Assembly: GCF_003010965.1 (NCBI RefSeq) | Contig: NZ_PGGM01000018.1 | Span: forward strand, 62,001 to 126,000 | Length of the DNA: 64,000 nucleotides | Direction of reading: 5' to 3' | Source: Phyllobacterium sophorae | GTDB taxonomy: Bacteria > Pseudomonadota > Alphaproteobacteria > Rhizobiales > Rhizobiaceae | Part shown: one piece after another, positions 1 to 64,000 of the stretch | Layout of the letters: every line of letters starts with the position of its first letter | Position numbering within the stretch: the stretch's first letter is position 1 | Position numbers and translations under genes: made by a program | Notes under the pieces: model-generated | What the model was told of the DNA's origin: nothing | Seen by the model: only the letters and a program-made list of their open reading frames with translations | Databases searched by the model: none

Positions 1-251
1 AGATGGCGGATGTAACGTCCTTTGGCGCTGAGAAGACAACCGGCGAGGCCGCGCGCACGGGAATATGCAACCCAGCAATCGTTGTCGTCTTCAACAATTT
101 AAGCCAGGTTTTGAGCGGGTTTCGTAGGCAGAAGCAGCAGGCACCGAGCGAACAGGTGCATCAGGGTGGTGGCCTCCCTGACCCGGCAAGGGCCTTGCTT
201 ATGAAACTGGAGGTGAACTATGCGGTATTTGCCGTTTAGCCTCACTCTGAC
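1..251. other. No confident gene
   Basis: An open frame on the plus strand (3-239) has no recognisable domain and no convincing ribosome binding site. A good Shine-Dalgarno (GGAGGTGA) precedes an ATG at 220, but that frame encodes only 28 arginine-rich residues and runs antisense to the small RNA at 252-347. Neither is called. The stretch may be the end of something that begins outside the window. Confidence 0.4.
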
Positions 252-295
252 AATGAAAAGAACCCGGACGAGTTGGTCGCTCAGCTTCCGGGTTC
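252..295 (-). terminator. Rho-independent terminator of small RNA copy 1
   Basis: A 9-bp perfect stem (260-268 with 287-295) is followed on the minus strand by TTTTCATT. The loop is 18 nt. Confidence 0.75.
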
Positions 296-347
296 AATTC
301 AACTAGTCAGAAACCGAGGGGCGGGCGGAAGCTCGCTCCTCACTCCA
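252..347 (-). ncRNA. Small RNA, copy 1 of a two-member family
   Basis: Read on the minus strand, a sigma70-like promoter is followed by a hairpin (316-341), a single-stranded linker, and a Rho-independent terminator (stem GAACCCGGA/TCCGGGTTC, then TTTTCATT). The same architecture recurs at 9262-9352. The stems are conserved, the terminator loops have diverged, and one stem pair is G-C here and A-U there. This compensatory change supports a structured RNA. Transcript ends are estimated from the promoter and terminator. The size and the CCCCTC-type pyrimidine run resemble small trans-acting RNAs of rhizobia such as the alpha-r families, but I cannot assign the family. Confidence 0.72.
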
Positions 348-353
348 ATAAGA

Positions 354-381
354 AATATAACACTTTTCCCGCTGTTTCCAA
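354..381 (-). promoter_or_regulatory. Promoter of small RNA copy 1
   Basis: On the minus strand TTGGAA (376-381) and TATATT (354-359) are separated by 16 bp. The same two boxes with the same 16-bp spacing occur in copy 2, although the spacer sequence differs. Confidence 0.65.
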
Positions 382-425
382 GCCGTATCAAATTCGACTT
401 TTGATGCATAAACGTGGACCCGATT

Positions 426-872
426 TCACAAAACCTTCTTCAGGCTATTCAAGAGGCGGTCGTGCTCGCCGTCGTCGAGCAGATGTTCAAGCTCCCCGTG
501 CGTGCTCCTCCATATCGGCGTGACTTCCGAGAGCACGCGCATGCCTTCCGGCGTCAGTGCCAGCAGCCGGCTGCGCTTGTCCGCGGGATCGGGTGTAACC
601 ATCACCAGGCCACGGCGCTCCAACGGCTTGAGTGCGGCGGTCAGTGTAGTGCGATCCATTGCCAATAAATGGGCTACGGAGCTAAGATTGGGAGGTTTCG
701 GCCGGTTGAGCGACATGAGCAGTGAAAACTGGCCATTGGTCAGATCGAAGGGCCGCATTGCATCGTCGAATCGTCGCGCCAGCGCCCGAGCAGCCCGCTG
801 GACTGCCAGGCACATACAGCTGTCGCGGACATGTATGGTCGTTTCGTAGGGTACTGAGATCGGCTTTGACAT
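426..872 (-). CDS. MarR-family transcriptional regulator
   Basis: This 148-residue protein has the MarR winged-helix layout. A recognition helix region (MDRTTLTAALKPLERRGLV) lies at about residues 72-90, followed by the DPADKRSR wing at 95-102. MarR proteins are homodimeric repressors released by small phenolic or oxidising ligands. Cys19 and Cys21 lie close together near the N-terminus, so redox sensing is possible but is only inference. The gene is divergent from the VOC-protein gene at 963. An 18-bp perfect palindrome just upstream of its start is the probable operator for both genes. Confidence 0.85.
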   Translation of the reverse strand: MSKPISVPYETTIHVRDSCMCLAVQRAARALARRFDDAMRPFDLTNGQFSLLMSLNRPKPPNLSSVAHLLAMDRTTLTAALKPLERRGLVMVTPDPADKRSRLLALTPEGMRVLSEVTPIWRSTHGELEHLLDDGEHDRLLNSLKKVL

Positions 873-880
873 GGCCTATA

Positions 881-898
881 TATGTTGATATCAACATA
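881..898. promoter_or_regulatory. Palindromic operator, probable MarR site
   Basis: TATGTTGATATCAACATA is a perfect 18-bp palindrome in the 90-bp divergent intergenic region, 8 bp upstream of the marR start codon. Its length and position fit a MarR dimer site controlling both marR and the VOC gene. Confidence 0.7.
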
Positions 899-962
899 AT
901 TGTCAACATTCAATCACGTGTGTTCGTTACAGTCCGGGTAATCATGAAAAGGAGGAGCCATC

Positions 963-1730
963 ATGACCAATCGCGGCAATTTCATTTGGTATGAACTGAT
1001 GAGCAGTGACGCGCAAGCGGCTGAAAGCTTTTATTCCAACGTGGTGGGTTGGGGCACGCAGGACTCCGGCGTTCCGAACATGAAATATACCTTGCTGACG
1101 GTTGATAGTAAGCCTGTCGCCGGGATGATGACCACACCCGAAGGCTGCAATACCGGCGTGGAGTCGATGTGGTCGGGCTATGTCATGGTCGATGATGTCG
1201 ATCAGTACGCGAAACGCGTCAAAGATGCCGGGGGCAAAGTGTCCGTCGAACCGCAGGATATTCCCAATGTGGGCCGGTTTTCCGTCGTGGCCGATCCGCA
1301 AGGCGCGCCGTTCACCTTGTTCAAGCCCTCCATGGACGAACGCGGTGATTTCCCCACCCCTCCGACTGCCGGTACGATTGGCTGGCACGAATTGATGACC
1401 AGTGATTGGAAGAGCGCGTTCGAATTCTACTCTGGCCTGTTTGGCTGGACCAAAGGCGATGCGATGGACATGGGCCCGATGGGAACCTATCAGATTGTCG
1501 AGCGTGACGGCCAGATGTTCGGCGCGATGATGAACGATCCGGAGCCCGGGGCGTCACCAGTCTGGCGCTATTATATCTGTGTGGATGATATTACGTCCGC
1601 TGAAAGCCGGCTTAAAGCCAAGGGCGGGCAAGTGCTCTTTGGTCCAGAGGAAGTGCCGGGCGGACAGTGGATATTGCACGCCAAGGATCCGCAGGGTGTC
1701 TTTTTCGCCCTGGTTGGCAATCGCGCATGA
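963..1730 (+). CDS. Two-domain VOC (glyoxalase/bleomycin resistance-like) protein
   Basis: The 255-residue protein contains two vicinal-oxygen-chelate units, at about residues 6-117 and 130-252. Each opens with a WYEL/WHEL motif and an ESFYSN/FEFYSG helix and closes with a PQG(A/V)xFxL strand. Such proteins bind metals or small hydrophobic compounds. Members include glyoxalases, antibiotic-binding proteins and unannotated enzymes, and the substrate here is unknown. AAGGAGGAG precedes the ATG closely. Its likely regulator is the divergent MarR. Confidence 0.85.
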   Translation: MTNRGNFIWYELMSSDAQAAESFYSNVVGWGTQDSGVPNMKYTLLTVDSKPVAGMMTTPEGCNTGVESMWSGYVMVDDVDQYAKRVKDAGGKVSVEPQDIPNVGRFSVVADPQGAPFTLFKPSMDERGDFPTPPTAGTIGWHELMTSDWKSAFEFYSGLFGWTKGDAMDMGPMGTYQIVERDGQMFGAMMNDPEPGASPVWRYYICVDDITSAESRLKAKGGQVLFGPEEVPGGQWILHAKDPQGVFFALVGNRA

Positions 1731-1754
1731 TCCGTATCTGCTAACGAGACAGTT

Positions 1755-1775
1755 ACAGCCTCGGTATGAGGCTGT
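1755..1775. terminator. Hairpin between convergent genes
   Basis: ACAGCCTC and GAGGCTGT form a perfect 8-bp stem with a 5-nt loop between the VOC gene and the end of amn. No clear U-tract follows, so termination activity is uncertain. Confidence 0.45.
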
Positions 1776-1778
1776 GAC

Positions 1779-3287
1779 TCATTGGAACGCCATCTCGAAA
1801 AAGCTGCGCAATTTGCGCGAGTGCAGCTTTTCGGGTGGCATTTCAGCCAGTTTCTCCAGCGCCCGGATACCAATCTTCAGGTGCTGCGCTACCTGGCGCT
1901 TGTAGAATTCCGTCGCCATGCCCGGCAGCTTCAATTCCCCGTGCAGGGGCTTGTCGGAAACACAAAGCAGCGTTCCGTAAGGTACGCGAAAGCGGAACCC
2001 GTTGGCGGCAATGGTCGCCGACTCCATGTCGAGCGCGATGGCACGCGATTGCGAGAGCCGCTTTACTGGTCCGCGCTGATCGCGCAATTCCCAGTTGCGG
2101 TTGTCGATTGTCGCGACCGTGCCCGTGCGCATGATACGCTTCAGGTCATAGCCTTCGAGCCCGGTAATCTCCGCCACGGCCTGCTCGAGCGCCACCTGCA
2201 CTTCGGCCAGCGCCGGTATCGGCACCCAGACTGGCAGGTCATCGTCAAGCACGTGATCCTCGCGCACATAGGCATGGGCGAGCACATAATCGCCAAGAGC
2301 CTGCGTATTGCGCAGCCCGGCGCAGTGCCCGAGCATCAGCCATGCATGCGGCCGCAGCACGGCAATATGGTCGGTGATCGTCTTGGCGTTGGAAGGACCC
2401 ACGCCGATGTTGACCATGGTGATGCCGGAGCCATCGCTGCGTACAAGATGGTAGGCCGGCATTTGTGGCAGCCGGCCCAAGGGTACGCCTGAGGACGGCC
2501 CTTCACCGCCGGCTTCCGTCACCAGGTTGCCCGGTTCAATGAATCGCTCATAGCCGCCGCCGCCCGCGGCCATCAGTTTGCGGGCGAGGGCACAGAACTC
2601 GTCGATGTAGAACTGATAGTTGGTAAAGAGCACATAGTTCTGGAAATGCATCGGGCGTGTCGCCGTATAGTGCGAGAGCCGGTGCAGTGAATAATCGACG
2701 CGCTGTGCGGTAAAGGGCGACAACGGCATGATGCTGTCGATGTCGTCGGTCTCATATTCCCCATTGACGATCCGGTCGTCGGTGGCCGCGAGGTCCGGCA
2801 CATCGAACAGATCGCGCAAGGGACGTGTAAATGCGTCCGCGACGGAGGATTCCACGTGGGTGCCTTCAAGGAAGGCGAAGTGGATAGGGATTGGCGTCGT
2901 CGATTCCTGAACCGTCACCGGATGGCCATGGTTGCGGATCAGCAGGCGTATCTGTTCTTCGAGATAATGGTCGAACAGGTCAGGCCGCGTGATCGTCGCT
3001 GAATATTGGCCGGGCGATGATACATGGCCAAACGCCAGGCGCGAATCGATTTGCGCATAGCTTGATGTGGAAAGCCGCACCTCTGGATAGAAGGCGCGAA
3101 AATGCATGGTGTCCCTGGCCTCGCCCTTGGCCACTTTGTCGAATGCATCGCGCAAGAACTGCGTATTGCGCTCATAAAGCGCACTCAATGCTTCGACAGC
3201 AGCTTTCGCGTCTGTAAATTCTTCGGGCTCAACATGGCGCGGCATGCTGATGGTGACAGGTTTCTTGGTTCCGATTCGCTTGTCCAT
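1779..3287 (-). CDS. amn: AMP nucleosidase
   Basis: The 502-residue product is collinear with AMP nucleosidase (about 484 residues in E. coli), a cytosolic enzyme that hydrolyses AMP to adenine and ribose 5-phosphate. An Amn-specific N-terminal domain is followed by a nucleoside-phosphorylase-like catalytic domain. The latter carries the GVGPSNAKTITDH and ALDMESATIAANG segments (about residues 284-296 and 420-432). The enzyme normally adjusts adenylate pools. The start at 3287 has a modest GGGAAG upstream. It is apparently monocistronic, and a small membrane-protein gene lies immediately upstream. Confidence 0.95.
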   Translation of the reverse strand: MDKRIGTKKPVTISMPRHVEPEEFTDAKAAVEALSALYERNTQFLRDAFDKVAKGEARDTMHFRAFYPEVRLSTSSYAQIDSRLAFGHVSSPGQYSATITRPDLFDHYLEEQIRLLIRNHGHPVTVQESTTPIPIHFAFLEGTHVESSVADAFTRPLRDLFDVPDLAATDDRIVNGEYETDDIDSIMPLSPFTAQRVDYSLHRLSHYTATRPMHFQNYVLFTNYQFYIDEFCALARKLMAAGGGGYERFIEPGNLVTEAGGEGPSSGVPLGRLPQMPAYHLVRSDGSGITMVNIGVGPSNAKTITDHIAVLRPHAWLMLGHCAGLRNTQALGDYVLAHAYVREDHVLDDDLPVWVPIPALAEVQVALEQAVAEITGLEGYDLKRIMRTGTVATIDNRNWELRDQRGPVKRLSQSRAIALDMESATIAANGFRFRVPYGTLLCVSDKPLHGELKLPGMATEFYKRQVAQHLKIGIRALEKLAEMPPEKLHSRKLRSFFEMAFQ

Positions 3288-3334
3288 CTTCCCAATATAG
3301 TGACATCACGTGACACTTGAAAAGGAGACAAAGC

Positions 3335-3499
3335 TCAAACTCTTTGCAGCGCGACGAGCAGAACGAGGCCGATGCCTCCGTTGGAGGGCGAGCGGCTCTC
3401 ATAGCTTGCGGCAAATGCTACGACCGGACCTACGAGAATGGCCGAGAAAATAAGCGCCCGCAGGAATAGCAGGGATAGATTTGTTGCCGTTCGTACCAT
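3335..3499 (-). CDS. Small membrane or exported protein (54 residues)
   Basis: An ATG at 3499 preceded by a strong GAGGGGG ribosome binding site opens a 54-residue frame ending at TGA 3335-3337. Residues about 9-30 form one hydrophobic helix ending PVVAFAAS, which could be a signal peptide or membrane anchor. The rest (SYESRSPSNGGIGLVLLVAL) contains a second short hydrophobic patch. I recognise no family. The ribosome binding site and the hydrophobic pattern are the only support. Confidence 0.45.
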   Translation of the reverse strand: MVRTATNLSLLFLRALIFSAILVGPVVAFAASYESRSPSNGGIGLVLLVALQRV

Positions 3500-3696
3500 G
3501 ACCCCCTCGCTTTCCTTGCCAGAGATTTGTTCTGTTCTGTTGCTGGGACACTAGATGCGGCGGGCTGAACGAAAGCTGAGGTACCCGTTCATCCAGCGTT
3601 CAACAAGAATTGGGAATTCCGAACCCGAACCTTGAGATCGGCATGCGGAGACCTATGTTCAGCCGTGATATCCCCCAAGATTTCATGGAGACGCTC

Positions 3697-4398
3697 ATGA
3701 CGACCCAGACAAAGCCGATCGAACTTCACTACTGGCCAACGCCCAATGGCTGGAAAATTTCCATCATGCTGGAGGAACTTGGCGTTCCCTATGAGTTGAA
3801 GCTGGTCAATATCGGCAGGGGCGAACAGTTTGAGCCATCATTCCTGAAGATCGCTCCCAATAATCGCATGCCCGCCATCGTCGATCCGGAAGGTCCGGAT
3901 GGACAGCCGATTTCGGTATTCGAATCCGGTGCGATCCTGCAATATCTTGGCCGGAAGTTCGGCAAATTCTATCCGCAGGATGAGCGCACGCGCGTTCAGG
4001 TCGAGGAATGGCTGTTCTGGCAGGTCGGCGGCTTGGGGCCGATGGCCGGTCAGGCCCATCATTTCCGCCAATATGCGCCGGAGAAGATCGAATATGGCAT
4101 CAACCGCTACACCAATGAGGTCAACCGTCTCTACGGTGTGATGAACCGCCGCCTCGAGAGTCTCGAATATCTGGCCGGTCGTTATTCCATCGCTGACATG
4201 GCTTCCTATGGCTGGGTGATTTCCCATGCCAATCAGGGGCAGGATCTGAGTGATTTCCCCAATCTGAAGCGCTGGTTTGAAGCCATTGGCGCACGCCCTG
4301 CCGTTCAGCGCGGCGTGGAGGTCGGCAAGGCGGAACGCATCAATCTCGCCAATGACGAAGAAGCCAAGAGGATCCTCTTCGGCCAGCGGGCGCGCTGA
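3697..4398 (+). CDS. Glutathione S-transferase, YfcG/Ure2-like
   Basis: The 233-residue product begins MTTQTKPIELHYWPTPNGWK. It has the thioredoxin-like N-terminal domain with ESGAILQYL (the glutathione-binding ES turn) and an all-helical C-terminal domain including SIADMASYGW. TPNGWKI is typical of YfcG/YghU-type nu-class enzymes, which reduce disulfides with glutathione. I chose the ATG at 3697 because GGAG lies 6 bp upstream and the homologous region begins here. An in-frame upstream ATG at 3685 has a weaker context. Confidence 0.88.
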   Translation: MTTQTKPIELHYWPTPNGWKISIMLEELGVPYELKLVNIGRGEQFEPSFLKIAPNNRMPAIVDPEGPDGQPISVFESGAILQYLGRKFGKFYPQDERTRVQVEEWLFWQVGGLGPMAGQAHHFRQYAPEKIEYGINRYTNEVNRLYGVMNRRLESLEYLAGRYSIADMASYGWVISHANQGQDLSDFPNLKRWFEAIGARPAVQRGVEVGKAERINLANDEEAKRILFGQRAR

Positions 4399-4416
4399 GA
4401 TTCGGAATGCTTGAAA

Positions 4417-4443
4417 CTCGTGCGCAAAGTTACTGCGCACGAG
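4417..4443. terminator. Bidirectional hairpin terminator
   Basis: CTCGTGCGCA and TGCGCACGAG form a perfect 10-bp stem with a 7-nt loop between the convergent GST gene and chrA. On the minus strand it is followed by TTTCAAG. Confidence 0.7.
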
Positions 4444-4447
4444 GCCT

Positions 4448-5857
4448 TTACGCCAATCCGATCCCCATGTGCCAGACAATGCCGGCGAGGGATGCAGCCA
4501 GCAACACCGGGATCATGCCGGCCTTGAACCAGAAGATGGCGACGACGGCGGCAAGCGTCAGCAGGAACGATGGCAGGTTGATCGAGGACAGGACCGGAAT
4601 ATCCAGCGTAATCCCATATGCTTGCCAACGGATGACCTCACCAAATATCACGTGGAGAGCGAACCATACCGCGAGGTTCATGATCACCCCGACGACTGCC
4701 GCGGTGATTGCCGACATTGCACCCGTCAGGGCCCGGTTGTTGCGAAGACCCTCGATGAAGGGCGCACCGAGGAATATCCAAAGGAAGCACGGCATGAAGG
4801 TAACCCAGGTCGTCAGGATGGAGGCAAGCGTCGCTGCCATCAATGGGGACAGCGTTCCAGGATCGCGAAATGCCCCCATGAAACCGACGAACTGCACCAC
4901 CATGATCAAGGGGCCGGGTGTCGTCTCCGCCATGCCAAGCCCGTCGAGCATTTCACCAGGCTGCAGCCATCCGTAGTTCTGGACGGCTTGCTGTGCCACG
5001 TAGGAAAGCACGGCATAGGCGCCGCCGAACGTCACCATTGCCATCTTGCTGAAGAAGATGCCGATCTGGCTGAACACGCTGTCCGGTCCCATGGTGACGA
5101 CGATTGCTGCGACAGGGGCCAGCCAAAGCAAGAGGAAGATCGCCGATACTTTCAGCGACCAGGTGAGGTTGGGCCGCGCATGGGCCGGCGCTGCTTCGCC
5201 GAGCGCCGAGTCCCGATCGGCGAGCCCGGCGCCCGCATTGCCATGGCCGCCGCCTACCTGGAACAGGGGTGAACCCGCTTTCCCGCCCGCATACCCAATG
5301 ATGGCCGCCGTCAAGATGATTAGCGGAAACGGCATATGGAAAGCGAAGATGGCAAGGAAAGCCGACACGGCTATGAGCACCATGATTTTGTTCTTGAGTG
5401 CGCGCTTGCCGATTCTTGCGACCGCTTGCAGAACGACCGCTAGAACGGCAGCTTTCAGCCCGAAAAACAAACCCTCTACGACCCCGACATTTCCGAAAAT
5501 GACATAGAGATAGCTGAGGGCAAGGATCGAAAGGAAGCCCGGAAGCACGAACAGGGCCCCCGCGACGAGGCCGCCCTTTGTCTTGTGCAGGAGCCATCCG
5601 ATATAGATGGCCAGCTGCTGTGCCTCCGGCCCCGGGAGCAGCATGCAATAGTTCAGCGCATGCAGGAACCTGTTCTCGCCGATCCAGCGTTTCTCGTCGA
5701 CAAGGATGCGGTGCATGACCGCGATCTGCCCGGCCGGGCCGCCGAAACTCAGCGAGGCGATGCGCACCCAGACGCCCACGGCCTCGCCAAAGGAAATCCC
5801 GTGACCATCGCGGACTACAGGCGCTTCTGCGACTTCGTTGCTCGCAATATCGGACAC
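4448..5857 (-). CDS. chrA: Chromate efflux transporter ChrA
   Basis: This is a polytopic inner-membrane protein of 469 residues from the GTG at 5857, with two homologous CHR halves. The first half contains SFGGPAGQIAVMH and LPGPEAQQLAIY, the second VTFGGAYAVLSYVAQ and ETTPGPLIM. ChrA extrudes chromate and confers resistance. I chose GTG 5857 because it lies one base past the chrB stop and GGAG sits 6 bp upstream. A longer frame opens at 5935 inside chrB but has no ribosome binding site. It is transcribed and probably translationally coupled with chrB. Confidence 0.92.
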   Translation of the reverse strand: MSDIASNEVAEAPVVRDGHGISFGEAVGVWVRIASLSFGGPAGQIAVMHRILVDEKRWIGENRFLHALNYCMLLPGPEAQQLAIYIGWLLHKTKGGLVAGALFVLPGFLSILALSYLYVIFGNVGVVEGLFFGLKAAVLAVVLQAVARIGKRALKNKIMVLIAVSAFLAIFAFHMPFPLIILTAAIIGYAGGKAGSPLFQVGGGHGNAGAGLADRDSALGEAAPAHARPNLTWSLKVSAIFLLLWLAPVAAIVVTMGPDSVFSQIGIFFSKMAMVTFGGAYAVLSYVAQQAVQNYGWLQPGEMLDGLGMAETTPGPLIMVVQFVGFMGAFRDPGTLSPLMAATLASILTTWVTFMPCFLWIFLGAPFIEGLRNNRALTGAMSAITAAVVGVIMNLAVWFALHVIFGEVIRWQAYGITLDIPVLSSINLPSFLLTLAAVVAIFWFKAGMIPVLLAASLAGIVWHMGIGLA

Positions 5858-5858
5858 G

Positions 5859-6677
5859 TTACGCTCCGGGCTTTCGATTGGGCCAGTTGTGTGTCTCGTC
5901 CGTAGCATCGCGGCACCATCGGTAGAATGCGTCATACAGCGTCAGGCCGGCTTCGAGTTGTTCGAGATCGTCCGCGAACATGCGTGACAGGCCGAGAGAC
6001 GCCGCAAGCAATCCGGGCGCTTCGGGGGCGAGGTCGGGCCGGGCGGTGTCCGCGCCGCGCACGATGGTGGCAAGCCTCGACAGCGGTTCGCTGGTCAGGC
6101 CGAATTCTTCGATCATCACGTCGAATGTACAGAGTTCGTCCCGATGGCTCCAGAATACATCCTCGATATCGAAGGGTGCGGCATTGAACCGGTCTGCCAC
6201 TGCTTCCACCTCCGCAGGCGTCACGTACAGGAAGACCGCATCCGGATCGACGAAGCGGCGGATCAGCCAAGGACAGGCAATCCTGTCGATTTTCGGCCGT
6301 GCACGGGTCACCCAGACCGTTCGTCCCTTCTGATCCAGCGCAGGCAGGCGCGACACCGGGACCGCGGGAAGACCCGCCGTGATCCAGGTTTCATAACCTC
6401 CGCCGAGCGTTTCCGCAGGCACGCCATTGTAACGCAGCAGGGCCGCCGTTCCCTCGCTCAGTTTCTTGCCTTGCTGGCAGATGATGACTGCCCGCTTGCC
6501 CGCAAGCTCATGAACCCAGGATCCGGCGTCCCTGTGGGAGCGCCTGCGCGAGCCGGGAATCAAGCGCTGATCCAAGGCAAAATCCTCGTCGATGCGAACA
6601 TCGATGAGTACGGGGCTGCTCGGGGTTCCGATCAACCGTGCCAATTTGTCGTGAGAAATAGTCGTGGTCGAAGACAT
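5859..6677 (-). CDS. chrB: Rhodanese-ChrB fusion, chromate resistance protein
   Basis: The 272-residue product starts MSSTTTISHDKLARLI, with GGAGGGA just upstream. Residues about 8-105 are a rhodanese domain with the active-site loop CQQGKK. Residues 125-270 are the ChrB C-terminal domain (VTRARPKIDRIACPWLIRRF, then FDVMIEEFGL). ChrB proteins regulate or support ChrA-mediated chromate resistance. The rhodanese fusion is a known architecture, but its sulfur-transfer role in chromate resistance is inferred. It overlaps nothing and is followed by chrA after one base. Confidence 0.88.
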   Translation of the reverse strand: MSSTTTISHDKLARLIGTPSSPVLIDVRIDEDFALDQRLIPGSRRRSHRDAGSWVHELAGKRAVIICQQGKKLSEGTAALLRYNGVPAETLGGGYETWITAGLPAVPVSRLPALDQKGRTVWVTRARPKIDRIACPWLIRRFVDPDAVFLYVTPAEVEAVADRFNAAPFDIEDVFWSHRDELCTFDVMIEEFGLTSEPLSRLATIVRGADTARPDLAPEAPGLLAASLGLSRMFADDLEQLEAGLTLYDAFYRWCRDATDETHNWPNRKPGA

Positions 6678-6731
6678 TTCGCGTCCCTCCGTCAATTCGG
6701 TTTTTCTGGACGCGATACTTGGGCATGACGC

Positions 6732-6759
6732 CTCGTGGGGAGATCGCAATCCCCATGAG
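6732..6759. promoter_or_regulatory. Inverted repeat upstream of chrB
   Basis: CTCGTGGGGA (6732-6741) and TCCCCATGAG (6750-6759) form a 10-bp inverted repeat with one mismatch, 55 bp upstream of the chrB start. It may be an operator or a leader hairpin of the chrBA operon. Confidence 0.4.
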
Positions 6760-6773
6760 CATAAGATTGGCAT

Positions 6774-7700
6774 GAAAAGGAATTATGTCAAGCAAACCGT
6801 CATCGTGGATTTTCCGGATTTTGATCCAATGCCGGTATTGCCATGCGGAAATCGACGGTACCCCGGTCAACTCGCCGTATGGAACCGCAACCACCGACTC
6901 CCGGCCGCAAGGCGTCCGGAGGTCAACTTGCAAACCCGTTGAGACGTCTGGAGCGGTTGCACTCAAATTCTGCCGGAAAGAACCCGGTGCAAGGTCAAGG
7001 GATTTGGCAAGGTCGATGCCCTTCCATCTTCCTGGCCGAAGCCGGATGGATTTGGCCCGAGTTTCACCCTGCCCACTGAATTGTCCGCAATTCTGCGAAA
7101 TGCGGATATTTCGGCCAGCCAGCTTGTCGGTTGGCCAGGCAACCAACGGCAGGATTTCCGGCTGGCGGCCGACCACTTTGCCGGGCGGGTTTGGACGATG
7201 GAAAGGCATCGGCCTCGCCACCTTCCGCGTGCCTTGTCTCGCCATTCGGGAAACAGAACTGAATGAATAGGAGTGCAAACCACTCCAGTAAAAAGGGCAG
7301 CCATGGTGGGAATTCCATGACTGCCTGTTTTTTTGCCCATAACCAGCGAAGGATCTGTTCGGGCCATTTGGTCCTGCATTTGCCTGGCCAAGGCAATAGA
7401 GGTCTCGGCCAATTCTCAGGAAAGAAAAACAATTGGGCGTTTTCCATTCCTGACCCCCCGGGAACGACATGTCAGGCTTTGCATGCAGGGAGGGTACGCA
7501 CACAAACGACTGGTTTACCTCAAGTACGCAACATCGGCAGGATAAAAGCTTTCAATATTTCGGCATTTCAAAAAATGAGTTCACGCTGAAAGCCAAAACA
7601 TAGGGGAAAGTGCCAGTTCTCGCAATTAGACCTTAGTCTAATCGATTGAATTTACGTTTTCGCGATCCGTTTGCACGGTTGGGTAAATCCGCTTGAGCAT
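6774..7700. other. Gene-less, hairpin-rich intergenic region
   Basis: No protein gene is recognised across about 0.9 kb between chrB and the GFA-family gene. Long open frames on both strands have no ribosome binding site or domain. The sequence is full of inverted repeats. Examples are 7014-7027 against 7197-7210 (GATGCCCTTCCATC and GATGGAAAGGCATC), GGAGTG/CACTCC at 7270-7286, and TTAGAC/GTCTAA near 7627-7642. A terminator lies at 7296-7334. It may be a mosaic of intergenic repeats or may encode a noncoding RNA. Confidence 0.5.
7296..7334. terminator. Strong, apparently bidirectional terminator
   Basis: GGCAG-C-CATGG pairs with CCATG-A-CTGCC (7296-7325). On the plus strand TGTTTTTTT follows, and on the minus strand CTTTTT follows. 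No gene on either strand ends here. Confidence 0.7.
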
Positions 7701-8102
7701 CTATAAATGCCGAACTTCGGCCGGTCTGTTCTCCCAATGATCATGCCTCCCATCCTGATATTCGACCGGAGCCGCAAGCAACGCCTCGGGTGTCAGGTCA
7801 TCCAGGCAGGCTAGATTGATCGCGTAGAATACGCCCGTATCCTCCATCTCCCCGCGGCCAAACGGCTTGACGCCGCATGTTTGGCAAAAGAAATGAGCGA
7901 TGGTTCTTCCACCGAACCGGTATTCGATCAGTTGATCAATTCCAGCGGTCATTCGCAGTGCTTCGCCGCCAATGAAGGCTTTCCAAAAGCGGCCCTTTGT
8001 ACACGATGAACAGTTGCACTTGCTTGTGCCTTGATCGAGGTCAATATCCGCCTCGAATTTGATAGCACCGCAATGACAACTGCCGTGATAGGTCTTGTTC
8101 AC
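7701..8102 (-). CDS. GFA/CENP-V family zinc-binding protein
   Basis: The 133-residue product has the GFA zinc fold, with CHCGAI near the N-terminus, then CNCSSCTKG, then FFCQTCGVKPF. It belongs to the family named after glutathione-dependent formaldehyde-activating enzyme. Most members have no proven reaction, so the substrate is unknown. GTG 8102 is preferred because GGAGGAG lies 5 bp upstream. The longer TTG start at 8114 would swallow that site. Two tandem palindromic operators sit immediately upstream. Confidence 0.85.
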   Translation of the reverse strand: MNKTYHGSCHCGAIKFEADIDLDQGTSKCNCSSCTKGRFWKAFIGGEALRMTAGIDQLIEYRFGGRTIAHFFCQTCGVKPFGRGEMEDTGVFYAINLACLDDLTPEALLAAPVEYQDGRHDHWENRPAEVRHL

Positions 8103-8121
8103 GCGCTCCTCCAACTTTGAA

Positions 8122-8151
8122 TAACCAATCAGTTAAATAACTAATTAGTTA
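8122..8151. promoter_or_regulatory. Tandem operator upstream of the GFA gene
   Basis: TAACTAATTAGTTA (8138-8151) is a perfect 14-bp palindrome. TAACCAATCAGTTA (8122-8135) is an imperfect copy whose start is 16 bp away. The pattern suits a TetR-type dimer pair, but no tetR gene lies next to it. Confidence 0.6.
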
Positions 8152-8291
8152 AATACGTGTTCCGCTCGACCACGTCAAGTTGTCGTGATGATCCTTTTCG
8201 GTCACAAATTTTCCTTGGAAATCGCCACTTCCGCTATCAGCCTGAGCCAGCGAGAATCCTCGCTGTTCGATCCTGGAGATGGAGATGAGAA

Positions 8292-9182
8292 ATGGGTGGT
8301 CACATCACGCGCCGCGAAGCACTGATTGGATCGGTGCTCGCTATACCGGCGCTATCACTGCGGATCAAATCAACGCAGGCCGCACCACCGGGCAGGGTGG
8401 ATCTCGCTGCCGCCTTCAAGACATTGGAGGAGAAAACCGGTGCGCGCCTTGGAGTCTCGGCACACGATACCGGCAGGGATAGCCGCATCGAGTATCGTGA
8501 GAATGAGCGCTTTGCCATGTGTAGCACGTTCAAGTTTCTCGCCTCAGCGGCGGTTTTGGCGCGCGTCGATCAGAGGCAGGAACAGTTGGATCGAATGATC
8601 CTGATCAAGAAGAGTGATCTCGTTGCCTATTCGCCGGTGACGGAAAAATACGTCGGCAAGCCAATGTCCATCGAGGCGATTTGCGAGGCCGCCGTCACCT
8701 TGAGCGATAACACAGCCGGCAATCTCATGCTTGATACGCTTGGCGGGCCAAAGGGGCTGACGAAATATGCACGCAGTCTCGGAGACGCAACGTTCCGCCT
8801 TGACAGGTGGGAAACCGAGCTCAATGAAGCAAAGCCCAGCGACGCGCGCGATACAATCACGCCGGCGGCAATCCTGAAGGATATGCAGAAGACGGTGCTT
8901 GGCGACGCGCTGTCCAAGTCATCGCGTGATCAACTCGTGGAATGGCTGCTTGGCAATAAGACCGGCGATAAGCGTTTGCGCGCAGGGCTGCCAAAGGATT
9001 GGAGCGTCGGCGACAGGACAGGTACCAGCGATAGCGGCATGGCCAACGATCTCGCCGTGATATGGCCTCCGGACCGCAAACCCATTCTCCTTGCAGTCTA
9101 TCTCTACGACCCGAAGGGCACGGCCGACAGCCGCAATACCATTCATAAGAAGGTCGCGGCACTGGTGGCGGAGAACATCTGA
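8292..9182 (+). CDS. bla: Class A beta-lactamase, probably Tat-exported
   Basis: The 296-residue product has the class A serine beta-lactamase motifs in order: CSTFKF (Ser70-x-x-Lys73), SDN (130-132), WETELNE (Glu166 and Asn170), and RTG in place of the usual KTG at 234-236. The N-terminus carries TRREALIG followed by a hydrophobic stretch, consistent with twin-arginine export. The RTG variant is known from carbenicillin-hydrolysing PSE/CARB enzymes, but the spectrum here is not predictable. GGAG lies 7 bp upstream of the ATG. No ampR-like regulator is adjacent. Confidence 0.92.
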   Translation: MGGHITRREALIGSVLAIPALSLRIKSTQAAPPGRVDLAAAFKTLEEKTGARLGVSAHDTGRDSRIEYRENERFAMCSTFKFLASAAVLARVDQRQEQLDRMILIKKSDLVAYSPVTEKYVGKPMSIEAICEAAVTLSDNTAGNLMLDTLGGPKGLTKYARSLGDATFRLDRWETELNEAKPSDARDTITPAAILKDMQKTVLGDALSKSSRDQLVEWLLGNKTGDKRLRAGLPKDWSVGDRTGTSDSGMANDLAVIWPPDRKPILLAVYLYDPKGTADSRNTIHKKVAALVAENI

Positions 9183-9261
9183 ACCGCGCTGGACGGGCCT
9201 CTCGCACTTTGTGCCCGGCTTTATTCAACGTTGCGTTAGTTGCAGCCCCTTCTCACCCTGG

Positions 9262-9352
9262 AATTGAAAAGAACCCGGACAGGCTGGCATGGCTTGTTCC
9301 GGGTTCTATTCATCTTCTAGGAAAGAGGGACGGGCGAAAGCCCGTTCCTCGC
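9262..9352 (-). ncRNA. Small RNA, copy 2 of a two-member family
   Basis: This is the paralogue of the RNA at 252-347, again on the minus strand. The promoter boxes are followed by a hairpin (9325-9350, loop TTTC), the linker CTTTCCTAGAAGATG, and a terminator with the same 9-bp stem GAACCCGGA/TCCGGGTTC followed by TTTTCAATT. It sits between the convergent ends of bla and the DUF2147 gene. Sequence in the terminator loop is unrelated to copy 1 while the stems are kept, which argues for selection on RNA structure. Confidence 0.72.
9263..9306 (-). terminator. Rho-independent terminator of small RNA copy 2
   Basis: The stem is 9271-9279 with 9298-9306, followed on the minus strand by TTTTCAATT. 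Confidence 0.75.
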
Positions 9353-9358
9353 TCCAGA

Positions 9359-9386
9359 AATATAGCAGCTTTCGATCCATTTCCAA
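9359..9386 (-). promoter_or_regulatory. Promoter of small RNA copy 2
   Basis: TTGGAA (9381-9386) and TATATT (9359-9364) on the minus strand are separated by 16 bp, as in copy 1. Confidence 0.65.
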
Positions 9387-9440
9387 GTGCGATGTGCCTT
9401 AGCCTTTAGCCTGGGCAACCTCAGTCGAAGCTGAAATCCG

Positions 9441-9788
9441 CTATTGCCGCGTCAGGCTCTCGCTCTTGCAGATCAGTCCGCCCATCACGCAGCCGGACAA
9501 TGATAGCGTGCTGCCGCTGACGCTTGCCTTGCCATTATAGGTCTTGCCCTCGTCGAGCTTGTTGACCTTGCCCTTGTAGGTCCCGTCCTTGCCCGACATG
9601 GAGCCGATGGATTTACCCTTGTATTCGCCGGTTAGCACGGTGCCGCAGTACATATCGCTGCCACACGATGAATATTGAATGATTGTGCCGTTTGGCCGCT
9701 TCCATGAACCGACGATCGGTTCATCCGCCAGGGCAGGGCCGGCCAAAAGGACAAAGCCAGCGCAGGCCAGCAGCAATTTGCGTTTCAT
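9441..9788 (-). CDS. DUF2147 periplasmic protein
   Basis: The 115-residue product has a clear signal peptide (KRKLLLACAGFVLLAGPALA, cleavage near ALA-DEP). A DUF2147-like beta domain follows, beginning GSWKRPNGT and including CGTVLTGEYKGK. A Cys pair near the end (SGCVMGGLICKS) could form a disulfide. DUF2147 proteins are lipocalin-like envelope proteins of unknown function. GGAGG precedes the start. Confidence 0.8.
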   Translation of the reverse strand: MKRKLLLACAGFVLLAGPALADEPIVGSWKRPNGTIIQYSSCGSDMYCGTVLTGEYKGKSIGSMSGKDGTYKGKVNKLDEGKTYNGKASVSGSTLSLSGCVMGGLICKSESLTRQ

Positions 9789-10247
9789 ACTTTTCCTCCC
9801 GAATGTGCGGCGATCTCTCCTCGATCATCGCCCAAGACTTACGCAAACGTAAACGTAAATCAAAAAATGCTGGATTGAAAGAGGGATTGCCGATGGAATC
9901 GGCGGCATGCACAGCACTGATCCAGCTGATATCCAAACTGCGATACCGGATACGAACCTGTTCTTTGGTTATCAAAGAATTGACATGCTGCCTGCGCATT
10001 TTACGCGAATTTGCGCCAAATGCCCGCAATTGCTGGAGCATTATATTTAATGAATTCCGAAGTTTACGAGTTGTTTTTGTTTTGTTTGGTTCCAGTTAAT
10101 CATGCCCCTTAACAGCAATTTCAAGCCTCTGCGTCATTCTCGAAAGCATCGAAAGAGCACGCCAAAACAAACAATCCGGCGGTTCTCAGAAGTCTAACAG
10201 GGCTTTTCGTTGGTAACGGAATTTGGTTCAACAAGGGGTTTGGTACA
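9789..10247. other. Intergenic region without a recognised gene
   Basis: No coding frame with a credible ribosome binding site is visible. The stretch contains a GCCGAT-GGA-ATCGGC hairpin at 9889-9903 and direct CGTAAA repeats near 9848-9858. Most of it is A+T-richer than its neighbours. It presumably carries the promoters of the DUF2147 gene and the Sel1-like gene. Confidence 0.4.
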
Positions 10248-10514
10248 ATGGCACGCTTTGATCTTCAGCATATCGATTCCGGTCATGCCGGCGGCTCGGC
10301 ACAGACGGACATTCTCTTCGAAATGGGCATCATGTACGCGACCGGCCGGGATTGTGCGGTCGATCTCGTGGCAGCGCACAAGTGGTTCAATATCGCTGCA
10401 ATCAAGGGTAGCGACCGGGCGGCCGAGCTGCGGGCCGAGCTCGCACAATCCATGTCGAAGTCTGATCTTGCAACTGCCCTGCGCGAAGCGCGCGAGTGGA
10501 TGACGTCGCACTGA
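10248..10514 (+). CDS. Small Sel1-repeat protein
   Basis: The 88-residue product contains one Sel1-type (TPR-like) helix pair, FEMGIMYATGRDCAVDLVAA then HKWFNIAAIKGSDRAAELR, and a conserved tail with AREWMTSH. Very similar single-repeat proteins are widespread in Hyphomicrobiales. Sel1 repeats mediate protein contacts, and the partner is unknown. AAGGGG lies upstream of the ATG. It ends 2 bp from the convergent LysR gene. Confidence 0.82.
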   Translation: MARFDLQHIDSGHAGGSAQTDILFEMGIMYATGRDCAVDLVAAHKWFNIAAIKGSDRAAELRAELAQSMSKSDLATALREAREWMTSH

Positions 10515-10516
10515 TT

Positions 10517-11389
10517 TCAGATCATATCCGCGCCAATGGGTTGAAATGCGTCGCGGATCACTTTGGCCATGCCGTCGATGGCGGCACTCTTCATGCGCGG
10601 ATTGCGCCTCAGCACAACGTTTGATGAATCAATCAACGGAAATCCGTCGGCCTCGGTCAAGGCGCGGCAGCCAGGTGGAATATTGCTGCGGGCCAGTGGC
10701 GCAATTGCCAGGCCCGAAACCGCTGCGATCTTGAGCCCGCCGCTCGTATCGCAGCTATAGGCAACACGGTAATCGATCCTGCTGTTCTCCAGCGACCCGA
10801 TTGCAAATTTTTTGCACCAGCTCGATCGCTCGTAGATCGCAATAGGAATGGGCGTGTTTTCATGCACGCAATGGATTTCCGATGTCACCCACACCGTGGG
10901 GTCGACAAACAGGACCTCACCGCTTGTTGGCTGTTCCCAATCAAAGATCACGGCGAGATCGAGCTCGTCAGCATCCAGCGCTGCAAGCTGTGCGGCCGAA
11001 TAGCCGCATTTCACGGTTACTTCAACTTGCGGATGCTGGTTGGCAAAGGCTGCCAGCGCACGCGGCAGAACCGTATAGCCATATTCCTCCGGAATACCGA
11101 TGCGAACCGGTCCGCCCAGTGGTTTGGCCCTGATCGCAGCCGCCGTTTCATCCAGCAGACCGACGATCCTGTTGGCATTGACAAGCAACACCTTGCCCTG
11201 CGCCGTAAGCGTAACGCCGCGAGATCCACGCTCGAACAGGCTCTCTCCCAAGGTTTCCTCAAGCCGCTTGATCTGGATACTGACGGCCGATTGCGTACGG
11301 CCGACCTTCTCAGCAGCGCGTGTCACATTGCCCGTGGCTGCCACGGCAAGAAAAGTTCGAAGCAGGTCACTGTCGAGCGGGATGTTCAT
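10517..11389 (-). CDS. LysR-family transcriptional regulator
   Basis: The 290-residue protein begins MNIPLDSDLLRTFLAVAATG. It has the LysR HTH (TRAAEKVGRTQSAVSIQIKR, about residues 20-39) and a periplasmic-binding-protein-like effector domain. The start at 11389 places the HTH at the usual distance from the N-terminus. A longer frame from 11461 would add an atypical extension. It is divergent from the DUF1127 gene at 11497, which is its most likely target. Confidence 0.88.
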   Translation of the reverse strand: MNIPLDSDLLRTFLAVAATGNVTRAAEKVGRTQSAVSIQIKRLEETLGESLFERGSRGVTLTAQGKVLLVNANRIVGLLDETAAAIRAKPLGGPVRIGIPEEYGYTVLPRALAAFANQHPQVEVTVKCGYSAAQLAALDADELDLAVIFDWEQPTSGEVLFVDPTVWVTSEIHCVHENTPIPIAIYERSSWCKKFAIGSLENSRIDYRVAYSCDTSGGLKIAAVSGLAIAPLARSNIPPGCRALTEADGFPLIDSSNVVLRRNPRMKSAAIDGMAKVIRDAFQPIGADMI

Positions 11390-11496
11390 GGCGGCATTCA
11401 ATAAAAATTTCGAATGGCAGGCATAATTTCTATTTGTTTGATCTATGTCAACATTTGGCAAAGCATCGAGGGTGATCCCACTCTGGAGGCGCCATC

Positions 11497-11775
11497 ATGT
11501 CTATCGTTCCTGTTCTGACGAAATTCCTGCAGGCCTGGCGGACCGCCGGACAAGAGCGGGAGGTGCTGCTGGCACTTTTGAACAAACACGACGATCATCT
11601 GCTGCGGGACGCGGGTATGACAAGGCAAGAGGTCATCAATATCGTTTGCGGGTATCACTTAAGATCGCTGCTACCCCGGCTGCATCCCATTGGTGGCCGG
11701 TTCGGCATTGTCGATACAACCAGCGGTAATGAAGTGACGAAGTTTGTTAAAAAGCCGGCGAGCTTGATGGATTGA
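11497..11775 (+). CDS. DUF1127-like small protein
   Basis: The 92-residue protein contains HLLRDAGMTRQEV, the core of DUF1127 (LxDIGLTRxxI-like), in its middle. DUF1127 proteins are small and basic, and some bind RNA or affect phosphate and carbon metabolism in alphaproteobacteria. GGAGG precedes the ATG by 8 bp. Its divergent partner is a LysR regulator. In Brucella the LysR regulator VtlR controls small DUF1127 genes, but this LysR is not clearly VtlR. Confidence 0.75.
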   Translation: MSIVPVLTKFLQAWRTAGQEREVLLALLNKHDDHLLRDAGMTRQEVINIVCGYHLRSLLPRLHPIGGRFGIVDTTSGNEVTKFVKKPASLMD

Positions 11776-12029
11776 TCTGCTTCGCCCAACGTTACCGGGT
11801 GTCAATATGCCATTTGAGCGCTTGGCTGGCATACGATTGTAATTCAATTCAAATTTTAATGAATATGCCGAAGGAACTGAGCTTGTCCTCACGAAGGGTT
11901 TGGCCCGAACGTCAAACCCGTACACTACCGACGGAATAAAACCGTGGGTTGTAACATTGCTGTGCTTTATCCATTTTCTGGGTTTGCGGACAGGGGGATA
12001 TCCGTTAAGTAACAAACTAATGAAATCGC

Positions 12030-12266
12030 ATGATTCTTGATGAAAACGGGAAAACGATGCTGGACGATCTTGAAGAATTGTTGTCGAGATTAACGGACGC
12101 TCAAAAGCAGCTGGTACTATTGTCTGCGAAGACGAAAGCATTTCCGGACAATAATACATTGCAAAAAATTGCCACTCTGTCTCTCAACATTTCCGCTGTA
12201 GAAGCGGCGATCACAGACGCGCAAGGCCTCGCTCAGAAATCCAGAATGGCCAAGGACAACGACTGA
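12030..12266 (+). CDS. Hypothetical small helical protein
   Basis: The 78-residue frame MILDENGKTMLDDLEELLSR... is charged and probably all helical, with leucine spacing suggestive of a coiled coil. No family is recognised. There is no strong ribosome binding site at 12030. An internal ATG at 12057 (MLDDLEELL) has a weak GGGA upstream and may be the true start. A clean terminator follows directly after the stop, which supports a transcribed gene. Confidence 0.5.
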   Translation: MILDENGKTMLDDLEELLSRLTDAQKQLVLLSAKTKAFPDNNTLQKIATLSLNISAVEAAITDAQGLAQKSRMAKDND

Positions 12267-12288
12267 ACTCCAGCCGCCTGGAGTTCAG
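12263..12288 (+). terminator. Rho-independent terminator
   Basis: CTGAACTCCAG and CTGGAGTTCAG form a perfect 11-bp stem with loop CCGC, followed by TTTG. It overlaps the stop of the upstream small gene and faces the end of dps. Confidence 0.75.
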
Positions 12289-12315
12289 TTTGCGTCGACG
12301 GCAGGAGTTGACTGA

Positions 12316-12843
12316 TCAGACGCCGGCCGGCCCTGTGCGGGTGGCTTCGAAGAGGAACCAGTGGCGGCGCTCTGACTCATCGATGTAGTTTTCGAGTATG
12401 CTGGCCGTCGCGCTGTCGCGATATTCATCGCACAGGTCGTGCACTTGGCGCAGATAGCCGATAAACCTCTTTGTGTCGTCGCGAAGCTCGGCAAGCATGT
12501 CTTCCGGCGTAACGAAATTTGCATCATTGTCCGGGATGCGCTGCTGTGCCGAGATTTGGCCAATTGACTTCAATGTCGTACCGCCAATCTTGCGGACCCG
12601 TTCGGCCAGTACGTCGGTCATGGCAAAGATCTGCGCAGCCTGCTCGTCGAGCAGCAAGTGGAAATCGCGGAAATGCGGTCCGCTCATATGCCAGTGGAAA
12701 TTCTTCGTCTTCATGTAAAGCGCGAAAGTGTCGGCAAGCAGCGCATTGGCTGCTGCCGCTATATCGCGTGTTGCTTTTTCCCCGAGGTCGGTAGGTGTGG
12801 CAGTCGGTGCACGCTTGATGGTCTGCAGGGATTTTGAGGCCAT
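12316..12843 (-). CDS. dps: Dps family DNA-binding ferritin-like protein
   Basis: The 175-residue protein has the Dps four-helix core, with ferroxidase residues in KNFHWHMSGPHF (His) and LLLDEQAAQIF (Asp/Glu). A basic, flexible N-terminal tail of about 24 residues could contact DNA. Dps dodecamers oxidise and store iron with peroxide and protect DNA in stress. Its upstream region lies between it and mccA, so it is probably expressed independently of the leucine operon. Confidence 0.92.
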   Translation of the reverse strand: MASKSLQTIKRAPTATPTDLGEKATRDIAAAANALLADTFALYMKTKNFHWHMSGPHFRDFHLLLDEQAAQIFAMTDVLAERVRKIGGTTLKSIGQISAQQRIPDNDANFVTPEDMLAELRDDTKRFIGYLRQVHDLCDEYRDSATASILENYIDESERRHWFLFEATRTGPAGV

Positions 12844-12941
12844 GGGTCGATCTCCTCGATTTTGAACGGGAACTCTTCGACTTCGGCGCTCGGGAGGACG
12901 AGCGCAGTTAAACCTAGCACGACCTTACTGGCATTTCCGCT

Positions 12942-14960
12942 TCAATTCTTTGTTGAGTCGACCGCCGCCGCTTCCTCGAAGCGCACCAGCGAGGATTTCT
13001 CCTTCACCTGCGAGCCTTCCGATGCGATTTCGGCGATCTTGCCGTCATGCGGAGCGGAGATGCTATGTTCCATTTTCATGGCCTCCAGCACCAGCAATAT
13101 CTGGCCTTTCTTGACAACATCGCCCGCCGCGACACGCACTGACTTCACCAGGCCCGGCATCGGTGCGGTGAGCCGGTCGCCCGCATTCCCTGCTGCTTCG
13201 GCGAGGAGGAATGGGTCGGCTACTGCGAATGTTGTGGCAGCCCCCTTGGACAGCACGGCAATGCCATTCGGTATCGCCACAGTTTTGGCTCTGAGATTGA
13301 TGCCCTTCGCGGTGAGATGCCAGCACGCCGGCTCATGCCGCACGCGCAACTCGATGCTCGTCTCCGGGCCGGTGATGGCATAGCGTTCGTCACCGAGAAC
13401 AGAAACGCCATAGCGAACCGTGTGGCCGGCTTCTTCCAGAACAACCGGATAGGCGAGGGTGCTATTGTGACTGTACCCGCGCAAGGTGGTCCATGGATCG
13501 CCCAGAACTGCTCTTTTCAGCAGGCCGCTGGCATAGAGGATGGCCAGCTCCTTGGCGCCTGCTTCTACCGCGACAGGAACGGTGAGCCTGACAAGATCCC
13601 TGTCTATCAGCCCCGTATCGACGTCGCCTGCTGCAAAGCCTTCGTGGCGGATCAATGCCGCAAGGAAGGGCGCGTTCGTGGTGGTTCCCGCAATTTCCGT
13701 CTCGGTGAGGGCATTTTCCATTGCTGTCAGTGCAGCTGTGCGATCGGCGCCATGCACCACCAGCTTGGCGATCATCGGATCGTAGTAGGGAGAGATCGTA
13801 TCGCCAGCCCGGACACCGGTCTCCGTACGGACCGACCCGTCCCTTACCGACGCTGGAAACGCCAGATGATGCAGCGTGCCGATGGCCGGCAGGAAGCTTT
13901 TCGCCGGGTCTTCCGCGTAAAGCCGCGCCTCGATCGCATGGCCGTTCAACGGGATCTGCTTCTGGGTCAGGGGCAGTTTCTCGCCCGCCGCAACGCGCAA
14001 TTGCCACTCAACGAGATCGAGGCCGGTGATCATCTCGGTGACAGGATGTTCGACCTGCAGCCGCGTGTTCATCTCCATGAACCAGAACCGGTCCGGCTTC
14101 AGCCCCTCTGTGGCATCGACGATGAATTCGATCGTCCCGGCGCCGGAATAGTTGATGGCATGCGCCGCCTTCACGGCCGCACCCGTCATTGCCGCCCGCA
14201 CTTCCGCGGTAATGCCAGGGGCAGGGGCCTCCTCGATGACCTTCTGGTGACGGCGCTGCAACGAGCAATCACGCTCGTAGAGGTGCACTACATTGCCATG
14301 ATTATCGCCAAACACCTGGACTTCGATATGCCGTGGCTTGGCGATGTATTTTTCCACCAGCACGCGGTCATCGCCAAAGGCACTCTTCGCCTCGCGCCTC
14401 GCGCTGCCCAATGCTTCAGCGAACTCGTGCGGATCATCGACCTTACGCATGCCTTTGCCGCCGCCGCCCGCCCGCGCCTTGATGAGGACCGGATAACCGA
14501 TCTCGCGCGCCTTCGAGGCAAGCACCACCAGTTCTTGCGCCTCGCCATGATAACCGGGGACGACCGGCACACCGGCCTTTTCCATAAGCCGTTTCGCCGC
14601 GTCCTTCAGGCCCATCGCCCGGATCGAATCCGCGCTAGGTCCGATGAAGACCAAACCCGCTTTTACCACAGCGTCGACAAAACCCGGATTTTCCGAAAGG
14701 AAGCCGTAGCCCGGGTGAATGGCTTCGGCCCCGGTCTTGAGCGCCGCCGCGATGATATGGTCGGCACGCAGATAGCTGTCGGTGACGGGCGCTGGGCCGA
14801 TATTGACCGCTTCATCGGCCATGGCGACGTGCAGGGCGTGTGCGTCAGCGTCGGAATAGACGGCGACCGTTCCGATGCCCATTTTCTGCGCCGTGCGAAT
14901 GACCCGGCAGGCGATTTCACCACGATTGGCAACAAGGATTCTGGAGAACATTTTTGTCAT
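12942..14960 (-). CDS. mccA: 3-methylcrotonyl-CoA carboxylase, biotin-carrying alpha subunit
   Basis: The 672-residue subunit has a biotin carboxylase domain (residues about 5-450, with ATP-grasp loop GGGGKGMR). A linker follows, and then a C-terminal biotinyl domain with VLEAMKMEHS, whose lysine carries biotin. With MccB it carboxylates 3-methylcrotonyl-CoA in leucine degradation. Pairing with mccB and ivd separates it from propionyl- or geranyl-CoA carboxylases. AAGGGG precedes the ATG, and 12 bp separate it from mccB. No HMG-CoA lyase gene follows. Confidence 0.93.
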   Translation of the reverse strand: MTKMFSRILVANRGEIACRVIRTAQKMGIGTVAVYSDADAHALHVAMADEAVNIGPAPVTDSYLRADHIIAAALKTGAEAIHPGYGFLSENPGFVDAVVKAGLVFIGPSADSIRAMGLKDAAKRLMEKAGVPVVPGYHGEAQELVVLASKAREIGYPVLIKARAGGGGKGMRKVDDPHEFAEALGSARREAKSAFGDDRVLVEKYIAKPRHIEVQVFGDNHGNVVHLYERDCSLQRRHQKVIEEAPAPGITAEVRAAMTGAAVKAAHAINYSGAGTIEFIVDATEGLKPDRFWFMEMNTRLQVEHPVTEMITGLDLVEWQLRVAAGEKLPLTQKQIPLNGHAIEARLYAEDPAKSFLPAIGTLHHLAFPASVRDGSVRTETGVRAGDTISPYYDPMIAKLVVHGADRTAALTAMENALTETEIAGTTTNAPFLAALIRHEGFAAGDVDTGLIDRDLVRLTVPVAVEAGAKELAILYASGLLKRAVLGDPWTTLRGYSHNSTLAYPVVLEEAGHTVRYGVSVLGDERYAITGPETSIELRVRHEPACWHLTAKGINLRAKTVAIPNGIAVLSKGAATTFAVADPFLLAEAAGNAGDRLTAPMPGLVKSVRVAAGDVVKKGQILLVLEAMKMEHSISAPHDGKIAEIASEGSQVKEKSSLVRFEEAAAVDSTKN

Positions 14961-14972
14961 GACTTTCGCCCC

Positions 14973-16580
14973 TTACATCCTGAACGTGCCAAAGCGTGTT
15001 TCCTCTGCCGGTGCGTTCAGCGCCGCGGAAAGGGAAAGCGCCAGCACCTCGCGGGTTTTGGCAGGGTCGATAATGCCATCGTCCCAAAGTCGCGCCGAGG
15101 AATAGAGCGGGTGACCCTCCCGTTCATATTTTTCGAGGATCGGTGCACGGAAGGCCGCTTCCTCTGCAGCGGACCACTCACCACCCTTGCGCTCGATGCC
15201 TTCACGCTTGACCAGCGCCAGAACGGTTGCCGCCTGCTCGCCGCCCATGACGGAGATACGCGCATTCGGCCACATCCACAGGAAGCGTGGCGAAAATGCT
15301 CTGCCGCACATGCCATAATTGCCCGCGCCGAATGAGCCGCCGACGATCATCGTCACTTTCGGCACCCGCGCCGTGGCAACGGCGGTAACGAGCTTTGCGC
15401 CATCCTTGGCAATGCCGCGCGCCTCATAGGAGCGTCCGACCATGAACCCGGTGATGTTCTGGAGGAAGACCAGCGGAATGCCGCGCTGAGTGCACAGTTC
15501 AATGAAATGTGTGCCCTTCAGTGCGCTCTCGGAAAACAGTACGCCATTGTTGGCGATGATGCCGACCGGCATGCCGTAGAGATGGGCGAAGCCCGTCACC
15601 AGTGTCGTGCCGTAGTTCTGCTTGAACTCGTCGAACTCCGAACCGTCGGCGATACGGGCGATCAGTTCGCGCACGTCGTAAGGCTGGCGCAAATCGGTCG
15701 GCACGATGCCGTAAAGCTCATGTGGATCGTAAAGCGGCGGAATCACTTTGCGAAGATCGAGCCCTATCTCTTTCTTTCGATTCAGGTTTGCGACGATGCG
15801 CCGGGCGATGGCCAGCGCATGGGCATCGTCGATCGCATAGTGATCGGCAACGCCTGATTCGCGCGTGTGCACTTCCGCGCCGCCCAGATCCTCCGCCGTT
15901 ACCTCTTCGCCGGTCGCCGCTTTTACCAGCGGAGGACCGGCGAGAAAGATCGTCGCCTGACCCTTCACCATGATCGTTTCTTCCGACATGGCAGGCACAT
16001 AGGCGCCGCCTGCCGTGCAGGATCCCATGACGACGGCGATCTGCGGAATGCCCGCTGCCGACATGTTCGCCTGATTGTAGAAGATGCGGCCGAAGTGCTC
16101 GCGATCGGGAAACACCTCGTCCTGGTTGGGCAGGTTCGCTCCGCCGGAATCCACCAGATAGAGGCAGGGCAGGTTGTTCTGCAGCGCAATCTCCTGAGCG
16201 CGCAGATGCTTCTTCACAGTGAGCGGATAATAGGTGCCGCCTTTCACCGTTGCATCGTTGATCACGACCATCACTTCCTTGCCGGAAACCCGGCCGATCC
16301 CGGCTATCAACCCGGCGGAGGAAATATTGTCGTCATACATGCCCCAGGCGGCGAACTGCCCGATTTCCAGGAAAGGCGAGCCAGCGTCGAGCAATTGCGC
16401 CAGCCGGTCACGGGGAAGGAGCTTGCCGCGCGACGTATGGCGCTCCCGTGCCTCGTCTGTGCCGCCCTTGATCACCAGCGCCGCCTTGGCCTCGATATCG
16501 CTGACAAGCGCCCGCATCCGCTCCGTGTTGGCGGTGAAGGTGTCGGACGTGGTGCTGATCTGGGACGTGAGGATGGTCAT
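14973..16580 (-). CDS. mccB: 3-methylcrotonyl-CoA carboxylase, carboxyltransferase beta subunit
   Basis: The 535-residue protein is a full-length carboxyltransferase with two crotonase-fold halves. Signatures include [30 protein letters not shown] and [16 protein letters not shown]. It transfers CO2 from biotin on MccA to 3-methylcrotonyl-CoA. AGGAG lies upstream of the ATG. It starts only 8 bp after vapC ends, so the toxin-antitoxin cassette lies within the operon. Confidence 0.94.
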
Positions 16581-16588
16581 GCGGTCTC

Positions 16589-16993
16589 CTAGCGGATCAC
16601 TTCAATTTTGCAGCCGACATCGAGATCGGCCCAGGCGCGGTCGGTCGTGATAACGGTGGCATTTTCACGTATGGCGAGGGCAAGACAGGCGCGATCTCCA
16701 AGCGAGAGGCCTTTGTGCCGCGTTGCAGACCGCAATCCTGCGGCAATGCGCGCGAGATCCTCATCATGATCGGCAAACGCAATGCTGTATGCTTTTATGA
16801 CATCGTCTGCAAATTCAGGTGAAAGCCTTCTATCCACACATCGGGTCATGATTTCTGTCAAATTGACCATCGAACAGAGACCATTGCCGATCAATTCCAT
16901 CGCGCGTGTTGCACCGGGTTCCTTGAAAAGGATTGCAAGAATGGCTGAGGAGTCCACCACCGGGCTCAACTCAATTTCGTGGCTCTTTGCCAC
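16589..16993 (-). CDS. vapC: VapC-type PIN-domain toxin
   Basis: The 134-residue protein has all four PIN acidic positions: VVDSSAIL (Asp), NLTEIM (Glu), [10 protein letters not shown] (Asp) and [10 protein letters not shown] (Asp). VapC toxins are Mg-dependent ribonucleases that cleave tRNA or rRNA. It overlaps the antitoxin gene by 23 bp, as usual in such pairs. The acidic residues are intact, so the toxin looks functional. Its position between ivd and mccB is unusual. Confidence 0.87.
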
Positions 16994-17384
16994 GCTCCTT
17001 TTCTTTGGCTATCTCGCGAGCTTCTCGTTCCAGCCTGTCGAAACGAGCATCCACGGCACGTTGTTCGGCCAGTCTGTCAGCAATGAATTCATCGACAACA
17101 TTCTCACCGGGTTTTTTAAGCTTCGTTGCTATGGCCTGGACACGTTTAACGGCCATCGTTGCCGAAACCACATGTAATACGCCATCAACGACACGCAGTG
17201 CCACACCCTCACCGGGCGAAAGCTCCATAAGTTTGCGCAGTTCCGCTGGAATGACGAGGCGTCCGCCTTCGCCGACAGTAGCGCTCAACGTCCTGGATGA
17301 TGAGGAGGAGCGAGCGCTAAGGGTCGAATAATCAAACGGCTGCGCTTCCTCTTCAAAACCTTTCGCTTCTTTATCCGAATTCAT
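16971..17384 (-). CDS. vapB: AbrB/SpoVT-type antitoxin of the vapBC pair
   Basis: The 137-residue protein carries a swapped-hairpin AbrB domain in its middle (GEGGRLVIPAELRKLMELSPGE, with VVDGVLHVV). A serine-rich N-terminal extension precedes it, and a charged C-terminal tail that would wrap the toxin follows. It is longer than typical VapB (about 75-90 residues). TGGCA half-sites upstream form its likely autoregulatory operator. Confidence 0.82.
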   Translation of the reverse strand: MNSDKEAKGFEEEAQPFDYSTLSARSSSSSRTLSATVGEGGRLVIPAELRKLMELSPGEGVALRVVDGVLHVVSATMAVKRVQAIATKLKKPGENVVDEFIADRLAEQRAVDARFDRLEREAREIAKEKERGKEPRN

Positions 17385-17418
17385 TTGAAGACCTCATTTC
17401 GAATGACGAAAGCATATT

Positions 17419-17462
17419 TTGCCAATTTATATGACTAATGGCAATTATGCCAAAGTATGGCA
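17419..17462. promoter_or_regulatory. Probable VapBC operator
   Basis: Two inverted repeats of the same half-site lie upstream of vapB: TGCCA-N5-TGGCA at 17448-17462 and TTGCCA-N14-TGGCAA at 17419-17444. The spacing and repetition suit cooperative binding by an AbrB-type antitoxin complex. Confidence 0.6.
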
Positions 17463-17481
17463 TAAATTCACATTTGTGCCA

Positions 17482-18645
17482 TCAAGCACTCTCCGCAAAC
17501 ATCTCCCGTCCGATCAGCATGCGCCGTATTTCGCTCGTCCCCGCGCCGATTTCGTAGAGCTTGGCGTCACGTAAGAGCCGCCCGGTCGGGTAGTCATTGA
17601 TATAACCATTTCCGCCCAGCGCCTGAATCGCTTCAAGCGCGCACCATGTCGCCTTTTCGGCAGCATAGAGGATGCAGCCGGCGGCATCCTTTCGGGTGGT
17701 TTCACCGCGATCACAGGCCGAAGCCACCGCGTAGACATAGGCACGCGATGCGTTCATGGTGGTGTACATGTCGGCAAGCTTGCCCTGCATCAGCTGGAAT
17801 TCGCCAATAGACTGGCCGAATTGCTTGCGCTCATGCACATAGGGAACGACCACGTCGAGGCAGGCGGCCATGATGCCGATTGGTCCGGCGGCAAGCACGA
17901 CGCGCTCGTAATCCAGCCCCGACATCAGGATCTTGACGCCCTTGCCCTCTTCACCAAGGACGTTTTCGAACGGCACCTCGCAGTCCTCGAACACCAGTTC
18001 GCAGGTGTTGGATCCGCGCATGCCGAGCTTGTCGAGCTTTTGCGCCGTCGAGAAACCCTTGAATTCCTTCTCGATCAAAAATGCCGTCATGCCGCGCGAG
18101 CCGAGCGCGGGGTCGGTCTTGGCATAAACGACCAGCGTGCTGGCGTCCGGACCATTGGTGATCCACATCTTGTTGCCGTTGAGAATAAAGCGGTCGTTCT
18201 TCTTGTCGGCACGCAGCTTCATCGACACGACGTCGGAGCCTGCGCCCGGCTCGGACATCGCGAGCGCGCCGACGTGTTCGCCCGCGCACAGCTTCGGCAG
18301 ATATCGTGCCTTCTGCTCATCCGTGCCCCAGCGGTTGATCTGGTTGACGCAGAGATTGGAGTGCGCGCCGTATGAGAGGCCGATTGATGCCGATGCGCGG
18401 GAGATTTCCTCCATCGCCACCGCATGGGCAAGGTAGCCAAGTCCCGAGCCGCCGAAATCCGGGTCTGCGGTCATGCCGAGAAGGCCGAGCGCACCCATCT
18501 CCTGCCACAAATGCATGGGGAATTGGTTATTCTGATCGGTTTGCGCGGCAAGCGGTGCAATCCGATCCTGCGCGAACCGTTGCACGGTATCGCGGAGCGC
18601 TTCGATCTCTTCAGAAAGTCCGAATTTTAGGCCCGACTGATACAT
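17482..18645 (-). CDS. ivd: Isovaleryl-CoA dehydrogenase
   Basis: The 387-residue acyl-CoA dehydrogenase contains [19 protein letters not shown] and [21 protein letters not shown]. It also has [10 protein letters not shown], in which the glutamate sits where isovaleryl-CoA dehydrogenase has its catalytic base. It oxidises isovaleryl-CoA to 3-methylcrotonyl-CoA, the substrate of MccAB encoded downstream. The start at 18645 has GGAGG upstream. A longer frame from 18723 lies inside tetR. Its start overlaps the tetR end by 35 bp. Confidence 0.93.
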
Positions 18646-19267
18646 TCCGTCCTCCCGTTCTAGTTGTCGCGATGTTCTTGGCGCCAACAAGGCGCAGTCC
18701 CATCTGCACGTATTTTTCTGCAATTTCTGCGACAGTAAGCCTGTCGTCCGCGCGGAACCAGAGATTTACGCCAGTGGTCATTGCGATGATGGCACGCGTT
18801 GTCAGCGCTATGTCATCGATGACGAATTCCCGTGCATCAAGACCATCGTCCAGGATCTCACGCAGCCCGTTCTCGTAGCGCGAGCGCAGTTCGACGATAA
18901 AGGCCCGGTTTTCCGGGCTAAGGCTGCGCAGCTCCATATTGCCGATATGCACGTCATCGCGTCGTTCCACATGGTATCGGATGTGAAACCTGATGAAAGC
19001 GGACAGCCGTTCCAGCGGCGTATGGGCTTTGCGGCTCTCATATTCCCATGCACCAAGCAGGCGATCCATGTGATCGTGCATTAGGGAAAACAGCAGTTCC
19101 TGCTTGTTGGGATAGTAACGGTAAAAGGCGGCGGACTGCACGCCTACCTCATCGGCAAGCTGGCGCATCGTCATTGCTTCATAGCCGATTTTTGCAATCA
19201 GGCGCTTTGCCGCCGCGTCGATTGCGCTGCGTGTTTTTTCACCATCTGATCCTGTCGTGCGTGCCAT
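18611..19267 (-). CDS. TetR-family regulator of the leucine catabolic operon
   Basis: The 218-residue protein starts [13 protein letters not shown] and has the TetR HTH ([23 protein letters not shown] truncated by description to residues about 32-54). A TetR C-terminal ligand domain follows. It is the first gene of the operon tetR-ivd-vapBC-mccB-mccA and overlaps ivd, so it probably controls the operon and itself. I chose 19267 over 19294 because the HTH distance is normal and the upstream sequence holds a palindrome. Confidence 0.85.
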
Positions 19268-19284
19268 GCCCGGGTTAATAAAAC

Positions 19285-19292
19285 GAACGTTC
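19285..19292. promoter_or_regulatory. Short palindrome upstream of tetR
   Basis: GAACGTTC is a perfect 8-bp palindrome within ACGAACGTTCAAT, 18 bp upstream of the tetR start. It resembles cores of TetR operators (CGAACG/CGTTCG) and may mediate autoregulation. Confidence 0.4.
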
Positions 19293-19351
19293 AATTAATT
19301 CAAGGGGGGCCTTCGCTCATAGACGAAGGTAGGCATGGAAGAGGGGTTTGA

Positions 19352-19915
19352 ATGGATGTAGGATCAAGGAATTACAGCCGTTTCATCATTCATTTCAGAG
19401 TTGATTTCATGAGCGAAAGACGAATTTTCCGCCAGACGATTGCTATATTCGCAGCCGCCTTGCTGCCACTGATGCTGGTTGGTCCAGCCACCGCACTGAG
19501 CATGAAAGAGTGCAGTGTGAAGTACAAAGCGGCGCAGGATGCCGGGCAGGCGGAAGGCGTCTCGTGGAGCGATTTCCGCAAGACGCAATGCACCGTTGCT
19601 GCCCAAGCCCCCACTAGACCCGAGGCCACGGAAAAGCCCGAGGCCACGGAAAAGCCCCAAGCCTCGGAAAAGCAGCCGGAAAAAACAGCAAAGAAGGCCG
19701 AACCTGCGACAACACCTGTGTCCGGAAAGACGACTTTTCCATCGTCGATCGCCGCAAAATTCTCGGCCGAGAAACCTGCCAAAGCCCGCATGCACACCTG
19801 TCTTGAGCAATATCGCACCAACAAGGTCGGCGGTACGCTTGGCGGTATGCGCTGGATCGAGAAGGGCGGCGGTTACTACAAGCTTTGCAATGACAAATTG
19901 AAGGGTGACGGCTGA
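19352..19915 (+). CDS. Secreted protein with PEATEK repeats
   Basis: The frame encodes 187 residues. A hydrophobic signal segment (IAIFAAALLPLMLVGPATA) is followed by a small Cys-containing unit (MKECSVKYKAAQDAG). A low-complexity linker with three PEATEK-type hexapeptides comes next, then a second unit (CLEQYRTNKVGGTLGGMRW). The hexapeptides are coded by an 18-bp tandem repeat at 19619-19672. GAGGGG lies 5 bp before the ATG at 19352. An internal ATG at 19409 gives a more ordinary signal peptide but has a weak ribosome binding site. No function is known. Confidence 0.7.
   Translation: MDVGSRNYSRFIIHFRVDFMSERRIFRQTIAIFAAALLPLMLVGPATALSMKECSVKYKAAQDAGQAEGVSWSDFRKTQCTVAAQAPTRPEATEKPEATEKPQASEKQPEKTAKKAEPATTPVSGKTTFPSSIAAKFSAEKPAKARMHTCLEQYRTNKVGGTLGGMRWIEKGGGYYKLCNDKLKGDG
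19619..19672 (+). repeat. 18-bp tandem repeat, three copies
   Basis: Two identical copies (19619-19636 and 19637-19654) and one diverged copy (19655-19672) encode PEATEK, PEATEK and PQASEK in frame. It is a probable length-variable linker. Confidence 0.8.
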
Positions 19916-19929
19916 GGAGCCCTCTGGCT

Positions 19930-20595
19930 ATGGCTCAAAAGCTCACGCGGGTACAAAGCTTGAAATCGGGTGATGGTGATGGCACATTCGATGCCATGGA
20001 ACACAGGGTCGCATTCCTGGAAAAATCGTTTGAGAAGATGGATGGCAAGCTTGACATCCTCGTCCGGGAATTTTCGCGCTTTAGAGAGGATGTTTCGAAA
20101 GAATTTTCCCAGTCGCGCCTGGAGTTTGCCCAGTTGAGGGCCGACGTTTCCAGCGAGTTTTCGCAAGTAAGAATGGAAACATCCAAGCTGGGAACTGACG
20201 TTGCCAACGACATCTCGAAGCTGAGAGCTGACGTCTCCAATGACATCTCGAAACTGAGAATGGATGTTTCCAATAACATTTCGAAGCTGAGAACGGACGT
20301 TTCCGACGATATCTCGAAGCTGAGAATGGACGTGTCCGAGAATACTACAAAATTGAGAGAGGACGTTTCATTTTTGAAGGGCCAGATCGAGCGAACAGCA
20401 ACAGCGGAAGCGTTGGGTCGCCTTGCAGGTCAAGTTAGCACGCTTCCCTCGGGCGAATCTTTTGGCGAACTCAAAGGCCGCGTGCAGAGCCTGCCGACGA
20501 CAGCAAAGCTTGCCAGCCTTCTGGCTATCGCCGTCGGGGTGATTGCGATCATCAACAAATGGCCTGGTGTCGTCGGAGTGATCTTCGGCTGGTAA
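19930..20595 (+). CDS. Hendecad-repeat coiled-coil membrane protein
   Basis: The 221-residue protein has a long central coiled coil (about residues 22-150) built of 11-residue units of the form DISKLR(A/M/T)DVSN, four of them nearly identical. One C-terminal hydrophobic helix (LASLLAIAVGVIAII) makes it a likely tail-anchored protein with the coil in the cytoplasm or periplasm. The repeat unit is 33 bp in DNA. No family is assigned with confidence. It starts 14 bp after the preceding gene, so they may be co-transcribed. Confidence 0.72.
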   Translation: MAQKLTRVQSLKSGDGDGTFDAMEHRVAFLEKSFEKMDGKLDILVREFSRFREDVSKEFSQSRLEFAQLRADVSSEFSQVRMETSKLGTDVANDISKLRADVSNDISKLRMDVSNNISKLRTDVSDDISKLRMDVSENTTKLREDVSFLKGQIERTATAEALGRLAGQVSTLPSGESFGELKGRVQSLPTTAKLASLLAIAVGVIAIINKWPGVVGVIFGW

Positions 20596-20601
20596 CGCCG
20601 A

Positions 20602-20979
20602 TCATGCCTGTTTCCTGAAATCCAGCGCTCGAAACGCTGTCGCAGCCACGACGACCCATCCGAGAATGAGCAGTGATCCGCCGAGCGGTGCGGCGAAAGC
20701 GAACAGCCGGTCGCCGGCATAATCGCGCGACGCCAGATCGCCGATGAAGAACAGCAAGCCGAGCACGAGAACAAGCCCGCCAAAATGCGCGGCCCGGTTG
20801 ATCCTGGCCAGGATCGACAGCGCCAGAAAAGCCGGGGCGTGGATGAAGAGGATCGGCGCGATCGTGGCCATATGACCATCCGGGCTGTGGGCAGCTGCCG
20901 CATAGGCTGCGATGCCGGCCGCCCCGAACAGACCGCCGAAGCCGGCGAAAACGCGATTAATCTCCAAATTGATCTCCAT
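20602..20979 (-). CDS. DUF423 small membrane protein
   Basis: The 125-residue product has four predicted transmembrane helices and the DUF423 (YgdD-like) pattern, with an early GGLFGAAGIAAYA segment. These inner-membrane proteins are widespread but functionally uncharacterised. It starts 9 bp downstream of the aminotransferase stop, so the two are probably co-transcribed. Confidence 0.78.
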   Translation of the reverse strand: MEINLEINRVFAGFGGLFGAAGIAAYAAAAHSPDGHMATIAPILFIHAPAFLALSILARINRAAHFGGLVLVLGLLFFIGDLASRDYAGDRLFAFAAPLGGSLLILGWVVVAATAFRALDFRKQA

Positions 20980-20988
20980 AGGATGTGC

Positions 20989-22089
20989 CTACTTCACGGC
21001 GGCGAGCGCTTGCGGAAGCTGCTGTTCGAAATAATCGAGTTCATCATCCAGACCGACGCTGACCCGGATACAGCGATCCAGCACCGGCGCCATCGGCTTG
21101 CGCACGAAGACATCCCGGTCAATCAGGGCATTGAGCACGGCCAGGGCGTATGGCCCGTCGCGCCCGCAATCGATCGTGACAAAGTTGGTGGCGGATGGGA
21201 TAGCCTGGAGACCGTTGCCGGCGGCGATCTGCGCGATACGCTCGCGACCGGCGATAATCCGGGCAATAACATGCTTCAGGTAAGCCTGATCCTTGAGCGC
21301 TGCCAGCGCTGCAATTTGCGTCAGCTTGTTCATGCCGAAATGATTGCGGATCTTGTCGAAGGCGCCGATCTGCTTTTCTGCGCCGATGGCATAGCCGCAG
21401 CGCATTCCGGCGAGCCCGTAGGCTTTGGAAAAAGTGCGCATGCGCAAAACGTTGGACCGTGAAATATCCACCGGCGGCAGGGCCGACCCTGGCGCGGTTT
21501 CGCCATAGGCCTCGTCGAGAATGAGCATGGTGCTCGCGGGCAGCGCATCGATAAAGCGCTCGATCTCCGCCGCCTCCCACCATGTCCCCATCGGATTGTC
21601 CGGATTGGAGAAGTAGACAAGCGGCGCCTGTTCGCGTTTCACCGCCGCGAGCAGGCCTTCGAGGTCTTCGCGGTCGTCGCGGTAGGGCACCGTCACCAGC
21701 CGCCCGCCAAACCCTGCAACGTGAAAATTGAAGGTGGGATAAGCGCCGAGAGAGGTGACGACCGGCGTGCCCTCTTGCACATATTGGCGCACGGCGAGCC
21801 CGAGCAGTGTGTCGACACCTTCGCCAACAATGACATTGGTAGGCGCAATGCCGAGATGCGCGGCCAGTGCCCGCTTCAGATCGAAGTTCTCCGGATCGGC
21901 ATATTTCCAGGCTTCGGCAGCGCTTTCCTGTATGGCGGCGATAACCGAGGGTGCCGGGCCGAAGCCGTTTTCATTGGCGCCAAGTCTTGCGCGGAAGGGC
22001 CGGTTTCGCTTGCGCTCCAGCGCTTCGGGTCCGACAAAGGGTACGGTCGAGGGCAGGGAGTCGATCAGGGGAGTCAATTGCGGTTCCAT
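20989..22089 (-). CDS. Class I/II PLP aminotransferase, histidinol-phosphate aminotransferase-like
   Basis: The 366-residue protein has the fold type I pattern of HisC-like enzymes: ARLGANENGFGPAPSV, FSNPDNPMGTWW, ILDEAYGE, and MRTFSKAYGLAGMRCGY, whose lysine binds PLP. It could make histidinol phosphate or act on phenylalanine or tyrosine. No his genes lie nearby, so a non-histidine role is possible. The start at 22089 begins at the conserved MEPQLTPLI region. A longer open frame upstream lacks homology. Confidence 0.82.
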   Translation of the reverse strand: MEPQLTPLIDSLPSTVPFVGPEALERKRNRPFRARLGANENGFGPAPSVIAAIQESAAEAWKYADPENFDLKRALAAHLGIAPTNVIVGEGVDTLLGLAVRQYVQEGTPVVTSLGAYPTFNFHVAGFGGRLVTVPYRDDREDLEGLLAAVKREQAPLVYFSNPDNPMGTWWEAAEIERFIDALPASTMLILDEAYGETAPGSALPPVDISRSNVLRMRTFSKAYGLAGMRCGYAIGAEKQIGAFDKIRNHFGMNKLTQIAALAALKDQAYLKHVIARIIAGRERIAQIAAGNGLQAIPSATNFVTIDCGRDGPYALAVLNALIDRDVFVRKPMAPVLDRCIRVSVGLDDELDYFEQQLPQALAAVK

Positions 22090-22139
22090 CTGCCCAGCGA
22101 TATCAGTTTTTGCGCCTATGAAAAGCAAAACTTCGGTCT

Positions 22140-22994
22140 CTATTTTGCCGATGCCGGATTGAGTTTCCCGCTTTCCCGCTTTGTCATGGATTTTATGCCA
22201 ATCCACAATGCCGGAGCCAAAGCCACGCCCAGGACCCACCACATTGGCCGTAACGAATAGCTGAACGAGAGATTGGCGAAAAGCACGCGCGCCGGCGGGA
22301 TTTTGGTTGCCAGCGCAAACCACGCATATTCGATGAGCGCCGTGCCCAGCGCCGCAAGGATGGCAATGCCGATCAGCGCCCAAACCGATGTGAGCTTGAA
22401 ATCGCGCGCATGCGCCGAACGGTAGAGCAGCAGCGTTACAAGGAACCCTGCCATCAGCGTCGCCTCGGTCACGTCCGCCTTGGACTGCATGAAGAAGTGC
22501 AGGACGCCGAGCGCAGCCAGCGGATAGGCGAGCCTGTGCAGTCTGTTCCAGTTCTTGCCCATGCGGCGGATCATGGCGTCGGTCGATGTCGCGCCGAGCG
22601 CCGCCAGACCCAGCAGTGTGATGAAGCCGATCAGCAGATAGACGCGCAGCCATATCTCGCTGACGACACGCCACAGGTTGAAATTCTGGTCAACGATATA
22701 GAGCGAGAAATGCAGCGCGGCATAGGCAAGCGCTGTCAGGCCGAGAATACGCCGGATCAGGACAAGCTTTGACCAGCGTGTAATGTTGCGAAGCGGGGTC
22801 ACGGCCAGTGAAATCAGGAAGAAACGAATCGCCCAGTCACCGGTTTCATGGATTGCCTGTGTGATCGGTCGCGGTCCAAGAATATTGGACTTGTAGCCCG
22901 CGACGATCATCAACAGCGGTATGAATGCTGCGATGAGAGCCGCAACCTTCATGGCTGACAATTTGCCGGCGCGGTCGTTCCACGGATACTTCAT
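22140..22994 (-). CDS. msrQ: MsrQ, heme-binding membrane subunit of methionine sulfoxide reductase
   Basis: The protein (284 residues from ATG 22994, or one more from GTG 22997) has about six helices of the ferric-reductase-like YedZ/MsrQ family. Candidate heme-ligand histidines lie in ALHFSLYIV, LHRLAYPLAALGVLHFF and nearby. MsrQ passes quinol electrons to the periplasmic molybdoenzyme MsrP, which repairs methionine sulfoxide. The msrP gene is not adjacent here, whereas the two often form an operon. Confidence 0.87.
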   Translation of the reverse strand: MKYPWNDRAGKLSAMKVAALIAAFIPLLMIVAGYKSNILGPRPITQAIHETGDWAIRFFLISLAVTPLRNITRWSKLVLIRRILGLTALAYAALHFSLYIVDQNFNLWRVVSEIWLRVYLLIGFITLLGLAALGATSTDAMIRRMGKNWNRLHRLAYPLAALGVLHFFMQSKADVTEATLMAGFLVTLLLYRSAHARDFKLTSVWALIGIAILAALGTALIEYAWFALATKIPPARVLFANLSFSYSLRPMWWVLGVALAPALWIGIKSMTKRESGKLNPASAK

Positions 22995-23199
22995 CACATC
23001 ACTCGTTTGTCCTGCTCATACAGCACCTTACGGACACAGCTGGCCGCTGCTTTCAACACAACAAGCTGTGAAATCGCGTGTTTTCGTGTGTCAGCCCGCC
23101 GTATAATGTGCGTTTTGCCTGCTCTTTTGCCCGGAACCAATCGTCTGCCACCGGGTTTCGCTTCCATTGGGGACGCAATAGAAGCAACAGAGAGGCAAG

Positions 23200-23709
23200 A
23201 TGATGAATAAGGTTCTCACACTGACCGCGGCAGCGTTTATCGCCACTTCCGGGCTGGCGTTCGCGCAGGATAGCGTCGTTATCGAAGTACCTCAAAGTGC
23301 CAGGGATTATGTTATCGCGCACCCCGCTGATCCGGTCGTGATTGAAGACGAACTATCGCAGGGCTATGTCGTTCCGCAGAACATAGTGGTTCGGCCGATT
23401 CCAGAAAGCCCGGGCTATGGCTATATCTACGTGGATGGCCGTCCCGTGATCGTGTCCATGCAGAATCGCCGGGTCGTTTATCTTACGGATACTTACGGAG
23501 ATGTACCGGGCGAGGTGATTACTTACGTGGAACGGAATCCCGTCGATACGATCATAATCGATGGTCCTGTTGCTACCGGAACAGTGATCCCCGAGAACGT
23601 GCCTCTGGTCGCTGTTCCCGATCAGCCCCGTTATTCCTATGTCTATGTCGACGATGGCCGGCCTGCGCTGGTCGACAATGGAACACGCCGGGTTGTCTGG
23701 GTCCGTTAG
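23200..23709 (+). CDS. DUF1236 periplasmic protein
   Basis: The 169-residue product has a signal peptide (NKVLTLTAAAFIATSGLAFA) and two DUF1236-type repeats. One ends YGYIYVDGRPVIVSMQNRRVVYL and the other YSYVYVDDGRPALVDNGTRRVVWV (both given here only by their ends, about residues 80-102 and 145-168). Such proteins are common in Hyphomicrobiales envelopes, with no proven function. The start follows GAGGCAAG. Confidence 0.8.
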   Translation: MMNKVLTLTAAAFIATSGLAFAQDSVVIEVPQSARDYVIAHPADPVVIEDELSQGYVVPQNIVVRPIPESPGYGYIYVDGRPVIVSMQNRRVVYLTDTYGDVPGEVITYVERNPVDTIIIDGPVATGTVIPENVPLVAVPDQPRYSYVYVDDGRPALVDNGTRRVVWVR

Positions 23710-23759
23710 GTATCCATGAGTGGAAATTGACCGCCCAAGGGCGGTCGATTTCGCCGCGT

Positions 23760-24155
23760 TCAGCTTCGGACAACAGCCGTTGCCTCGATTTCGACCAGTG
23801 CACGATCTTCCAGCAGAGCCACGACCTGCACCAGCGTCATTGCCGGATAGTGGCGGCCAAATACACGGCGGTAGGCTTCACCCAGCCGCCTTTGCTCGGC
23901 GACATAAGTCTTCTTGTCAGTGATATACCAGGTCAAGCGCACGATATCGGCCGGCTCGGCGCCGGCACTCGCCAGCACATCGGTGATATTGCGCATGGCT
24001 TGTTCGGCCTGTTCGACAAAATCATCCGTTTCGAATTGCTGATCCTTGGTCCAGCCGATCTGGCCGCCGACGAACAGCGTCTTGCCTTCGCCGATCACGC
24101 CGTTCGAGTAACCCTTCGCCGCTGGCCATCCCTGCGGCTGCACAATCTCTACCAT
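23760..24155 (-). CDS. Rid-family (YjgF/UK114) protein of the aromatic cluster
   Basis: The 131-residue protein has the Rid fold: LFVGGQIGWTKDQQ, AMRNITDVLASAGAEPADIVR and ALVEIEATAVV. RidA enzymes hydrolyse enamines and imines using an arginine just before the last strands. Here that segment reads YPAMTLVQVVALLEDR, with methionine at the arginine position, so it is not a canonical RidA. It is the last gene of the cluster, 25 bp after the ligase. Deamination of an enamine intermediate of 2-aminobenzoyl-CoA metabolism is an attractive inference. Some 2-aminomuconate deaminases also belong to this superfamily. Confidence 0.85.
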   Translation of the reverse strand: MVEIVQPQGWPAAKGYSNGVIGEGKTLFVGGQIGWTKDQQFETDDFVEQAEQAMRNITDVLASAGAEPADIVRLTWYITDKKTYVAEQRRLGEAYRRVFGRHYPAMTLVQVVALLEDRALVEIEATAVVRS

Positions 24156-24180
24156 GCTGTTTTTCCTGCCTTCGTAGTCT

Positions 24181-25809
24181 CTAATGCTGGTTGGCGCGTC
24201 GCAATTGGAAACGCTGTATCTTTCCTGTTGCCGTCTTCGGCAGAGCGTCGACGAATTTGATCGAGCGCGGATATTTGTACGGCGCGATCACCTGTTTGAC
24301 GTGATCTTGCAACCGCTTGACCGTTGCCTCGTCGGCCGCAATACCGGCGCAGAGCACGATATGCGCCTGAACGATCTGGCCGCGGGCGTCGTCGGGCGCG
24401 CCGATCACCGCACATTCGCTTACCTCCGGATGCGCCAGCAAAGCTGCTTCGACCTCGGGGCCGGCAATGTTGTACCCCGACGAAATGATCATGTCGTCGG
24501 AACGCGCGGCGAAATGGAAATAGCCAGCCTCATCCTGGACAAACGTGTCCCCGGTCAGGTTCCATCCGTCGCGAACATATTTCTTCTGGCGCTCATCCGC
24601 CATGTAGCGGCAACCGGTCGGCCCACGCACGGCAAGCTTGCCGATCTCGCCGCGCGGCACTTCGCGCATGTCGTCATCGACGACAATCGCTTCATAACCG
24701 GTAACCGGTTTGCCGGTTCGTCCGGGGCCGGAATCGTCAAGCCGGTTGCTGATGAAGATGTGCAGCATTTCCGTCGAACCAATGCCGTCGAGCAGCGGTT
24801 TCCCGGTCTTCGCCATCCAGGCTTCATAGATGGGGGCTGGCAGCGTCTCCCCCGCCGAGACGGCAACGCGCAGAGATGAAAGATCCGCGCCCTCATTCAT
24901 CGCTTGCAGCATGACACGATAGGCTGTCGGTGCGGTAAAGCTGACCGTTGCCTTATAAGTCTCGATGATTTCGATCATCTTCGGCGGCGTCGCCTGTTCG
25001 AGCAGAGTGGCCGCTGCCCCGAACCGCAGCGGAAAGATCGCGAGACCGCCGAGCCCGAAGGTGAAGGCGAGGGGCGGCGAGCCAACGAAAATATCGTCCG
25101 GCTGCACGTTCAATACCTCCTTGGCATAGGCGTCGGCAATCATCAGCAGATCGCGATGGAAATGCATGGTGGCCTTGGGTTCGCCTGTGGTGCCGGAGGT
25201 AAATCCGAGCAGCGCAACATCATCGCGGCCGGTTTTGACCGCCTCGAAACGCACGGGTTTGTCGAGCGCGATCCGGTCGAGTTCCGCATCGTGGTTGGCT
25301 GTGCCGTCGAAGCCGACGACGCGTTTCAGGAACCGGCTTTCCTTGGCGCACGCCACCATGTCTTCCATGATCCGCGTATCGCAGAGCGCGAGACTGACTT
25401 CGGCTTTGTCGACGATCTGGGCAAGTTCGCCGGCGCGCAACATTGGCATGGTATTGACCACCACGGCGCCAACCTTCGTCGCCGCCAGCCAGCAGGCAAC
25501 CATCGCAGGATTGTTGGCGGATCGGATCAGGATGCGGTTGCCGGGTTCGACGCCGTAGTGCTCGATCAACGCGTGGGCGATACGGTTGGTCCAGTCCGTC
25601 AGCTCCTTGTAGGTGCGGCGGCGGCCGTTGCCGATCAGTGCCGTGTTATCACCGAAACCCTTGTTGACCATGCCATCGGTCAACTCCACGGCAGCGTTCA
25701 ACCATTCCGGGTACTGGAAATTATCCATCAGAAATTCGGGCCAGTCTTCGGCCGGCGGAAGATTATCCCTGGTGAAGTGATCCGTATGCGCTGTCGGTCC
25801 CAATGTCAT
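24181..25809 (-). CDS. Aryl-CoA ligase, probable 2-aminobenzoate-CoA ligase
   Basis: The 542-residue protein is an acyl-adenylate-forming ligase with LLGFTSGTTGEPKATMH (the phosphate-binding loop), DGIGSTEMLHIF and SGYNIAGPEVE. The C-terminal catalytic lysine is in PKTATGKIQRF. It groups by motif with benzoate-CoA ligases and activates an aromatic acid with ATP and CoA. Linkage to the monooxygenase/reductase gene at 29044 points to 2-aminobenzoate as substrate. Salicylate or another ortho-substituted benzoate cannot be excluded. It starts 2 bp after the acyl-CoA dehydrogenase stop. Confidence 0.85.
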   Translation of the reverse strand: MTLGPTAHTDHFTRDNLPPAEDWPEFLMDNFQYPEWLNAAVELTDGMVNKGFGDNTALIGNGRRRTYKELTDWTNRIAHALIEHYGVEPGNRILIRSANNPAMVACWLAATKVGAVVVNTMPMLRAGELAQIVDKAEVSLALCDTRIMEDMVACAKESRFLKRVVGFDGTANHDAELDRIALDKPVRFEAVKTGRDDVALLGFTSGTTGEPKATMHFHRDLLMIADAYAKEVLNVQPDDIFVGSPPLAFTFGLGGLAIFPLRFGAAATLLEQATPPKMIEIIETYKATVSFTAPTAYRVMLQAMNEGADLSSLRVAVSAGETLPAPIYEAWMAKTGKPLLDGIGSTEMLHIFISNRLDDSGPGRTGKPVTGYEAIVVDDDMREVPRGEIGKLAVRGPTGCRYMADERQKKYVRDGWNLTGDTFVQDEAGYFHFAARSDDMIISSGYNIAGPEVEAALLAHPEVSECAVIGAPDDARGQIVQAHIVLCAGIAADEATVKRLQDHVKQVIAPYKYPRSIKFVDALPKTATGKIQRFQLRRANQH

Positions 25810-25811
25810 GT

Positions 25812-26969
25812 CTATCCCCTTGCAAGTTCATGCCTTGCGATGATTATTTTTTGTACGTCCGATGCGCCCTCGTAGATGCGCAATGCCCTGATTTCCCGGT
25901 AAAGCCGTTCGACGATATTGCCCTTGCGCACGCCGTCCCCGCCATGAATCTGCACGGCCTTGTCGATGACATTCTGAGCGTGATCGGTCGCATGGAGTTT
26001 GGCCATGGCTGCCTCGCGGCTCACCCGTTCGGCGCCGCTGTCTTTCAGCCATGCGGCGCGATAGACGAGGAGGGCGGCTGCATCGATATCGAGCGCCATA
26101 TCGGCAATATGGCCCTGCACCATCTGCAGATCGGCCATGGGTGCACCGAAGAGATGGCGGCCATTGGCGCGGGCAATGGACTCATCGAGCGCGCGGCGGG
26201 CAAAGCCGAGCGCCGCAGCCGCGACGGTGGACCGGAAGACGTCGAGGACCGACATGGCGATGCGAAAGCCCTGACCCGGCGCGCCGATGAGGGCCGAAGC
26301 GGGAACGCGGCAATTCTCAAAGACAAGTCGCGCCAGCGGGTGCGGGGCGATCGTCTCCAGCCGCTCGGCGATTACCAGGCCTTTTGCACCGGCGGGAACG
26401 ACGAAGGCGGAAATGCCCTTGGCGCCAGCGCCTTCGCCGGTGCGGGCGAACACCGTATAGACGTCGGCAATGCCTCCGTTCGAAATCCAGGTCTTCTCGC
26501 CATTAAGCACATAGCCGTCGGCATCCAGGATGGCCGAGAGTTCGATATTGGCTACGTCGGACCCGGATTGCGGTTCGCTCAGGGCAAAAGCGGAAATCGC
26601 TTCGCCGGCGCGGGTCCTGTGCAGCCAGGTCTGCTTGTGCGCTTCCGATCCGAATAGCGACAGCGCGCCGGTACCGAGCCCCTGCATGGCAAAAGCAAAA
26701 TCGGCGAGTCCGTCATGCCGCGCCAGCGTTTCGCGGATAACGCAGAGGCTGCGGACGTCGAGCCTGCTGGCGGCATTTTCAGGATCAATCGCGGTATGAT
26801 GCAGAAATTTGGCAGCGCCAAGCTCCTTCACCAATGCGCGGCAGGCCTCATCGACGTTCTCGTGATCGATGCCGTTGAGATTGTCTCCGGCCCATTTTTC
26901 AATGCTGTCGGCCAGTTCGCGGTGGCGGTCGTCAAAAAACGGCCAGGACAGAAAAGTCCGGTCACCCAT
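25812..26969 (-). CDS. Acyl-CoA dehydrogenase of the aromatic cluster
   Basis: The 385-residue flavoprotein has the family signatures [48 protein letters not shown] and [10 protein letters not shown]. It probably oxidises a ring-derived or dicarboxyl-CoA intermediate after 2-aminobenzoyl-CoA dearomatisation. The ATG at 26969 lies one base past the crotonase stop, so translation is coupled. The longer frame to 27005 lies within the upstream gene and is not used. Confidence 0.87.
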
Positions 26970-26970
26970 C

Positions 26971-27783
26971 TCAATTGCCCTCGAAAACCGGCGTCTGATG
27001 CGCAACGAAGGCTTTGTAGGCGCGCTCGAAATCCTGCGTCTGCATGCAGATCGCCTGTGCCTGCGCTTCTGCCTCTATGGCCTGATCGATGGACATGCAC
27101 CATTCCTGGTTGAGCATGGTCTTGGTCATCATGTGGCCGAACGTGGGCCCTTCGGCCAGGCGCTTCGCCAGCTTCAGCGCTTCGGCATCGAGTTCCTCCG
27201 CCACGACAATGCGATTGTAGAACCCCCACCGCTCGCCTTCTTCAGCCGACATCGAGCGTCCGGTATAGAGAAGTTCGGCGGCGCGGCCCTGACCGATGAT
27301 CCTCGGCAATATGGCACAGGCGCCCATGTCGCAGCCCGCGAGGCCCACCCGGGTGAACAGGAAAGCCGTTTTTGCATTGGTGGCCGCCAAACGCAGGTCC
27401 GATGCCATGGCGATGATAGCACCAGCACCAACGCACACGCCATCGACCGCCGCAATGACAGGCTTGCCGCAATGGATGATCGCCTTGACGAGATCCCCGG
27501 TCATGCGGGTGAATTCGAGCAGGCTCTTCATATCCATCTTCACCAGCGGCCCGATAATATCGTGCACATCGCCGCCGGAACAGAAATTGCCCCCATTGGA
27601 ACCGAAGACCACCGCCTTGATGTCGTCGGCATAGGCGAGGGCGCGGAAACAATCGCGAAGTTCGGCATAACTGTCGAACGTCAGCGGGTTCTTGCGTTCC
27701 GGGCGATCGAGCGAGATGACCGCAATGCCGTCCTCGCAGTGCCATTTGAAATGGGTGGCCTGGTAGTTCGCCATCTCACGCAT
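26971..27783 (-). CDS. Crotonase-fold enzyme lacking hydratase glutamates
   Basis: The 270-residue protein is a crotonase ([29 protein letters not shown] for the oxyanion hole). The two glutamates of enoyl-CoA hydratases are absent. The loop reads [15 protein letters not shown], and the next active-site loop [19 protein letters not shown] carries an aspartate instead. This resembles crotonases that hydrolyse or rearrange ring CoA esters (MenB/BadI type) more than hydratases. Ring opening of a 2-oxocyclohexane-type CoA ester is my inference. GGAGG sits 6 bp before ATG 27783, and the gene overlaps the marR end. Confidence 0.83.
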
Positions 27784-28282
27784 CTTGGTCCTCCCCGGGG
27801 CTGAGGCCCTGCGAATGTTCAATCGTATCGAGCATGGAGATCAGCCGTGCGGTGGTATCCGGCGACAGACTTCCGAAAATCTCATTGATCCAGAGTTGAT
27901 GCGCCGCGGCCATCTTGGCGAATTCCTCACGGCCCTTGTGCGTCAGACGTACCAGCATGGCGCGCTTGTCACCGGCAACCGGCACGCGCAGCACGGCACC
28001 GTCCGCAACAAGCCGCTCGATGATGCCCGTTACATTGCCGTTGGAAACGCGCAATGCCGAAGACAGCTCGCTCATCTTGAGACCCTCCTCAAAACGATAG
28101 AGCGCGGCCATGACGTCAAATCGCGGCAGCGTCGTATCGAACTCGATACGCAGCTTTTCCCGCACCGTCGCCTCGACATGCTTGGTGGCCTTCAACATCT
28201 TCAGCCAGACACGCAAGCTTTGCTTGACCAGCGCAGGGGATGGACTGGTCGCAGCGGACGAACGCTGGTCAGGATCGCTCAT
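27776..28282 (-). CDS. MarR-family regulator of the aromatic cluster
   Basis: The 168-residue protein starts [16 protein letters not shown]. Its winged helix includes [20 protein letters not shown] and the wing [15 protein letters not shown]. Its ATG overlaps the SDR stop as ATGA, with GGGAGG upstream, so it is part of the operon. MarR proteins in CoA-dependent aromatic pathways are commonly released by the aryl-CoA intermediate. The 26-bp near-palindrome at 31402-31427 is its probable operator. Confidence 0.87.
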
Positions 28283-29043
28283 ACTTCGCCTCCCGATATG
28301 GAAATAGCCTGGCCTGTGAAGGACCCCGAGTGCGGGCCGCAGAGCCACAGCACGATCTGCGCAATCTCGTCCGGCTGGATCAGCCGCTTCTGAGGATTGG
28401 TTGCGGCAAGCGCCGCAACCGCTTCGTCGCGGCTTTTCCCGGTCTTCTCCATGATGGTTTCAAGGGAACGCTCAAGCAGCGGCGTGTCGGTGAAGCCGGG
28501 ACAGATCGCGTTGACGGTGATCCGGGTCTTGGCAAGCTCCAACGCCAGCGAACGCGTCAACCCGACGACACCGTGCTTGGCTGCAGTATACGCCGATACG
28601 TAGGGGTAGCCCTTTAGACCTGCAGTCGAGGCAATAGCTATAAGACGGCCGTTGTTGCGCTTCATCATGCCGGGAAGGGCGTGATGATAGGTCATGAAGA
28701 CCCCGGTGAGATTGAGATCGATCTGGCTTTTCCAGGCCTGCAGGTCAATCCGGTGAAATGGGGCGCTTTCCGCGGCACCCGCATTGGCAACGGCAATATC
28801 GAGTTCGCCGACGTCCGCGCTGATTTGCTCAAACAAGCTTCGCGATGAGGCCTCGTCTGTCACATCGGCAACGATCGGCACGATCCGCTCCGATTTTGCA
28901 GCGGTCTCCTCCAGCACATTCTGGCGCCGTCCTGAAATGACCACGCGGGCGCCTTGTTCTGCCAGTTTGAGAGCGATCGCTGCACCGACGCCAGAGCCGC
29001 CGCCAGTGACCAAAGCAATTTTTCCGTCAAGAGAAACCGTCAT
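28279..29043 (-). CDS. SDR-family oxidoreductase
   Basis: The 254-residue short-chain dehydrogenase has the NAD(P) motif VTGGGSGVGAAIA, VANAGAAE in place of NNAG, and the catalytic Ser plus Tyr-x-x-x-Lys in IASTAGL and YVSAYTAAKHG. It probably reduces or oxidises a ring keto or hydroxyl group on the CoA ester, for example the 5-oxo group left by the monooxygenase/reductase. It is directly adjacent to that gene with no gap and is coupled to marR. Confidence 0.88.
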   Translation of the reverse strand: MTVSLDGKIALVTGGGSGVGAAIALKLAEQGARVVISGRRQNVLEETAAKSERIVPIVADVTDEASSRSLFEQISADVGELDIAVANAGAAESAPFHRIDLQAWKSQIDLNLTGVFMTYHHALPGMMKRNNGRLIAIASTAGLKGYPYVSAYTAAKHGVVGLTRSLALELAKTRITVNAICPGFTDTPLLERSLETIMEKTGKSRDEAVAALAATNPQKRLIQPDEIAQIVLWLCGPHSGSFTGQAISISGGEV

Positions 29044-31341
29044 TTATGCACCCTCGATTGGAGTGACAATCTCGGCGCGCTCGGCGAGCCGGAACATCTG
29101 GTCGCGGCCCTGGTGATACGGCTTCGGCCAGGCTTCGACCTTGTCGCCAAGCGCTACAGCCGCGTGCAGGGTCCAGTAGGGATCAGCCAGGTGCGGCCGG
29201 GCTAGACAGACGAGATCGGCCCGCCCCGCCAGCAGGATGGAATTGACGTGGTCGGGTTCGTAGATATTGCCGACCGCCATCGTTGCCATCCCCGTCTCAT
29301 TGCGGATGCGGTCCGAGAATGGCGTCTGAAACATGCGGCCATAAACAGGGCTTGCCTGTATCGACGTCTGACCGGCCGACACATCGCAAATATCGGCACC
29401 GGCCTCCTGCAACATGCGGGCGACCTCCACGGCATCTTGCGGCGTGATACCTTGCTTGCCAACCCAGTCATTGGCGGAAATACGCACCGAGATCGGCTTT
29501 TCGCTCGGCCAAGCCAGGCGGACTGCCCGGAAGACCTCGAGCGGATAACGCATGCGATTGCGCAGCGAACCGCCATATTCGTCGGTGCGATTGTTCATCA
29601 TCGGCGTGATGAACGACGACAGGAGATACCCATGCGCGGCGTGCAGCTCCAGCATGTCGAAGCCGGCACGGTTTGCCATTTCCGCCGCCGTGACGAATTG
29701 ATCGCGCACCTGGTTCATGTCGGCGCGCGTCATGGCGCGGGGGATCTGATTATCCCTGGACCACGGCACGTTTGAGACCGAAAGAACCGGCCAGTTGCCG
29801 TCGGGCAAGGGAACGTCCGTGCCCTCCCAGCCGACGCGCGTCGAACCTTTCGCGCCGGAATGCCCGAGCTGGCAGCAGATCTTCGCATCGGTCTCGGCAT
29901 GGACGAAATCGGCGATCCGCTTCCATGCCGCTTCATGCTCGGGAGCATACATGCCGGTGCAGCCGGGCGAGATACGTCCTTCCGGACTGACGCAGGTCAT
30001 CTCGATGGTGACCATGCCCGCGCCACCCTTGGCGCGTTCGCCGTAATGCACGAGATGCCAGTCATTCGGCGTGCCGTCCACCGCCTTGTACTGGGCCATT
30101 GGTGAAACGACGACACGGTTCTTCAATTCCATCCCGCGCAGGCGGAAGGGCGCGAACATTGGCGCACGGCGGGTTCCTTGACGCGCACCGGCCTTTTCCT
30201 GGAACCAGCCCTCGGCGCTCGCCAGCCAGTTGCGGTCGCGCAAGCGAAGGTTTTCATGGCTGATGCGCTGCGAGCGCGTCAGGAGCGAATAGTTGAACTG
30301 GACCGGGTCCAGGCCGAAATAGCGTTCGACATCTTCGAACCATTCGAGCGAATTGCGCGCTGCCGATTGCAGGCGCAGCACCTGCAGGCGTCGCTCTTCT
30401 TCATATTTGCTGAAGGCCGCCGGAATTGACTTTTCCGTATGAAGATACTCGGCCAGAGCGATGGCGCTTTCCAGCGCCAGCTTGGTGCCCGATCCGATCG
30501 AGAAATGCGCCGTTGCCGCTGCGTCGCCGAGCAGGACGACGTTCTTGTAAGACCATTTCTCGCACAGCACGCGCGGAAAACTGATCCAGGCGGACCCGCG
30601 AATGTGATTGGCATTCGTCATCAGGGCATGGCCGCCAAGATATTTCGCAAAGATCCGCTCGCAGACCGCGATGGATTCCTCCTGGCTCATGTCACCGAAG
30701 CCGAACTTGTCCCAGGTGGCTTGACTGCATTCAACGATGAATGTCGCCGTGTCGCCGTCAAATTGGTAGGCGTGGGCCCACACCCAGCCATGCTCGGTTT
30801 GTTCGAAGATGAAGGTGAAGGCATCGTCGAATTTCTGGTGCGTGCCAAGCCAGACGAACTTGCATTTGCGTATGTCGATTTCCGGCTTGAAGTGCTCGGC
30901 GAATGTCGTGCGCGTGCGTGAATTCAGCCCATCCGCCGCGATGACCAGATCATATTCGCTCGCCAGCGCTGCCACATCGTCCACAGGCGTCTCGAAGCGC
31001 AGGTGCACGCCGAGCTCGCGGGCGCGGTCCTGCAACAGCAGCAGCAATTTCTTGCGGCCAATCCCGCAGAAGCCGTGGCCTGTCGAGACGGTTTCGGTAT
31101 TCTTGAAATGGACCGCAATGTCGTCCCAATAGGCAAATTGCGCACGGATGGCTTCCGCGCTGACGGGATCATTGGCTGCGAGATTGCTGAGTGTTTCATT
31201 GGAGAGGACAACGCCCCAGCCGAATGTGTCGTCGGCCTTGTTGCGCTCGATAACAGTAATGTCACGTTCTGGATCGCGCAGTTTCATGCTGATCGCGAAA
31301 TAGAGACCAGCGGGTCCTCCTCCAAGACAAGCGATCTTCAT
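29044..31341 (-). CDS. Bifunctional 2-aminobenzoyl-CoA monooxygenase/reductase-like enzyme
   Basis: The 765-residue fusion has two parts. Residues about 1-380 are a class A FAD monooxygenase ([38 protein letters not shown]). Residues about 395-760 are an old yellow enzyme-type FMN reductase ([42 protein letters not shown]). This fusion defines 2-aminobenzoyl-CoA monooxygenase/reductase of Azoarcus evansii, which hydroxylates and then reduces the ring. Databases often name relatives salicylyl-CoA 5-hydroxylase. No gentisate pathway genes are nearby, so the 2-aminobenzoate reading is preferred. Confidence 0.9.
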
Positions 31342-31401
31342 CAGACATGCACTCCGGTTTGACCTTCGTCGTGGCTTATCGTGTCACTGTGCGAAAATAA
31401 T

Positions 31402-31427
31402 TTCAAGTATGAAATTTCATGCTTGAA
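31402..31427. promoter_or_regulatory. Near-perfect 26-bp palindrome, probable MarR operator
   Basis: The palindrome is centred on GAAATTTC (31411-31418). Each arm reads TTCAAG(T/C)AT outward-in, with a single mismatched pair. It lies between the divergent monooxygenase/reductase and crotonase genes, where one dimer could repress both transcripts. Confidence 0.72.
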
Positions 31428-31475
31428 TAATTGCCGGATTGTGCGGATAGTCGGGCAGAAATTGGGAGGCGCGAT

Positions 31476-32240
31476 ATGGAAAACTATATCCGGATCGAAC
31501 GACAGGATAGCTTTGCAGTCTTGACGCTGCAGCGCCCCGGCGTGCGCAACGCTCTCAACACCGGCATGCTCGAACAATTGGCGGAAGCCCTTTCGCAATT
31601 TGATCGCGATCCCGCGATACGGACCGTCATTTTGACCGGCGCAGAGGGTAATTTCGCCTCCGGTGCCGATATCGCCGAGATTGCCGGCAAGACTGCCGTG
31701 GATGGGGTCCAGGATATTCGCGCGCAATATTGGGAGACGGTTGCGAGGTTCAGAAAGCCGCTCATCGCGGCGGTTGAAGGCTTTTGTCTCGGGGGTGGTT
31801 TCGAGCTTGCGCAACGCTGTGATTTGATCGTAGCCGCGAACAACGCTGTGTTTGGCCAACCTGAAATACGGCTTGGCCTGATCCCCGGCGCCGGCGGCAT
31901 TCAGCGCCTTGCAACGAGCATCGGCAAAGCCCGCGCCATGCGGCTGGTTCTCACCGGCGAGACGATTACGGGAGGTGAGGCGCTCGACTGGGGTCTCGTG
32001 TCGCACATAGCCGCGCCCGGCGAAGCGCTGCAGTTCGCTGTGGAACTCGCTGGCAAACTGGCAAAGGGCGCGCCACTGGCACAGCAATTCGCCAAGCAGG
32101 CCGTGCTGGTCGCATTGGACAAGCCGGAAGGCTTCGATCTGGAGCGCCGCTCGTTCGAGCTGCTGCTTTCGACGGAGGACAAGGCGGAAGGAATCGCCGC
32201 CTTCCGCGCCAGGCGCAAGCCGGAATTCAAGGGGCGCTGA
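31476..32240 (+). CDS. Enoyl-CoA hydratase
   Basis: The 254-residue crotonase has both hydratase glutamates, in GGGFELAQRCD and VFGQPEIRLGLIPGAGG, and the oxyanion segment ASGADIAEI. It should hydrate a 2-enoyl-CoA produced during degradation of the opened ring. GGGAGG precedes ATG 31476, whereas the frame opening at 31431 lies upstream of that site. It forms a two-gene transcript with the 3-hydroxyacyl-CoA dehydrogenase, one base downstream, divergent from the rest of the cluster. Confidence 0.88.
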   Translation: MENYIRIERQDSFAVLTLQRPGVRNALNTGMLEQLAEALSQFDRDPAIRTVILTGAEGNFASGADIAEIAGKTAVDGVQDIRAQYWETVARFRKPLIAAVEGFCLGGGFELAQRCDLIVAANNAVFGQPEIRLGLIPGAGGIQRLATSIGKARAMRLVLTGETITGGEALDWGLVSHIAAPGEALQFAVELAGKLAKGAPLAQQFAKQAVLVALDKPEGFDLERRSFELLLSTEDKAEGIAAFRARRKPEFKGR

Positions 32241-32241
32241 A

Positions 32242-33390
32242 GTGACTGACGCGATTCATACGATTGCGATCGTTGGTGCCGGTGTCATGGGACGGGGGAT
32301 TGCCCATCTCATGGCGCGAGGCGGAAAGCGGACAATCCTCTACGATGCTGCTGCCGGCATGGCGGCAAAGGCCAAGGCGACCATCCTCGCCGATATCGAG
32401 CAGCGCATTGCACGCGGCAAGGCGGCGGACGCGGAACTGGCCGCCTGCAGCGGCAATATCATTATCGCCGGCGAGTTAGCCGATCTTGCCCCTGCTGGCC
32501 TTGTTATCGAGGCGATCATCGAGACGCTTGAAGCAAAGACCACGCTCTTCCGTTCACTCGAAACTGTGTGCGGGGATAGCTGCATCCTCGCCACCAATAC
32601 GTCCTCTCTATCGGTCACCGACACCGCCCATGTCCTGCAAAAGCCGCATCGCTTTGCCGGACTGCACTTCTTCAACCCGGCCACTGTAATGAAACTGGTC
32701 GAAGTCGTTGCCGGGCCGTCGACGGACCGTGCAACCACGAGGCATCTCGTAGAACTTGTCACTGGCCTTGGCAAAACGCCGGTCGAGGTACGGGACAGCC
32801 CGGGCTTCCTCGTCAATCGCTGCGCGCGACCCTTTTATGGCGAAGCGCTCAAATTGCTGGAAGAAGGCGTTGCCGATGCTGCAACCATTGACGCCTGCCT
32901 CAAATCGGCGGGCGGCTTTCCGCTTGGACCGTTCGAACTGATTGATCTCGTCGGCGTCGATATCAACCTCAATGCCACGCGCGCTGTCTGGAATGCTTTC
33001 GGCCAGTCGCCACGTTTCAAGCCGTCAGCGCTTCTCGAAAATATGGTGCGGCAGGGCCGGCTGGGGCGAAAGACCGGTGCCGGGTTCTATGATTATCCGC
33101 GCGAGGCAAATGCGCCCGCAGGTCACGAACCCTGCGATCCGGACATTTTTCTACGCGTGGCCTCCATGCTGGCCAATGAAGCTGCGTTCGCTTATCAGGA
33201 GGGGCTTGCCTCACCCGGCGCGATCAATACCGCCTTGAAGCTCGGACTCAATTTCAACCATGGTCCGGGCGATCTGGCGAAGATGATCGGCGTTGCCGCA
33301 ATCATCGACACGCTGAACCGATGCGCGCAAGACGACGCGTCCGGACGCTACGGCGTTTGCACTGCGCTTGCGGAGTTCGCAGAACAATAG
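32242..33390 (+). CDS. 3-hydroxyacyl-CoA dehydrogenase
   Basis: The 382-residue protein has the NAD motif IVGAGVMGRGIAHLMA, the family signature HFFNPATVMKLVEVV, and two C-terminal helical domains including SPGFLVNR and GPFELIDLVG. It oxidises 3-hydroxyacyl-CoA to 3-ketoacyl-CoA and resembles PaaH-type enzymes. GTG 32242 follows the hydratase stop by one base, with AAGGGG upstream. No thiolase gene follows, so the last cleavage must use an enzyme encoded elsewhere. Confidence 0.9.
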   Translation: MTDAIHTIAIVGAGVMGRGIAHLMARGGKRTILYDAAAGMAAKAKATILADIEQRIARGKAADAELAACSGNIIIAGELADLAPAGLVIEAIIETLEAKTTLFRSLETVCGDSCILATNTSSLSVTDTAHVLQKPHRFAGLHFFNPATVMKLVEVVAGPSTDRATTRHLVELVTGLGKTPVEVRDSPGFLVNRCARPFYGEALKLLEEGVADAATIDACLKSAGGFPLGPFELIDLVGVDINLNATRAVWNAFGQSPRFKPSALLENMVRQGRLGRKTGAGFYDYPREANAPAGHEPCDPDIFLRVASMLANEAAFAYQEGLASPGAINTALKLGLNFNHGPGDLAKMIGVAAIIDTLNRCAQDDASGRYGVCTALAEFAEQ

Positions 33391-33535
33391 CGCCCCCCGG
33401 AACCCGCGCACATCGTCGTTATTATGCATCCATGGGGGCGACATTTGCCCATGGGGCAAGTATATCTGGTTTTGGCCAAATCGAGGCCCTCAACCATTAT
33501 TCTCAGCCTTATCATATCCGTCAGGAGTTCGAACC

Positions 33536-34591
33536 ATGGAGTATCGTCAACTTGGCCGCTCCGGTCTTAAAGTATCCGCGCTCAGCCTGGGCACGATGAC
33601 ATTTGGCGGCGGAGGCAAGTTTGCCAAGACCGGTGATACCGACCTGCAAGGCGCCAAGCGTCAGATCGGCATGGCGCTGGATGCCGGGATCAACCTTTTT
33701 GATACGGCCGATGTCTATTCGGCGGGTGCGTCCGAAGAAATCCTCGGCCAGGCCCTCAAAGGCAAGCGCGACAGCGTTCTCGTCGCCACCAAGGCCCGAT
33801 TCAGCATGGGCGAGGAGACCAATGATGCCGGTCTTTCGCGCTACCACCTGATCCGTGCCGCCGAAGCCAGCCTCAAGCGCCTTGGCACTGACCACATCGA
33901 TCTGTACCAGTTGCATCAGTGGGACGGCCTGACGCCACTCGATGAGACGCTGGAAGCGCTGGATACACTCGTACGTTCCGGCAAGGTGCGCTATGCCGGC
34001 GTATCGAATTTTTCGGGCTGGCATCTGATGAAGGCGGTGGGCACCGCGGCGCTGAAAAACTTCATCGCTCCTGTCAGCCAGCAGATCCATTACAGTCTTG
34101 AGGCGCGCGAAGCCGAGTATGAGCTGATCCCGGCAACGCTCGACCAGCAGCTCGGTGTCCTTGTGTGGAGTCCATTGGCCGGCGGGCTTCTTTCCGGCAA
34201 GTATCGCCGCGACAGGGCAACTCCGGAAGGCACGCGCCAGCTTGCCAATTGGGGAGAGCCGCCGATCCGCGATCAGGAGCGCCTCTACGATGTCATCGAG
34301 GTTCTCGTCGCCATCGCCGAAGCGCGCAATGTCTCGGCGGCGCAAATCGCGCTTGCCTGGCTCCTTGGGCGCAAGGGCATAACGTCTGTTATCGTCGGAG
34401 CGCGCACGGATGCGCAGCTGGCGGACAATCTCAAGGCGGCCGATGTGACCCTGTCTGCCGACGAACGGGCGAAACTCGACAAGGTTAGCCAGCTTCCGCT
34501 CATCTATCCATATTGGCATCAGGCGTGGACCGCTTCAGACCGCCTTTCGGCTGCCGATCTTTCGCTGATCGAACCGCACCTGAACAAATAA
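33536..34591 (+). CDS. Aldo/keto reductase
   Basis: The 351-residue AKR has the complete tetrad: Asp and Tyr in LFDTADVYSAG, Lys in VATKARFS, and His in LYQLHQWDG. The NADPH-binding end VIVGARTDAQLADNL is present. It reduces a carbonyl substrate that is not identifiable from sequence. GGAG lies 8 bp before ATG 33536. It stands alone, with a 145-bp gap after the aromatic cluster. Confidence 0.88.
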   Translation: MEYRQLGRSGLKVSALSLGTMTFGGGGKFAKTGDTDLQGAKRQIGMALDAGINLFDTADVYSAGASEEILGQALKGKRDSVLVATKARFSMGEETNDAGLSRYHLIRAAEASLKRLGTDHIDLYQLHQWDGLTPLDETLEALDTLVRSGKVRYAGVSNFSGWHLMKAVGTAALKNFIAPVSQQIHYSLEAREAEYELIPATLDQQLGVLVWSPLAGGLLSGKYRRDRATPEGTRQLANWGEPPIRDQERLYDVIEVLVAIAEARNVSAAQIALAWLLGRKGITSVIVGARTDAQLADNLKAADVTLSADERAKLDKVSQLPLIYPYWHQAWTASDRLSAADLSLIEPHLNK

Positions 34592-34592
34592 G

Positions 34593-34670
34593 AGGCTCAT
34601 GCCGGCCATTGCGGCCTGAGGCTCATGCCGGCCATTGCGGCCTGAGGCTCATGCCGACCATTGAGGAATG
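34593..34670. repeat. 26-bp tandem repeat at the end of the Hsp70-like gene
   Basis: Two identical 26-bp units (34593-34618 and 34619-34644) are followed by a third, diverged unit (34645-34670). The third unit contains the stop codon and last codons of the minus-strand hsp70-like gene. The array therefore looks like a duplication of that gene's 3' end. Each unit can form a small GGCC/GGCC hairpin. Confidence 0.75.
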
Positions 34671-35938
34671 TCGTCGCGCTCGCCAATGAGCGCGAGGCCG
34701 TGGGCGATCGATAGCAGTTCGCCGCCGCTTTCGATGCGTCCGTGATCGAAACGTTCGGTGAAGATGCGCCGCACGGCAGGAACGAAAGACGTGCCGCCAG
34801 TGAGGAATATCCTGTCGATCTGCCCGGGCAGGGTGCCGGTCTTTTCCAGCACGTCGTCAAGGGCCCCTTCGATCCGCGCCAGATCGCCCTCGATCCAGCT
34901 TTCGAACTCGGCCCGGCGGATGGTCTTGTGCCCGCCGCGCCCCAGCGGTGCAAAGTTGAATTCTGCCTCATCGGCCGATGAAAGCGCGATCTTCGTTGCC
35001 GATACCGCCTGATACAGCGGATAGCCTTCATCGTGATCGACCAGATCGACGAATATCTCCAGCTTTTCAGGCTCCAGGCTGTCACGCACGAGTTTCTTCA
35101 ACGCTGCAAATTCTTTCGAGGTCTTGAAGATCGAAAGCTGGTTCCAGCGGCCGAAATTGGCGTACCAGGACGCCGGAACTTCAAGTGTCTTGTCGAAACT
35201 CTTGAAGAAACTGCCTTTTCCGATTTGCGGTGCCACAATCTGATCGATCATGCGGTAATCGAAATGATCGCCGGCAACACCAACGCCTGAATGGCCGATG
35301 GGCGTCGCGCTGAGCTTGCCACCCGAGGTTTCGAAGCGGATGATCGAATAGTCCGTCGTGCCGCCACCGAAGTCGGCCACCAGCACGGTGGCATCGGATT
35401 TGAGGTTCTGGGCAAAATAGAACGCAGCGGCGACCGGCTCGTAGACGAAATGGATTTCGGGAAAGCCGAACCGGGTCAGGGCCTCGTTATAGCGTTGGCT
35501 GGCCAGCGCCGGGTCCGGATTTGCACCGGCAAAGTGCACCGGGCGGCCGGTGACAATGCGGCTGACGTCTGCAGGCCAGCTGTCTCCGGCATACGTCCGA
35601 AGGCGGCGCAGAAATATTTCCATGAGATCTTCGAACGTCTGGCGCTTGGCGAAAATCAGCGTTCCCTGAAACAGGGCACTGGCAGCAAAAGTCTTGATCG
35701 ACTGCAGAAAGCGGCACTCGCCTGGATGATCGATGAACTGGCGGATTGCGGCATGGCCGGCCTCCACTTTCAGCGCCGACGCTCCGGCGAGCGGGTCTTT
35801 CATGAATGAAAGAGCGGTGCGCATGCTGTCGGCAGTACCCGCTGTGCTGGTAAAGGCCATGGAACGCGTCGCCGCTCCATCGGCCAAGGCCATGACTGTA
35901 TTGGTCGTGCCAAAGTCGAAACCCAGCGCCTGAGCCAT
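34649..35938 (-). CDS. Hsp70-family protein, YegD-like
   Basis: The 429-residue protein has the actin/Hsp70 ATPase motifs: GFDFGTTNTVMAL (phosphate 1), VADFGGGTTDYSI (phosphate 2) and IFLTGGTSFVPAVRRIF (adenosine). It lacks the Hsp70 substrate-binding and lid domains, as in E. coli YegD (about 450 residues). Its client or partner is unknown. AGGAGC precedes ATG 35938, whereas the start at 35959 is less well supported. The stop codon lies in a tandem repeat. Confidence 0.85.
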   Translation of the reverse strand: MAQALGFDFGTTNTVMALADGAATRSMAFTSTAGTADSMRTALSFMKDPLAGASALKVEAGHAAIRQFIDHPGECRFLQSIKTFAASALFQGTLIFAKRQTFEDLMEIFLRRLRTYAGDSWPADVSRIVTGRPVHFAGANPDPALASQRYNEALTRFGFPEIHFVYEPVAAAFYFAQNLKSDATVLVADFGGGTTDYSIIRFETSGGKLSATPIGHSGVGVAGDHFDYRMIDQIVAPQIGKGSFFKSFDKTLEVPASWYANFGRWNQLSIFKTSKEFAALKKLVRDSLEPEKLEIFVDLVDHDEGYPLYQAVSATKIALSSADEAEFNFAPLGRGGHKTIRRAEFESWIEGDLARIEGALDDVLEKTGTLPGQIDRIFLTGGTSFVPAVRRIFTERFDHGRIESGGELLSIAHGLALIGERDDIPQWSA

Positions 35939-36084
35939 CGCAGCGCTCCTTTTGTCCAATGAATTTCAGAGATCGAAATGTTTGCCTGCGAAGGCGGCCC
36001 AATGCGCCCTCGGCAAGGGAGGCGGGTCATGCCACAGCCGGGCGACAGATGCAAGGGAGGAGCGCGGGATCTGGCGCCCTTGTT

Positions 36085-36996
36085 CTAGGGCGTCAGCGCC
36101 CGTTCTCCGGGGCTCTTGATAAAATCAACGAAAGCCCGCAGCGGCGCCGGCATGTGCGTGCGGCTCGGATAATAGAGGCGGGGGCCCGTAAAGCTCTGCC
36201 ACCATTGGCTGAGAACCGGGACCAGATCGCCCCTGCCCAACGCCTCGCTCAAATACTCCTCGAACGTGTGGATCAGCCCCAGGCCCGCAATTGCCGCGCC
36301 GACCCCCAGCTCCGCGGTTGAAGCAATTAACGGCCCTTTAGGAGCTATCTTTATCACCTCGCCATTTCGTTCGAATTCCCACGAGAGAATGACGCCGCTG
36401 GCGAAGCGATGGCGAATGCAGGCATGATTGACCAGATCGCGCGGATGCTGCGGCGTTCCGCGCGCCGCAAGATAGGATGGCGCCGCGGCAGCCATGAACC
36501 GCTGGGTGCGCGGTCCGATCGGGATGGCGATCATGTCGCGCTCGATGCTTTCATCATAGCGAATGCCTGCATCGAAACCCGCCGCAAGCACATCGATGAA
36601 ACTGTCAGTGGCGGAAATCTCCAGCGTGATTCCGGGATGCGCCGCGAGAAACCGGTTAATGATAGGCGAAAGAATCCTCTGTGCCGCGATCGTCGGCACA
36701 TTGAGCTTGAGTGTTCCTGTTGGGCTATCGCGAAAATTGTTCAGCGCATCCAGCGCCCCGGCGATCTCACCGAGCGCCGGTGTCAGTCGCGCCAATAACT
36801 GGTTCCCCGCCTCGGTTGGCGTAACACTGCGCGTCGTCCGGTTGAGAAGGCGCACGCCCACATGTGCCTCCAGCCGGCGAATGGCCTCGCTCAAGGAGGA
36901 CGCAGAAACGCCGCGAAGCGCAGCGGCGGCGCGAAAGCTGCGCGTTTCCGCTACGGCCACCAGCGCGCCGAGGTCAGGAAGGACTGAATCGATCAT
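36085..36996 (-). CDS. LysR-family transcriptional regulator
   Basis: The 303-residue protein has the LysR HTH (SFRAAAALRGVSASSLSEAI, about residues 20-39, then RRLEAHVGVRLLNRTTRSV) and an effector domain typical of the PecT/CrgA-like subgroup. It is divergent from the aldo/keto reductase gene at 37112 across 115 bp, an arrangement that usually means regulation of that neighbour. Confidence 0.88.
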   Translation of the reverse strand: MIDSVLPDLGALVAVAETRSFRAAAALRGVSASSLSEAIRRLEAHVGVRLLNRTTRSVTPTEAGNQLLARLTPALGEIAGALDALNNFRDSPTGTLKLNVPTIAAQRILSPIINRFLAAHPGITLEISATDSFIDVLAAGFDAGIRYDESIERDMIAIPIGPRTQRFMAAAAPSYLAARGTPQHPRDLVNHACIRHRFASGVILSWEFERNGEVIKIAPKGPLIASTAELGVGAAIAGLGLIHTFEEYLSEALGRGDLVPVLSQWWQSFTGPRLYYPSRTHMPAPLRAFVDFIKSPGERALTP

Positions 36997-37111
36997 TGTG
37001 CATTTTTCCGAACAGCCCGTACAGAATGCAACAGATTATCGCACAAAGAAAGACCTCATATATTGCTCGTTGAACAGTTCTTCCGATGGACAAAACCAAG
37101 GAGCGTTGAGA

Positions 37112-38116
37112 ATGCAATATCGTCAATTAGGTGCAACCGGACCGCGCGTTTCTGAGCTGGGCCTCGGCTGCATGGGCATGTCGGCGATCTATGGTCCCTC
37201 CGACCGGACGGAAAGCATCGCCACGATTCATGCGGCGCTCGAAGCCGGCATCACGCTGCTCGATACCGGCGATTTCTATGATTCCGGGCATAATGAGCTG
37301 TTGATCGCCGAAGCGCTAAAAGGCAGGAAGCGCGAGAATTCCATCATCAGCGTCAAATTCGGTGGGCTCCGCGATCCGGCCGGCGGCTGGAGCGGCTTTG
37401 ACGCGCGGCCTGAAGCCACAAGGAATTTCCTTGCCTACTCGCTGAAGCGGCTCGGTGTCGATCATATCGACATATATCGCCCAGCGCGGCTCGACCCCAA
37501 TGTTCCGATCGAAGAAACCATTGGCGCAATAGGCGACATGATCAAGGCTGGCTATGTCAAGCATATCGGCCTTTCGGAAGTCGGCCCGGAAACGATCAGA
37601 CGCGCCGCCGCCGTTCATCCGATCGTGGACCTTCAGATAGAATATTCGCTGATCTCCCGCGGCATCGAGGATGGCATTCTCGAAACCTGCCGCGAACTTG
37701 GCATCGGCATTACGGCCTATGGCGTACTTTCACGCGGCCTGATCAGCGGACACTGGACGAAGGATCGCGCCAAGCCCGGAGATTACCGTGCCCACAGCCC
37801 GCGCTTCCAGGACGAAAATGTCGACAAGAACCTGGCCCTGGTCGATGCCTTGCAGAAAATCGCCGAAGCCAAGGGCGTCACTGTCGCGCAAATCGCCATC
37901 GCGTGGGTTGCGGCACAGGGCAAGGATATCATTCCGCTGGTCGGTGCCCGGCGCCGTGACCGGCTGGCGGAAGCGCTCGGCGCTCTCGAGGTAACGCTGA
38001 CGCCAGTGGATATGGCCGCGATCGAAAAAGCGGTTCCAAAAGGCGCCGCTTCGGGCACCCGTTATGCTGAAGCGCAGATGGCGCACCTCGACAGCGAATC
38101 CCGGCATCAGCATTGA
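37112..38116 (+). CDS. Aldo/keto reductase with altered active site
   Basis: The 334-residue AKR has Asp and Tyr in LLDTGDFYDSG and Lys in ISVKFGG. The usual catalytic His segment (LYxxHRxDP) reads IYRPARLDP, so the His is replaced by Ala. The cofactor loop PLVGARRRDRLAEAL is present. It may be a subfamily with changed chemistry. AAGGAG lies 8 bp before ATG 37112. A longer frame upstream overlaps the divergent lysR gene and is not used. Confidence 0.85.
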   Translation: MQYRQLGATGPRVSELGLGCMGMSAIYGPSDRTESIATIHAALEAGITLLDTGDFYDSGHNELLIAEALKGRKRENSIISVKFGGLRDPAGGWSGFDARPEATRNFLAYSLKRLGVDHIDIYRPARLDPNVPIEETIGAIGDMIKAGYVKHIGLSEVGPETIRRAAAVHPIVDLQIEYSLISRGIEDGILETCRELGIGITAYGVLSRGLISGHWTKDRAKPGDYRAHSPRFQDENVDKNLALVDALQKIAEAKGVTVAQIAIAWVAAQGKDIIPLVGARRRDRLAEALGALEVTLTPVDMAAIEKAVPKGAASGTRYAEAQMAHLDSESRHQH

Positions 38117-38174
38117 TCGTCGCCCATGAAACCCCGGAGGCAGAACTGTCTCCGGGAAATGGCCCGGGATGTCG

Positions 38175-39197
38175 TTATCCCCGCGGCTTCTTTTCCGCAT
38201 GCCCGCCAAACTCGCTTCGCATGGCGGAGAGGATCTTGTTGGCAAATTCGGCATTGCCACGCGAACTGAAGCGCTCCTGCAATGCAGCGCTGAGCACAGG
38301 GGTCGGGACGGCCTCGTCGATCGCTGCCATGACAGTCCAGCGGCCTTCGCCGGAGTCCGAGACATGCCCTTCGTAGCTCGCGAGCGCGGGATCCTCGTAA
38401 AGGGCATCGGCGGTCAGGTCGAGCAGCCATGAACTGATCACGCTGCCGCGCCGCCATACCTCGGCGATTTCCGGCAGGTCGAAATTGTACTGGTAGTGTT
38501 CAGGATGCTGCAGCGGTGTCGTTTCCGCGTCGGCTTCATGCGGACGCAGGCCGATATCGGCATTGCGCAGGATGTTCAGGCCCTCGGAATAGGCGGCCAT
38601 CAGTCCGTATTCGATGCCGTTATGAACCATCTTGACGAAGTGCCCGGCGCCATGCGGGCCACAATGCAGATAACCCTGATCGGCAGTACTGCCGGTCTTT
38701 TCCGGCCGGCTTGCGGTGACCGGGACATTTCCTTTGCCCGGTGCAAGCCCGGCAAAAACGGGCGACAGATGCTCGACGACGGCTTTTTCTCCGCCGATCA
38801 TCAGGCAATAGCCGCGCTCGAGACCAAAAATACCGCCGCTTGTCCCGACATCGACATAATGGATACCGTGTGATTTCAGCTCGCCGCCGCGCCTGATATC
38901 GTCGTGATAGTAGGAGTTGCCGCCGTCGATGACGATATCGTCCGTGTCGAGCAGCGGGACGAGTTTGGCAAGGACCTGATCGACAACGGCGGCGGGCAGC
39001 ATCAGCCAGACCGCGCGTGGCCGCGCCAGCATGGAAACAAACTCCTCCAGCGAGGTTGTCCCCTTGGCTCCCTGCCTTTCAAGTTCGGTCATGCTCTCGG
39101 CGCGGGTGTCGTGCACGACACATTCGTGGCCATGCTTCATCAGGCGCTGCGCCATATTGTTGCCCATGCGTCCCAATCCAATCATACCAAGCTGCAT
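38175..39197 (-). CDS. gnd: 6-phosphogluconate dehydrogenase, short NAD-type
   Basis: The 340-residue protein has the dinucleotide motif MIGLGRMGNNMAQRL, the substrate motif VDVGTSGGIFGLERGY, and the catalytic GHFVKMVHNGIEYG. It is the short (about 300-340 residue) form rather than the 470-residue Gnd. It oxidatively decarboxylates 6-phosphogluconate to ribulose 5-phosphate. GGAG precedes ATG 39197. No zwf or pgl gene is adjacent. Confidence 0.92.
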   Translation of the reverse strand: MQLGMIGLGRMGNNMAQRLMKHGHECVVHDTRAESMTELERQGAKGTTSLEEFVSMLARPRAVWLMLPAAVVDQVLAKLVPLLDTDDIVIDGGNSYYHDDIRRGGELKSHGIHYVDVGTSGGIFGLERGYCLMIGGEKAVVEHLSPVFAGLAPGKGNVPVTASRPEKTGSTADQGYLHCGPHGAGHFVKMVHNGIEYGLMAAYSEGLNILRNADIGLRPHEADAETTPLQHPEHYQYNFDLPEIAEVWRRGSVISSWLLDLTADALYEDPALASYEGHVSDSGEGRWTVMAAIDEAVPTPVLSAALQERFSSRGNAEFANKILSAMRSEFGGHAEKKPRG

Positions 39198-39378
39198 CTC
39201 GAGTCTCCTCGGTAAGGGGTGAAATCTGTATTGGAGGCTGCACGTTATCCGGGACCGGGACAATAACCAAGGTATCCCGCGCCTGTTTGAAGGCACGAAC
39301 TTTGGCACGATATGGTGAGATCACGGGTGCCATGATCGATGCGCCGCGAGATCGTGGTCCGCTCTCGGCGATCGCCAC

Positions 39379-39633
39379 TCACCACCGGCGGTAACGGCGA
39401 TCGTAGATGATCAGCGGCGTATTGAATTGCATCTGTTCGAATTGCGCGCGGCTCGCAGCGCGGCGGTCAAGCTCCAGATTAAGCAGGCAGGAGGCGAATC
39501 CATCGGTTCCGCGCCTGAAGCCGTAGGATGCGCAGGTCTGGCCATCGATCGCCCGCCGTTCTTCGGGTGTCATTGTCGTGCATCCGGCGATAAGCAGGAT
39601 CAGCAGGAGCGCCGAAAGGGTCACTCGTCTCAT
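39379..39633 (-). CDS. Small lipoprotein
   Basis: The 84-residue product has a lipoprotein signal (RRVTLSALLLILLIAGC, lipobox LIAGC). A short domain with two further cysteines (CASYGFRRGTDGFASC) and a tail ending YDRRYRRW follow. It is probably anchored in the envelope. GGGAG lies 7 bp before ATG 39633. It follows two small membrane-protein genes on the same strand with a 28-bp gap. Confidence 0.7.
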   Translation of the reverse strand: MRRVTLSALLLILLIAGCTTMTPEERRAIDGQTCASYGFRRGTDGFASCLLNLELDRRAASRAQFEQMQFNTPLIIYDRRYRRW

Positions 39634-39661
39634 CGGTTTCTCCCGCCAGTTACCCGGGGTA

Positions 39662-39820
39662 TCATTGGGCTGGTTTGAACTGCTTTCGCTTGCGCTCTTT
39701 GCGTTCACGCTCATGGCGTTCCACTGTGGCGATAAGATTTTGGGAAGCAAAATAGGCGTAGCCGACAACGAGAGTACCCAGGACTACAGATGTAATCAGA
39801 TATGCCAATTCGTTCGTCAT
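39662..39820 (-). CDS. Small membrane protein with charged tail (52 residues)
   Basis: It starts MTNELAYLITSVVLGTLVVG. One transmembrane helix is followed by a very basic and acidic tail (ERHERERKERKRKQFK). GAGGA lies 6 bp before ATG 39820, and the start overlaps the stop of the upstream gene by 4 bases (ATGA). No family is recognised. Confidence 0.6.
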   Translation of the reverse strand: MTNELAYLITSVVLGTLVVGYAYFASQNLIATVERHERERKERKRKQFKPAQ

Positions 39821-40077
39821 CTGAATCCTCGAGCCAAAGTGGCATTGCCAGTTATATGTAGCCCATATGATGTCACGAGCCAATAGATGCTCGATACAAC
39901 AACAAAAATCCAGCGGCGAGAATCGTAGGATAGCGTTACCTCCGGATTGCTCATCAATACCGCTGCAGGGCCTATAAAGCCGACTACAACCGTTGCCGTT
40001 GATAGACGATCAAGCGATGCAGAAAAATACTTTACTATCTCATTGTCACGAGCCTGAGTATCAATATCGGCGTTCAT
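39817..40077 (-). CDS. Small two-helix membrane protein (86 residues)
   Basis: The product has a charged N-terminus (MNADIDTQARDNEIVKYF) and two hydrophobic helices (TATVVVGFIGPAAVLM and RWIFVVVSSIYWLVTS). AGGAAG precedes the ATG. It is the first gene of a three-gene minus-strand set (40077-39379) with overlapping or close junctions. The function is unknown. Confidence 0.6.
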   Translation of the reverse strand: MNADIDTQARDNEIVKYFSASLDRLSTATVVVGFIGPAAVLMSNPEVTLSYDSRRWIFVVVSSIYWLVTSYGLHITGNATLARGFR

Positions 40078-40192
40078 TTAAGCGCTTCCTGTGCAGAAAA
40101 CAGGACCGCACTATCCCAATTCCTCAGGATATTTGACAGCCAGACTTTGGTTGAACGGACTGATCAGGAAAGGAGGGTCAATGACCATCAGG

Positions 40193-40288
40193 TCACATCA
40201 GGAATGGGCCGACAATCATGAATAGAATAATAGCGCCTGCCAGAAACGGCAGGATTGAAAACCCCGAGGAGGTGGGTTGGGGTCTCAA
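40193..40288 (-). CDS. Possible 31-residue membrane microprotein
   Basis: A TTG at 40288 overlaps the stop of the preceding microgene, and the frame encodes one strongly hydrophobic helix (FSILPFLAGAIILFMIVGPF). There is no separate ribosome binding site, so translation would depend on coupling. A CCTGCC/GGCAGG hairpin lies within it (40235-40252). It may be coincidental. Confidence 0.3.
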   Translation of the reverse strand: MRPQPTSSGFSILPFLAGAIILFMIVGPFLM

Positions 40289-40407
40289 TACCAATTTGGC
40301 AATGTCAGCAGCACTGTTGCTGCGATTTCGGTAAATATGACGAAGACGACGAACGGAATGAACCCGTCGCTGATCTTCCGGTTGTCATTGGCTGCTGCAA
40401 AGCTCAT
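40285..40407 (-). CDS. 40-residue membrane microprotein
   Basis: ATG 40407 is preceded by GGGAG. The frame encodes a polar start (MSFAAANDNRKISDG) and one transmembrane helix (FIPFVVFVIFTEIAATVLL), ending PNWY. The clean split into polar and hydrophobic halves supports a real microprotein. The family is unknown. Confidence 0.45.
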   Translation of the reverse strand: MSFAAANDNRKISDGFIPFVVFVIFTEIAATVLLTLPNWY

Positions 40408-40658
40408 TAAAGGCTGCTCCCGATTTAACGGCCCTCGCAGTACGCAAACGGGCCATGATCGTCAGTGCCGAAACTCGGCTTGGTCACGCAACTGTAACAG
40501 CTTGAAACCTTTTGTCACCAAAAAAGTTCTCATCCCTGCTCAATCTCGGCGTGAACTGCTCTTTCCGGCGCCGGCGCATGCTTTCGAAACAATGTAATAT
40601 CAAAGGTTTGTTTCCAGCGGCGCATGTGCAGGAAACAGACGCGCCGCCGGGATTTTTT
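40408..40658. other. Intergenic region, nothing recognised
   Basis: I see no gene, clear promoter or strong terminator between the microprotein and the end of the RND permease gene. Confidence 0.4.
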
Positions 40659-43600
40659 TCACTCTGCTGGCGTTGCCACCGGGGCAATAACGCCGGAATT
40701 GTGGCCTGATTCGCCTTCAAAATGGCTGCCATGACTGGAATGCCTGAGCGGACGATTGCCCGAGAGCGCGCGCACCAGCACGTAGAACACCGGCGTCATG
40801 AACAGGCCGAACAATGTCACGCCGATCATGCCGGCAAACACCGCGATGCCCATGGCGCTGCGCATTTCCGCACCGGCGCCGGTCGAGGTGACGAGCGGCA
40901 CCACGCCCATGATGAATGCCAGCGACGTCATCAGGATCGGCCGCAACCGCAGCCGGCTTGCCTCGATCACCGCCTTGAAGGGCGTTGCTCCCGCAAACTC
41001 GAGCTCGCGCGCAAACTCGACGATCAGGATGGCGTTCTTGGCAGAGAGACCGACAAGCACGATCAGCCCGATCTGCGTGAAGACATTGTTGTCTCCAGCC
41101 GTCAGCCAGACACCGGTGAGGGCGGCCAGCAGCCCGAGCGGCACGATCATGATAATCGACAGCGGCAGGGCCAGGCTTTCATATTGCGCAGACAGCACCA
41201 GGAACACCAGCAGGATCGACAGCGGGAAGATCAGGTAGGCAGAGTTGCCCGCTATGATCTCCTGATAGGTCAGTTCCGTCCACTCGAACCCGATCCCGGC
41301 CGGAAGCGTTTCGGCAGCGATCTTCTCCACCGCCGCACGCGCCTGACCGGAAGAGTAACCCGGTGCCGCATTGCCGTTCACATCGGCTGAAAGGAAGCCG
41401 TTATAGCGCATGACGCGATCCGGTCCGGCACTCGACGAGACCTTGAGCAGTGCCGACAGCGGGATCATTTCTCCCGAGCCGGAACGAACCTTCAGATCGC
41501 CAATGTCTTCGGCCTTGGCACGGAAATCCGATTCCGCCTGCATGCGGACGGAATAGGTACGGCCGAACTTGTTGAAGTCGTTGACGTAGACCGAACCCAG
41601 ATAGATCTGCAGCGTGTTGAAAATCTCCGGCAGCGATACGTTGAGCTGACGCGCTTTGGCACGGTCCACATCGGCATAAAGCTGCGGGACATTGATCTGG
41701 TAGCTGGAGAACAGGCCCGTCAGCTCGGGCGCCGTTGCCGCCTTGCCGAGGAACGCCTTGGTCGCCTCGTCGAGGGCCTGATAGCCAAGTCCGTTGCGGT
41801 CCTCGATCTGCAGCTTGAAACCGCCGATTGCGCCAAGACCCTGGACGGGGGGAGGCGGGAACACGGCGCTGAACGATTCCTGGATGCCGAACAATTGCTG
41901 GTTGAGCTGCATCGCGATCGCACCGGCACTGAGTTCCGGTGTCTTGCGTTCCTCGAATGGCTTGAGCGACACGAAGACAATCCCGGCATTGGCACTGTTG
42001 GTGAAACCATTGATCGAAAGGCCCGGGAAAGCGATGGTGCTTTGGACACCCGGTATCTTGAGCGCCATGTCACCGATGCGGCGGACAACGGCTTCAGTCC
42101 GGTCGAGTGTTGCACCATCCGGCAGCTGGGTAAAGCCGACCAGATACTGCTTGTCCTGCGGCGGCACGAAACCGCCCGGCACGCTCTTGAACATGAAGGC
42201 CGTCGCGCCGATGAGCAGGAGATAGATGCCCATCATCACGGTCTTGCGCGAGATCACGCCGCGCACGCCCTTGCTGTAGCCATTGGCGCCGCGCGTAAAC
42301 ACAGCGTTGAAGCCACGGAACAGCCAGCCCAGCGTCTTGTCCATGAATCGTGTCAAGGCATCTTTCGGTTCGTCATGCCCCTTCAGGAGAAGAGCGGCGA
42401 GGGCAGGTGACAGGGTCAGCGAGTTGAAGGCCGAAATGACCGTCGAGATCGCAATCGTCAGCGCGAACTGGCGGTAGAACTGTCCCGTCAACCCGGTGAT
42501 GAAGGCGAGCGGCACGAATACTGCCACCAGCACCAGTGCAATGGCGATGATAGGTCCGGAAACCTCGCGCATGGCCTGTATCGTGGCCTGTCGTGGCGCA
42601 AGTCCGTTCTCGATATTGCGCTCGACGTTTTCCACCACGACGATGGCGTCATCCACCACGATCCCGATGGCGAGCACCAGACCGAAAAGACTGAGCGCGT
42701 TGACGGAAAACCCGAAGAGATGCATCACCGCGAACGTACCGATGATCGAGATAGGCACCGCGATCAGCGGAATGATCGAGGCGCGCCATGTCTGCAGGAA
42801 CAGGATCACCACCAGCACAACCAGCACGACCGCTTCGAGCAGCGTGTGCACCACGGCCTCGATCGAGGCACGGACAAACTGTGTCGTGTCATAAACGATT
42901 TCGTAGTCCACACCTTCCGGCATGGTCAGCTTCATCTCGTCCATCACGGCACGGACCTGATCGGCGATCTGGATCGCGTTCGAACCCGGCGCCTGGAATA
43001 CGGGGATAGCGACGGCAGGTTTGTTGTCGAGCAGCGAGCGCAGCGAATACTGGGCGGCGCCAAGTTCGATCCGCGCAATATCGCGCAAATGGGTAATCGC
43101 CCCATTTGGAGCGGTCTTGACGATGATCTGGCCGAACTCTTCCTCGGTCTGCAACCGTCCTTGTGCGTTCACCGACAATTGCAGGTTGACGTCATTCGGG
43201 CTCGGCGAAGCGCCGATGACACCCGCGGCAGCCTGCACGTTCTGCGCGCGGATTTCGCTGAGAACATCCGTTGCCGAAAGGCCAAGCTCCGCCGTCTTCT
43301 GCGGGTCGAGCCACACACGCATGGAATAATCGCCCGAACCGAACAGCTGCACATCGCCGACACCATCGATACGGGCCAGCCGGTCCTTGATGTTGATCAG
43401 GGCGTAATTGCGCAGATAGGTGATGTCGTAGCGATTGTTCGGTGAGATCAGGTTGACCACGAGCATCAGATCCGGCGAACTCTTCACCGTGGTGATGCCG
43501 AGGCTGCGTACTTCTTCCGGCAGGCGGGGTTCGGCCTGCGAGACGCGGTTCTGCACAAGCTGCTGTGCCTTGTCTGGGTCCGTACCGAGGGCAAAGGTGA

Positions 43601-43880
43601 CGGTCAGCGTCATCTGGCCGTCGGCGGTTGCCTGGCTGCCCATGTAGAGCATGTCTTCGACGCCGTTGATCGATTCCTCGATGGGCGTCGCCACGGTTTC
43701 GGCGATCACCTTCGGATTGGCACCCGGATATTGGGCCCGCACCACGATGGATGGCGGCACAACATCCGGATATTCCGAAACCGGCATGGCCGTCAGGGCA
43801 ATAAGGCCGCCCAGGAAAATCACGAAAGAAAGAACGCCCGCGAAAATCGGGCGATCAATGAAGAAATTGGAGATATTCAT
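40659..43880 (-). CDS. RND multidrug efflux permease, AcrB/BepE-like
   Basis: The 1073-residue HAE1-family protein starts MNISNFFIDRPIFAGVLSFV. It has the typical 12-helix, two-large-loop layout. The proton-relay region GLVLAIGIVVDDAIVVVEN in helix 4 holds the two essential aspartates. It is a proton-driven drug exporter of the inner membrane working with the adaptor encoded upstream and an outer-membrane channel encoded elsewhere. It resembles BepE of Brucella. The start at 43880 fits the family N-terminus. Confidence 0.93.
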   Translation of the reverse strand: MNISNFFIDRPIFAGVLSFVIFLGGLIALTAMPVSEYPDVVPPSIVVRAQYPGANPKVIAETVATPIEESINGVEDMLYMGSQATADGQMTLTVTFALGTDPDKAQQLVQNRVSQAEPRLPEEVRSLGITTVKSSPDLMLVVNLISPNNRYDITYLRNYALINIKDRLARIDGVGDVQLFGSGDYSMRVWLDPQKTAELGLSATDVLSEIRAQNVQAAAGVIGASPSPNDVNLQLSVNAQGRLQTEEEFGQIIVKTAPNGAITHLRDIARIELGAAQYSLRSLLDNKPAVAIPVFQAPGSNAIQIADQVRAVMDEMKLTMPEGVDYEIVYDTTQFVRASIEAVVHTLLEAVVLVVLVVILFLQTWRASIIPLIAVPISIIGTFAVMHLFGFSVNALSLFGLVLAIGIVVDDAIVVVENVERNIENGLAPRQATIQAMREVSGPIIAIALVLVAVFVPLAFITGLTGQFYRQFALTIAISTVISAFNSLTLSPALAALLLKGHDEPKDALTRFMDKTLGWLFRGFNAVFTRGANGYSKGVRGVISRKTVMMGIYLLLIGATAFMFKSVPGGFVPPQDKQYLVGFTQLPDGATLDRTEAVVRRIGDMALKIPGVQSTIAFPGLSINGFTNSANAGIVFVSLKPFEERKTPELSAGAIAMQLNQQLFGIQESFSAVFPPPPVQGLGAIGGFKLQIEDRNGLGYQALDEATKAFLGKAATAPELTGLFSSYQINVPQLYADVDRAKARQLNVSLPEIFNTLQIYLGSVYVNDFNKFGRTYSVRMQAESDFRAKAEDIGDLKVRSGSGEMIPLSALLKVSSSAGPDRVMRYNGFLSADVNGNAAPGYSSGQARAAVEKIAAETLPAGIGFEWTELTYQEIIAGNSAYLIFPLSILLVFLVLSAQYESLALPLSIIMIVPLGLLAALTGVWLTAGDNNVFTQIGLIVLVGLSAKNAILIVEFARELEFAGATPFKAVIEASRLRLRPILMTSLAFIMGVVPLVTSTGAGAEMRSAMGIAVFAGMIGVTLFGLFMTPVFYVLVRALSGNRPLRHSSHGSHFEGESGHNSGVIAPVATPAE

Positions 43881-43916
43881 TTCAGGTTCCAAACCTGCCC
43901 CTCGCGGGGCTCTCAA

Positions 43917-45137
43917 TTATTGCTTTGCCTTGGCCTGGTCGGCCAGCGCCTGCTGGTTGGGCGCCTGGCCACCCATCGCCACCGTTTCAGGCGCGACGAG
44001 TGAGCCAGGCCGGACGCGCTGCAGACCATTGACCACGATCCTCTCGTCCGCCTGGAGGCCGGCCGTGACGATGCGCAGCCCGTCGGCTCGGGCGCCAAGG
44101 GTAATCTCGCGATACTCGACGATATTCTGGGGATTGACGACCATGACGAACTTCTTGCTCTGGTCGGTTCCCACAGCCTTTTCGTCGACCAGCAGTTCCT
44201 GCCGTTCGTTGGCCTGGCCCATGCGTACCTTGGCGAATTGGCCCGGCATGAGCTTGCCGTTCGCATTGTCGAACACCGCGCGAACCTTGACGGTACCGCT
44301 GGCCACATCGACGCTGTTGTTGATCAGCTGTAGTTTGCCTGCAACGCCGCTCGAGCCCTGCACGTCCATCTGCACCGGGATGCGATCGACGAAATCGCGG
44401 CTGTTCAGGCCCTCGGGAAGTCCGGCAAGCGCATTGGCAACGACGTTTTCGTCTGCTTCGAAGCTCGCATAGATCGGGCTGATCGAAACGAGCGACGTGA
44501 GAAGCGGCGCGCTCGGACCCGCGGCGATCAGATTGCCCGGGGTGATTTCGATACGCCCGACGCGGCCGGTGATCGGCGCGCGAATATCGGTATAGTCAAG
44601 GTTGAGCATTGCCGTCTGGAGCACCGCCTGCGCGGCCTGAAGGTCAGCCGCAGCGCTTGTCTGGACATTGAGACGCTGATCATAGTCGCTCTGCGAAGCA
44701 AAGCGCGAATTCACGAGCTGCTTGCCGCGTTGAAGCTCATTCTTTGCAAAGTCGAGTTTCGACTGGGCCGAACTGACCTGGGCGCGGGCCCGCGCAACTT
44801 CTGCCTCATAGGGGGCGGGATCGATTTTGACCAGCAGGTCACCCTGCTTGACGATCGCGCCTTCCTTGAAAGCAATCGATTGGACAGCGCCGGCAACGCG
44901 CGAGCGCACCTCGACCGCATCGATGGCCTCGAGGCGGCCGGAGAATTCGTTCCACTGGGTCACTAGCTTCGGCTGGACGACGGCCACGGAGACGGGCATG
45001 GCCTGGGCTGCGGCTGGCTGCTTTTCGCCTTCCGCATGGCTTTTCGGGAGTTCGAAGAACTGCGTGCCACCGACCGCCGCAAGCGTCAGAACAATACCGC
45101 TGACATAGAGACTTTTCTTGAAAGTGCTGATTGACAT
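43917..45137 (-). CDS. RND efflux periplasmic adaptor
   Basis: The 406-residue membrane-fusion protein starts MSISTFKKSLYVSGIVL. It has an N-terminal signal or anchor, a lipoyl half-motif (EGAIVKQGDLLVKIDPAPYE), a coiled-coil hairpin (about residues 100-165), and the second lipoyl and beta-barrel parts (DIRAPITGRVGRIEITPGN). AGGA lies 8 bp before ATG 45137. An upstream ATG at 45146 has no spacing for it. It is co-transcribed with the permease, 36 bp away. Confidence 0.9.
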   Translation of the reverse strand: MSISTFKKSLYVSGIVLTLAAVGGTQFFELPKSHAEGEKQPAAAQAMPVSVAVVQPKLVTQWNEFSGRLEAIDAVEVRSRVAGAVQSIAFKEGAIVKQGDLLVKIDPAPYEAEVARARAQVSSAQSKLDFAKNELQRGKQLVNSRFASQSDYDQRLNVQTSAAADLQAAQAVLQTAMLNLDYTDIRAPITGRVGRIEITPGNLIAAGPSAPLLTSLVSISPIYASFEADENVVANALAGLPEGLNSRDFVDRIPVQMDVQGSSGVAGKLQLINNSVDVASGTVKVRAVFDNANGKLMPGQFAKVRMGQANERQELLVDEKAVGTDQSKKFVMVVNPQNIVEYREITLGARADGLRIVTAGLQADERIVVNGLQRVRPGSLVAPETVAMGGQAPNQQALADQAKAKQ

Positions 45138-45208
45138 CGTGGTCATCCTGCTTTGAAGGTGTGTGCCATTGGGAGGATGGCAAATCGGGAATTCATGATT
45201 GACGTTCC

Positions 45209-45284
45209 ATACCGGTCGGTATAGAACGGCTGATATAAGGCTGCGGCACAGCAGCTGTCAACCGATTTTATACCGACCGGTATA
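45209..45284. promoter_or_regulatory. Two matching TetR operators in the divergent efflux promoter
   Basis: ATACCG-GT-CGGTAT (45209-45222) and TATACCG-AC-CGGTATA (45269-45284) are two copies of the same perfect inverted repeat with a 2-bp centre. They lie 60 bp apart between the adaptor gene and the divergent tetR. Confidence 0.78.
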
Positions 45285-45306
45285 ATTCTTCTAGGGAGTC
45301 TTGTCC

Positions 45307-45891
45307 ATGGGACGGCCGAGGGAATTTGATGCGGACGATGCCTTGCAGACGGCTTTGGAGCTGTTCTGGCGAAAGGGCTATGAAGGCACGTCCATCACAG
45401 ACCTGACCGACGGCATGGGCATCACCAAGCCCAGTCTTTACGGCACTTTCGGCAACAAGGAAGAACTCTTCCGCATGGCACTTCAGCGTTACGAGGAGAA
45501 CTACATGGCGTTCTTCTGGAGCGCCCTCGAACAGCCGGATGCGCGCACCGTCGCTTTCGATATTTTGCGCGGTTTCGTCAATGCCCAGACTGAGGAGTGC
45601 AATCCCGGCGGGTGTCTCGTCGTTAACGCGGCCAGGGCCTGCAGTGATGCCGCACTGGAGATCCACAAGACCATTGTCGAACGAATCCAGGTCGGGCAGA
45701 AGGCGCTTGCCAGGCGCTTCGATCGCGCCAAACGGGAAGGCGATCTTCCTGCGGACAGCAATCCCGAGGATCTTGCCCGTTTCATCATGACGGTGGCGCA
45801 AGGCACGGCCGTCCAGGCGTCGAGTGGCGCAGGCCGCGACGAGGTCTACCGGCTCGTGGATATCGCCATGAAGTCGTTTCCGCGCTCATAA
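45307..45891 (+). CDS. TetR-family repressor of the RND efflux operon
   Basis: The 194-residue protein starts MGRPREFDADDALQTAL. The HTH is TSITDLTDGMGITKPSLYGTF (about residues 28-48), and a C-terminal domain contains two cysteines in ECNPGGCLVV. Divergence from the pump genes and two flanking palindromes make local repression very likely, as for BepR and BepDE in Brucella. AGGGAG lies 8 bp before ATG 45307. A TTG at 45301 is too close to that site. Confidence 0.88.
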   Translation: MGRPREFDADDALQTALELFWRKGYEGTSITDLTDGMGITKPSLYGTFGNKEELFRMALQRYEENYMAFFWSALEQPDARTVAFDILRGFVNAQTEECNPGGCLVVNAARACSDAALEIHKTIVERIQVGQKALARRFDRAKREGDLPADSNPEDLARFIMTVAQGTAVQASSGAGRDEVYRLVDIAMKSFPRS

Positions 45892-46028
45892 AACGACTTT
45901 CAGCAACTGTTGATTAAGGCAGCAGGCTGTATACTTGCGGCCGGACGATCATCGTTTCCGTCCATGTCGCGACGGCGACCGCCGACGCTGGATGCCGACG
46001 ATCCCGCCGCCCTTGTTTGAGGGGCATT

Positions 46029-47765
46029 GTGAAATTGGACTCAGTCAACCCGTCGCAGCAGCAGGCAACACCGAGCTTCGTCGAACTTTTCACCCCCAAG
46101 CTTGTTACGGTCCTGCGCGAAGGCTACGACCGCGCGAAATTTCGGGCGGATCTCATTGCCGGGCTGACGGTTGCGATTGTTGCGCTGCCGCTGTCGATGG
46201 CGATTGCCATTGCGTCTGGCGTCACACCGGACAAAGGGCTCTTTACCGCCATCATTGGCGGGTTCATCGTATCGGCGCTTGGCGGAAGCCGTTTCCAGAT
46301 CGGCGGTCCGGCGGGGGCCTTTATCGTGCTAGTCGCATCGACCGTGGACCGCCACGGCGTCGATGGCTTGATCCTGGCGACACTGATGTCCGGGACCTTC
46401 CTGATTATTACCGGCTATCTGAGACTGGGGACCTACATCAAATTCATCCCCTATCCGGTTACCGTGGGCTTCACTGCCGGCATTGCGGTGATCATCTTTG
46501 CCAGCCAGCTGAAAGAACTGTTCGGCCTCAATCTCGCAGGTAAGGAGCCGGGTGACCTGTGGCCCAAACTTGTCGCGCTGGGCGAGGCTGCAGGTACGAT
46601 CAATCTCGCCGCCGTTGCGATCTCGCTTCTGACCATTGGCGCGATTATCGCGCTGAAGCTCTGGCGGCCATCGTCGCCGGGCATGCTGATCGCGGTGTGC
46701 CTTGCCGCGTTGGCAGCGGCCCTGTTCGGCCTTCCAGTTGAAACGCTCGGCACGCGTTTTGGCGGTATACCCCGCACCTTGCCTGTTCCCGCCCTGCCGG
46801 CGTTTACACCGGAACTTGCATTGGCGGTGCTTCCCGATGCCTTCAGTTTCGCGCTGCTCGGAGCAATTGAGTCGCTCTTGTCGGCGGTTGTGGCGGATGG
46901 GATGACTGGAAGGCGGCATCGTTCGAATTGTGAACTGGTTGCGCAGGGCTTTGCCAACATGGGATCGGCGCTCTTCGGCGGCATTTGCGTCACCGGCACC
47001 ATCGCCCGGACTGCGACCAATGTTCGTGCCGGCGCCTATAGCCCGATCTCGGGGATGCTGCATTCGGCGTTCCTGCTGGTTTTCATGCTCGTGGCGGCGC
47101 CGCTCGCCAGCTTTATCCCGCTCGCCGCACTCGCTGGCGTTCTTGCGGTCGTTTCCTGGAATATGGTTGAGAAGGAAGCGTTCCGCGCGCTCATCCGTTC
47201 GTCGCGCGGTGATGCGGTCGTGCTTCTCGTCACCTTCGCACTGGTCGTCTTCCGCGACCTTACCGAGGGTATCGTGGTTGGCTTTGCACTTGGTGCTATC
47301 CTGTTCATCGATCGCATGGCCAAGAGCGTCGCGCTGGAGGCGCATGAACCCTTTGCCGTCGATGACGTGGCCGATGCGACCAATGGAGACCACACCGACT
47401 ACAACAACCGGACCGGGACAGATCCGGACACGGTTGTCTACCGGTTGACCGGTGCTTTCTTTTTCGGTGCGGCCTCCACTGTCGGCACCATCCTTGATCG
47501 CATTGCCGATCAGCGCCGAAATTTCATTCTCGACTGCTCGGCGGTGCCTTTGCTCGATTCCACGGCCGCCAACGTTATTGAAGCTTCGGCGCGCAAGGCC
47601 GAACGGGCCGGCGTCCGGTTCCTTATCACTGGCGCTTCTCCAACTGTCAGGCGCATGCTGCGTGCCCATGGCGTGCGCCCGCCCCACGTTGCCTATGCCG
47701 CGACAATCGAGGACGCAAAGGCACTGCTTCGCTCTCCGGCCAGCGGGAAATCCCGACTGAAATAA
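46029..47765 (+). CDS. SulP-family anion permease with STAS domain
   Basis: The 578-residue protein has the SulP membrane domain: RADLIAGLTVAIVALPLSMA, then GGSRFQIGGPAGAFIV and VTGTIARTATNVRAGA. A cytoplasmic C-terminal STAS domain follows (FILDCSAVPLLDSTAANVIE, about residues 500-520). SulP proteins carry sulfate, bicarbonate or other anions, and the substrate is not clear. GTG 46029 has GAGGGG 5 bp upstream, and the TTG at 46017 lacks a site. Confidence 0.88.
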   Translation: MKLDSVNPSQQQATPSFVELFTPKLVTVLREGYDRAKFRADLIAGLTVAIVALPLSMAIAIASGVTPDKGLFTAIIGGFIVSALGGSRFQIGGPAGAFIVLVASTVDRHGVDGLILATLMSGTFLIITGYLRLGTYIKFIPYPVTVGFTAGIAVIIFASQLKELFGLNLAGKEPGDLWPKLVALGEAAGTINLAAVAISLLTIGAIIALKLWRPSSPGMLIAVCLAALAAALFGLPVETLGTRFGGIPRTLPVPALPAFTPELALAVLPDAFSFALLGAIESLLSAVVADGMTGRRHRSNCELVAQGFANMGSALFGGICVTGTIARTATNVRAGAYSPISGMLHSAFLLVFMLVAAPLASFIPLAALAGVLAVVSWNMVEKEAFRALIRSSRGDAVVLLVTFALVVFRDLTEGIVVGFALGAILFIDRMAKSVALEAHEPFAVDDVADATNGDHTDYNNRTGTDPDTVVYRLTGAFFFGAASTVGTILDRIADQRRNFILDCSAVPLLDSTAANVIEASARKAERAGVRFLITGASPTVRRMLRAHGVRPPHVAYAATIEDAKALLRSPASGKSRLK

Positions 47766-47768
47766 CCA

Positions 47769-47812
47769 AACCACCAATTCAGCCCCGTGGCGGCAGCTGG
47801 TTTGATTTTTGA
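47769..47812 (+). terminator. Possible terminator after the SulP gene
   Basis: AAACCA and TGGTTT flank an internally structured GC-rich segment, and GATTTTTG follows. Pairing in the middle is imperfect. Confidence 0.4.
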
Positions 47813-47852
47813 GGGCCGGAACGCAGTGAACGTTCGGGACCATCAGGCCGAG

Positions 47853-48974
47853 TTAAGTCAACCTGTTGCGGAACAGCCAGGCCGAGAAGGGCAGGGTGAT
47901 GGCGGCAATTGCGACCAGCGCCAGCATTTCCGGCAGAAGCTGGCTTATCCCGGCATCCTCCAGATAGACCTGATGCGTGATGCTGATGGCGTAGCGCAGC
48001 GGATTGATCAGCGTGAAATACTGCAGGATATCCGGCATGTTGCCGATTGGCGCTGTCAGGCCCGACAAAAGCATGAACGGCATCAGCAACACGAATGAAT
48101 AGATCATTGCCTGCTGCATATTGGCCGCCAGCGACGAGATGAACAGGCCGATGCCGACCGCCGCCGACAGGAACAGCACGAGCCCGAGATAGAGGATGAA
48201 ATAGGAGCCGGTAAAGGGGATCTGGAACCACAGCTGCGCCACCAGCAGGATTGTCGTCGACTGGCTGAGCCCGACCAGCATGGAGGGCAAGGCTTTTCCG
48301 ACCATGATCTCCGAAGGCCGGAACGGCGTCACCAGCAGCTGGTCGAATGTCCCTGCCTCCCGTTCGCGTGCAACCGACATGGCGGTCAGCATCAATGTCA
48401 TCATCATGGTGATCGTGCCGATCAGCGAGGGGATCATGTACCAGCGCGTCTCGAGGCTTGGATTATACCAGGCGCGCGTCGTCACCTTGACGCCGCTATT
48501 CGCCTCCAGGCCGTTCTCGGCACGCCACCTTGTGGTGAAGTCGGCGGCGATGGTGTTGACATAGCTCTGCGCGGTGCCGGCCGTATTGGAATTGCGGCCG
48601 TCGGCGATGATCTGCAACTTGGCGGGCATTCCGGCCATCAGCCGCTTCTCGAAATCCTGGTCTATGACCACCACAAGCAAGACCCGCGCTTCATTTATGA
48701 ACTGTGCGATGTCCGATGTCCGCTGCAGCGTCGCTACCCGGCTGAACGTGCCAGAACCGTCGAGCTTGGCGGCAAGCTCAATCGAGGCCGCGCTGTGGTC
48801 ATGGTCGAGGACCGCATAGGGGACGTTGTTAAGGTCATAGCTTGCCGCATAGCCAAAGATCAGGCATTGCAGGATTGGCGGCAGGACCAGCACGACGCGG
48901 CTCTTCGGGTCCTTGAACATCGCCAGCAATTCCTTGCGTATCAGCGCGATTATCCGGAAAAAGGATTCTTTCAT
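47853..48974 (-). CDS. ABC-2 type exporter permease, YbhR-like
   Basis: The 373-residue permease has an N-terminal helix (SRVVLVLPPILQCLIFGYA), a long extracytoplasmic loop, and five C-terminal helices. The region AREREAGTFDQLLVTPFRP is the usual ABC-2 coupling segment. GGAGG lies 5 bp before ATG 48974. It is the last gene of the ybhG-F-S-R-like operon, 34 bp after the second permease. Confidence 0.88.
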   Translation of the reverse strand: MKESFFRIIALIRKELLAMFKDPKSRVVLVLPPILQCLIFGYAASYDLNNVPYAVLDHDHSAASIELAAKLDGSGTFSRVATLQRTSDIAQFINEARVLLVVVIDQDFEKRLMAGMPAKLQIIADGRNSNTAGTAQSYVNTIAADFTTRWRAENGLEANSGVKVTTRAWYNPSLETRWYMIPSLIGTITMMMTLMLTAMSVAREREAGTFDQLLVTPFRPSEIMVGKALPSMLVGLSQSTTILLVAQLWFQIPFTGSYFILYLGLVLFLSAAVGIGLFISSLAANMQQAMIYSFVLLMPFMLLSGLTAPIGNMPDILQYFTLINPLRYAISITHQVYLEDAGISQLLPEMLALVAIAAITLPFSAWLFRNRLT

Positions 48975-49008
48975 GGCTGCCTCCGGCACAAAGATTCCGT
49001 TGGCGCGC

Positions 49009-50157
49009 TCATTGATCCAACTTCTTGCGCGTTGCAAAAACCGAGGCTGTCATCAACACCGTTGCCATGACGGCAAGCACGGCCGCGTTAGGCAGGATCA
49101 CCGGCCAGATATCGCCGGCAAGGAACAGCGTCTGCAGGACGCTGACGAAATAGCGTGCCGGAAATATATGGGTGATAATCTGGATCGCCAGCGGCATGCT
49201 TCTGATATCGAACATGAAGCCCGACAGCATCATTGCGGGCAGGAAGGTGACGACGAGCGTGATCTGGCTGGCAACGAACTGGCTCTTGGTCACCGAGGAA
49301 ATCAGCAGGCCTATCCCCAGCGCCACCAGCAGATAGAGCATCGATACGACCACCAGTATCCACAGCGAACCGCGCAGCGGCACGCCGAACAGCACCTGAC
49401 TGCCGATGACCGACAATGCCAGTCCCAGCATGCCGAGGACAAAATAGGGCACGGTCTTGCCAAGCAGGATTTCGCCGGGCCGCGCAGGGGTGACGAACAG
49501 CGCCTCGAAAGTGCCCCGCTCCCATTCGCGTGCCATCACCAGCGCTGTCAGCAGCGCGCCGATCAGCGTCATGACGAGGACGATCAGCCCCGGCACCAGA
49601 AAATACGTGCTGTCATTGGCTTCGTTGAACCACAGCCTCATCTGCAAATCGATCGATGCCCCGGCGTTCAGTATCTCGCCCTGGGCCGCCTGCCGCGCCA
49701 CCCAGGTCCCCACCGCACCTTGTGCATAGCCGAGGGCGATGCGCGCGGTGTTGGCATCGCTGCCATTGACGACAACCTGGATTTCCGCGGTGCCGGCCTG
49801 CACGTCGCGGGCAAATTGCGAAGGGATGCGCACAATGCCGTTGACGGTCTTGTCCATGAGCAGCCGTTCCGCTTCCGCCATCGTCTTGACCTGATGCGTC
49901 TCGAAATAATCGGAGAGTTCGAAGCCGGAAACCGCGCCGCGTGCCTCGGCCGATGATTCTTCCATCACCAGGGCCACGGGGAGATTTTTCAGGTCGAACG
50001 AGAGGCCATAGCCGAACAGCACCAGCAGGATCATTGGCATGACGATGCCGACGGCAATGCTGCTCGGGTCGCGCACCACCTGCCATGATTCCTTGCGCAC
50101 CAGCGCCATGATGCGGCGAAAACTGCCCTGACCGAGCCGGGAGGATGAAGCTGTCAT
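49009..50157 (-). CDS. ABC-2 type exporter permease, YbhS-like
   Basis: The 382-residue permease parallels the next gene, with SSIAVGIVMPMILLVLFGYG at the N-terminus and AREWERGTFEALFVTPARPG as coupling segment. Its ATG overlaps the ATPase stop by 4 bases. With YbhR it should form the membrane heterodimer driven by the tandem ATPase. A much longer frame upstream lies within the ATPase gene and is not used. Confidence 0.88.
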   Translation of the reverse strand: MTASSSRLGQGSFRRIMALVRKESWQVVRDPSSIAVGIVMPMILLVLFGYGLSFDLKNLPVALVMEESSAEARGAVSGFELSDYFETHQVKTMAEAERLLMDKTVNGIVRIPSQFARDVQAGTAEIQVVVNGSDANTARIALGYAQGAVGTWVARQAAQGEILNAGASIDLQMRLWFNEANDSTYFLVPGLIVLVMTLIGALLTALVMAREWERGTFEALFVTPARPGEILLGKTVPYFVLGMLGLALSVIGSQVLFGVPLRGSLWILVVVSMLYLLVALGIGLLISSVTKSQFVASQITLVVTFLPAMMLSGFMFDIRSMPLAIQIITHIFPARYFVSVLQTLFLAGDIWPVILPNAAVLAVMATVLMTASVFATRKKLDQ

Positions 50158-51914
50158 GCCGCCTTCCTCGTCTCCTTGCGCGATTCCTCGACGATGGCGA
50201 TGAAGGCATCTTCCATGTTCGGCTCTTCGCCATTCTTCGGCTCGGCATGGGCACGGATTTCGGCGGGCGTGCCTTCCGCGAGATTGCGACCGGCATCGAG
50301 AATGATGATGCGGTCGCAATATTCCGCCTCTTCCATGAAATGCGTGGTGACGATCACCGTAACACCCTGTTCGGAGAGCGCGGTAATTCGCCCCCAGAAC
50401 TCCCGCCGCGCCAGCGGGTCGGCGCCGCTGGTCGCCTCGTCGAGAAAGAGAATGTCCGGCTCGTGCAGCAGTGCGGCAGCCATGGCGAGGCGCTGCTTGA
50501 AACCTCCCGGCAGCTGTCCGCTTGGCAATGTTGCGAGTTCGCCGAGTTCGAACTGGTCCTTTGACCAGGCGATTCGCTCGCGTTTTTTCGCGCCGCGCAG
50601 TCCATAGGCGCTGGCGAAGAAGTCGAGGTTCTCGTCGACCGAAAGATCGCCGTAAAGCGAAAACTTCTGCGCGACATAGCCAAGCTTCTGTCGCGCTTCC
50701 GCCCGCGAGGTGCGCAGATCCGCACCCGCCACGCGCAAGGTCCCGCTGGTCGCGGGCATCAGCCCGCACAGCATGCGGAACGTCGTGCTTTTCCCGGCAC
50801 CGTTGGGCCCGAGGAGACCGTAGATCTCACCGCGCCTGACCTGAAAACTGACATGATTGACGGCGGTGAAGTCGCCGAAAGTGCGAACGAGATCGTTGAC
50901 TTCCACCGAAATCTCGTCGCCGTTGCCCGGCTTCGACCTATCCAGTGTCACCTCACTGGACTGGCTCTTGCTCGCGACGGCGCTGAAGAGCACCATGAAA
51001 CCATCTTCAAATCGCGCCGCAGTCGGTTCCAGCTTGACCGGGCGATCGTCGATCCTGATTTCGCCGCGATGGTCCGGCTTCTTCACCACGCGCACTTTGC
51101 CGGCTTCCGGTACGGCATCGGCAACGCCCTCCTGCCGGAATAGCCGCGCCTGCAACGACCGGGCCGTCATGCCTTTTTCGGGTGTGACGATGAACACATT
51201 GTCCTTTGCTTTCGCGGTGATCTCGTCAGGTTTGCCCTGCGCCAGAACCTTGCCAAGATGCATGACCACGGCGTGGTCGCAAAGTTCCGCCTCATCGAGA
51301 TAGGAGGTGCTGACGACAACGGTCAGGCCATCTTCGTGCACGAGCTTGGTGACGATCTCCCAAAGCTCGCGCCGCGACAGCGGGTCGACACCCACGGTCG
51401 GTTCGTCCAGCAACAGCAGTTCCGGCGCGCGGACCAGCGTGCACGCAAGGCCGAGCTTTTGCTTCATGCCGCCGGAAAGCTTGCCGGCGAGCCGCTCGGT
51501 AAAGCGTCCAAGATCGGTCATTTCCATCAGACGCGGATAGATCTCCCGGCGCTGCTCCCCGGTGATGCCATGCAGGTCCGCATAAAGATCGAGGTTCTGC
51601 TGAACGCTCAAATCCTCATAGAGGCCGAATTTTTGCGGCATGTAGCCGATGCGGTTCTGTATGGTTTGCGGGTCGGCGGCGACGTCGATGCCAAGCACTT
51701 CCAGCTCACCGCTTGTCGCGACCATCAACCCGGCGATCAGGCGCAGGAGGGTCGTCTTGCCCGCGCCGTCAGGTCCCACCAGTGCGGTCAGCGTGCCTTG
51801 CCGTGCCTCGAACGAAACACCTTCCAGCGCCTTGACGATTTCGTCCGTTTCGCGGCGGAAACTCTTGTGGATGGTCCGCGCCGTGACGGGGGAGGGTGGC
51901 GCGGCGCCGGTCAT
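50154..51914 (-). CDS. Tandem ABC ATPase, YbhF-like
   Basis: The 586-residue protein has two nucleotide-binding domains. The first (about residues 10-240) has GPDGAGKTT, LSGGMKQKLG and LLLLDEPTVGVD. The second (about 335-570) has GPNGAGKST, a degenerate signature LPGGFKQRLA, and ILFLDEATSGAD. YbhF in E. coli has the same tandem layout and powers export of cationic drugs and Na+/Li+. Its stop overlaps the permease start, and its start overlaps the end of the ybhG-like gene. Confidence 0.9.
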   Translation of the reverse strand: MTGAAPPSPVTARTIHKSFRRETDEIVKALEGVSFEARQGTLTALVGPDGAGKTTLLRLIAGLMVATSGELEVLGIDVAADPQTIQNRIGYMPQKFGLYEDLSVQQNLDLYADLHGITGEQRREIYPRLMEMTDLGRFTERLAGKLSGGMKQKLGLACTLVRAPELLLLDEPTVGVDPLSRRELWEIVTKLVHEDGLTVVVSTSYLDEAELCDHAVVMHLGKVLAQGKPDEITAKAKDNVFIVTPEKGMTARSLQARLFRQEGVADAVPEAGKVRVVKKPDHRGEIRIDDRPVKLEPTAARFEDGFMVLFSAVASKSQSSEVTLDRSKPGNGDEISVEVNDLVRTFGDFTAVNHVSFQVRRGEIYGLLGPNGAGKSTTFRMLCGLMPATSGTLRVAGADLRTSRAEARQKLGYVAQKFSLYGDLSVDENLDFFASAYGLRGAKKRERIAWSKDQFELGELATLPSGQLPGGFKQRLAMAAALLHEPDILFLDEATSGADPLARREFWGRITALSEQGVTVIVTTHFMEEAEYCDRIIILDAGRNLAEGTPAEIRAHAEPKNGEEPNMEDAFIAIVEESRKETRKAA

Positions 51915-52945
51915 GACTTTGCCTTGGCATCCGCATTCTGGGGCAGGGCCTTGGGCGCCTCGTCAGGCAGCAGCATTACCGATGCGGGCATGCCGAGCCG
52001 CAGCATGTCGTCCGGGTCTTCAACGAATACCCGAACTTCATAGACAAGGCTGGTACGCAGATCCGTTGTCTCGACAGTCTTTGGCGTAAACTCCGCCACC
52101 GGCGAGATGAAACCGATCCAGCCGTCGAGCGGACGATCCGGAAAACTGTCAGTCGTCACGTTGGCGCGCATGCCGGAACGGACGTGCCCGAGATTGGTTT
52201 CCGAGACATATGCACGAACCCACTTCGTACCGATCGTTGCCAGTGAAAAGACCGGCTTCGTCGGCGCTGCCATTTCACCCGGTTCCATCAGCCGCGAGCG
52301 GATGACCGCGTCGAACGGTGCGACGAGCTCGGCATCGTCCAGTTCCTGCCGTATCAGCGCCAGTTGCGCCTCATTGGCGCGCAGTTGCGCCTCGGCCTGC
52401 AGCAATTCTTCGGCGCGCGGACCCGCGATGGCAAGGTCGAGCGCGCTTTGCGCCACTTCCACCTTGGCATCGGCTACTCCGGCCGCAGCTTTCGCTGTGT
52501 CAAGATCCTGCTTGCTGATCGTATTGGTGGCCGTCAGTGCAGCACGCCGTTCAAACTGTACGTTGGCATTGGCGGCGTCGGCCTTGGCGGAGGCGAGATT
52601 GGCGCGCGCCTGGGCTATTTCCTCGGGGCGGCTGCCGTTGCGCAACTTCATCACCATGGCACGTTGCGCGGCGACGGTCGCATCGGCTTGCCGGACCTGC
52701 GGTGCAAGGCGGCTGATATCGAGGCGAGCCAGAACCTGGCCTTTTTTAACGATGTCGCCTTCCTCAACCAGAACACCTGCGATGCGTTCGGAACCATTGA
52801 ACGCCAGGGACGCCTGTCTGAAATCGACATTGCCGTAAAGTGCCAGCGCGTCATTGGCCGGCGGCCGGTGCAAATACCACCACGCGCCGCCGCCAATCCC
52901 GGCGAGGACAAGAATGGGAAGGATTATTCGAAGTGGCTTGTTCAT
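51911..52945 (-). CDS. Membrane-fusion protein, YbhG-like
   Basis: The 344-residue HlyD-type protein starts MNKPLRIILPILVLAGIGGG, with a single anchor helix. It has half-lipoyl motifs (EEGDIVKKGQVLARLDIS and ELVAPFDAVIRSRLMEPGEM) around a long alpha-hairpin. It links the ABC exporter to the outer membrane. GGTGGT upstream is a weak ribosome binding site, so alternative starts at 52957 or 52981 are possible. It is the first gene of the operon and divergent from the tetR gene. Confidence 0.88.
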   Translation of the reverse strand: MNKPLRIILPILVLAGIGGGAWWYLHRPPANDALALYGNVDFRQASLAFNGSERIAGVLVEEGDIVKKGQVLARLDISRLAPQVRQADATVAAQRAMVMKLRNGSRPEEIAQARANLASAKADAANANVQFERRAALTATNTISKQDLDTAKAAAGVADAKVEVAQSALDLAIAGPRAEELLQAEAQLRANEAQLALIRQELDDAELVAPFDAVIRSRLMEPGEMAAPTKPVFSLATIGTKWVRAYVSETNLGHVRSGMRANVTTDSFPDRPLDGWIGFISPVAEFTPKTVETTDLRTSLVYEVRVFVEDPDDMLRLGMPASVMLLPDEAPKALPQNADAKAKS

Positions 52946-53028
52946 GACAACCACCATAAACAAAGAGCCATCATATGTCAAATTAGAATTTCAATTTTAA
53001 CTTTCAAACGCCACCGGTTTCGTGTAAT

Positions 53029-53724
53029 ATGATTCGTATGGCACGGAAAACTCCACGCAAGCTCCCCGGCCGCCGCGAAGACGGCGCCACGACGAAGGCC
53101 CAGATTCTCGAGGCGGCTGGCGAGATATTCGCTGAAAAAGGATTCGATCGCGCCACCGGCAAGGAGATCGCCGAGCGGGCAGGCAGCAACTCTGCTGCGG
53201 TCAACTACTATTATGGCGGGATTGAAGGGCTTTATACCGAAGTGCTGGTCGAGGCGCATCGCCGCCTGCTGACCTACGACAGACTTGTGGCCCTTGCAGA
53301 AGGGCCGGGAGACCCACGGGAAAAGCTGAAGACGCTCATCGGCCTGATTGCGCGCACAATTACCGGCCCGGCCACCACGTCATGGGCGCTGGGGGTCCTT
53401 GGCCGGGAGATCCTCTCGCCATCCCCGGCGTTCGCCGTTTTGATCAAGCAGGAGATCCTGCCCAAGAAACTGGTCATAACGCGTATTGTCGGGCAAATTC
53501 TCGGGCTCTCGCATGATGATCCAATTGTCACCCGCTGCGCCTTGAGCATCATCTCGCCCTTCGCCATGCTGGTCGTCGGCAACAAACAGATATTCACGCA
53601 GGTTCTGCCGGGCCTCAACCCCGCGGAGCCCGGCGCGCAGGATGCGATTGTCGAGCATTTCCAGCGCTTCGCCCTTGCGGGCCTCAACGCTACAGCGGCG
53701 GAGCTGCGTTCAGGTGATCACTGA
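53029..53724 (+). CDS. TetR-family regulator, CecR/YbiH-like
   Basis: The 231-residue protein has a TetR HTH (ATGKEIAERAGSNSAAVNYY, about residues 43-62) and a DUF1956-like C-terminal domain (RTITGPATTSWALGVLGREI). In E. coli the homologue CecR (YbiH) is encoded next to ybhGFSR and regulates it. The same divergent arrangement is seen here. The start codon may be 53029 or 53038, and no Shine-Dalgarno is evident for either, as in leaderless messages. Confidence 0.86.
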   Translation: MIRMARKTPRKLPGRREDGATTKAQILEAAGEIFAEKGFDRATGKEIAERAGSNSAAVNYYYGGIEGLYTEVLVEAHRRLLTYDRLVALAEGPGDPREKLKTLIGLIARTITGPATTSWALGVLGREILSPSPAFAVLIKQEILPKKLVITRIVGQILGLSHDDPIVTRCALSIISPFAMLVVGNKQIFTQVLPGLNPAEPGAQDAIVEHFQRFALAGLNATAAELRSGDH

Positions 53725-53882
53725 TGCTTGTGGTTGAAGTCCCATTGAGGGCGATCGTTTGCGCTCTCGGTTTTCTTGCCGGTCGTTGCTGAATTCTGTT
53801 GTTTGGCAATTGCCTCGCGCAATACCTGCCATTCTCTTTCGTGGCGCTGATAGACATCCTGCGGAACCGTTGGCGTTGTCAT
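53718..53882 (-). CDS. Small hydrophilic protein (54 residues)
   Basis: The frame starts MTTPTVPQDVYQRHEREWQV and is polar throughout, ending QWDFNHKHQ. GGAG lies 8 bp before ATG 53882. Its end overlaps the convergent tetR stop by 7 bp. No family is recognised. Confidence 0.5.
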   Translation of the reverse strand: MTTPTVPQDVYQRHEREWQVLREAIAKQQNSATTGKKTESANDRPQWDFNHKHQ

Positions 53883-54011
53883 TCTGCGTTCTCCGTGATG
53901 GGTTTTGGTGGACCCGATAACGGTCAAATAGGGCGCCAGTTCCGCCAGTTCCATTCAAGATTTGCAACTGCCATTTACAGATGTGAAGCTCTGGACAAAA
54001 CTTGCTCGCAT

Positions 54012-54383
54012 CTAGCCGGGCGCTTTCACCGCCTCGTAACCAGCGCGCACCTTCTCGGCCAGCGTCAGCAACCTGTCCTTGCAAGTCTTGGCGTCGAAAT
54101 CGGTGGGCTGCTTGGGTCCGGCAATTACATCCTTCAACCAGCCGCGCACGGTCCGGTCCGCATCATCAGCTGTCTTGCCAAGCGCCTTGAGGATGGTCTC
54201 ACTGCTTTCGATGGCGGAATAATGCGGCTCCCGCCCGAGCGCATCCTGGCATTGATAGGAAACGGTCACCAGGGTTTTGGCATCAGAAGTGACCTGGCCC
54301 TCGCTGCCGCTTCTGCCGCCCGCCGTCGTGCACGCGGTCAAGGCCGCCGCTACCAGCACAATTCCTGGAGTAGAAAATCGCAT
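54012..54383 (-). CDS. Hypothetical lipoprotein
   Basis: The 123-residue product starts MRFSTPGIVLVAAALTAC, with a lipobox LTAC. Two more cysteines (SYQCQDAL and TCKDRLL) could form a disulfide in the mature domain. It is mostly helical after residue 40. GGGGG lies 5 bp before ATG 54383, and in-frame ATGs at 54386 and 54395 are alternatives. The function is unknown. Confidence 0.68.
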   Translation of the reverse strand: MRFSTPGIVLVAAALTACTTAGGRSGSEGQVTSDAKTLVTVSYQCQDALGREPHYSAIESSETILKALGKTADDADRTVRGWLKDVIAGPKQPTDFDAKTCKDRLLTLAEKVRAGYEAVKAPG

Positions 54384-54769
54384 CATATCCCCCATACGCT
54401 TCGGGTACGCTAGTTAACGCAAGTTCTGGTGTCGAGGGGCAGGGGCTGATTCTCATCTTGAACGCGGTAGCGAATCCCGAATACCTTGGCGCTGGAACCT
54501 TCCCATATTGCTAAGTATTCCATTTGCGCCCGAACGAAATGACTATCAAGTGATGCAAGTTCGTGCATGCCCCCAATGTTCCTGAACGGACAAAAAGCGA
54601 ATGGGGGGTACCGGAATCATACGCGAAACGGCTGCAATGGGAATCGTGAATATCCGCTGTGTCCATCAGAAGCCGGTCGCTTCGAAGGGTCGCATAAATC
54701 GAAGTATTTAGAAGGGGTTGCACGGATTTTTCCTTCGGAACAAGTGTCCGTCCCTTGCGTTCCGTGAAG
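54384..54769. other. Intergenic region without a recognised gene
   Basis: No frame with a ribosome binding site or recognisable family is visible. The open frame on the minus strand across 54511-55131 is antisense to the DUF982 gene and has no support. Confidence 0.4.
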
Positions 54770-55030
54770 ATGAATGATCTGGATTTTCTAGCCGTGACGA
54801 TAGAACTGGATAAGTCGAGCGAGCTTCGCAACATAAGTTCCGTGACCGAAGCGGCCCATGTTCTCTTCAGGCTGTGGCCCAGACAAAAGGGAAAGAACCT
54901 ATCCGCTGCGCGAAAGGCATGCCTCAATGCCATCGAAGGAAAGGGGAGCGTCGACGATGCAAGAACGGCATTCGTTGCTGCTGCAAAAGAGGCCAAGATA
55001 CTGGTTTGGAACAGCGCCTGGGAATTTTGA
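54770..55030 (+). CDS. DUF982 small protein
   Basis: The 86-residue protein matches the DUF982 pattern. It has a leading beta segment, VTEAAHVLFRLWPRQKGKN, an AARKACLNAIEG helix, and ARTAFVAAAKEAKILV at the end. DUF982 families are expanded in rhizobia and have no known function. No strong Shine-Dalgarno is present at ATG 54770, so the start is tentative. Confidence 0.75.
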   Translation: MNDLDFLAVTIELDKSSELRNISSVTEAAHVLFRLWPRQKGKNLSAARKACLNAIEGKGSVDDARTAFVAAAKEAKILVWNSAWEF

Positions 55031-55194
55031 GCGTTGTTCTGACGATGGTAAAGCAAGCATTCGGCTGTGTTGTGACTGGTAATGCGGGCACACATATTCA
55101 GTTTGGACTTGCCTTCGCCGGTATATCGCATTTTTTATGGGAAACCGAACAAAAGCCTTGCAAACAAGGGGTTTCATCTTTAGTCAGCGTCCTC

Positions 55195-55285
55195 GGAGAG
55201 GTGGCCGAGTGGTCGAAGGCGCTCCCCTGCTAAGGGAGTAGGGCTCAAAAGGCTCTCGAGGGTTCGAATCCCTTCTTCTCCGCCA
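55195..55285 (+). tRNA. tRNA-Ser (anticodon GCT)
   Basis: The 91-nt gene folds as a class II tRNA. The acceptor stem GGAGAGG pairs with CTTCTCC, the anticodon stem-loop CTCCCCTGCTAAGGGAG presents GCT, and a long variable arm (AGGGCTCAAAAGGCTCT) is present. The T arm contains GGTTCGAATCC, followed by discriminator G and an encoded CCA. It reads AGC/AGT serine codons. Confidence 0.97.
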
Positions 55286-55287
55286 TA

Positions 55288-55321
55288 CCGCTAATAAAAA
55301 CAACTGGTTAGAGCGGTTTTT
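55288..55321 (+). terminator. Terminator of tRNA-Ser
   Basis: CCGCT (55288-55292) pairs with AGCGG (55312-55316) and is followed by TTTTT. The stem is short with a 19-nt loop. Confidence 0.5.
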
Positions 55322-55413
55322 AGGTTTCATCATAACTTTTGCATAACCCTCGGTTTGTAGGGGGCGAGGCATGTGGTTCTCGCTCGCTCATATCGGGCGT
55401 AGAGGCTGAACCC

Positions 55414-55660
55414 ATGGAAGCGATAGATGCGGTTCGGCAAATCGGCAACTTGGGCGCGCATATAAGAAAGATACTGGGCTCATCGTCGAGGTTGAGCCGA
55501 ATGAAGCGCAGGCCCTCATTGAACCGGGCGAAATGCTTTTTGACGAATGGTATGTTTCGCGGCACGAGCGTTAGCTTGGGAGCAAGTGAAGGCGATCGCT
55601 GGAATTAAGCAGGCGGTTCAAGCACTCAGAAAACTCAAGGCGAAATGCCTGTACCAGGCA
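55414..55660 (+). pseudogene. Decayed DUF4145 C-terminal fragment
   Basis: In one frame the sequence reads MEAIDAVRQIGNLGAHI. After a shift near 55465 it reads KDTGLIVEVEPNEAQALI and then MLFDEWYVSRHER. After a second shift near 55569 it reads ALAWEQVKAIAGIKQAV. Together these match the conserved end of DUF4145 proteins, which are often found in mobile or defence regions. The N-terminal part is missing and two frameshifts are needed, so this is a remnant rather than a gene. Confidence 0.65.
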
Positions 55661-55678
55661 AGGAGCCCATGGCGATGG

Positions 55679-55729
55679 AGCAAGAAACCCCCAAACGGGC
55701 GAAAGAATAGCAAGAAACCCCCAAACGGG
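55679..55729. repeat. 21-bp direct repeat with 30-bp period
   Basis: AGCAAGAAACCCCCAAACGG starts at 55679 and again at 55709, and identity extends one more G in each copy. On the minus strand the second copy reads CCCC-GTTT-GGGG followed by GTTTCTT, like a minimal terminator, while in the first copy the leading arm is only CCC. Confidence 0.65.
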
Positions 55730-55734
55730 GTCCT

Positions 55735-56262
55735 GAGAGAAGCCCGATGACTTTAGCCCGTTCGGGAGTGGTGGGATCAACGCCTGACTGAAGCGGCTTG
55801 ATAATACATCGTCGGGACCGCTTGCATCGGCGGTTTCGAGACTACATTGGCTGACGATCTCCTCTCCGTGTGCGTCTTCTCACCCATAAGAGGGAACCAG
55901 AAAAGGTAATGGCCCGGAGGTTTCTCTTTTTGGACGTGCGATAGTGTTGCAGTGTTAGGAGGGAGGATGCCCGGCAGCTGAAGCCAAGGGAAGCCGGGGT
56001 CTATGTCGACACCGCGCCGCGGCCACCGGCTACGGGCAAGCTCGGACCGAGATGGGGCAAACGGAAACCGGTGCGAAGATCATCTTGACTTGCTCACAAG
56101 CCCGAGGCAATTATCAACCCAGCATGACCGTGAACTAGCCTAAGCCACCCAAGACGTTAGGAATGGTTTAGTTTTTTTTCATTCATTAATATTGACGCAG
56201 ATTTACCTTCCAGAATCGCAAACGCTGTGCCAAATCCAAACAGCGTGGGGGGCAATACATAA
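55735..56262. other. Degenerate intergenic stretch
   Basis: No intact gene is visible. The sequence between the DUF4145 remnant and the acyltransferase gene has no long frame with a ribosome binding site. It becomes clearly A+T-rich just before the acyltransferase (about 56160-56200). It is consistent with decayed mobile DNA next to the tRNA gene. Confidence 0.45.
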
Positions 56263-57297
56263 ATGAAGTATAAACCGGCCTTGGACGGCCTGAGGGCGGT
56301 CGCCGTTGTTTTGGTAATTGCATTTCACACTATTGCAAACGAGTTCCCTGGCGGGTTCATAGGTGTTGATATCTTCTTTGTTCTAAGTGGATACCTCATC
56401 ACGTCGAACATGCTGGTAGAGTGGGACAAGACAAACAGAATTAGCATTGGCAAATTTTATTGGCGGCGGGCGTTAAGGCTCGCTCCAGCGCTTTTATTAT
56501 TATTGTCTTGTTATGTCGTAGTTGCGTATTTTATTAACAATACCAACGACCATCTTGTCGCTGCTGCGATCACGGCAATATATGCCATGAATTGGGCAAG
56601 GGCATTTGACATTGGCAGTGTCGGCTACATGCCGCATACGTGGTCGCTGGCCGTAGAACAGCAGTTCTATTTCATATGGCCACTACTTCTCAGTGCGCTG
56701 CTATTCCTCACCGGGCGACGGGTCACTCCGTGGTGCATCGCTTTGCTGGTGCTGTTCACGATCGGTTGGCGACTGGCCTTGATCTGGAATGAAACGTCTG
56801 GCGAGAGGATTTACAACGGATTTGACACACGGGTGGACACCATACTGGTAGGCTGCTGCCTCGCTTTCGTACCCGCGAGCAAGATGAAGTGGGCTCCATT
56901 CCTGGTCTGGCTGGCGCTATTTGCTGCCATGGTTTTCACCTTGTTCGGTTCATACGGCCGTTGGGTAGAGATTTGGGGCTTCACAGCCATTGCCCTCGCG
57001 TCCGCGGTATTGGTTGCCGGCGCTGCAAATATCAGCGATGGCCAGATGTCGCACGCGCTGCTGAGCTCTCGACCGCTGGTATGGTTGGGTCAGATTTCCT
57101 ACGGAATGTACCTATGGCATTTCCCCATCCTGGTCGGCGTCGCTGATAGACTTGGGCTTCAAGGTGTAACCAGACTGGTTTTCACACTGGGTGCAACGAT
57201 AGTTCTCGCGACAAGCTCCTACCTGTTCGTCGAGGTGCCGTTTCTGAAGAAACGCACTCTGCCCGTCGCTCCTGTTCCGTCACCGCAACCCGCCTGA
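56263..57297 (+). CDS. Acyltransferase 3 family membrane protein, OafA-like
   Basis: The 344-residue protein has about ten membrane helices. Family motifs include LDGLRAVAVVLVIAFHT (with the catalytic His), GFIGVDIFFVLSGYLI, FYWRRALRLAPA and HTWSLAVEQQFYFIWP. Such enzymes O-acylate surface polysaccharides, Nod factors or lipids. It lacks the extra SGNH domain of longer OafA proteins. The upstream region is A+T-rich and abuts decayed DNA, so horizontal acquisition is possible. Confidence 0.87.
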   Translation: MKYKPALDGLRAVAVVLVIAFHTIANEFPGGFIGVDIFFVLSGYLITSNMLVEWDKTNRISIGKFYWRRALRLAPALLLLLSCYVVVAYFINNTNDHLVAAAITAIYAMNWARAFDIGSVGYMPHTWSLAVEQQFYFIWPLLLSALLFLTGRRVTPWCIALLVLFTIGWRLALIWNETSGERIYNGFDTRVDTILVGCCLAFVPASKMKWAPFLVWLALFAAMVFTLFGSYGRWVEIWGFTAIALASAVLVAGAANISDGQMSHALLSSRPLVWLGQISYGMYLWHFPILVGVADRLGLQGVTRLVFTLGATIVLATSSYLFVEVPFLKKRTLPVAPVPSPQPA

Positions 57298-57395
57298 GAT
57301 GACGTCCAAGGCCCACTTTGACGTGACCGATTGTTTCCTCACGGGTTCCCGCCGATCGCCTGTCCCGATAGGCTCCGGCGGCTTGCTGAAAGTCT

Positions 57396-58715
57396 TCAGG
57401 CCATGGTTATTTGCGCCGCCAACCCGCCATCTTCACGGTTGCTGAGTTCAAGCGTCGCTCCGATTGCATGGGACAGTTGCTGGGCGATTGCCAGGCCGAG
57501 CCCCGTGCCGCCTGTTCCCCGGTTTCGGGACTGTTCCAGTCGGAAGAAGGGTTGAAGCACGGCTTCGAGTTGTTCCGCGGGGATACCCGGACCGCGGTCA
57601 AGCACCCTGATGGTAATCGCGCCGCTGGCATCTCTTCCGGCGCAGACTTCAGCCACTTCACCGAACTTGAGGGCGTTGTCGATCAGGTTTGTGAGAATGC
57701 GGCGCAGGGCATAAGGGCGGGTGACCACGGTGGCTTCGATCTTCCCGCTCAGCGTAACCGCTTTTCCAGTGTCCTGGTAGTCGTAGACGAGGCTTTCCAC
57801 GAACGAGTCGACGTCGATCCGGGAGGGTTTCTCGGTGTTGCCGTAGGCGCTGCGCGCATAGGCCACCCCCTCATGAACCAGCCGCTCTATTTCGGTCAGG
57901 TCCTGCAGGAGTTTTTGCTTTTCGACGGATTCTTCGGCGAATTCGGCACGCAGCTTCATGCGGGTGATCGGAGTCTGAAGGTCATGAGAAATCGCAGCCA
58001 GTATCTGTACCCTTTCCTGGAGATACTGGGCGATCCGGTCGCGCATCGCATTGAATGCGATTGCCGCATAGGCGACCTCGCGCGGCCCGTTTTCGCTGAG
58101 TCGCGGTGCGTTCTTGTTCGGATCGAGAGCATCCGCGGCGTTGGCGAGGTTCACAAGCGGGCGGATGGCCAGCCGAACCGCAAACCAGCTGCAGAGAATG
58201 AGCAGGATGAGCTGCGCCATGAGGACATAAGGCAGCCACTTCGCCAAAGGCATCGTCGTGGGATAGATATCGATCGTCAGGGGCGCGCCATCGCTCAACG
58301 TCAGGTGGGCCTGCAGACGCTGGCCGGCACCTGGTATCGACTGGACCGTTACGGGGAAACGGTCACCGACCGCCTTGCGTATCGTGTCGGCCATCTCGGC
58401 GCCCAAACCCGCCACGCCGGAAACGCCAGGCCGGCCAGGGCCGAGCGTGTATCGATAGGTTCTGCGGTCGAGTTGGCCCACCCAATCTGCCCGCTCATCC
58501 GCCGGAAGGCGGTCCAGGAGGGCGACAGCCGTTGTCACATCCTTTTCGAGATTGCCGAGCAGCATTGCCTCGACCATGACATAGCGCTCGGAAAACAGGA
58601 CGCTGAAGGAAAGCCCATAGGCGACGATGAGGCCTGAAAGGAAGATCAGGAACAGTCTTGACCCCAGGGTACGCGGCCAGGGGCGGAACAGCTGCCGGCC
58701 GGAAACCGCGGTCAT
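57396..58715 (-). CDS. Sensor histidine kinase, EnvZ-like
   Basis: The 439-residue kinase has two membrane helices (about residues 20-42 and 163-182) enclosing a periplasmic sensor and a HAMP region. The H-box is AISHDLQTPITRMKL, the N-box LIDNALKFG, and the G-boxes DRGPGIP and GTGGTGLGLAI. It should phosphorylate the response regulator encoded just upstream, whose stop overlaps its start. The signal is unknown. Confidence 0.9.
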   Translation of the reverse strand: MTAVSGRQLFRPWPRTLGSRLFLIFLSGLIVAYGLSFSVLFSERYVMVEAMLLGNLEKDVTTAVALLDRLPADERADWVGQLDRRTYRYTLGPGRPGVSGVAGLGAEMADTIRKAVGDRFPVTVQSIPGAGQRLQAHLTLSDGAPLTIDIYPTTMPLAKWLPYVLMAQLILLILCSWFAVRLAIRPLVNLANAADALDPNKNAPRLSENGPREVAYAAIAFNAMRDRIAQYLQERVQILAAISHDLQTPITRMKLRAEFAEESVEKQKLLQDLTEIERLVHEGVAYARSAYGNTEKPSRIDVDSFVESLVYDYQDTGKAVTLSGKIEATVVTRPYALRRILTNLIDNALKFGEVAEVCAGRDASGAITIRVLDRGPGIPAEQLEAVLQPFFRLEQSRNRGTGGTGLGLAIAQQLSHAIGATLELSNREDGGLAAQITMA

Positions 58716-59479
58716 GAACGGACCTCCGCGATCTCCACGGCCATCGAGAAAACGTAGCCTTCGCTGCGGACCGTCTTGATATAGGCCGGTTCGCGCGCGT
58801 CATCGCGCAGGCGCTGGCGCAGGCGGCTGACCAGGAGGTCGATTGAACGGTCAAACAGGTCCGCATCGCGTCCCTGGGTGAGGTTCAGGAGCTGGTCCCG
58901 GTTCAGTACGCGTTGCGGGTGATCGACGAAGACGCGCAGCAGGCGGTATTCGGCGCCGCTGAGGGCAACGATTGTTCCCTGTTTGTCGAGCAGATGCCGG
59001 CCGGAGGTATCGAGCTGCCAGTCCCCGAATTTCAGGAGCTGCCCGACTTCGGAGATCTGGAGGTTGGGAGGAAGCATTCGCGTGCGGCGCAGTACGGCCT
59101 TGATCCGCGCAAGCAGCTCTCGCGCCGCGAAGGGCTTTGCCAGATAATCGTCGGCTCCCATCTCCAGGCCGACGATACGATCGGTTTCGTCGCTTCGTGC
59201 CGTCAGCATCAGGATCGGTGTCGTCTTGTGCTTGCCGGCCCGCAATTCGCGGCACAGGACAAGTCCGTCGTCGCCCGGCATCATCACGTCCAGAACGATC
59301 AGATCGACCGAGTCGGCCTCCAGAAACGTCCGCATATGCCGGCCGTCGGCAGCGACGGTAACCCGCAGACCGTTCTTCTTCAGATAGTTCGAAACCAGCT
59401 CGCGTATTTCGCGATCGTCATCAACGATCAGGACGTGATCGACATGATCCATGGAGATTACACTTTCAGTCTGGGCCAT
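58712..59479 (-). CDS. OmpR-family response regulator
   Basis: The 255-residue protein has a receiver domain, with the acidic pair in LIVDDDREI, the phosphoacceptor Asp in LIVLDVMMPG, and Lys in YLAKPF. A winged-helix DNA-binding domain follows (LFDRSIDLLVSRLRQRL, then IKTVRSEGYVF). It pairs with the downstream kinase. An alternative ATG at 59452 is possible. It is divergent from the secreted hydrolase gene, a plausible target. Confidence 0.9.
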   Translation of the reverse strand: MAQTESVISMDHVDHVLIVDDDREIRELVSNYLKKNGLRVTVAADGRHMRTFLEADSVDLIVLDVMMPGDDGLVLCRELRAGKHKTTPILMLTARSDETDRIVGLEMGADDYLAKPFAARELLARIKAVLRRTRMLPPNLQISEVGQLLKFGDWQLDTSGRHLLDKQGTIVALSGAEYRLLRVFVDHPQRVLNRDQLLNLTQGRDADLFDRSIDLLVSRLRQRLRDDAREPAYIKTVRSEGYVFSMAVEIAEVRS

Positions 59480-59700
59480 GGCACAGCATTAGCAGCATGT
59501 TCCCATGGCCGGTCGAGACGCAGATTCAAGAAAATTGTAAGCCAGTGTATCAGCATCCCTGTCCGATACATTGGACGACAAAATTGTCGTCGCAGGGGCC
59601 TCGTGCGTCCTTCACTCTATTGGAAAAGCGTGTGAATGACCAGCATCCAATGTTTGTCGCCCTGATCGTTGAGGCGGCATGAATGTGGAAGGAACCCTTC

Positions 59701-60468
59701 ATGATGAAACGCTCTTTTTCGCTCGCAATTGTAGGTCTCGCGCTTGCTTTCAATCCCCTGTCGGCCGCTTTGGCTGCCGATATCAAAAACGTGGTCATCG
59801 TCCATGGCGCATTCGCCGATGGATCAGGATGGCGTGCAGTTTCCGATAGCCTGACAAGACAGGGTTATAAGGTGTCGGTGGTTCAACAGCCGTTGACCTC
59901 GCTGGAAGACGATGTTTCGGCCACCAGGCGTATCCTGGAGATTCAGGATGGTCCAAGCGTTCTCGTCGGCCACAGCTATGGCGGTATGGTGATCACGGAT
60001 GCCGGAAACGCCAAAAACGTGGCCGGCCTCGTCTATATCGCCGCATTTCAACCTGACCAGGGCGAAAGCCTTGTGAAACTCGCCCAAGGCAAACCGGTCC
60101 CCAATATGCGAAAGGACAGCCTTCAGGCGACCAAGGATGGATTCTTCTACCTCAATCCCGAGGCGTTTCCGGAGCTTTTCGCCGCAGACTTGCCAAAGGC
60201 TGATGCCGAGTTCCTGGCGCGATCGCAGGTCTTCGCATCCCGGAAGGCCTTCACGACCGAAGCTGGCGCGCCGGCATGGAAAACCAAGCCAAGCTGGGCA
60301 CTGGTTGCAACCGAAGACAGATCGATCAATCCCGATCTGGAGCGTGACATGGCCAAGCGCGCTGGCAGTACGGTCTCCGAAGTGAAAGCGAGCCATGCCG
60401 TCTATGCCTCCAGGCCAGACGATGTGGTGAAACTGATCGTCGAAGCGGCGCAGACCCTTTCCAAATAA
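59701..60468 (+). CDS. Secreted alpha/beta hydrolase
   Basis: The 255-residue protein has a signal peptide (SFSLAIVGLALAFNPLSAALA). The hydrolase core has oxyanion motif VHGAFADGSGWR and nucleophile Ser in LVGHSYGGMV. An Asp in ATEDRSINP and a His in KASHAVYAS complete the likely triad. The substrate is unknown, and relatives include esterases and salicylate-esterase-like proteins. AAGGA lies 7 bp before ATG 59701. It is divergent from the response regulator gene. Confidence 0.86.
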   Translation: MMKRSFSLAIVGLALAFNPLSAALAADIKNVVIVHGAFADGSGWRAVSDSLTRQGYKVSVVQQPLTSLEDDVSATRRILEIQDGPSVLVGHSYGGMVITDAGNAKNVAGLVYIAAFQPDQGESLVKLAQGKPVPNMRKDSLQATKDGFFYLNPEAFPELFAADLPKADAEFLARSQVFASRKAFTTEAGAPAWKTKPSWALVATEDRSINPDLERDMAKRAGSTVSEVKASHAVYASRPDDVVKLIVEAAQTLSK

Positions 60469-60726
60469 AGCGTGAAAACCATCACCGTGCCCGCCCGCAT
60501 CTCGGCCGGGCACAGTACTCGTAGGGAATTTGGCCGGCGAGCGCTCGGCACAAGCGTGTGAACGCTCCGTGCCGGTTCGTTCGTATCGCTTTGTACGGGA
60601 ATGCCCTTCCTCCACACTTCGTTACATTTTCCGCCAATCAGGACACACCCGGGATACGTCCATACCGCTTGATCCGGGCAATGGCTGGTCTTCAGCGCAG
60701 TGTCATACACGGTAGAGGAATCGACA

Positions 60727-62487
60727 ATGACCCTTCTGTTCATAACCTATCTCGCAGGCGTGCTGACCATACTCAGCCCATGCATCCTGCCAGTGCTTCC
60801 CTTTGTCTTTGCACGGACGGGACAGCCCTTCGTCAAAAGCACGCTGCCGATGCTGGCAGGCATGGCGATCACATTCGCCGGCGTCGCCACCCTCGCTGCC
60901 GTCGGCGGCAGCTGGGCGGTTCACGCCAATGAATATGGCCGCTACGCCGCGATTGCGCTGCTCGCGATATTCGGTGTGACACTGCTTTCGCCGAGCGTGG
61001 CCACCATACTCACGCGGCCGGTCGTTGCCTTCGGGAACAGGATTTTGAATGCAAATGGGCAATCGTCCGCCCCGACCTTCGCAAGCGCGCTTTTGCTCGG
61101 TGTCGCAACCGGTCTTCTCTGGGCCCCCTGCGCCGGGCCGATCCTCGGTCTGGTGCTGACGGGCGCCGCTCTTCAGGGCGCGAACGTCGGGACGACACTA
61201 CTGCTTCTGGCTTATTCTGCGGGCGCTGCGACCTCGCTGGCGTTGGCTCTCCTGATTGGCGGGCGGGTTTTCTCGGTCATGAAACAGTCGCTCGGTGCGG
61301 GAGAATGGGTCCGGCGCGGTCTCGGCGCTGCGGTCATTGCTGGCGTCGTTGCCGTCGGTCTGGGCGCGGACACGGGTCTTCTTGCCCGGCTTTCCAGCTC
61401 CAGCACGGGCAAGATCGAGCAGGCGCTGATTGATGCCGCCAATACGGGCAATGCTGGTGCCGCAGCCGCGAGCAACGGCATGATGGCGGCAAGCACCACT
61501 CGTCAGGGTTTCCGGAGCAATTTGCCGGTAGAAGGTCAGTTTCCGTCGCTCGACGGAGCAGTCGAATGGCTGAATTCATCGCCGCTGACGAACGAACAGC
61601 TTCGGGGCAAGGTCGTGCTGGTCGACTTCTGGACCTATTCCTGCATCAATTGCATTCGTACGGTCCCGTATATCCGGGCATGGGCGGAAAAGTACAAGGA
61701 TCAGGGTCTTGTCGTAATCGGCGTGCATTCGCCGGAATTCGCCTTTGAGAAAAAGATCGACAACGTCAAACGGGCCATCGGCGAATTTCAGATTGGATAT
61801 CCTGTTGCCGTCGACAATGATTTCAGGATCTGGCGGGCATTTCAGAACAGCTATTGGCCGGCCCAGTATATCATCGATGCCAAAGGTCAAGTCCGTTACC
61901 ACCATTTCGGCGAAGGCGAGTACGATACGTCCGAACAGGTGATCCGTGACCTGTTGGCCGAAGCTGGAAGTCAGAAGGTTGGGAAAGAAATCGTAACGCC
62001 CGAAGCCAGTGGTGCGCAGTCTGCGCCCGATCTGGGCAACCTCCGGTCCGCGGAAACCTATATCGGATACAGCCGGGCGTCGAACTTCGGGTCTCCCGAA
62101 GGTCTGGCCGGTGATGCCGCCCGGGAGTACACGATAGCCGAACCGGGACTCAACGAGTGGGGTCTTGCTGGCAACTGGACCGTCGGAGCAGAACAGGCGA
62201 CGCTCAATCAGGCGGGCGGCGGCATCACCTACAGGTTCAGCGCCCGCGATCTGCATCTGGTGCTCGGCAAAGGCACTGCCGCCAAGCCGGTCCGGTTCCA
62301 AGTGAGGGTGGACGGCAAAGCGCCGGGCGCGAGTCACGGCATGGACATCGACGCGGAGGGCAATGGCACCGTAACCGGAACGCGGCTCTATCAGTTGGTC
62401 CGTCAAGCGGGAGACGTGAGGGAACGGACGTTCGAAGTTCGCTTTCTCGACCCGGGCGTTGAAGCGTTTGTGTTTACCTTTGGATGA
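60727..62487 (+). CDS. DipZ-type thiol-disulfide transporter with thioredoxin domain
   Basis: The 586-residue protein has three parts. A CcdA/DsbD-like membrane domain carries cysteines in LSPCILPVLPF and LWAPCAGPILG. A periplasmic TlpA-like thioredoxin domain has active site SCINCIRT (about residue 312-319). A C-terminal beta domain resembles that of mycobacterial DipZ. It should carry reducing power across the membrane to periplasmic targets. GAGGA precedes ATG 60727. It lies 258 bp downstream of the hydrolase. Confidence 0.88.
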   Translation: MTLLFITYLAGVLTILSPCILPVLPFVFARTGQPFVKSTLPMLAGMAITFAGVATLAAVGGSWAVHANEYGRYAAIALLAIFGVTLLSPSVATILTRPVVAFGNRILNANGQSSAPTFASALLLGVATGLLWAPCAGPILGLVLTGAALQGANVGTTLLLLAYSAGAATSLALALLIGGRVFSVMKQSLGAGEWVRRGLGAAVIAGVVAVGLGADTGLLARLSSSSTGKIEQALIDAANTGNAGAAAASNGMMAASTTRQGFRSNLPVEGQFPSLDGAVEWLNSSPLTNEQLRGKVVLVDFWTYSCINCIRTVPYIRAWAEKYKDQGLVVIGVHSPEFAFEKKIDNVKRAIGEFQIGYPVAVDNDFRIWRAFQNSYWPAQYIIDAKGQVRYHHFGEGEYDTSEQVIRDLLAEAGSQKVGKEIVTPEASGAQSAPDLGNLRSAETYIGYSRASNFGSPEGLAGDAAREYTIAEPGLNEWGLAGNWTVGAEQATLNQAGGGITYRFSARDLHLVLGKGTAAKPVRFQVRVDGKAPGASHGMDIDAEGNGTVTGTRLYQLVRQAGDVRERTFEVRFLDPGVEAFVFTFG

Positions 62488-62563
62488 ACGCAATCATGCA
62501 AGAGGAATGCTGTCGAAACTCGAAGGCGCTCGCCCCGCCGTTATCGTTGCATCAATGTCAAAA

Positions 62564-64000
62564 TCAAGGAACGAGTTCGACCTCACTTGGCCGCCATTCC
62601 TTCGTGAAGAACGATTCGAGAGGACCATACAGGCGCAGGAGCATGAACCACCCTTTGTCAGGCACGGTCTGTATCCAGTTGCCGCGCTTTACGTCCTTTG
62701 GCTGGGTCGGGCTGAAGTAGATGGTGGTAGAGCCATCTGCAGCAGGCTCCGCAGCGGGAGACGGATACGACTGACTGCCCGCGCGCGGATAGCGTTGCGG
62801 AGTGTCGAGCATCGACCGCGACTGATTGTCGTAGAGCGTGAATGACCAGAATGCTTCGGCCGGGATGTTCGGGGGTAAGGTCACCTTGTAGGTCTTTCCG
62901 CCGTCATAGGGTTTCTTGTTCGCATCTACGAAGCCCATGAGATACTGCGAACCGACCTTGGGTAGCCGCATGATCATGCCCGGGGAGTCGAGGGTGTAGG
63001 CGTAATAAAACGCTGTCTTGGAGTCGAGAGTCCGCGCGCCCGTTGGCGGCAGCGGATCAAATAGCCCCTCCTTGGTAACCATCGGTGGCGGCGTCTCGAA
63101 ATTGGCACCACCTTGCCAAAGCATGTTCGCCCAGCTTGAATCGGGATAGTAAGCCCAGCCTGGGATGTTGCTTGAATCCCAATTGAGCACTCGTCCAGCG
63201 GCATTTCCAACCGCAGCCGCATCGGTGAGTATCTTCTTCATTCGATCGTCCGGGTTGAAGTCCTTACCCTTCACGATGCCAATTGCCGCTAATTGCCCAG
63301 CGAGCTCCGGATTATAGGAATCGGCTGGCTCGTCCTGAACGTTGGCGTTGATCATCTCGAAGAATGAGTAATCGCTTGGCGGGATCGTGTTGTACGATTT
63401 CCCGCTGGCTTCCACGAACTTGGTTTCGGGAATCTGTGGGGTGGCCTCAAGTTTGACCTTGCCATCAAGCGCTGTCGCGATGCTCGTGCCTACGCCTCCT
63501 GGCGTGTAGGGATAAATCTTGATGTTTTTCTTGATGTTCTCAACGGCCGGCTTCGGATCATTGCCTTCGAGAAAAGCCCGCGCAGCATAGATGACGCGCG
63601 TCGTATTCGCCCGTGAAACGTAAAAACCGCCGTCCGGAATCGGGCCGTCATAGCCTGGTGGCAAGAGCAGGTATTTTCCACCCTGGCCGCGGTCTGGACC
63701 GGGAAAGCCGACATCGACGACCCACTGGAACCACATGTCGTTGATCGTGCCAAGTCCTTTCGGCGGTTGTTCGACCACCATCGGTCCCTTGGTCAGGTCC
63801 ACGATGCTGAAATAATAGACCGTGTCGACGTTGGCCGTGAGGTACAGCGACTTCGCATCCATCAATTCGGGGTAGATGGTGACCGTATTGTCTTCCGCGC
63901 CGATACCGAGAAGACCTTTGCGGATCGCATAAGCGGACGCACCGCCGTAGCTGTTGAGGAACACGTCGAGGGCACGGGTGAAATCCAGCGTGTCACGAAC
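62564..64000 (-). CDS. DUF1254/DUF1214 protein (cut by window end)
   Basis: At least 478 residues are visible, with the frame continuing past 64000, so the N-terminus (possibly a signal peptide) is missing. Residues near the visible start (NTVTIYPELMDAKSLYLTAN, YYFSIVDLTKGPMVVEQPP) belong to DUF1254. The end (FWSFTLYDNQSRSMLD, then KGWFMLLRLYGPLESFF) is DUF1214. Such proteins are exported and widespread, with no established reaction. It is convergent with the DipZ gene. Confidence 0.85.
   Translation of the reverse strand, partial: VRDTLDFTRALDVFLNSYGGASAYAIRKGLLGIGAEDNTVTIYPELMDAKSLYLTANVDTVYYFSIVDLTKGPMVVEQPPKGLGTINDMWFQWVVDVGFPGPDRGQGGKYLLLPPGYDGPIPDGGFYVSRANTTRVIYAARAFLEGNDPKPAVENIKKNIKIYPYTPGGVGTSIATALDGKVKLEATPQIPETKFVEASGKSYNTIPPSDYSFFEMINANVQDEPADSYNPELAGQLAAIGIVKGKDFNPDDRMKKILTDAAAVGNAAGRVLNWDSSNIPGWAYYPDSSWANMLWQGGANFETPPPMVTKEGLFDPLPPTGARTLDSKTAFYYAYTLDSPGMIMRLPKVGSQYLMGFVDANKKPYDGGKTYKVTLPPNIPAEAFWSFTLYDNQSRSMLDTPQRYPRAGSQSYPSPAAEPAADGSTTIYFSPTQPKDVKRGNWIQTVPDKGWFMLLRLYGPLESFFTKEWRPSEVELVP

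Follow-up and report, generated by a model that had tools for sequence, protein, structure and literature searches.

Peptide/antisense modules of Phyllobacterium: a probable new type I toxin-antitoxin-like family with a predicted cationic beta-hairpin peptide

Introduction

Several described type I toxin-antitoxin (TA) systems offer a comparison for the locus reported here. BsrG/SR4 and TxpA/RatA of Bacillus each comprise a small-protein mRNA and a convergent antisense RNA lying over its 3' end (PMC8167048; for BsrG/SR4 also PMC8309996), the Hok/Sok mRNA stays closed, its two ends paired, until it is processed at the 3' end (PMC8167048), and AapA1/IsoA1 of Helicobacter combines a 30-residue peptide, in which positive charges are essential, with a cis antisense RNA and several paralogues (PMC8309996).

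The locus lies in a 64,000-nucleotide stretch of Phyllobacterium sophorae DNA, here called the window. Like BsrG/SR4 and TxpA/RatA, it would give a small-protein mRNA and a convergent antisense RNA overlapping the 3' end; unlike them, it has an antisense terminator within ORF codons, a conserved multi-helix mRNA leader and a peptide predicted to form a beta-hairpin without a membrane helix, and it belongs to another phylum. As in Hok/Sok, the mRNA is predicted to be shut by 5'-3' end pairing, but the predicted antisense RNA would lie over the 3' half rather than the mok start region, and the peptide was unrecognised in the family searches made. A short charged peptide, a predicted cis antisense RNA and paralogues also recall AapA1/IsoA1, although AapA1 is an alpha-helical membrane peptide, whereas the peptide of the module shows an alternating beta pattern.

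Hok/Sok occurs in plasmid, phage and chromosomal copies, as does the present module, and the Ldr/Rdl and Ibs/Sib repeats are likewise tandem, multi-copy peptide/antisense modules, which differ in their sequences and leaders, in the fold of the peptide and in where the antisense RNA lies. The alpha-r small RNA families of rhizobia, which are in Rfam, resemble the module in being intergenic RNAs of Hyphomicrobiales with a terminator.

Materials and methods

The comparisons drew on 199 distinct ORF copies, mostly from Phyllobacterium, together with other Rhizobiaceae, plasmids and phages (161 genome loci, 20 named contigs, and five plasmid, ten phage and three viral-contig places); some of these ORFs are degenerate and at least one is a likely chance match (the second ORF in L179). 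Searches with tblastn at E up to 10 gave 43 plasmid and 14 phage records, of which 20 and 14, respectively, were listed; six plasmid and eight phage sequences were retrieved.

Results

Two related minus-strand elements face a small-protein gene

A first-pass annotation had reported two paralogous minus-strand elements with the same promoter boxes, hairpin and terminator stem, and our analysis confirmed them (Table 1). A promoter scan recovered TTGGAA-16-TATATT at both places, in each case with TG preceding the second box; the boxes by themselves are not significant, since seven promoter-like sites were found in 10 kb against 5.4 expected. The terminator stem (GAACCCGGA/TCCGGGTTC, then T4) is identical in the two elements, and the G-C to A-U pair change reported in the first hairpin is present. 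At a threshold of at least five T in eight, a terminator scan called neither minus-strand site; the antisense terminator has only U4. Folding of 99 nt gave z-scores of −3.3 and −6.4 for the two elements. The elements are not chance occurrences, because the same genome holds further copies on three contigs (C45, C47, C4) and a deleted copy on a fourth (C22), and nhmmer recovered 124 distinct copies from the first set of loci collected. The other strand, which had gone unnoticed, carries an ORF with a Shine-Dalgarno (SD) sequence, and the terminator stem lies inside this ORF.

Table 1. Positions of the module and of its second, decayed copy in the window.
Feature	Positions	Strand	Basis
Conserved motif CAACCCAGCAATCGTTG, which may be a promoter or operator for the peptide mRNA	68..84	+	upstream alignments
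Structured 5' leader: closing stem P1, hairpins P2 and P3, weak P4; ends at SD	118..214	+	
SD sequence GGAGGT of small-protein gene	209..214	+	sequence
Small-protein ORF MRYLPFSLTLTMKRTRTSWSLSFRVQFN, 28 aa, ATG to TAG	220..306	+	homologues, omega 0.29
Antisense RNA 1, predicted length about 92 nt	255..348	−	promoter and terminator positions
U4 tract of antisense terminator, opposite AAA of codon 13 and the base that opens codon 14	256..259	−	codon counts
Antisense terminator hairpin, stem 287-295 with 260-268, within ORF	260..295	−	covariation, wobble
3' UTR hairpin, GGAA (GNRA) loop	316..341	+	
Anti-SD CACTCCAA, complementary to SD region	341..348	+	covariation, predicted SD occlusion
Promoter of antisense RNA 1, TTGGAA-16-TATATT	354..381	−	promoter scan, box scores
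Peptide-gene remnant in copy 2, open from TTG	9240..9320	+	
Antisense RNA 2, predicted extent; its partner gene has been lost	9267..9355	−	alignment to L079
Copy 2 hairpin, GAAA loop on plus strand	9325..9350	+	
Promoter of antisense RNA 2	9359..9386	−	promoter scan

The ORF is conserved as a peptide

Homologues of the peptide ORF occurred in all 20 Phyllobacterium genomes searched, with many paralogues, and tandem arrays of the module occur. The ORF was unannotated among the annotation rows listed, which is weak evidence for plasmids because the PLSDB gene table is incomplete. ORF length is tight (28 or 29 aa in 166 of 199 copies), and a GGAG-like sequence stands 5' of the start in the copies listed. 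Outside the stems, omega computed on 166 distinct sequences with the commonest spacing was 0.29 (bootstrap 0.24-0.35; 65 independent pairs), against 0.53-1.64 for the other five frames; selection on the ORF acts at the protein level.

An ORF of 28-29 aa with an SD, predicted to be translated, falls within the range of type I TA protein genes, typically shorter than 60 aa (PMC11264685). Membrane-associated type I toxins have an alpha-helical transmembrane domain (PMC8309996); the peptide shows none, and among 172 peptides no 17-aa window exceeded a hydropathy of 0.61, with beta periodicity instead. AlphaFold2 placed strands at residues 6-15 and 18-27 of one 30-aa homologue (pLDDT 80, pTM 0.31), and the conserved peptide is thus predicted to be a cationic beta-hairpin.

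ORF codons also carry the antisense terminator

Codon use in the 176 of 199 ORFs matching the motif was locked: Lys-13 was AAA in 131/153, Arg-14 was AGR in 118/120, and Arg-16 and Arg-24 were CGN in 349/350. Third-position pairs were Watson-Crick in 174/176 (15.3/24.3) and 172/176 (16.3/23.3), and covariation in the ORF stem fell mostly at silent sites. Wobble cells numbered 35 for the minus strand and four for the plus strand (p 3e-7), an asymmetry that separates the strands and indicates that the ORF stem is conserved as minus-strand RNA; the codons for KRTRT...RV would therefore double as the antisense terminator. The earlier suggestion of selection on RNA structure was in this respect well founded.

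Scored against the family's own consensus, the antisense promoter reached 11 or more matches over the 13 box bases in 127/197 copies, compared with 2/197 control windows. Weak boxes were seen in 9/103 ORFs scored intact, some of them perhaps diverged forms. The boxes persist also where the SD region has changed, and pairing of the 3' TTCCAAG with the SD was rejected, TTCCAAG remaining promoter-like in such copies. Promoter boxes and minus-strand selection on the terminator together argue for an antisense gene, with predicted transcription.

The mRNA leader and 3' hairpin are conserved mainly as plus-strand structures

The CAACCCAGCAATCGTTG motif was found by regular expression in 67/199 copies, 127-190 nt 5' of the start codon. 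Between it and the ORF lies the leader, whose structure was set by hand on a 14-sequence alignment, an earlier automatic RNAalifold fold having been poor; the alignment was fitted to a plus-strand model, so plus-strand pairs are favoured. Its covariance model, R1, gave 78 bits. Among 112 copies, 313 cells had changed on both sides, a value reached in 0/500 shuffles, and the signal collapsed in slid controls; the number of pairs changed on both sides was in only mild excess (19 versus 15.8 in shuffles; 23/500). P4 is weak, with one pair unpaired in 81/111. Of 29 leader loci retained in a family scan, 26 have the peptide ORF behind them.

The 3' hairpin was counted only above a stem score. Of 135 distinct hairpins, 101 had a plus-strand GNRA loop and eight a minus-strand one; G-U cells numbered 254 for the plus strand and 116 for the minus strand, so the hairpin is not a purely plus-strand structure. 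By wobble asymmetry, the leader and start hairpin, like the 3' hairpin, are kept mainly as plus-strand RNA. The hairpin that the first-pass annotation had assigned to minus-strand RNA is real, but is conserved mainly as mRNA structure; the SD-complementary sequence belongs to the plus-strand mRNA, adjoining the hairpin, and matches that mRNA's own SD.

Of 193 copies considered for SD/anti-SD pairing, 123 held both sites (115 distinct, with some regex mis-picks, such as L166). Covariation at each of three positions was matched in 0/5000 shuffles; a fourth position showed none, and there was no plus-strand wobble bias (19 plus and 26 minus cells at the three positions). In predicted folds of 127 copies the median unpaired probability of the SD was 0.006 with the 3' tail and 0.46 without it, and only 69/127 gained more than 0.3 on truncation; part of this closure is built in, since only copies containing GGAG and CTCC were folded. 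The SD is thus predicted to be shut while the 3' end of the mRNA is present. A Hok-like 5'-3' fold-back may exist: covariation and predicted occlusion speak for it, but the wobbles show no strand bias.

Copy 2 is a decayed module that keeps its antisense half

The copy 2 antisense region (9267-9386) is 94% identical to the intact syntenic L079 (113/120, ungapped), and the leader, SD and start are missing from copy 2. Its ORF remnant has TAG just before TTG and stands without SD or leader, and R1 found no match in this locus (L002). Set beside L079, copy 2 has decayed to its antisense half and would now encode an orphan antisense RNA. The antisense promoter was retained in 17/21 copies not scored intact, a rough split in which L079 is intact yet scored otherwise, L002 and L037 were scored intact through a TTG in another or shortened reading, and L164, L149 and L103 lack only the usual stop. 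Of the four copies without the promoter, L158, L154 and L005 have dead ORFs, while the ORF of the second copy in L028 is open but lacks an SD.

Database searches

The family had been left without an identification, and Rfam likewise gave none: the window had no match at the gathering score, and lax E-values yielded nothing credible in the stretches searched. The low-scoring names STnc400, SorY, RsaE, BSnc120 and miRNAs were judged chance. The BSnc120 match (22 bits in L182 against a cut-off of 114) is non-specific, since 0/121 genomes exceeded the cut-off and 6/14 control genomes gave weak matches. Searches of Pfam, NCBIfam, PADLOC and PHROGs with three peptides returned nothing over cut-off, a phage peptide giving weak matches to a PHROG (E 0.07) and an NCBIfam model (E 4.4). 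No publication on this peptide/antisense module was found in the literature covered.

Discussion

We consider it probable that these loci form a new family of type I TA-like modules whose peptide is a cationic beta-hairpin. Sequence comparison shows that both genes are conserved, that the ORF is under coding constraint, which RNA structures are kept and on which strand, and that copy 2 has decayed; transcription, mRNA trimming, antisense repression and toxicity are what we infer. A complete copy, such as copy 1, would be a two-gene module. Its plus strand would give a short mRNA made up of the covarying leader, a 28-29 codon ORF, a usually GNRA-looped hairpin and the 3' anti-SD, which would pair with the mRNA's own SD and keep the full-length message shut. 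The antisense RNA, about 92 nt long and started from a promoter beyond this 3' end, would run across the 3' UTR into the ORF, cover the 3' half of the latter and end at the terminator encoded by the ORF's own codons; most likely, in type I fashion, it would pair with the 3' half of the mRNA and inactivate it. Once the antisense RNA was gone and the mRNA had been trimmed at its 3' end, the SD would be free and the peptide could be made. Copy 2 would be an orphan antisense RNA remaining after loss of the peptide half. The many paralogues, tandem arrays, plasmids and phages suggest a type I-like ecology.

With the same anatomy, the peptide might instead be a non-toxic regulator that binds, for instance, RNA or membranes, with the antisense RNA controlling its dose. 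The conserved, charged, predicted beta-hairpin without a membrane helix speaks for this reading, which we nevertheless think unlikely: a family that forms multi-copy tandem arrays, occurs on plasmids and phages, and can lose the ORF yet keep the antisense gene fits addiction modules better.

Much less probable is the first-pass reading of stand-alone, trans-acting small RNAs with an incidental ORF, which is unsupported in that a conserved small-protein gene lies on the strand opposite these RNAs. The conserved minus-strand promoter and terminator agree with it, as does the persistence of copy 2 and other copies without a working ORF; the coding constraint, the SD and tight ORF length, and the mainly plus-strand conservation of leader and 3' hairpin do not. 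For copy 1 the omega of 0.29 contradicts it; for orphans like copy 2 it could hold.

A leader peptide or attenuator of a downstream gene would account for a short ORF behind a structured leader, but the next gene in the window is convergent (426-872, minus), and we regard this as very improbable. In the annotation of 12 phage and plasmid loci, the following gene is on the same strand in eight and on the opposite strand in four; most of these genes encode hypothetical proteins, and the phage loci are partly related. A non-coding dispersed repeat (REP- or MITE-like) with an accidental ORF, suggested by the dispersed, intergenic, palindromic stem, is already contradicted by the omega, silent-site covariation and two strand-specific RNA signals, and can be set aside almost entirely.

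Conclusions

More tentatively than we propose the type I-like family itself, the modules may represent a new mobile TA class on Hyphomicrobiales chromosomes, plasmids and phages, with a beta-hairpin toxin, terminator-encoding toxin codons and a new leader RNA, and with orphan antitoxins like copy 2 acting against incoming phage or plasmid modules. If the type I-like reading is right, many rhizobia-like genomes hold a peptide/antisense module that is missing from the annotations examined, presumably because its gene has only 28 codons. It would also provide a clean natural case of a DNA stretch under simultaneous selection for coding on one strand and for termination on the opposite one, in which wobble pairs tell the selection on the two strands apart. 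As the module is carried by phages and plasmids, it would be relevant to plasmid upkeep and to phage-host conflict in plant-associated bacteria.

Peptide gene opposite the minus-strand elements

The first-pass annotation had described two minus-strand elements, each with TTGGAA-16-TATATT boxes, a hairpin, a linker, and a terminator of stem GAACCCGGA/TCCGGGTTC and T4. Both were present as described; their 99-nt stretches fold more stably than shuffled sequences (z −3.3 and −6.4), and no Rfam family fitted them. A search of the organism's own genome showed that contigs C45 and C47 carry further copies, and C22 a deleted one; peptide and leader searches added a copy on C4.

When the copies were aligned, conservation continued beyond the antisense terminator to a plus-strand Shine-Dalgarno (SD) sequence and start codon, followed in the first copy by an ORF with translation MRYLPFSLTLTMKRTRTSWSLSFRVQFN. 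This ORF spans 28 or 29 codons in 166 of 199 distinct copies. Across 65 independent pairs, omega (a dN/dS-type measure of coding constraint) was 0.33 for codons 2–27 and 0.29 (0.24–0.35) outside RNA stems, and in the other five frames it ranged from 0.53 to 1.64; differences outside stems fell at third, first and second codon positions 179, 106 and 70 times, respectively. The 172 peptides compared carry a net charge of +3 to +7, have beta periodicity, with a moment of 0.73 at 170 degrees versus 0.23 at 100, and contain no hydrophobic stretch suited to a membrane helix. AlphaFold2, applied to a 30-residue homologue together with 20 others, predicted two strands (6–15 and 18–27; mean pLDDT 80, pTM 0.31), and peptide searches of Pfam, NCBIfam, PADLOC and PHROG gave no family above cut-off.

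Coordinates of features in the window
Feature	Position	Strand	Remarks
Leader, copy 1	118-214	+	
Peptide ORF, copy 1	220-306	+	
Antisense element, copy 1	252-381	-	
ChrA-like transporter, next to the ChrB-like ORF	4448-5935		presumed from resemblance
ORF resembling chromate-resistance protein ChrB	5859-6773	-	presumed from resemblance
chrB-a RNA motif (Rfam RF03078)	6675-6759	-	78 bits; at start of the ChrB-like ORF
Class A beta-lactamase-like ORF	8292-9182	+	presumed from appearance; directly before copy 2
Antisense element, copy 2	9262-9386	-	antisense gene 9267-9386
tRNA gene (Rfam RF00005)	55195-55282	+	57 bits

Selection on two RNAs

Within the ORF, a stem is Watson–Crick paired in 174 of 176 cases at codon pair 15.3/24.3, with four pair types, and in 172 of 176 at 16.3/23.3, the covarying changes at both being mostly silent. 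Its imperfect pairs comprised 35 cells with plus-strand A.C, equivalent to minus-strand G.U, versus 4 with plus-strand G.U (p 3e-7; 33 versus 4 with identical stems counted once), besides 12 cells with other mismatches, which argues that the minus-strand RNA is what selection sees here. Codon choice agrees: AGR encodes Arg-14, adjoining the U-tract, in 118/120, CGN encodes Arg-16 and Arg-24, within the stem, in 349/350, and AAA encodes Lys-13 in 131/153. At least 11 of 13 antisense box bases were found in 127 of 197 copies versus 2 of 197 control windows farther downstream; spacing was 16 or 17 in 119 of the 127, and the boxes drift in distant copies. The boxes were also compared with the alphaproteobacterial promoter consensus CTTG..CTATAT.

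Other structures point mainly to the plus strand. In the hairpin at the start codon, which pairs codon 2 with codon 5, wobbles at the four positions tested numbered 76 for the plus strand and 16 for the minus, and among 176 sequences TGG..CCG occurred 20 times and CGG..CCA never. Of 135 distinct 3′ hairpins, 101 have a GNRA loop when read on the plus strand and 8 when read on the minus strand; their wobbles numbered 254 plus and 116 minus. A leader covariance model built from 14 sequences matched 112 times across 100 selected loci, with 92.9% of cells paired. Both sides had changed in 313 cells, a level seen in 0/500 shuffles, and this covariation collapsed in a sliding control; counted by pair, 19 had changes on both sides, a number that 23/500 shuffles reached. 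Leader wobbles numbered 223 plus and 46 minus, in an alignment that leans to the plus strand because it was fitted to the model. Two loops of the leader, GAGCCAGC and GANGATGGGC, show good conservation among relatives and could pair mutually (GCC/GGC); a ligand or protein site there is possible.

The mRNA is also predicted to close on itself through pairing of the SD with a 3′ anti-SD. SD:anti-SD pairing exceeded 0.5 in 107 of 127 folded mRNAs; the median predicted probability of an open SD rose from 0.006 to 0.46 when the 3′ tail was left off, with a predicted gain above 0.3 in 69/127. Since GGAG and CTCC were entry requirements for this folding set, stronger support comes from the bases before GGAG and after CTCC, which covary at three positions (Watson–Crick in 95, 75 and 62 of 115, expected 65, 45 and 36; each level in 0/5000 shuffles). 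A fourth flanking position showed no covariation (17 versus 14.5), and SD/anti-SD wobbles favoured neither strand (19 versus 26). In distant copies the match is visible by eye, as in CCGGAG with CTCCGG and CTTGGAG with CTCCAAG.

Decay of modules

By a rough division, 103 of 124 DNA-level copies were intact and 21 were not; antisense promoter scores of at least 10 occurred in 94/103 and 17/21, respectively. Locus L079 (genome G007) is a complete module syntenic with copy 2: sequence matches on either side, and the matching part takes in the end of the beta-lactamase-like gene. Relative to it, copy 2 lacks ~146 nt spanning leader, SD and start, and its antisense gene is identical at 113/120 positions, gapless. 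Intact counterparts therefore exist, and copy 2, keeping only the antisense part, is an orphan antisense gene. The module copy of L071, on a Roseibium plasmid, is likewise without leader and start codon and keeps its antisense promoter boxes; a group II intron reverse transcriptase (2446–4090) ends ~75 nt before it, and the intron may have landed inside the module.

Distribution

Within the genus, peptide searches (E up to 0.1) matched 20/20 genomes, with 2 to 12 hits apiece; outside it they matched 3/39. Named genomes with close relatives (37 loci) came from Phyllobacterium, Rhizobium, Tianweitania and 'Rhizobiales bacterium'. With the leader model (E up to 0.01), 29 of 121 family genomes matched, in 26 of 109 genera, the weakest possibly by chance; the peptide ORF followed in 26 of the 29 loci kept, the three others (L216–L218) each scoring at most 36 bits. 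Leaders form tandem arrays of four copies ~366 nt apart in genome G111 (C2:699418-700613) and three ~357 apart in G126. A class-wide draw of 240 genomes, including our own, gave one other weak match (29.7 bits).

At E up to 10, tblastn returned 43 plasmid records (Sinorhizobium, Roseibium, Labrenzia, Agrobacterium, Rhizobium, Microvirga and others), 41 covering at least 80% of the query, and 14 phage records, all with such coverage (10 Rhizobium, 2 Ochrobactrum, 2 unnamed); IMG/VR added 3 loci. Plasmid and phage copies extend to other families, e.g. Stappiaceae and Methylobacteriaceae. No annotated gene lay under the peptide match among the 20 plasmid and 14 phage matches listed (one phage record is unannotated); in two Agrobacterium matches of the DNA search, a hypothetical protein overlaps the leader. 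The phage modules L175–L182 include ORF and leader, are unannotated, lie mostly near genes of unknown function, and may be cargo or counter-defence.

Relationship to type I toxin–antitoxin systems

Membrane-associated type I toxins share an alpha-helical membrane segment, and the module peptide has no candidate for one; as toxicity and repression are, besides, only predicted, our claim is one of likeness, not of proven membership. According to PMC8167048 and PMC8309996, BsrG/SR4 and TxpA/RatA overlap at the 3′ end as the module does, and hok has a closed mRNA, as predicted here. The module is type I-like because it joins a small protein gene to a convergent gene for an antisense RNA, which has a promoter and a terminator of its own, and to a predicted closed mRNA, and because it has many paralogues, occurs on mobile elements and can lose its protein half while the RNA half is kept. 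Judged from sequence, it rather probably works like a type I toxin–antitoxin pair.
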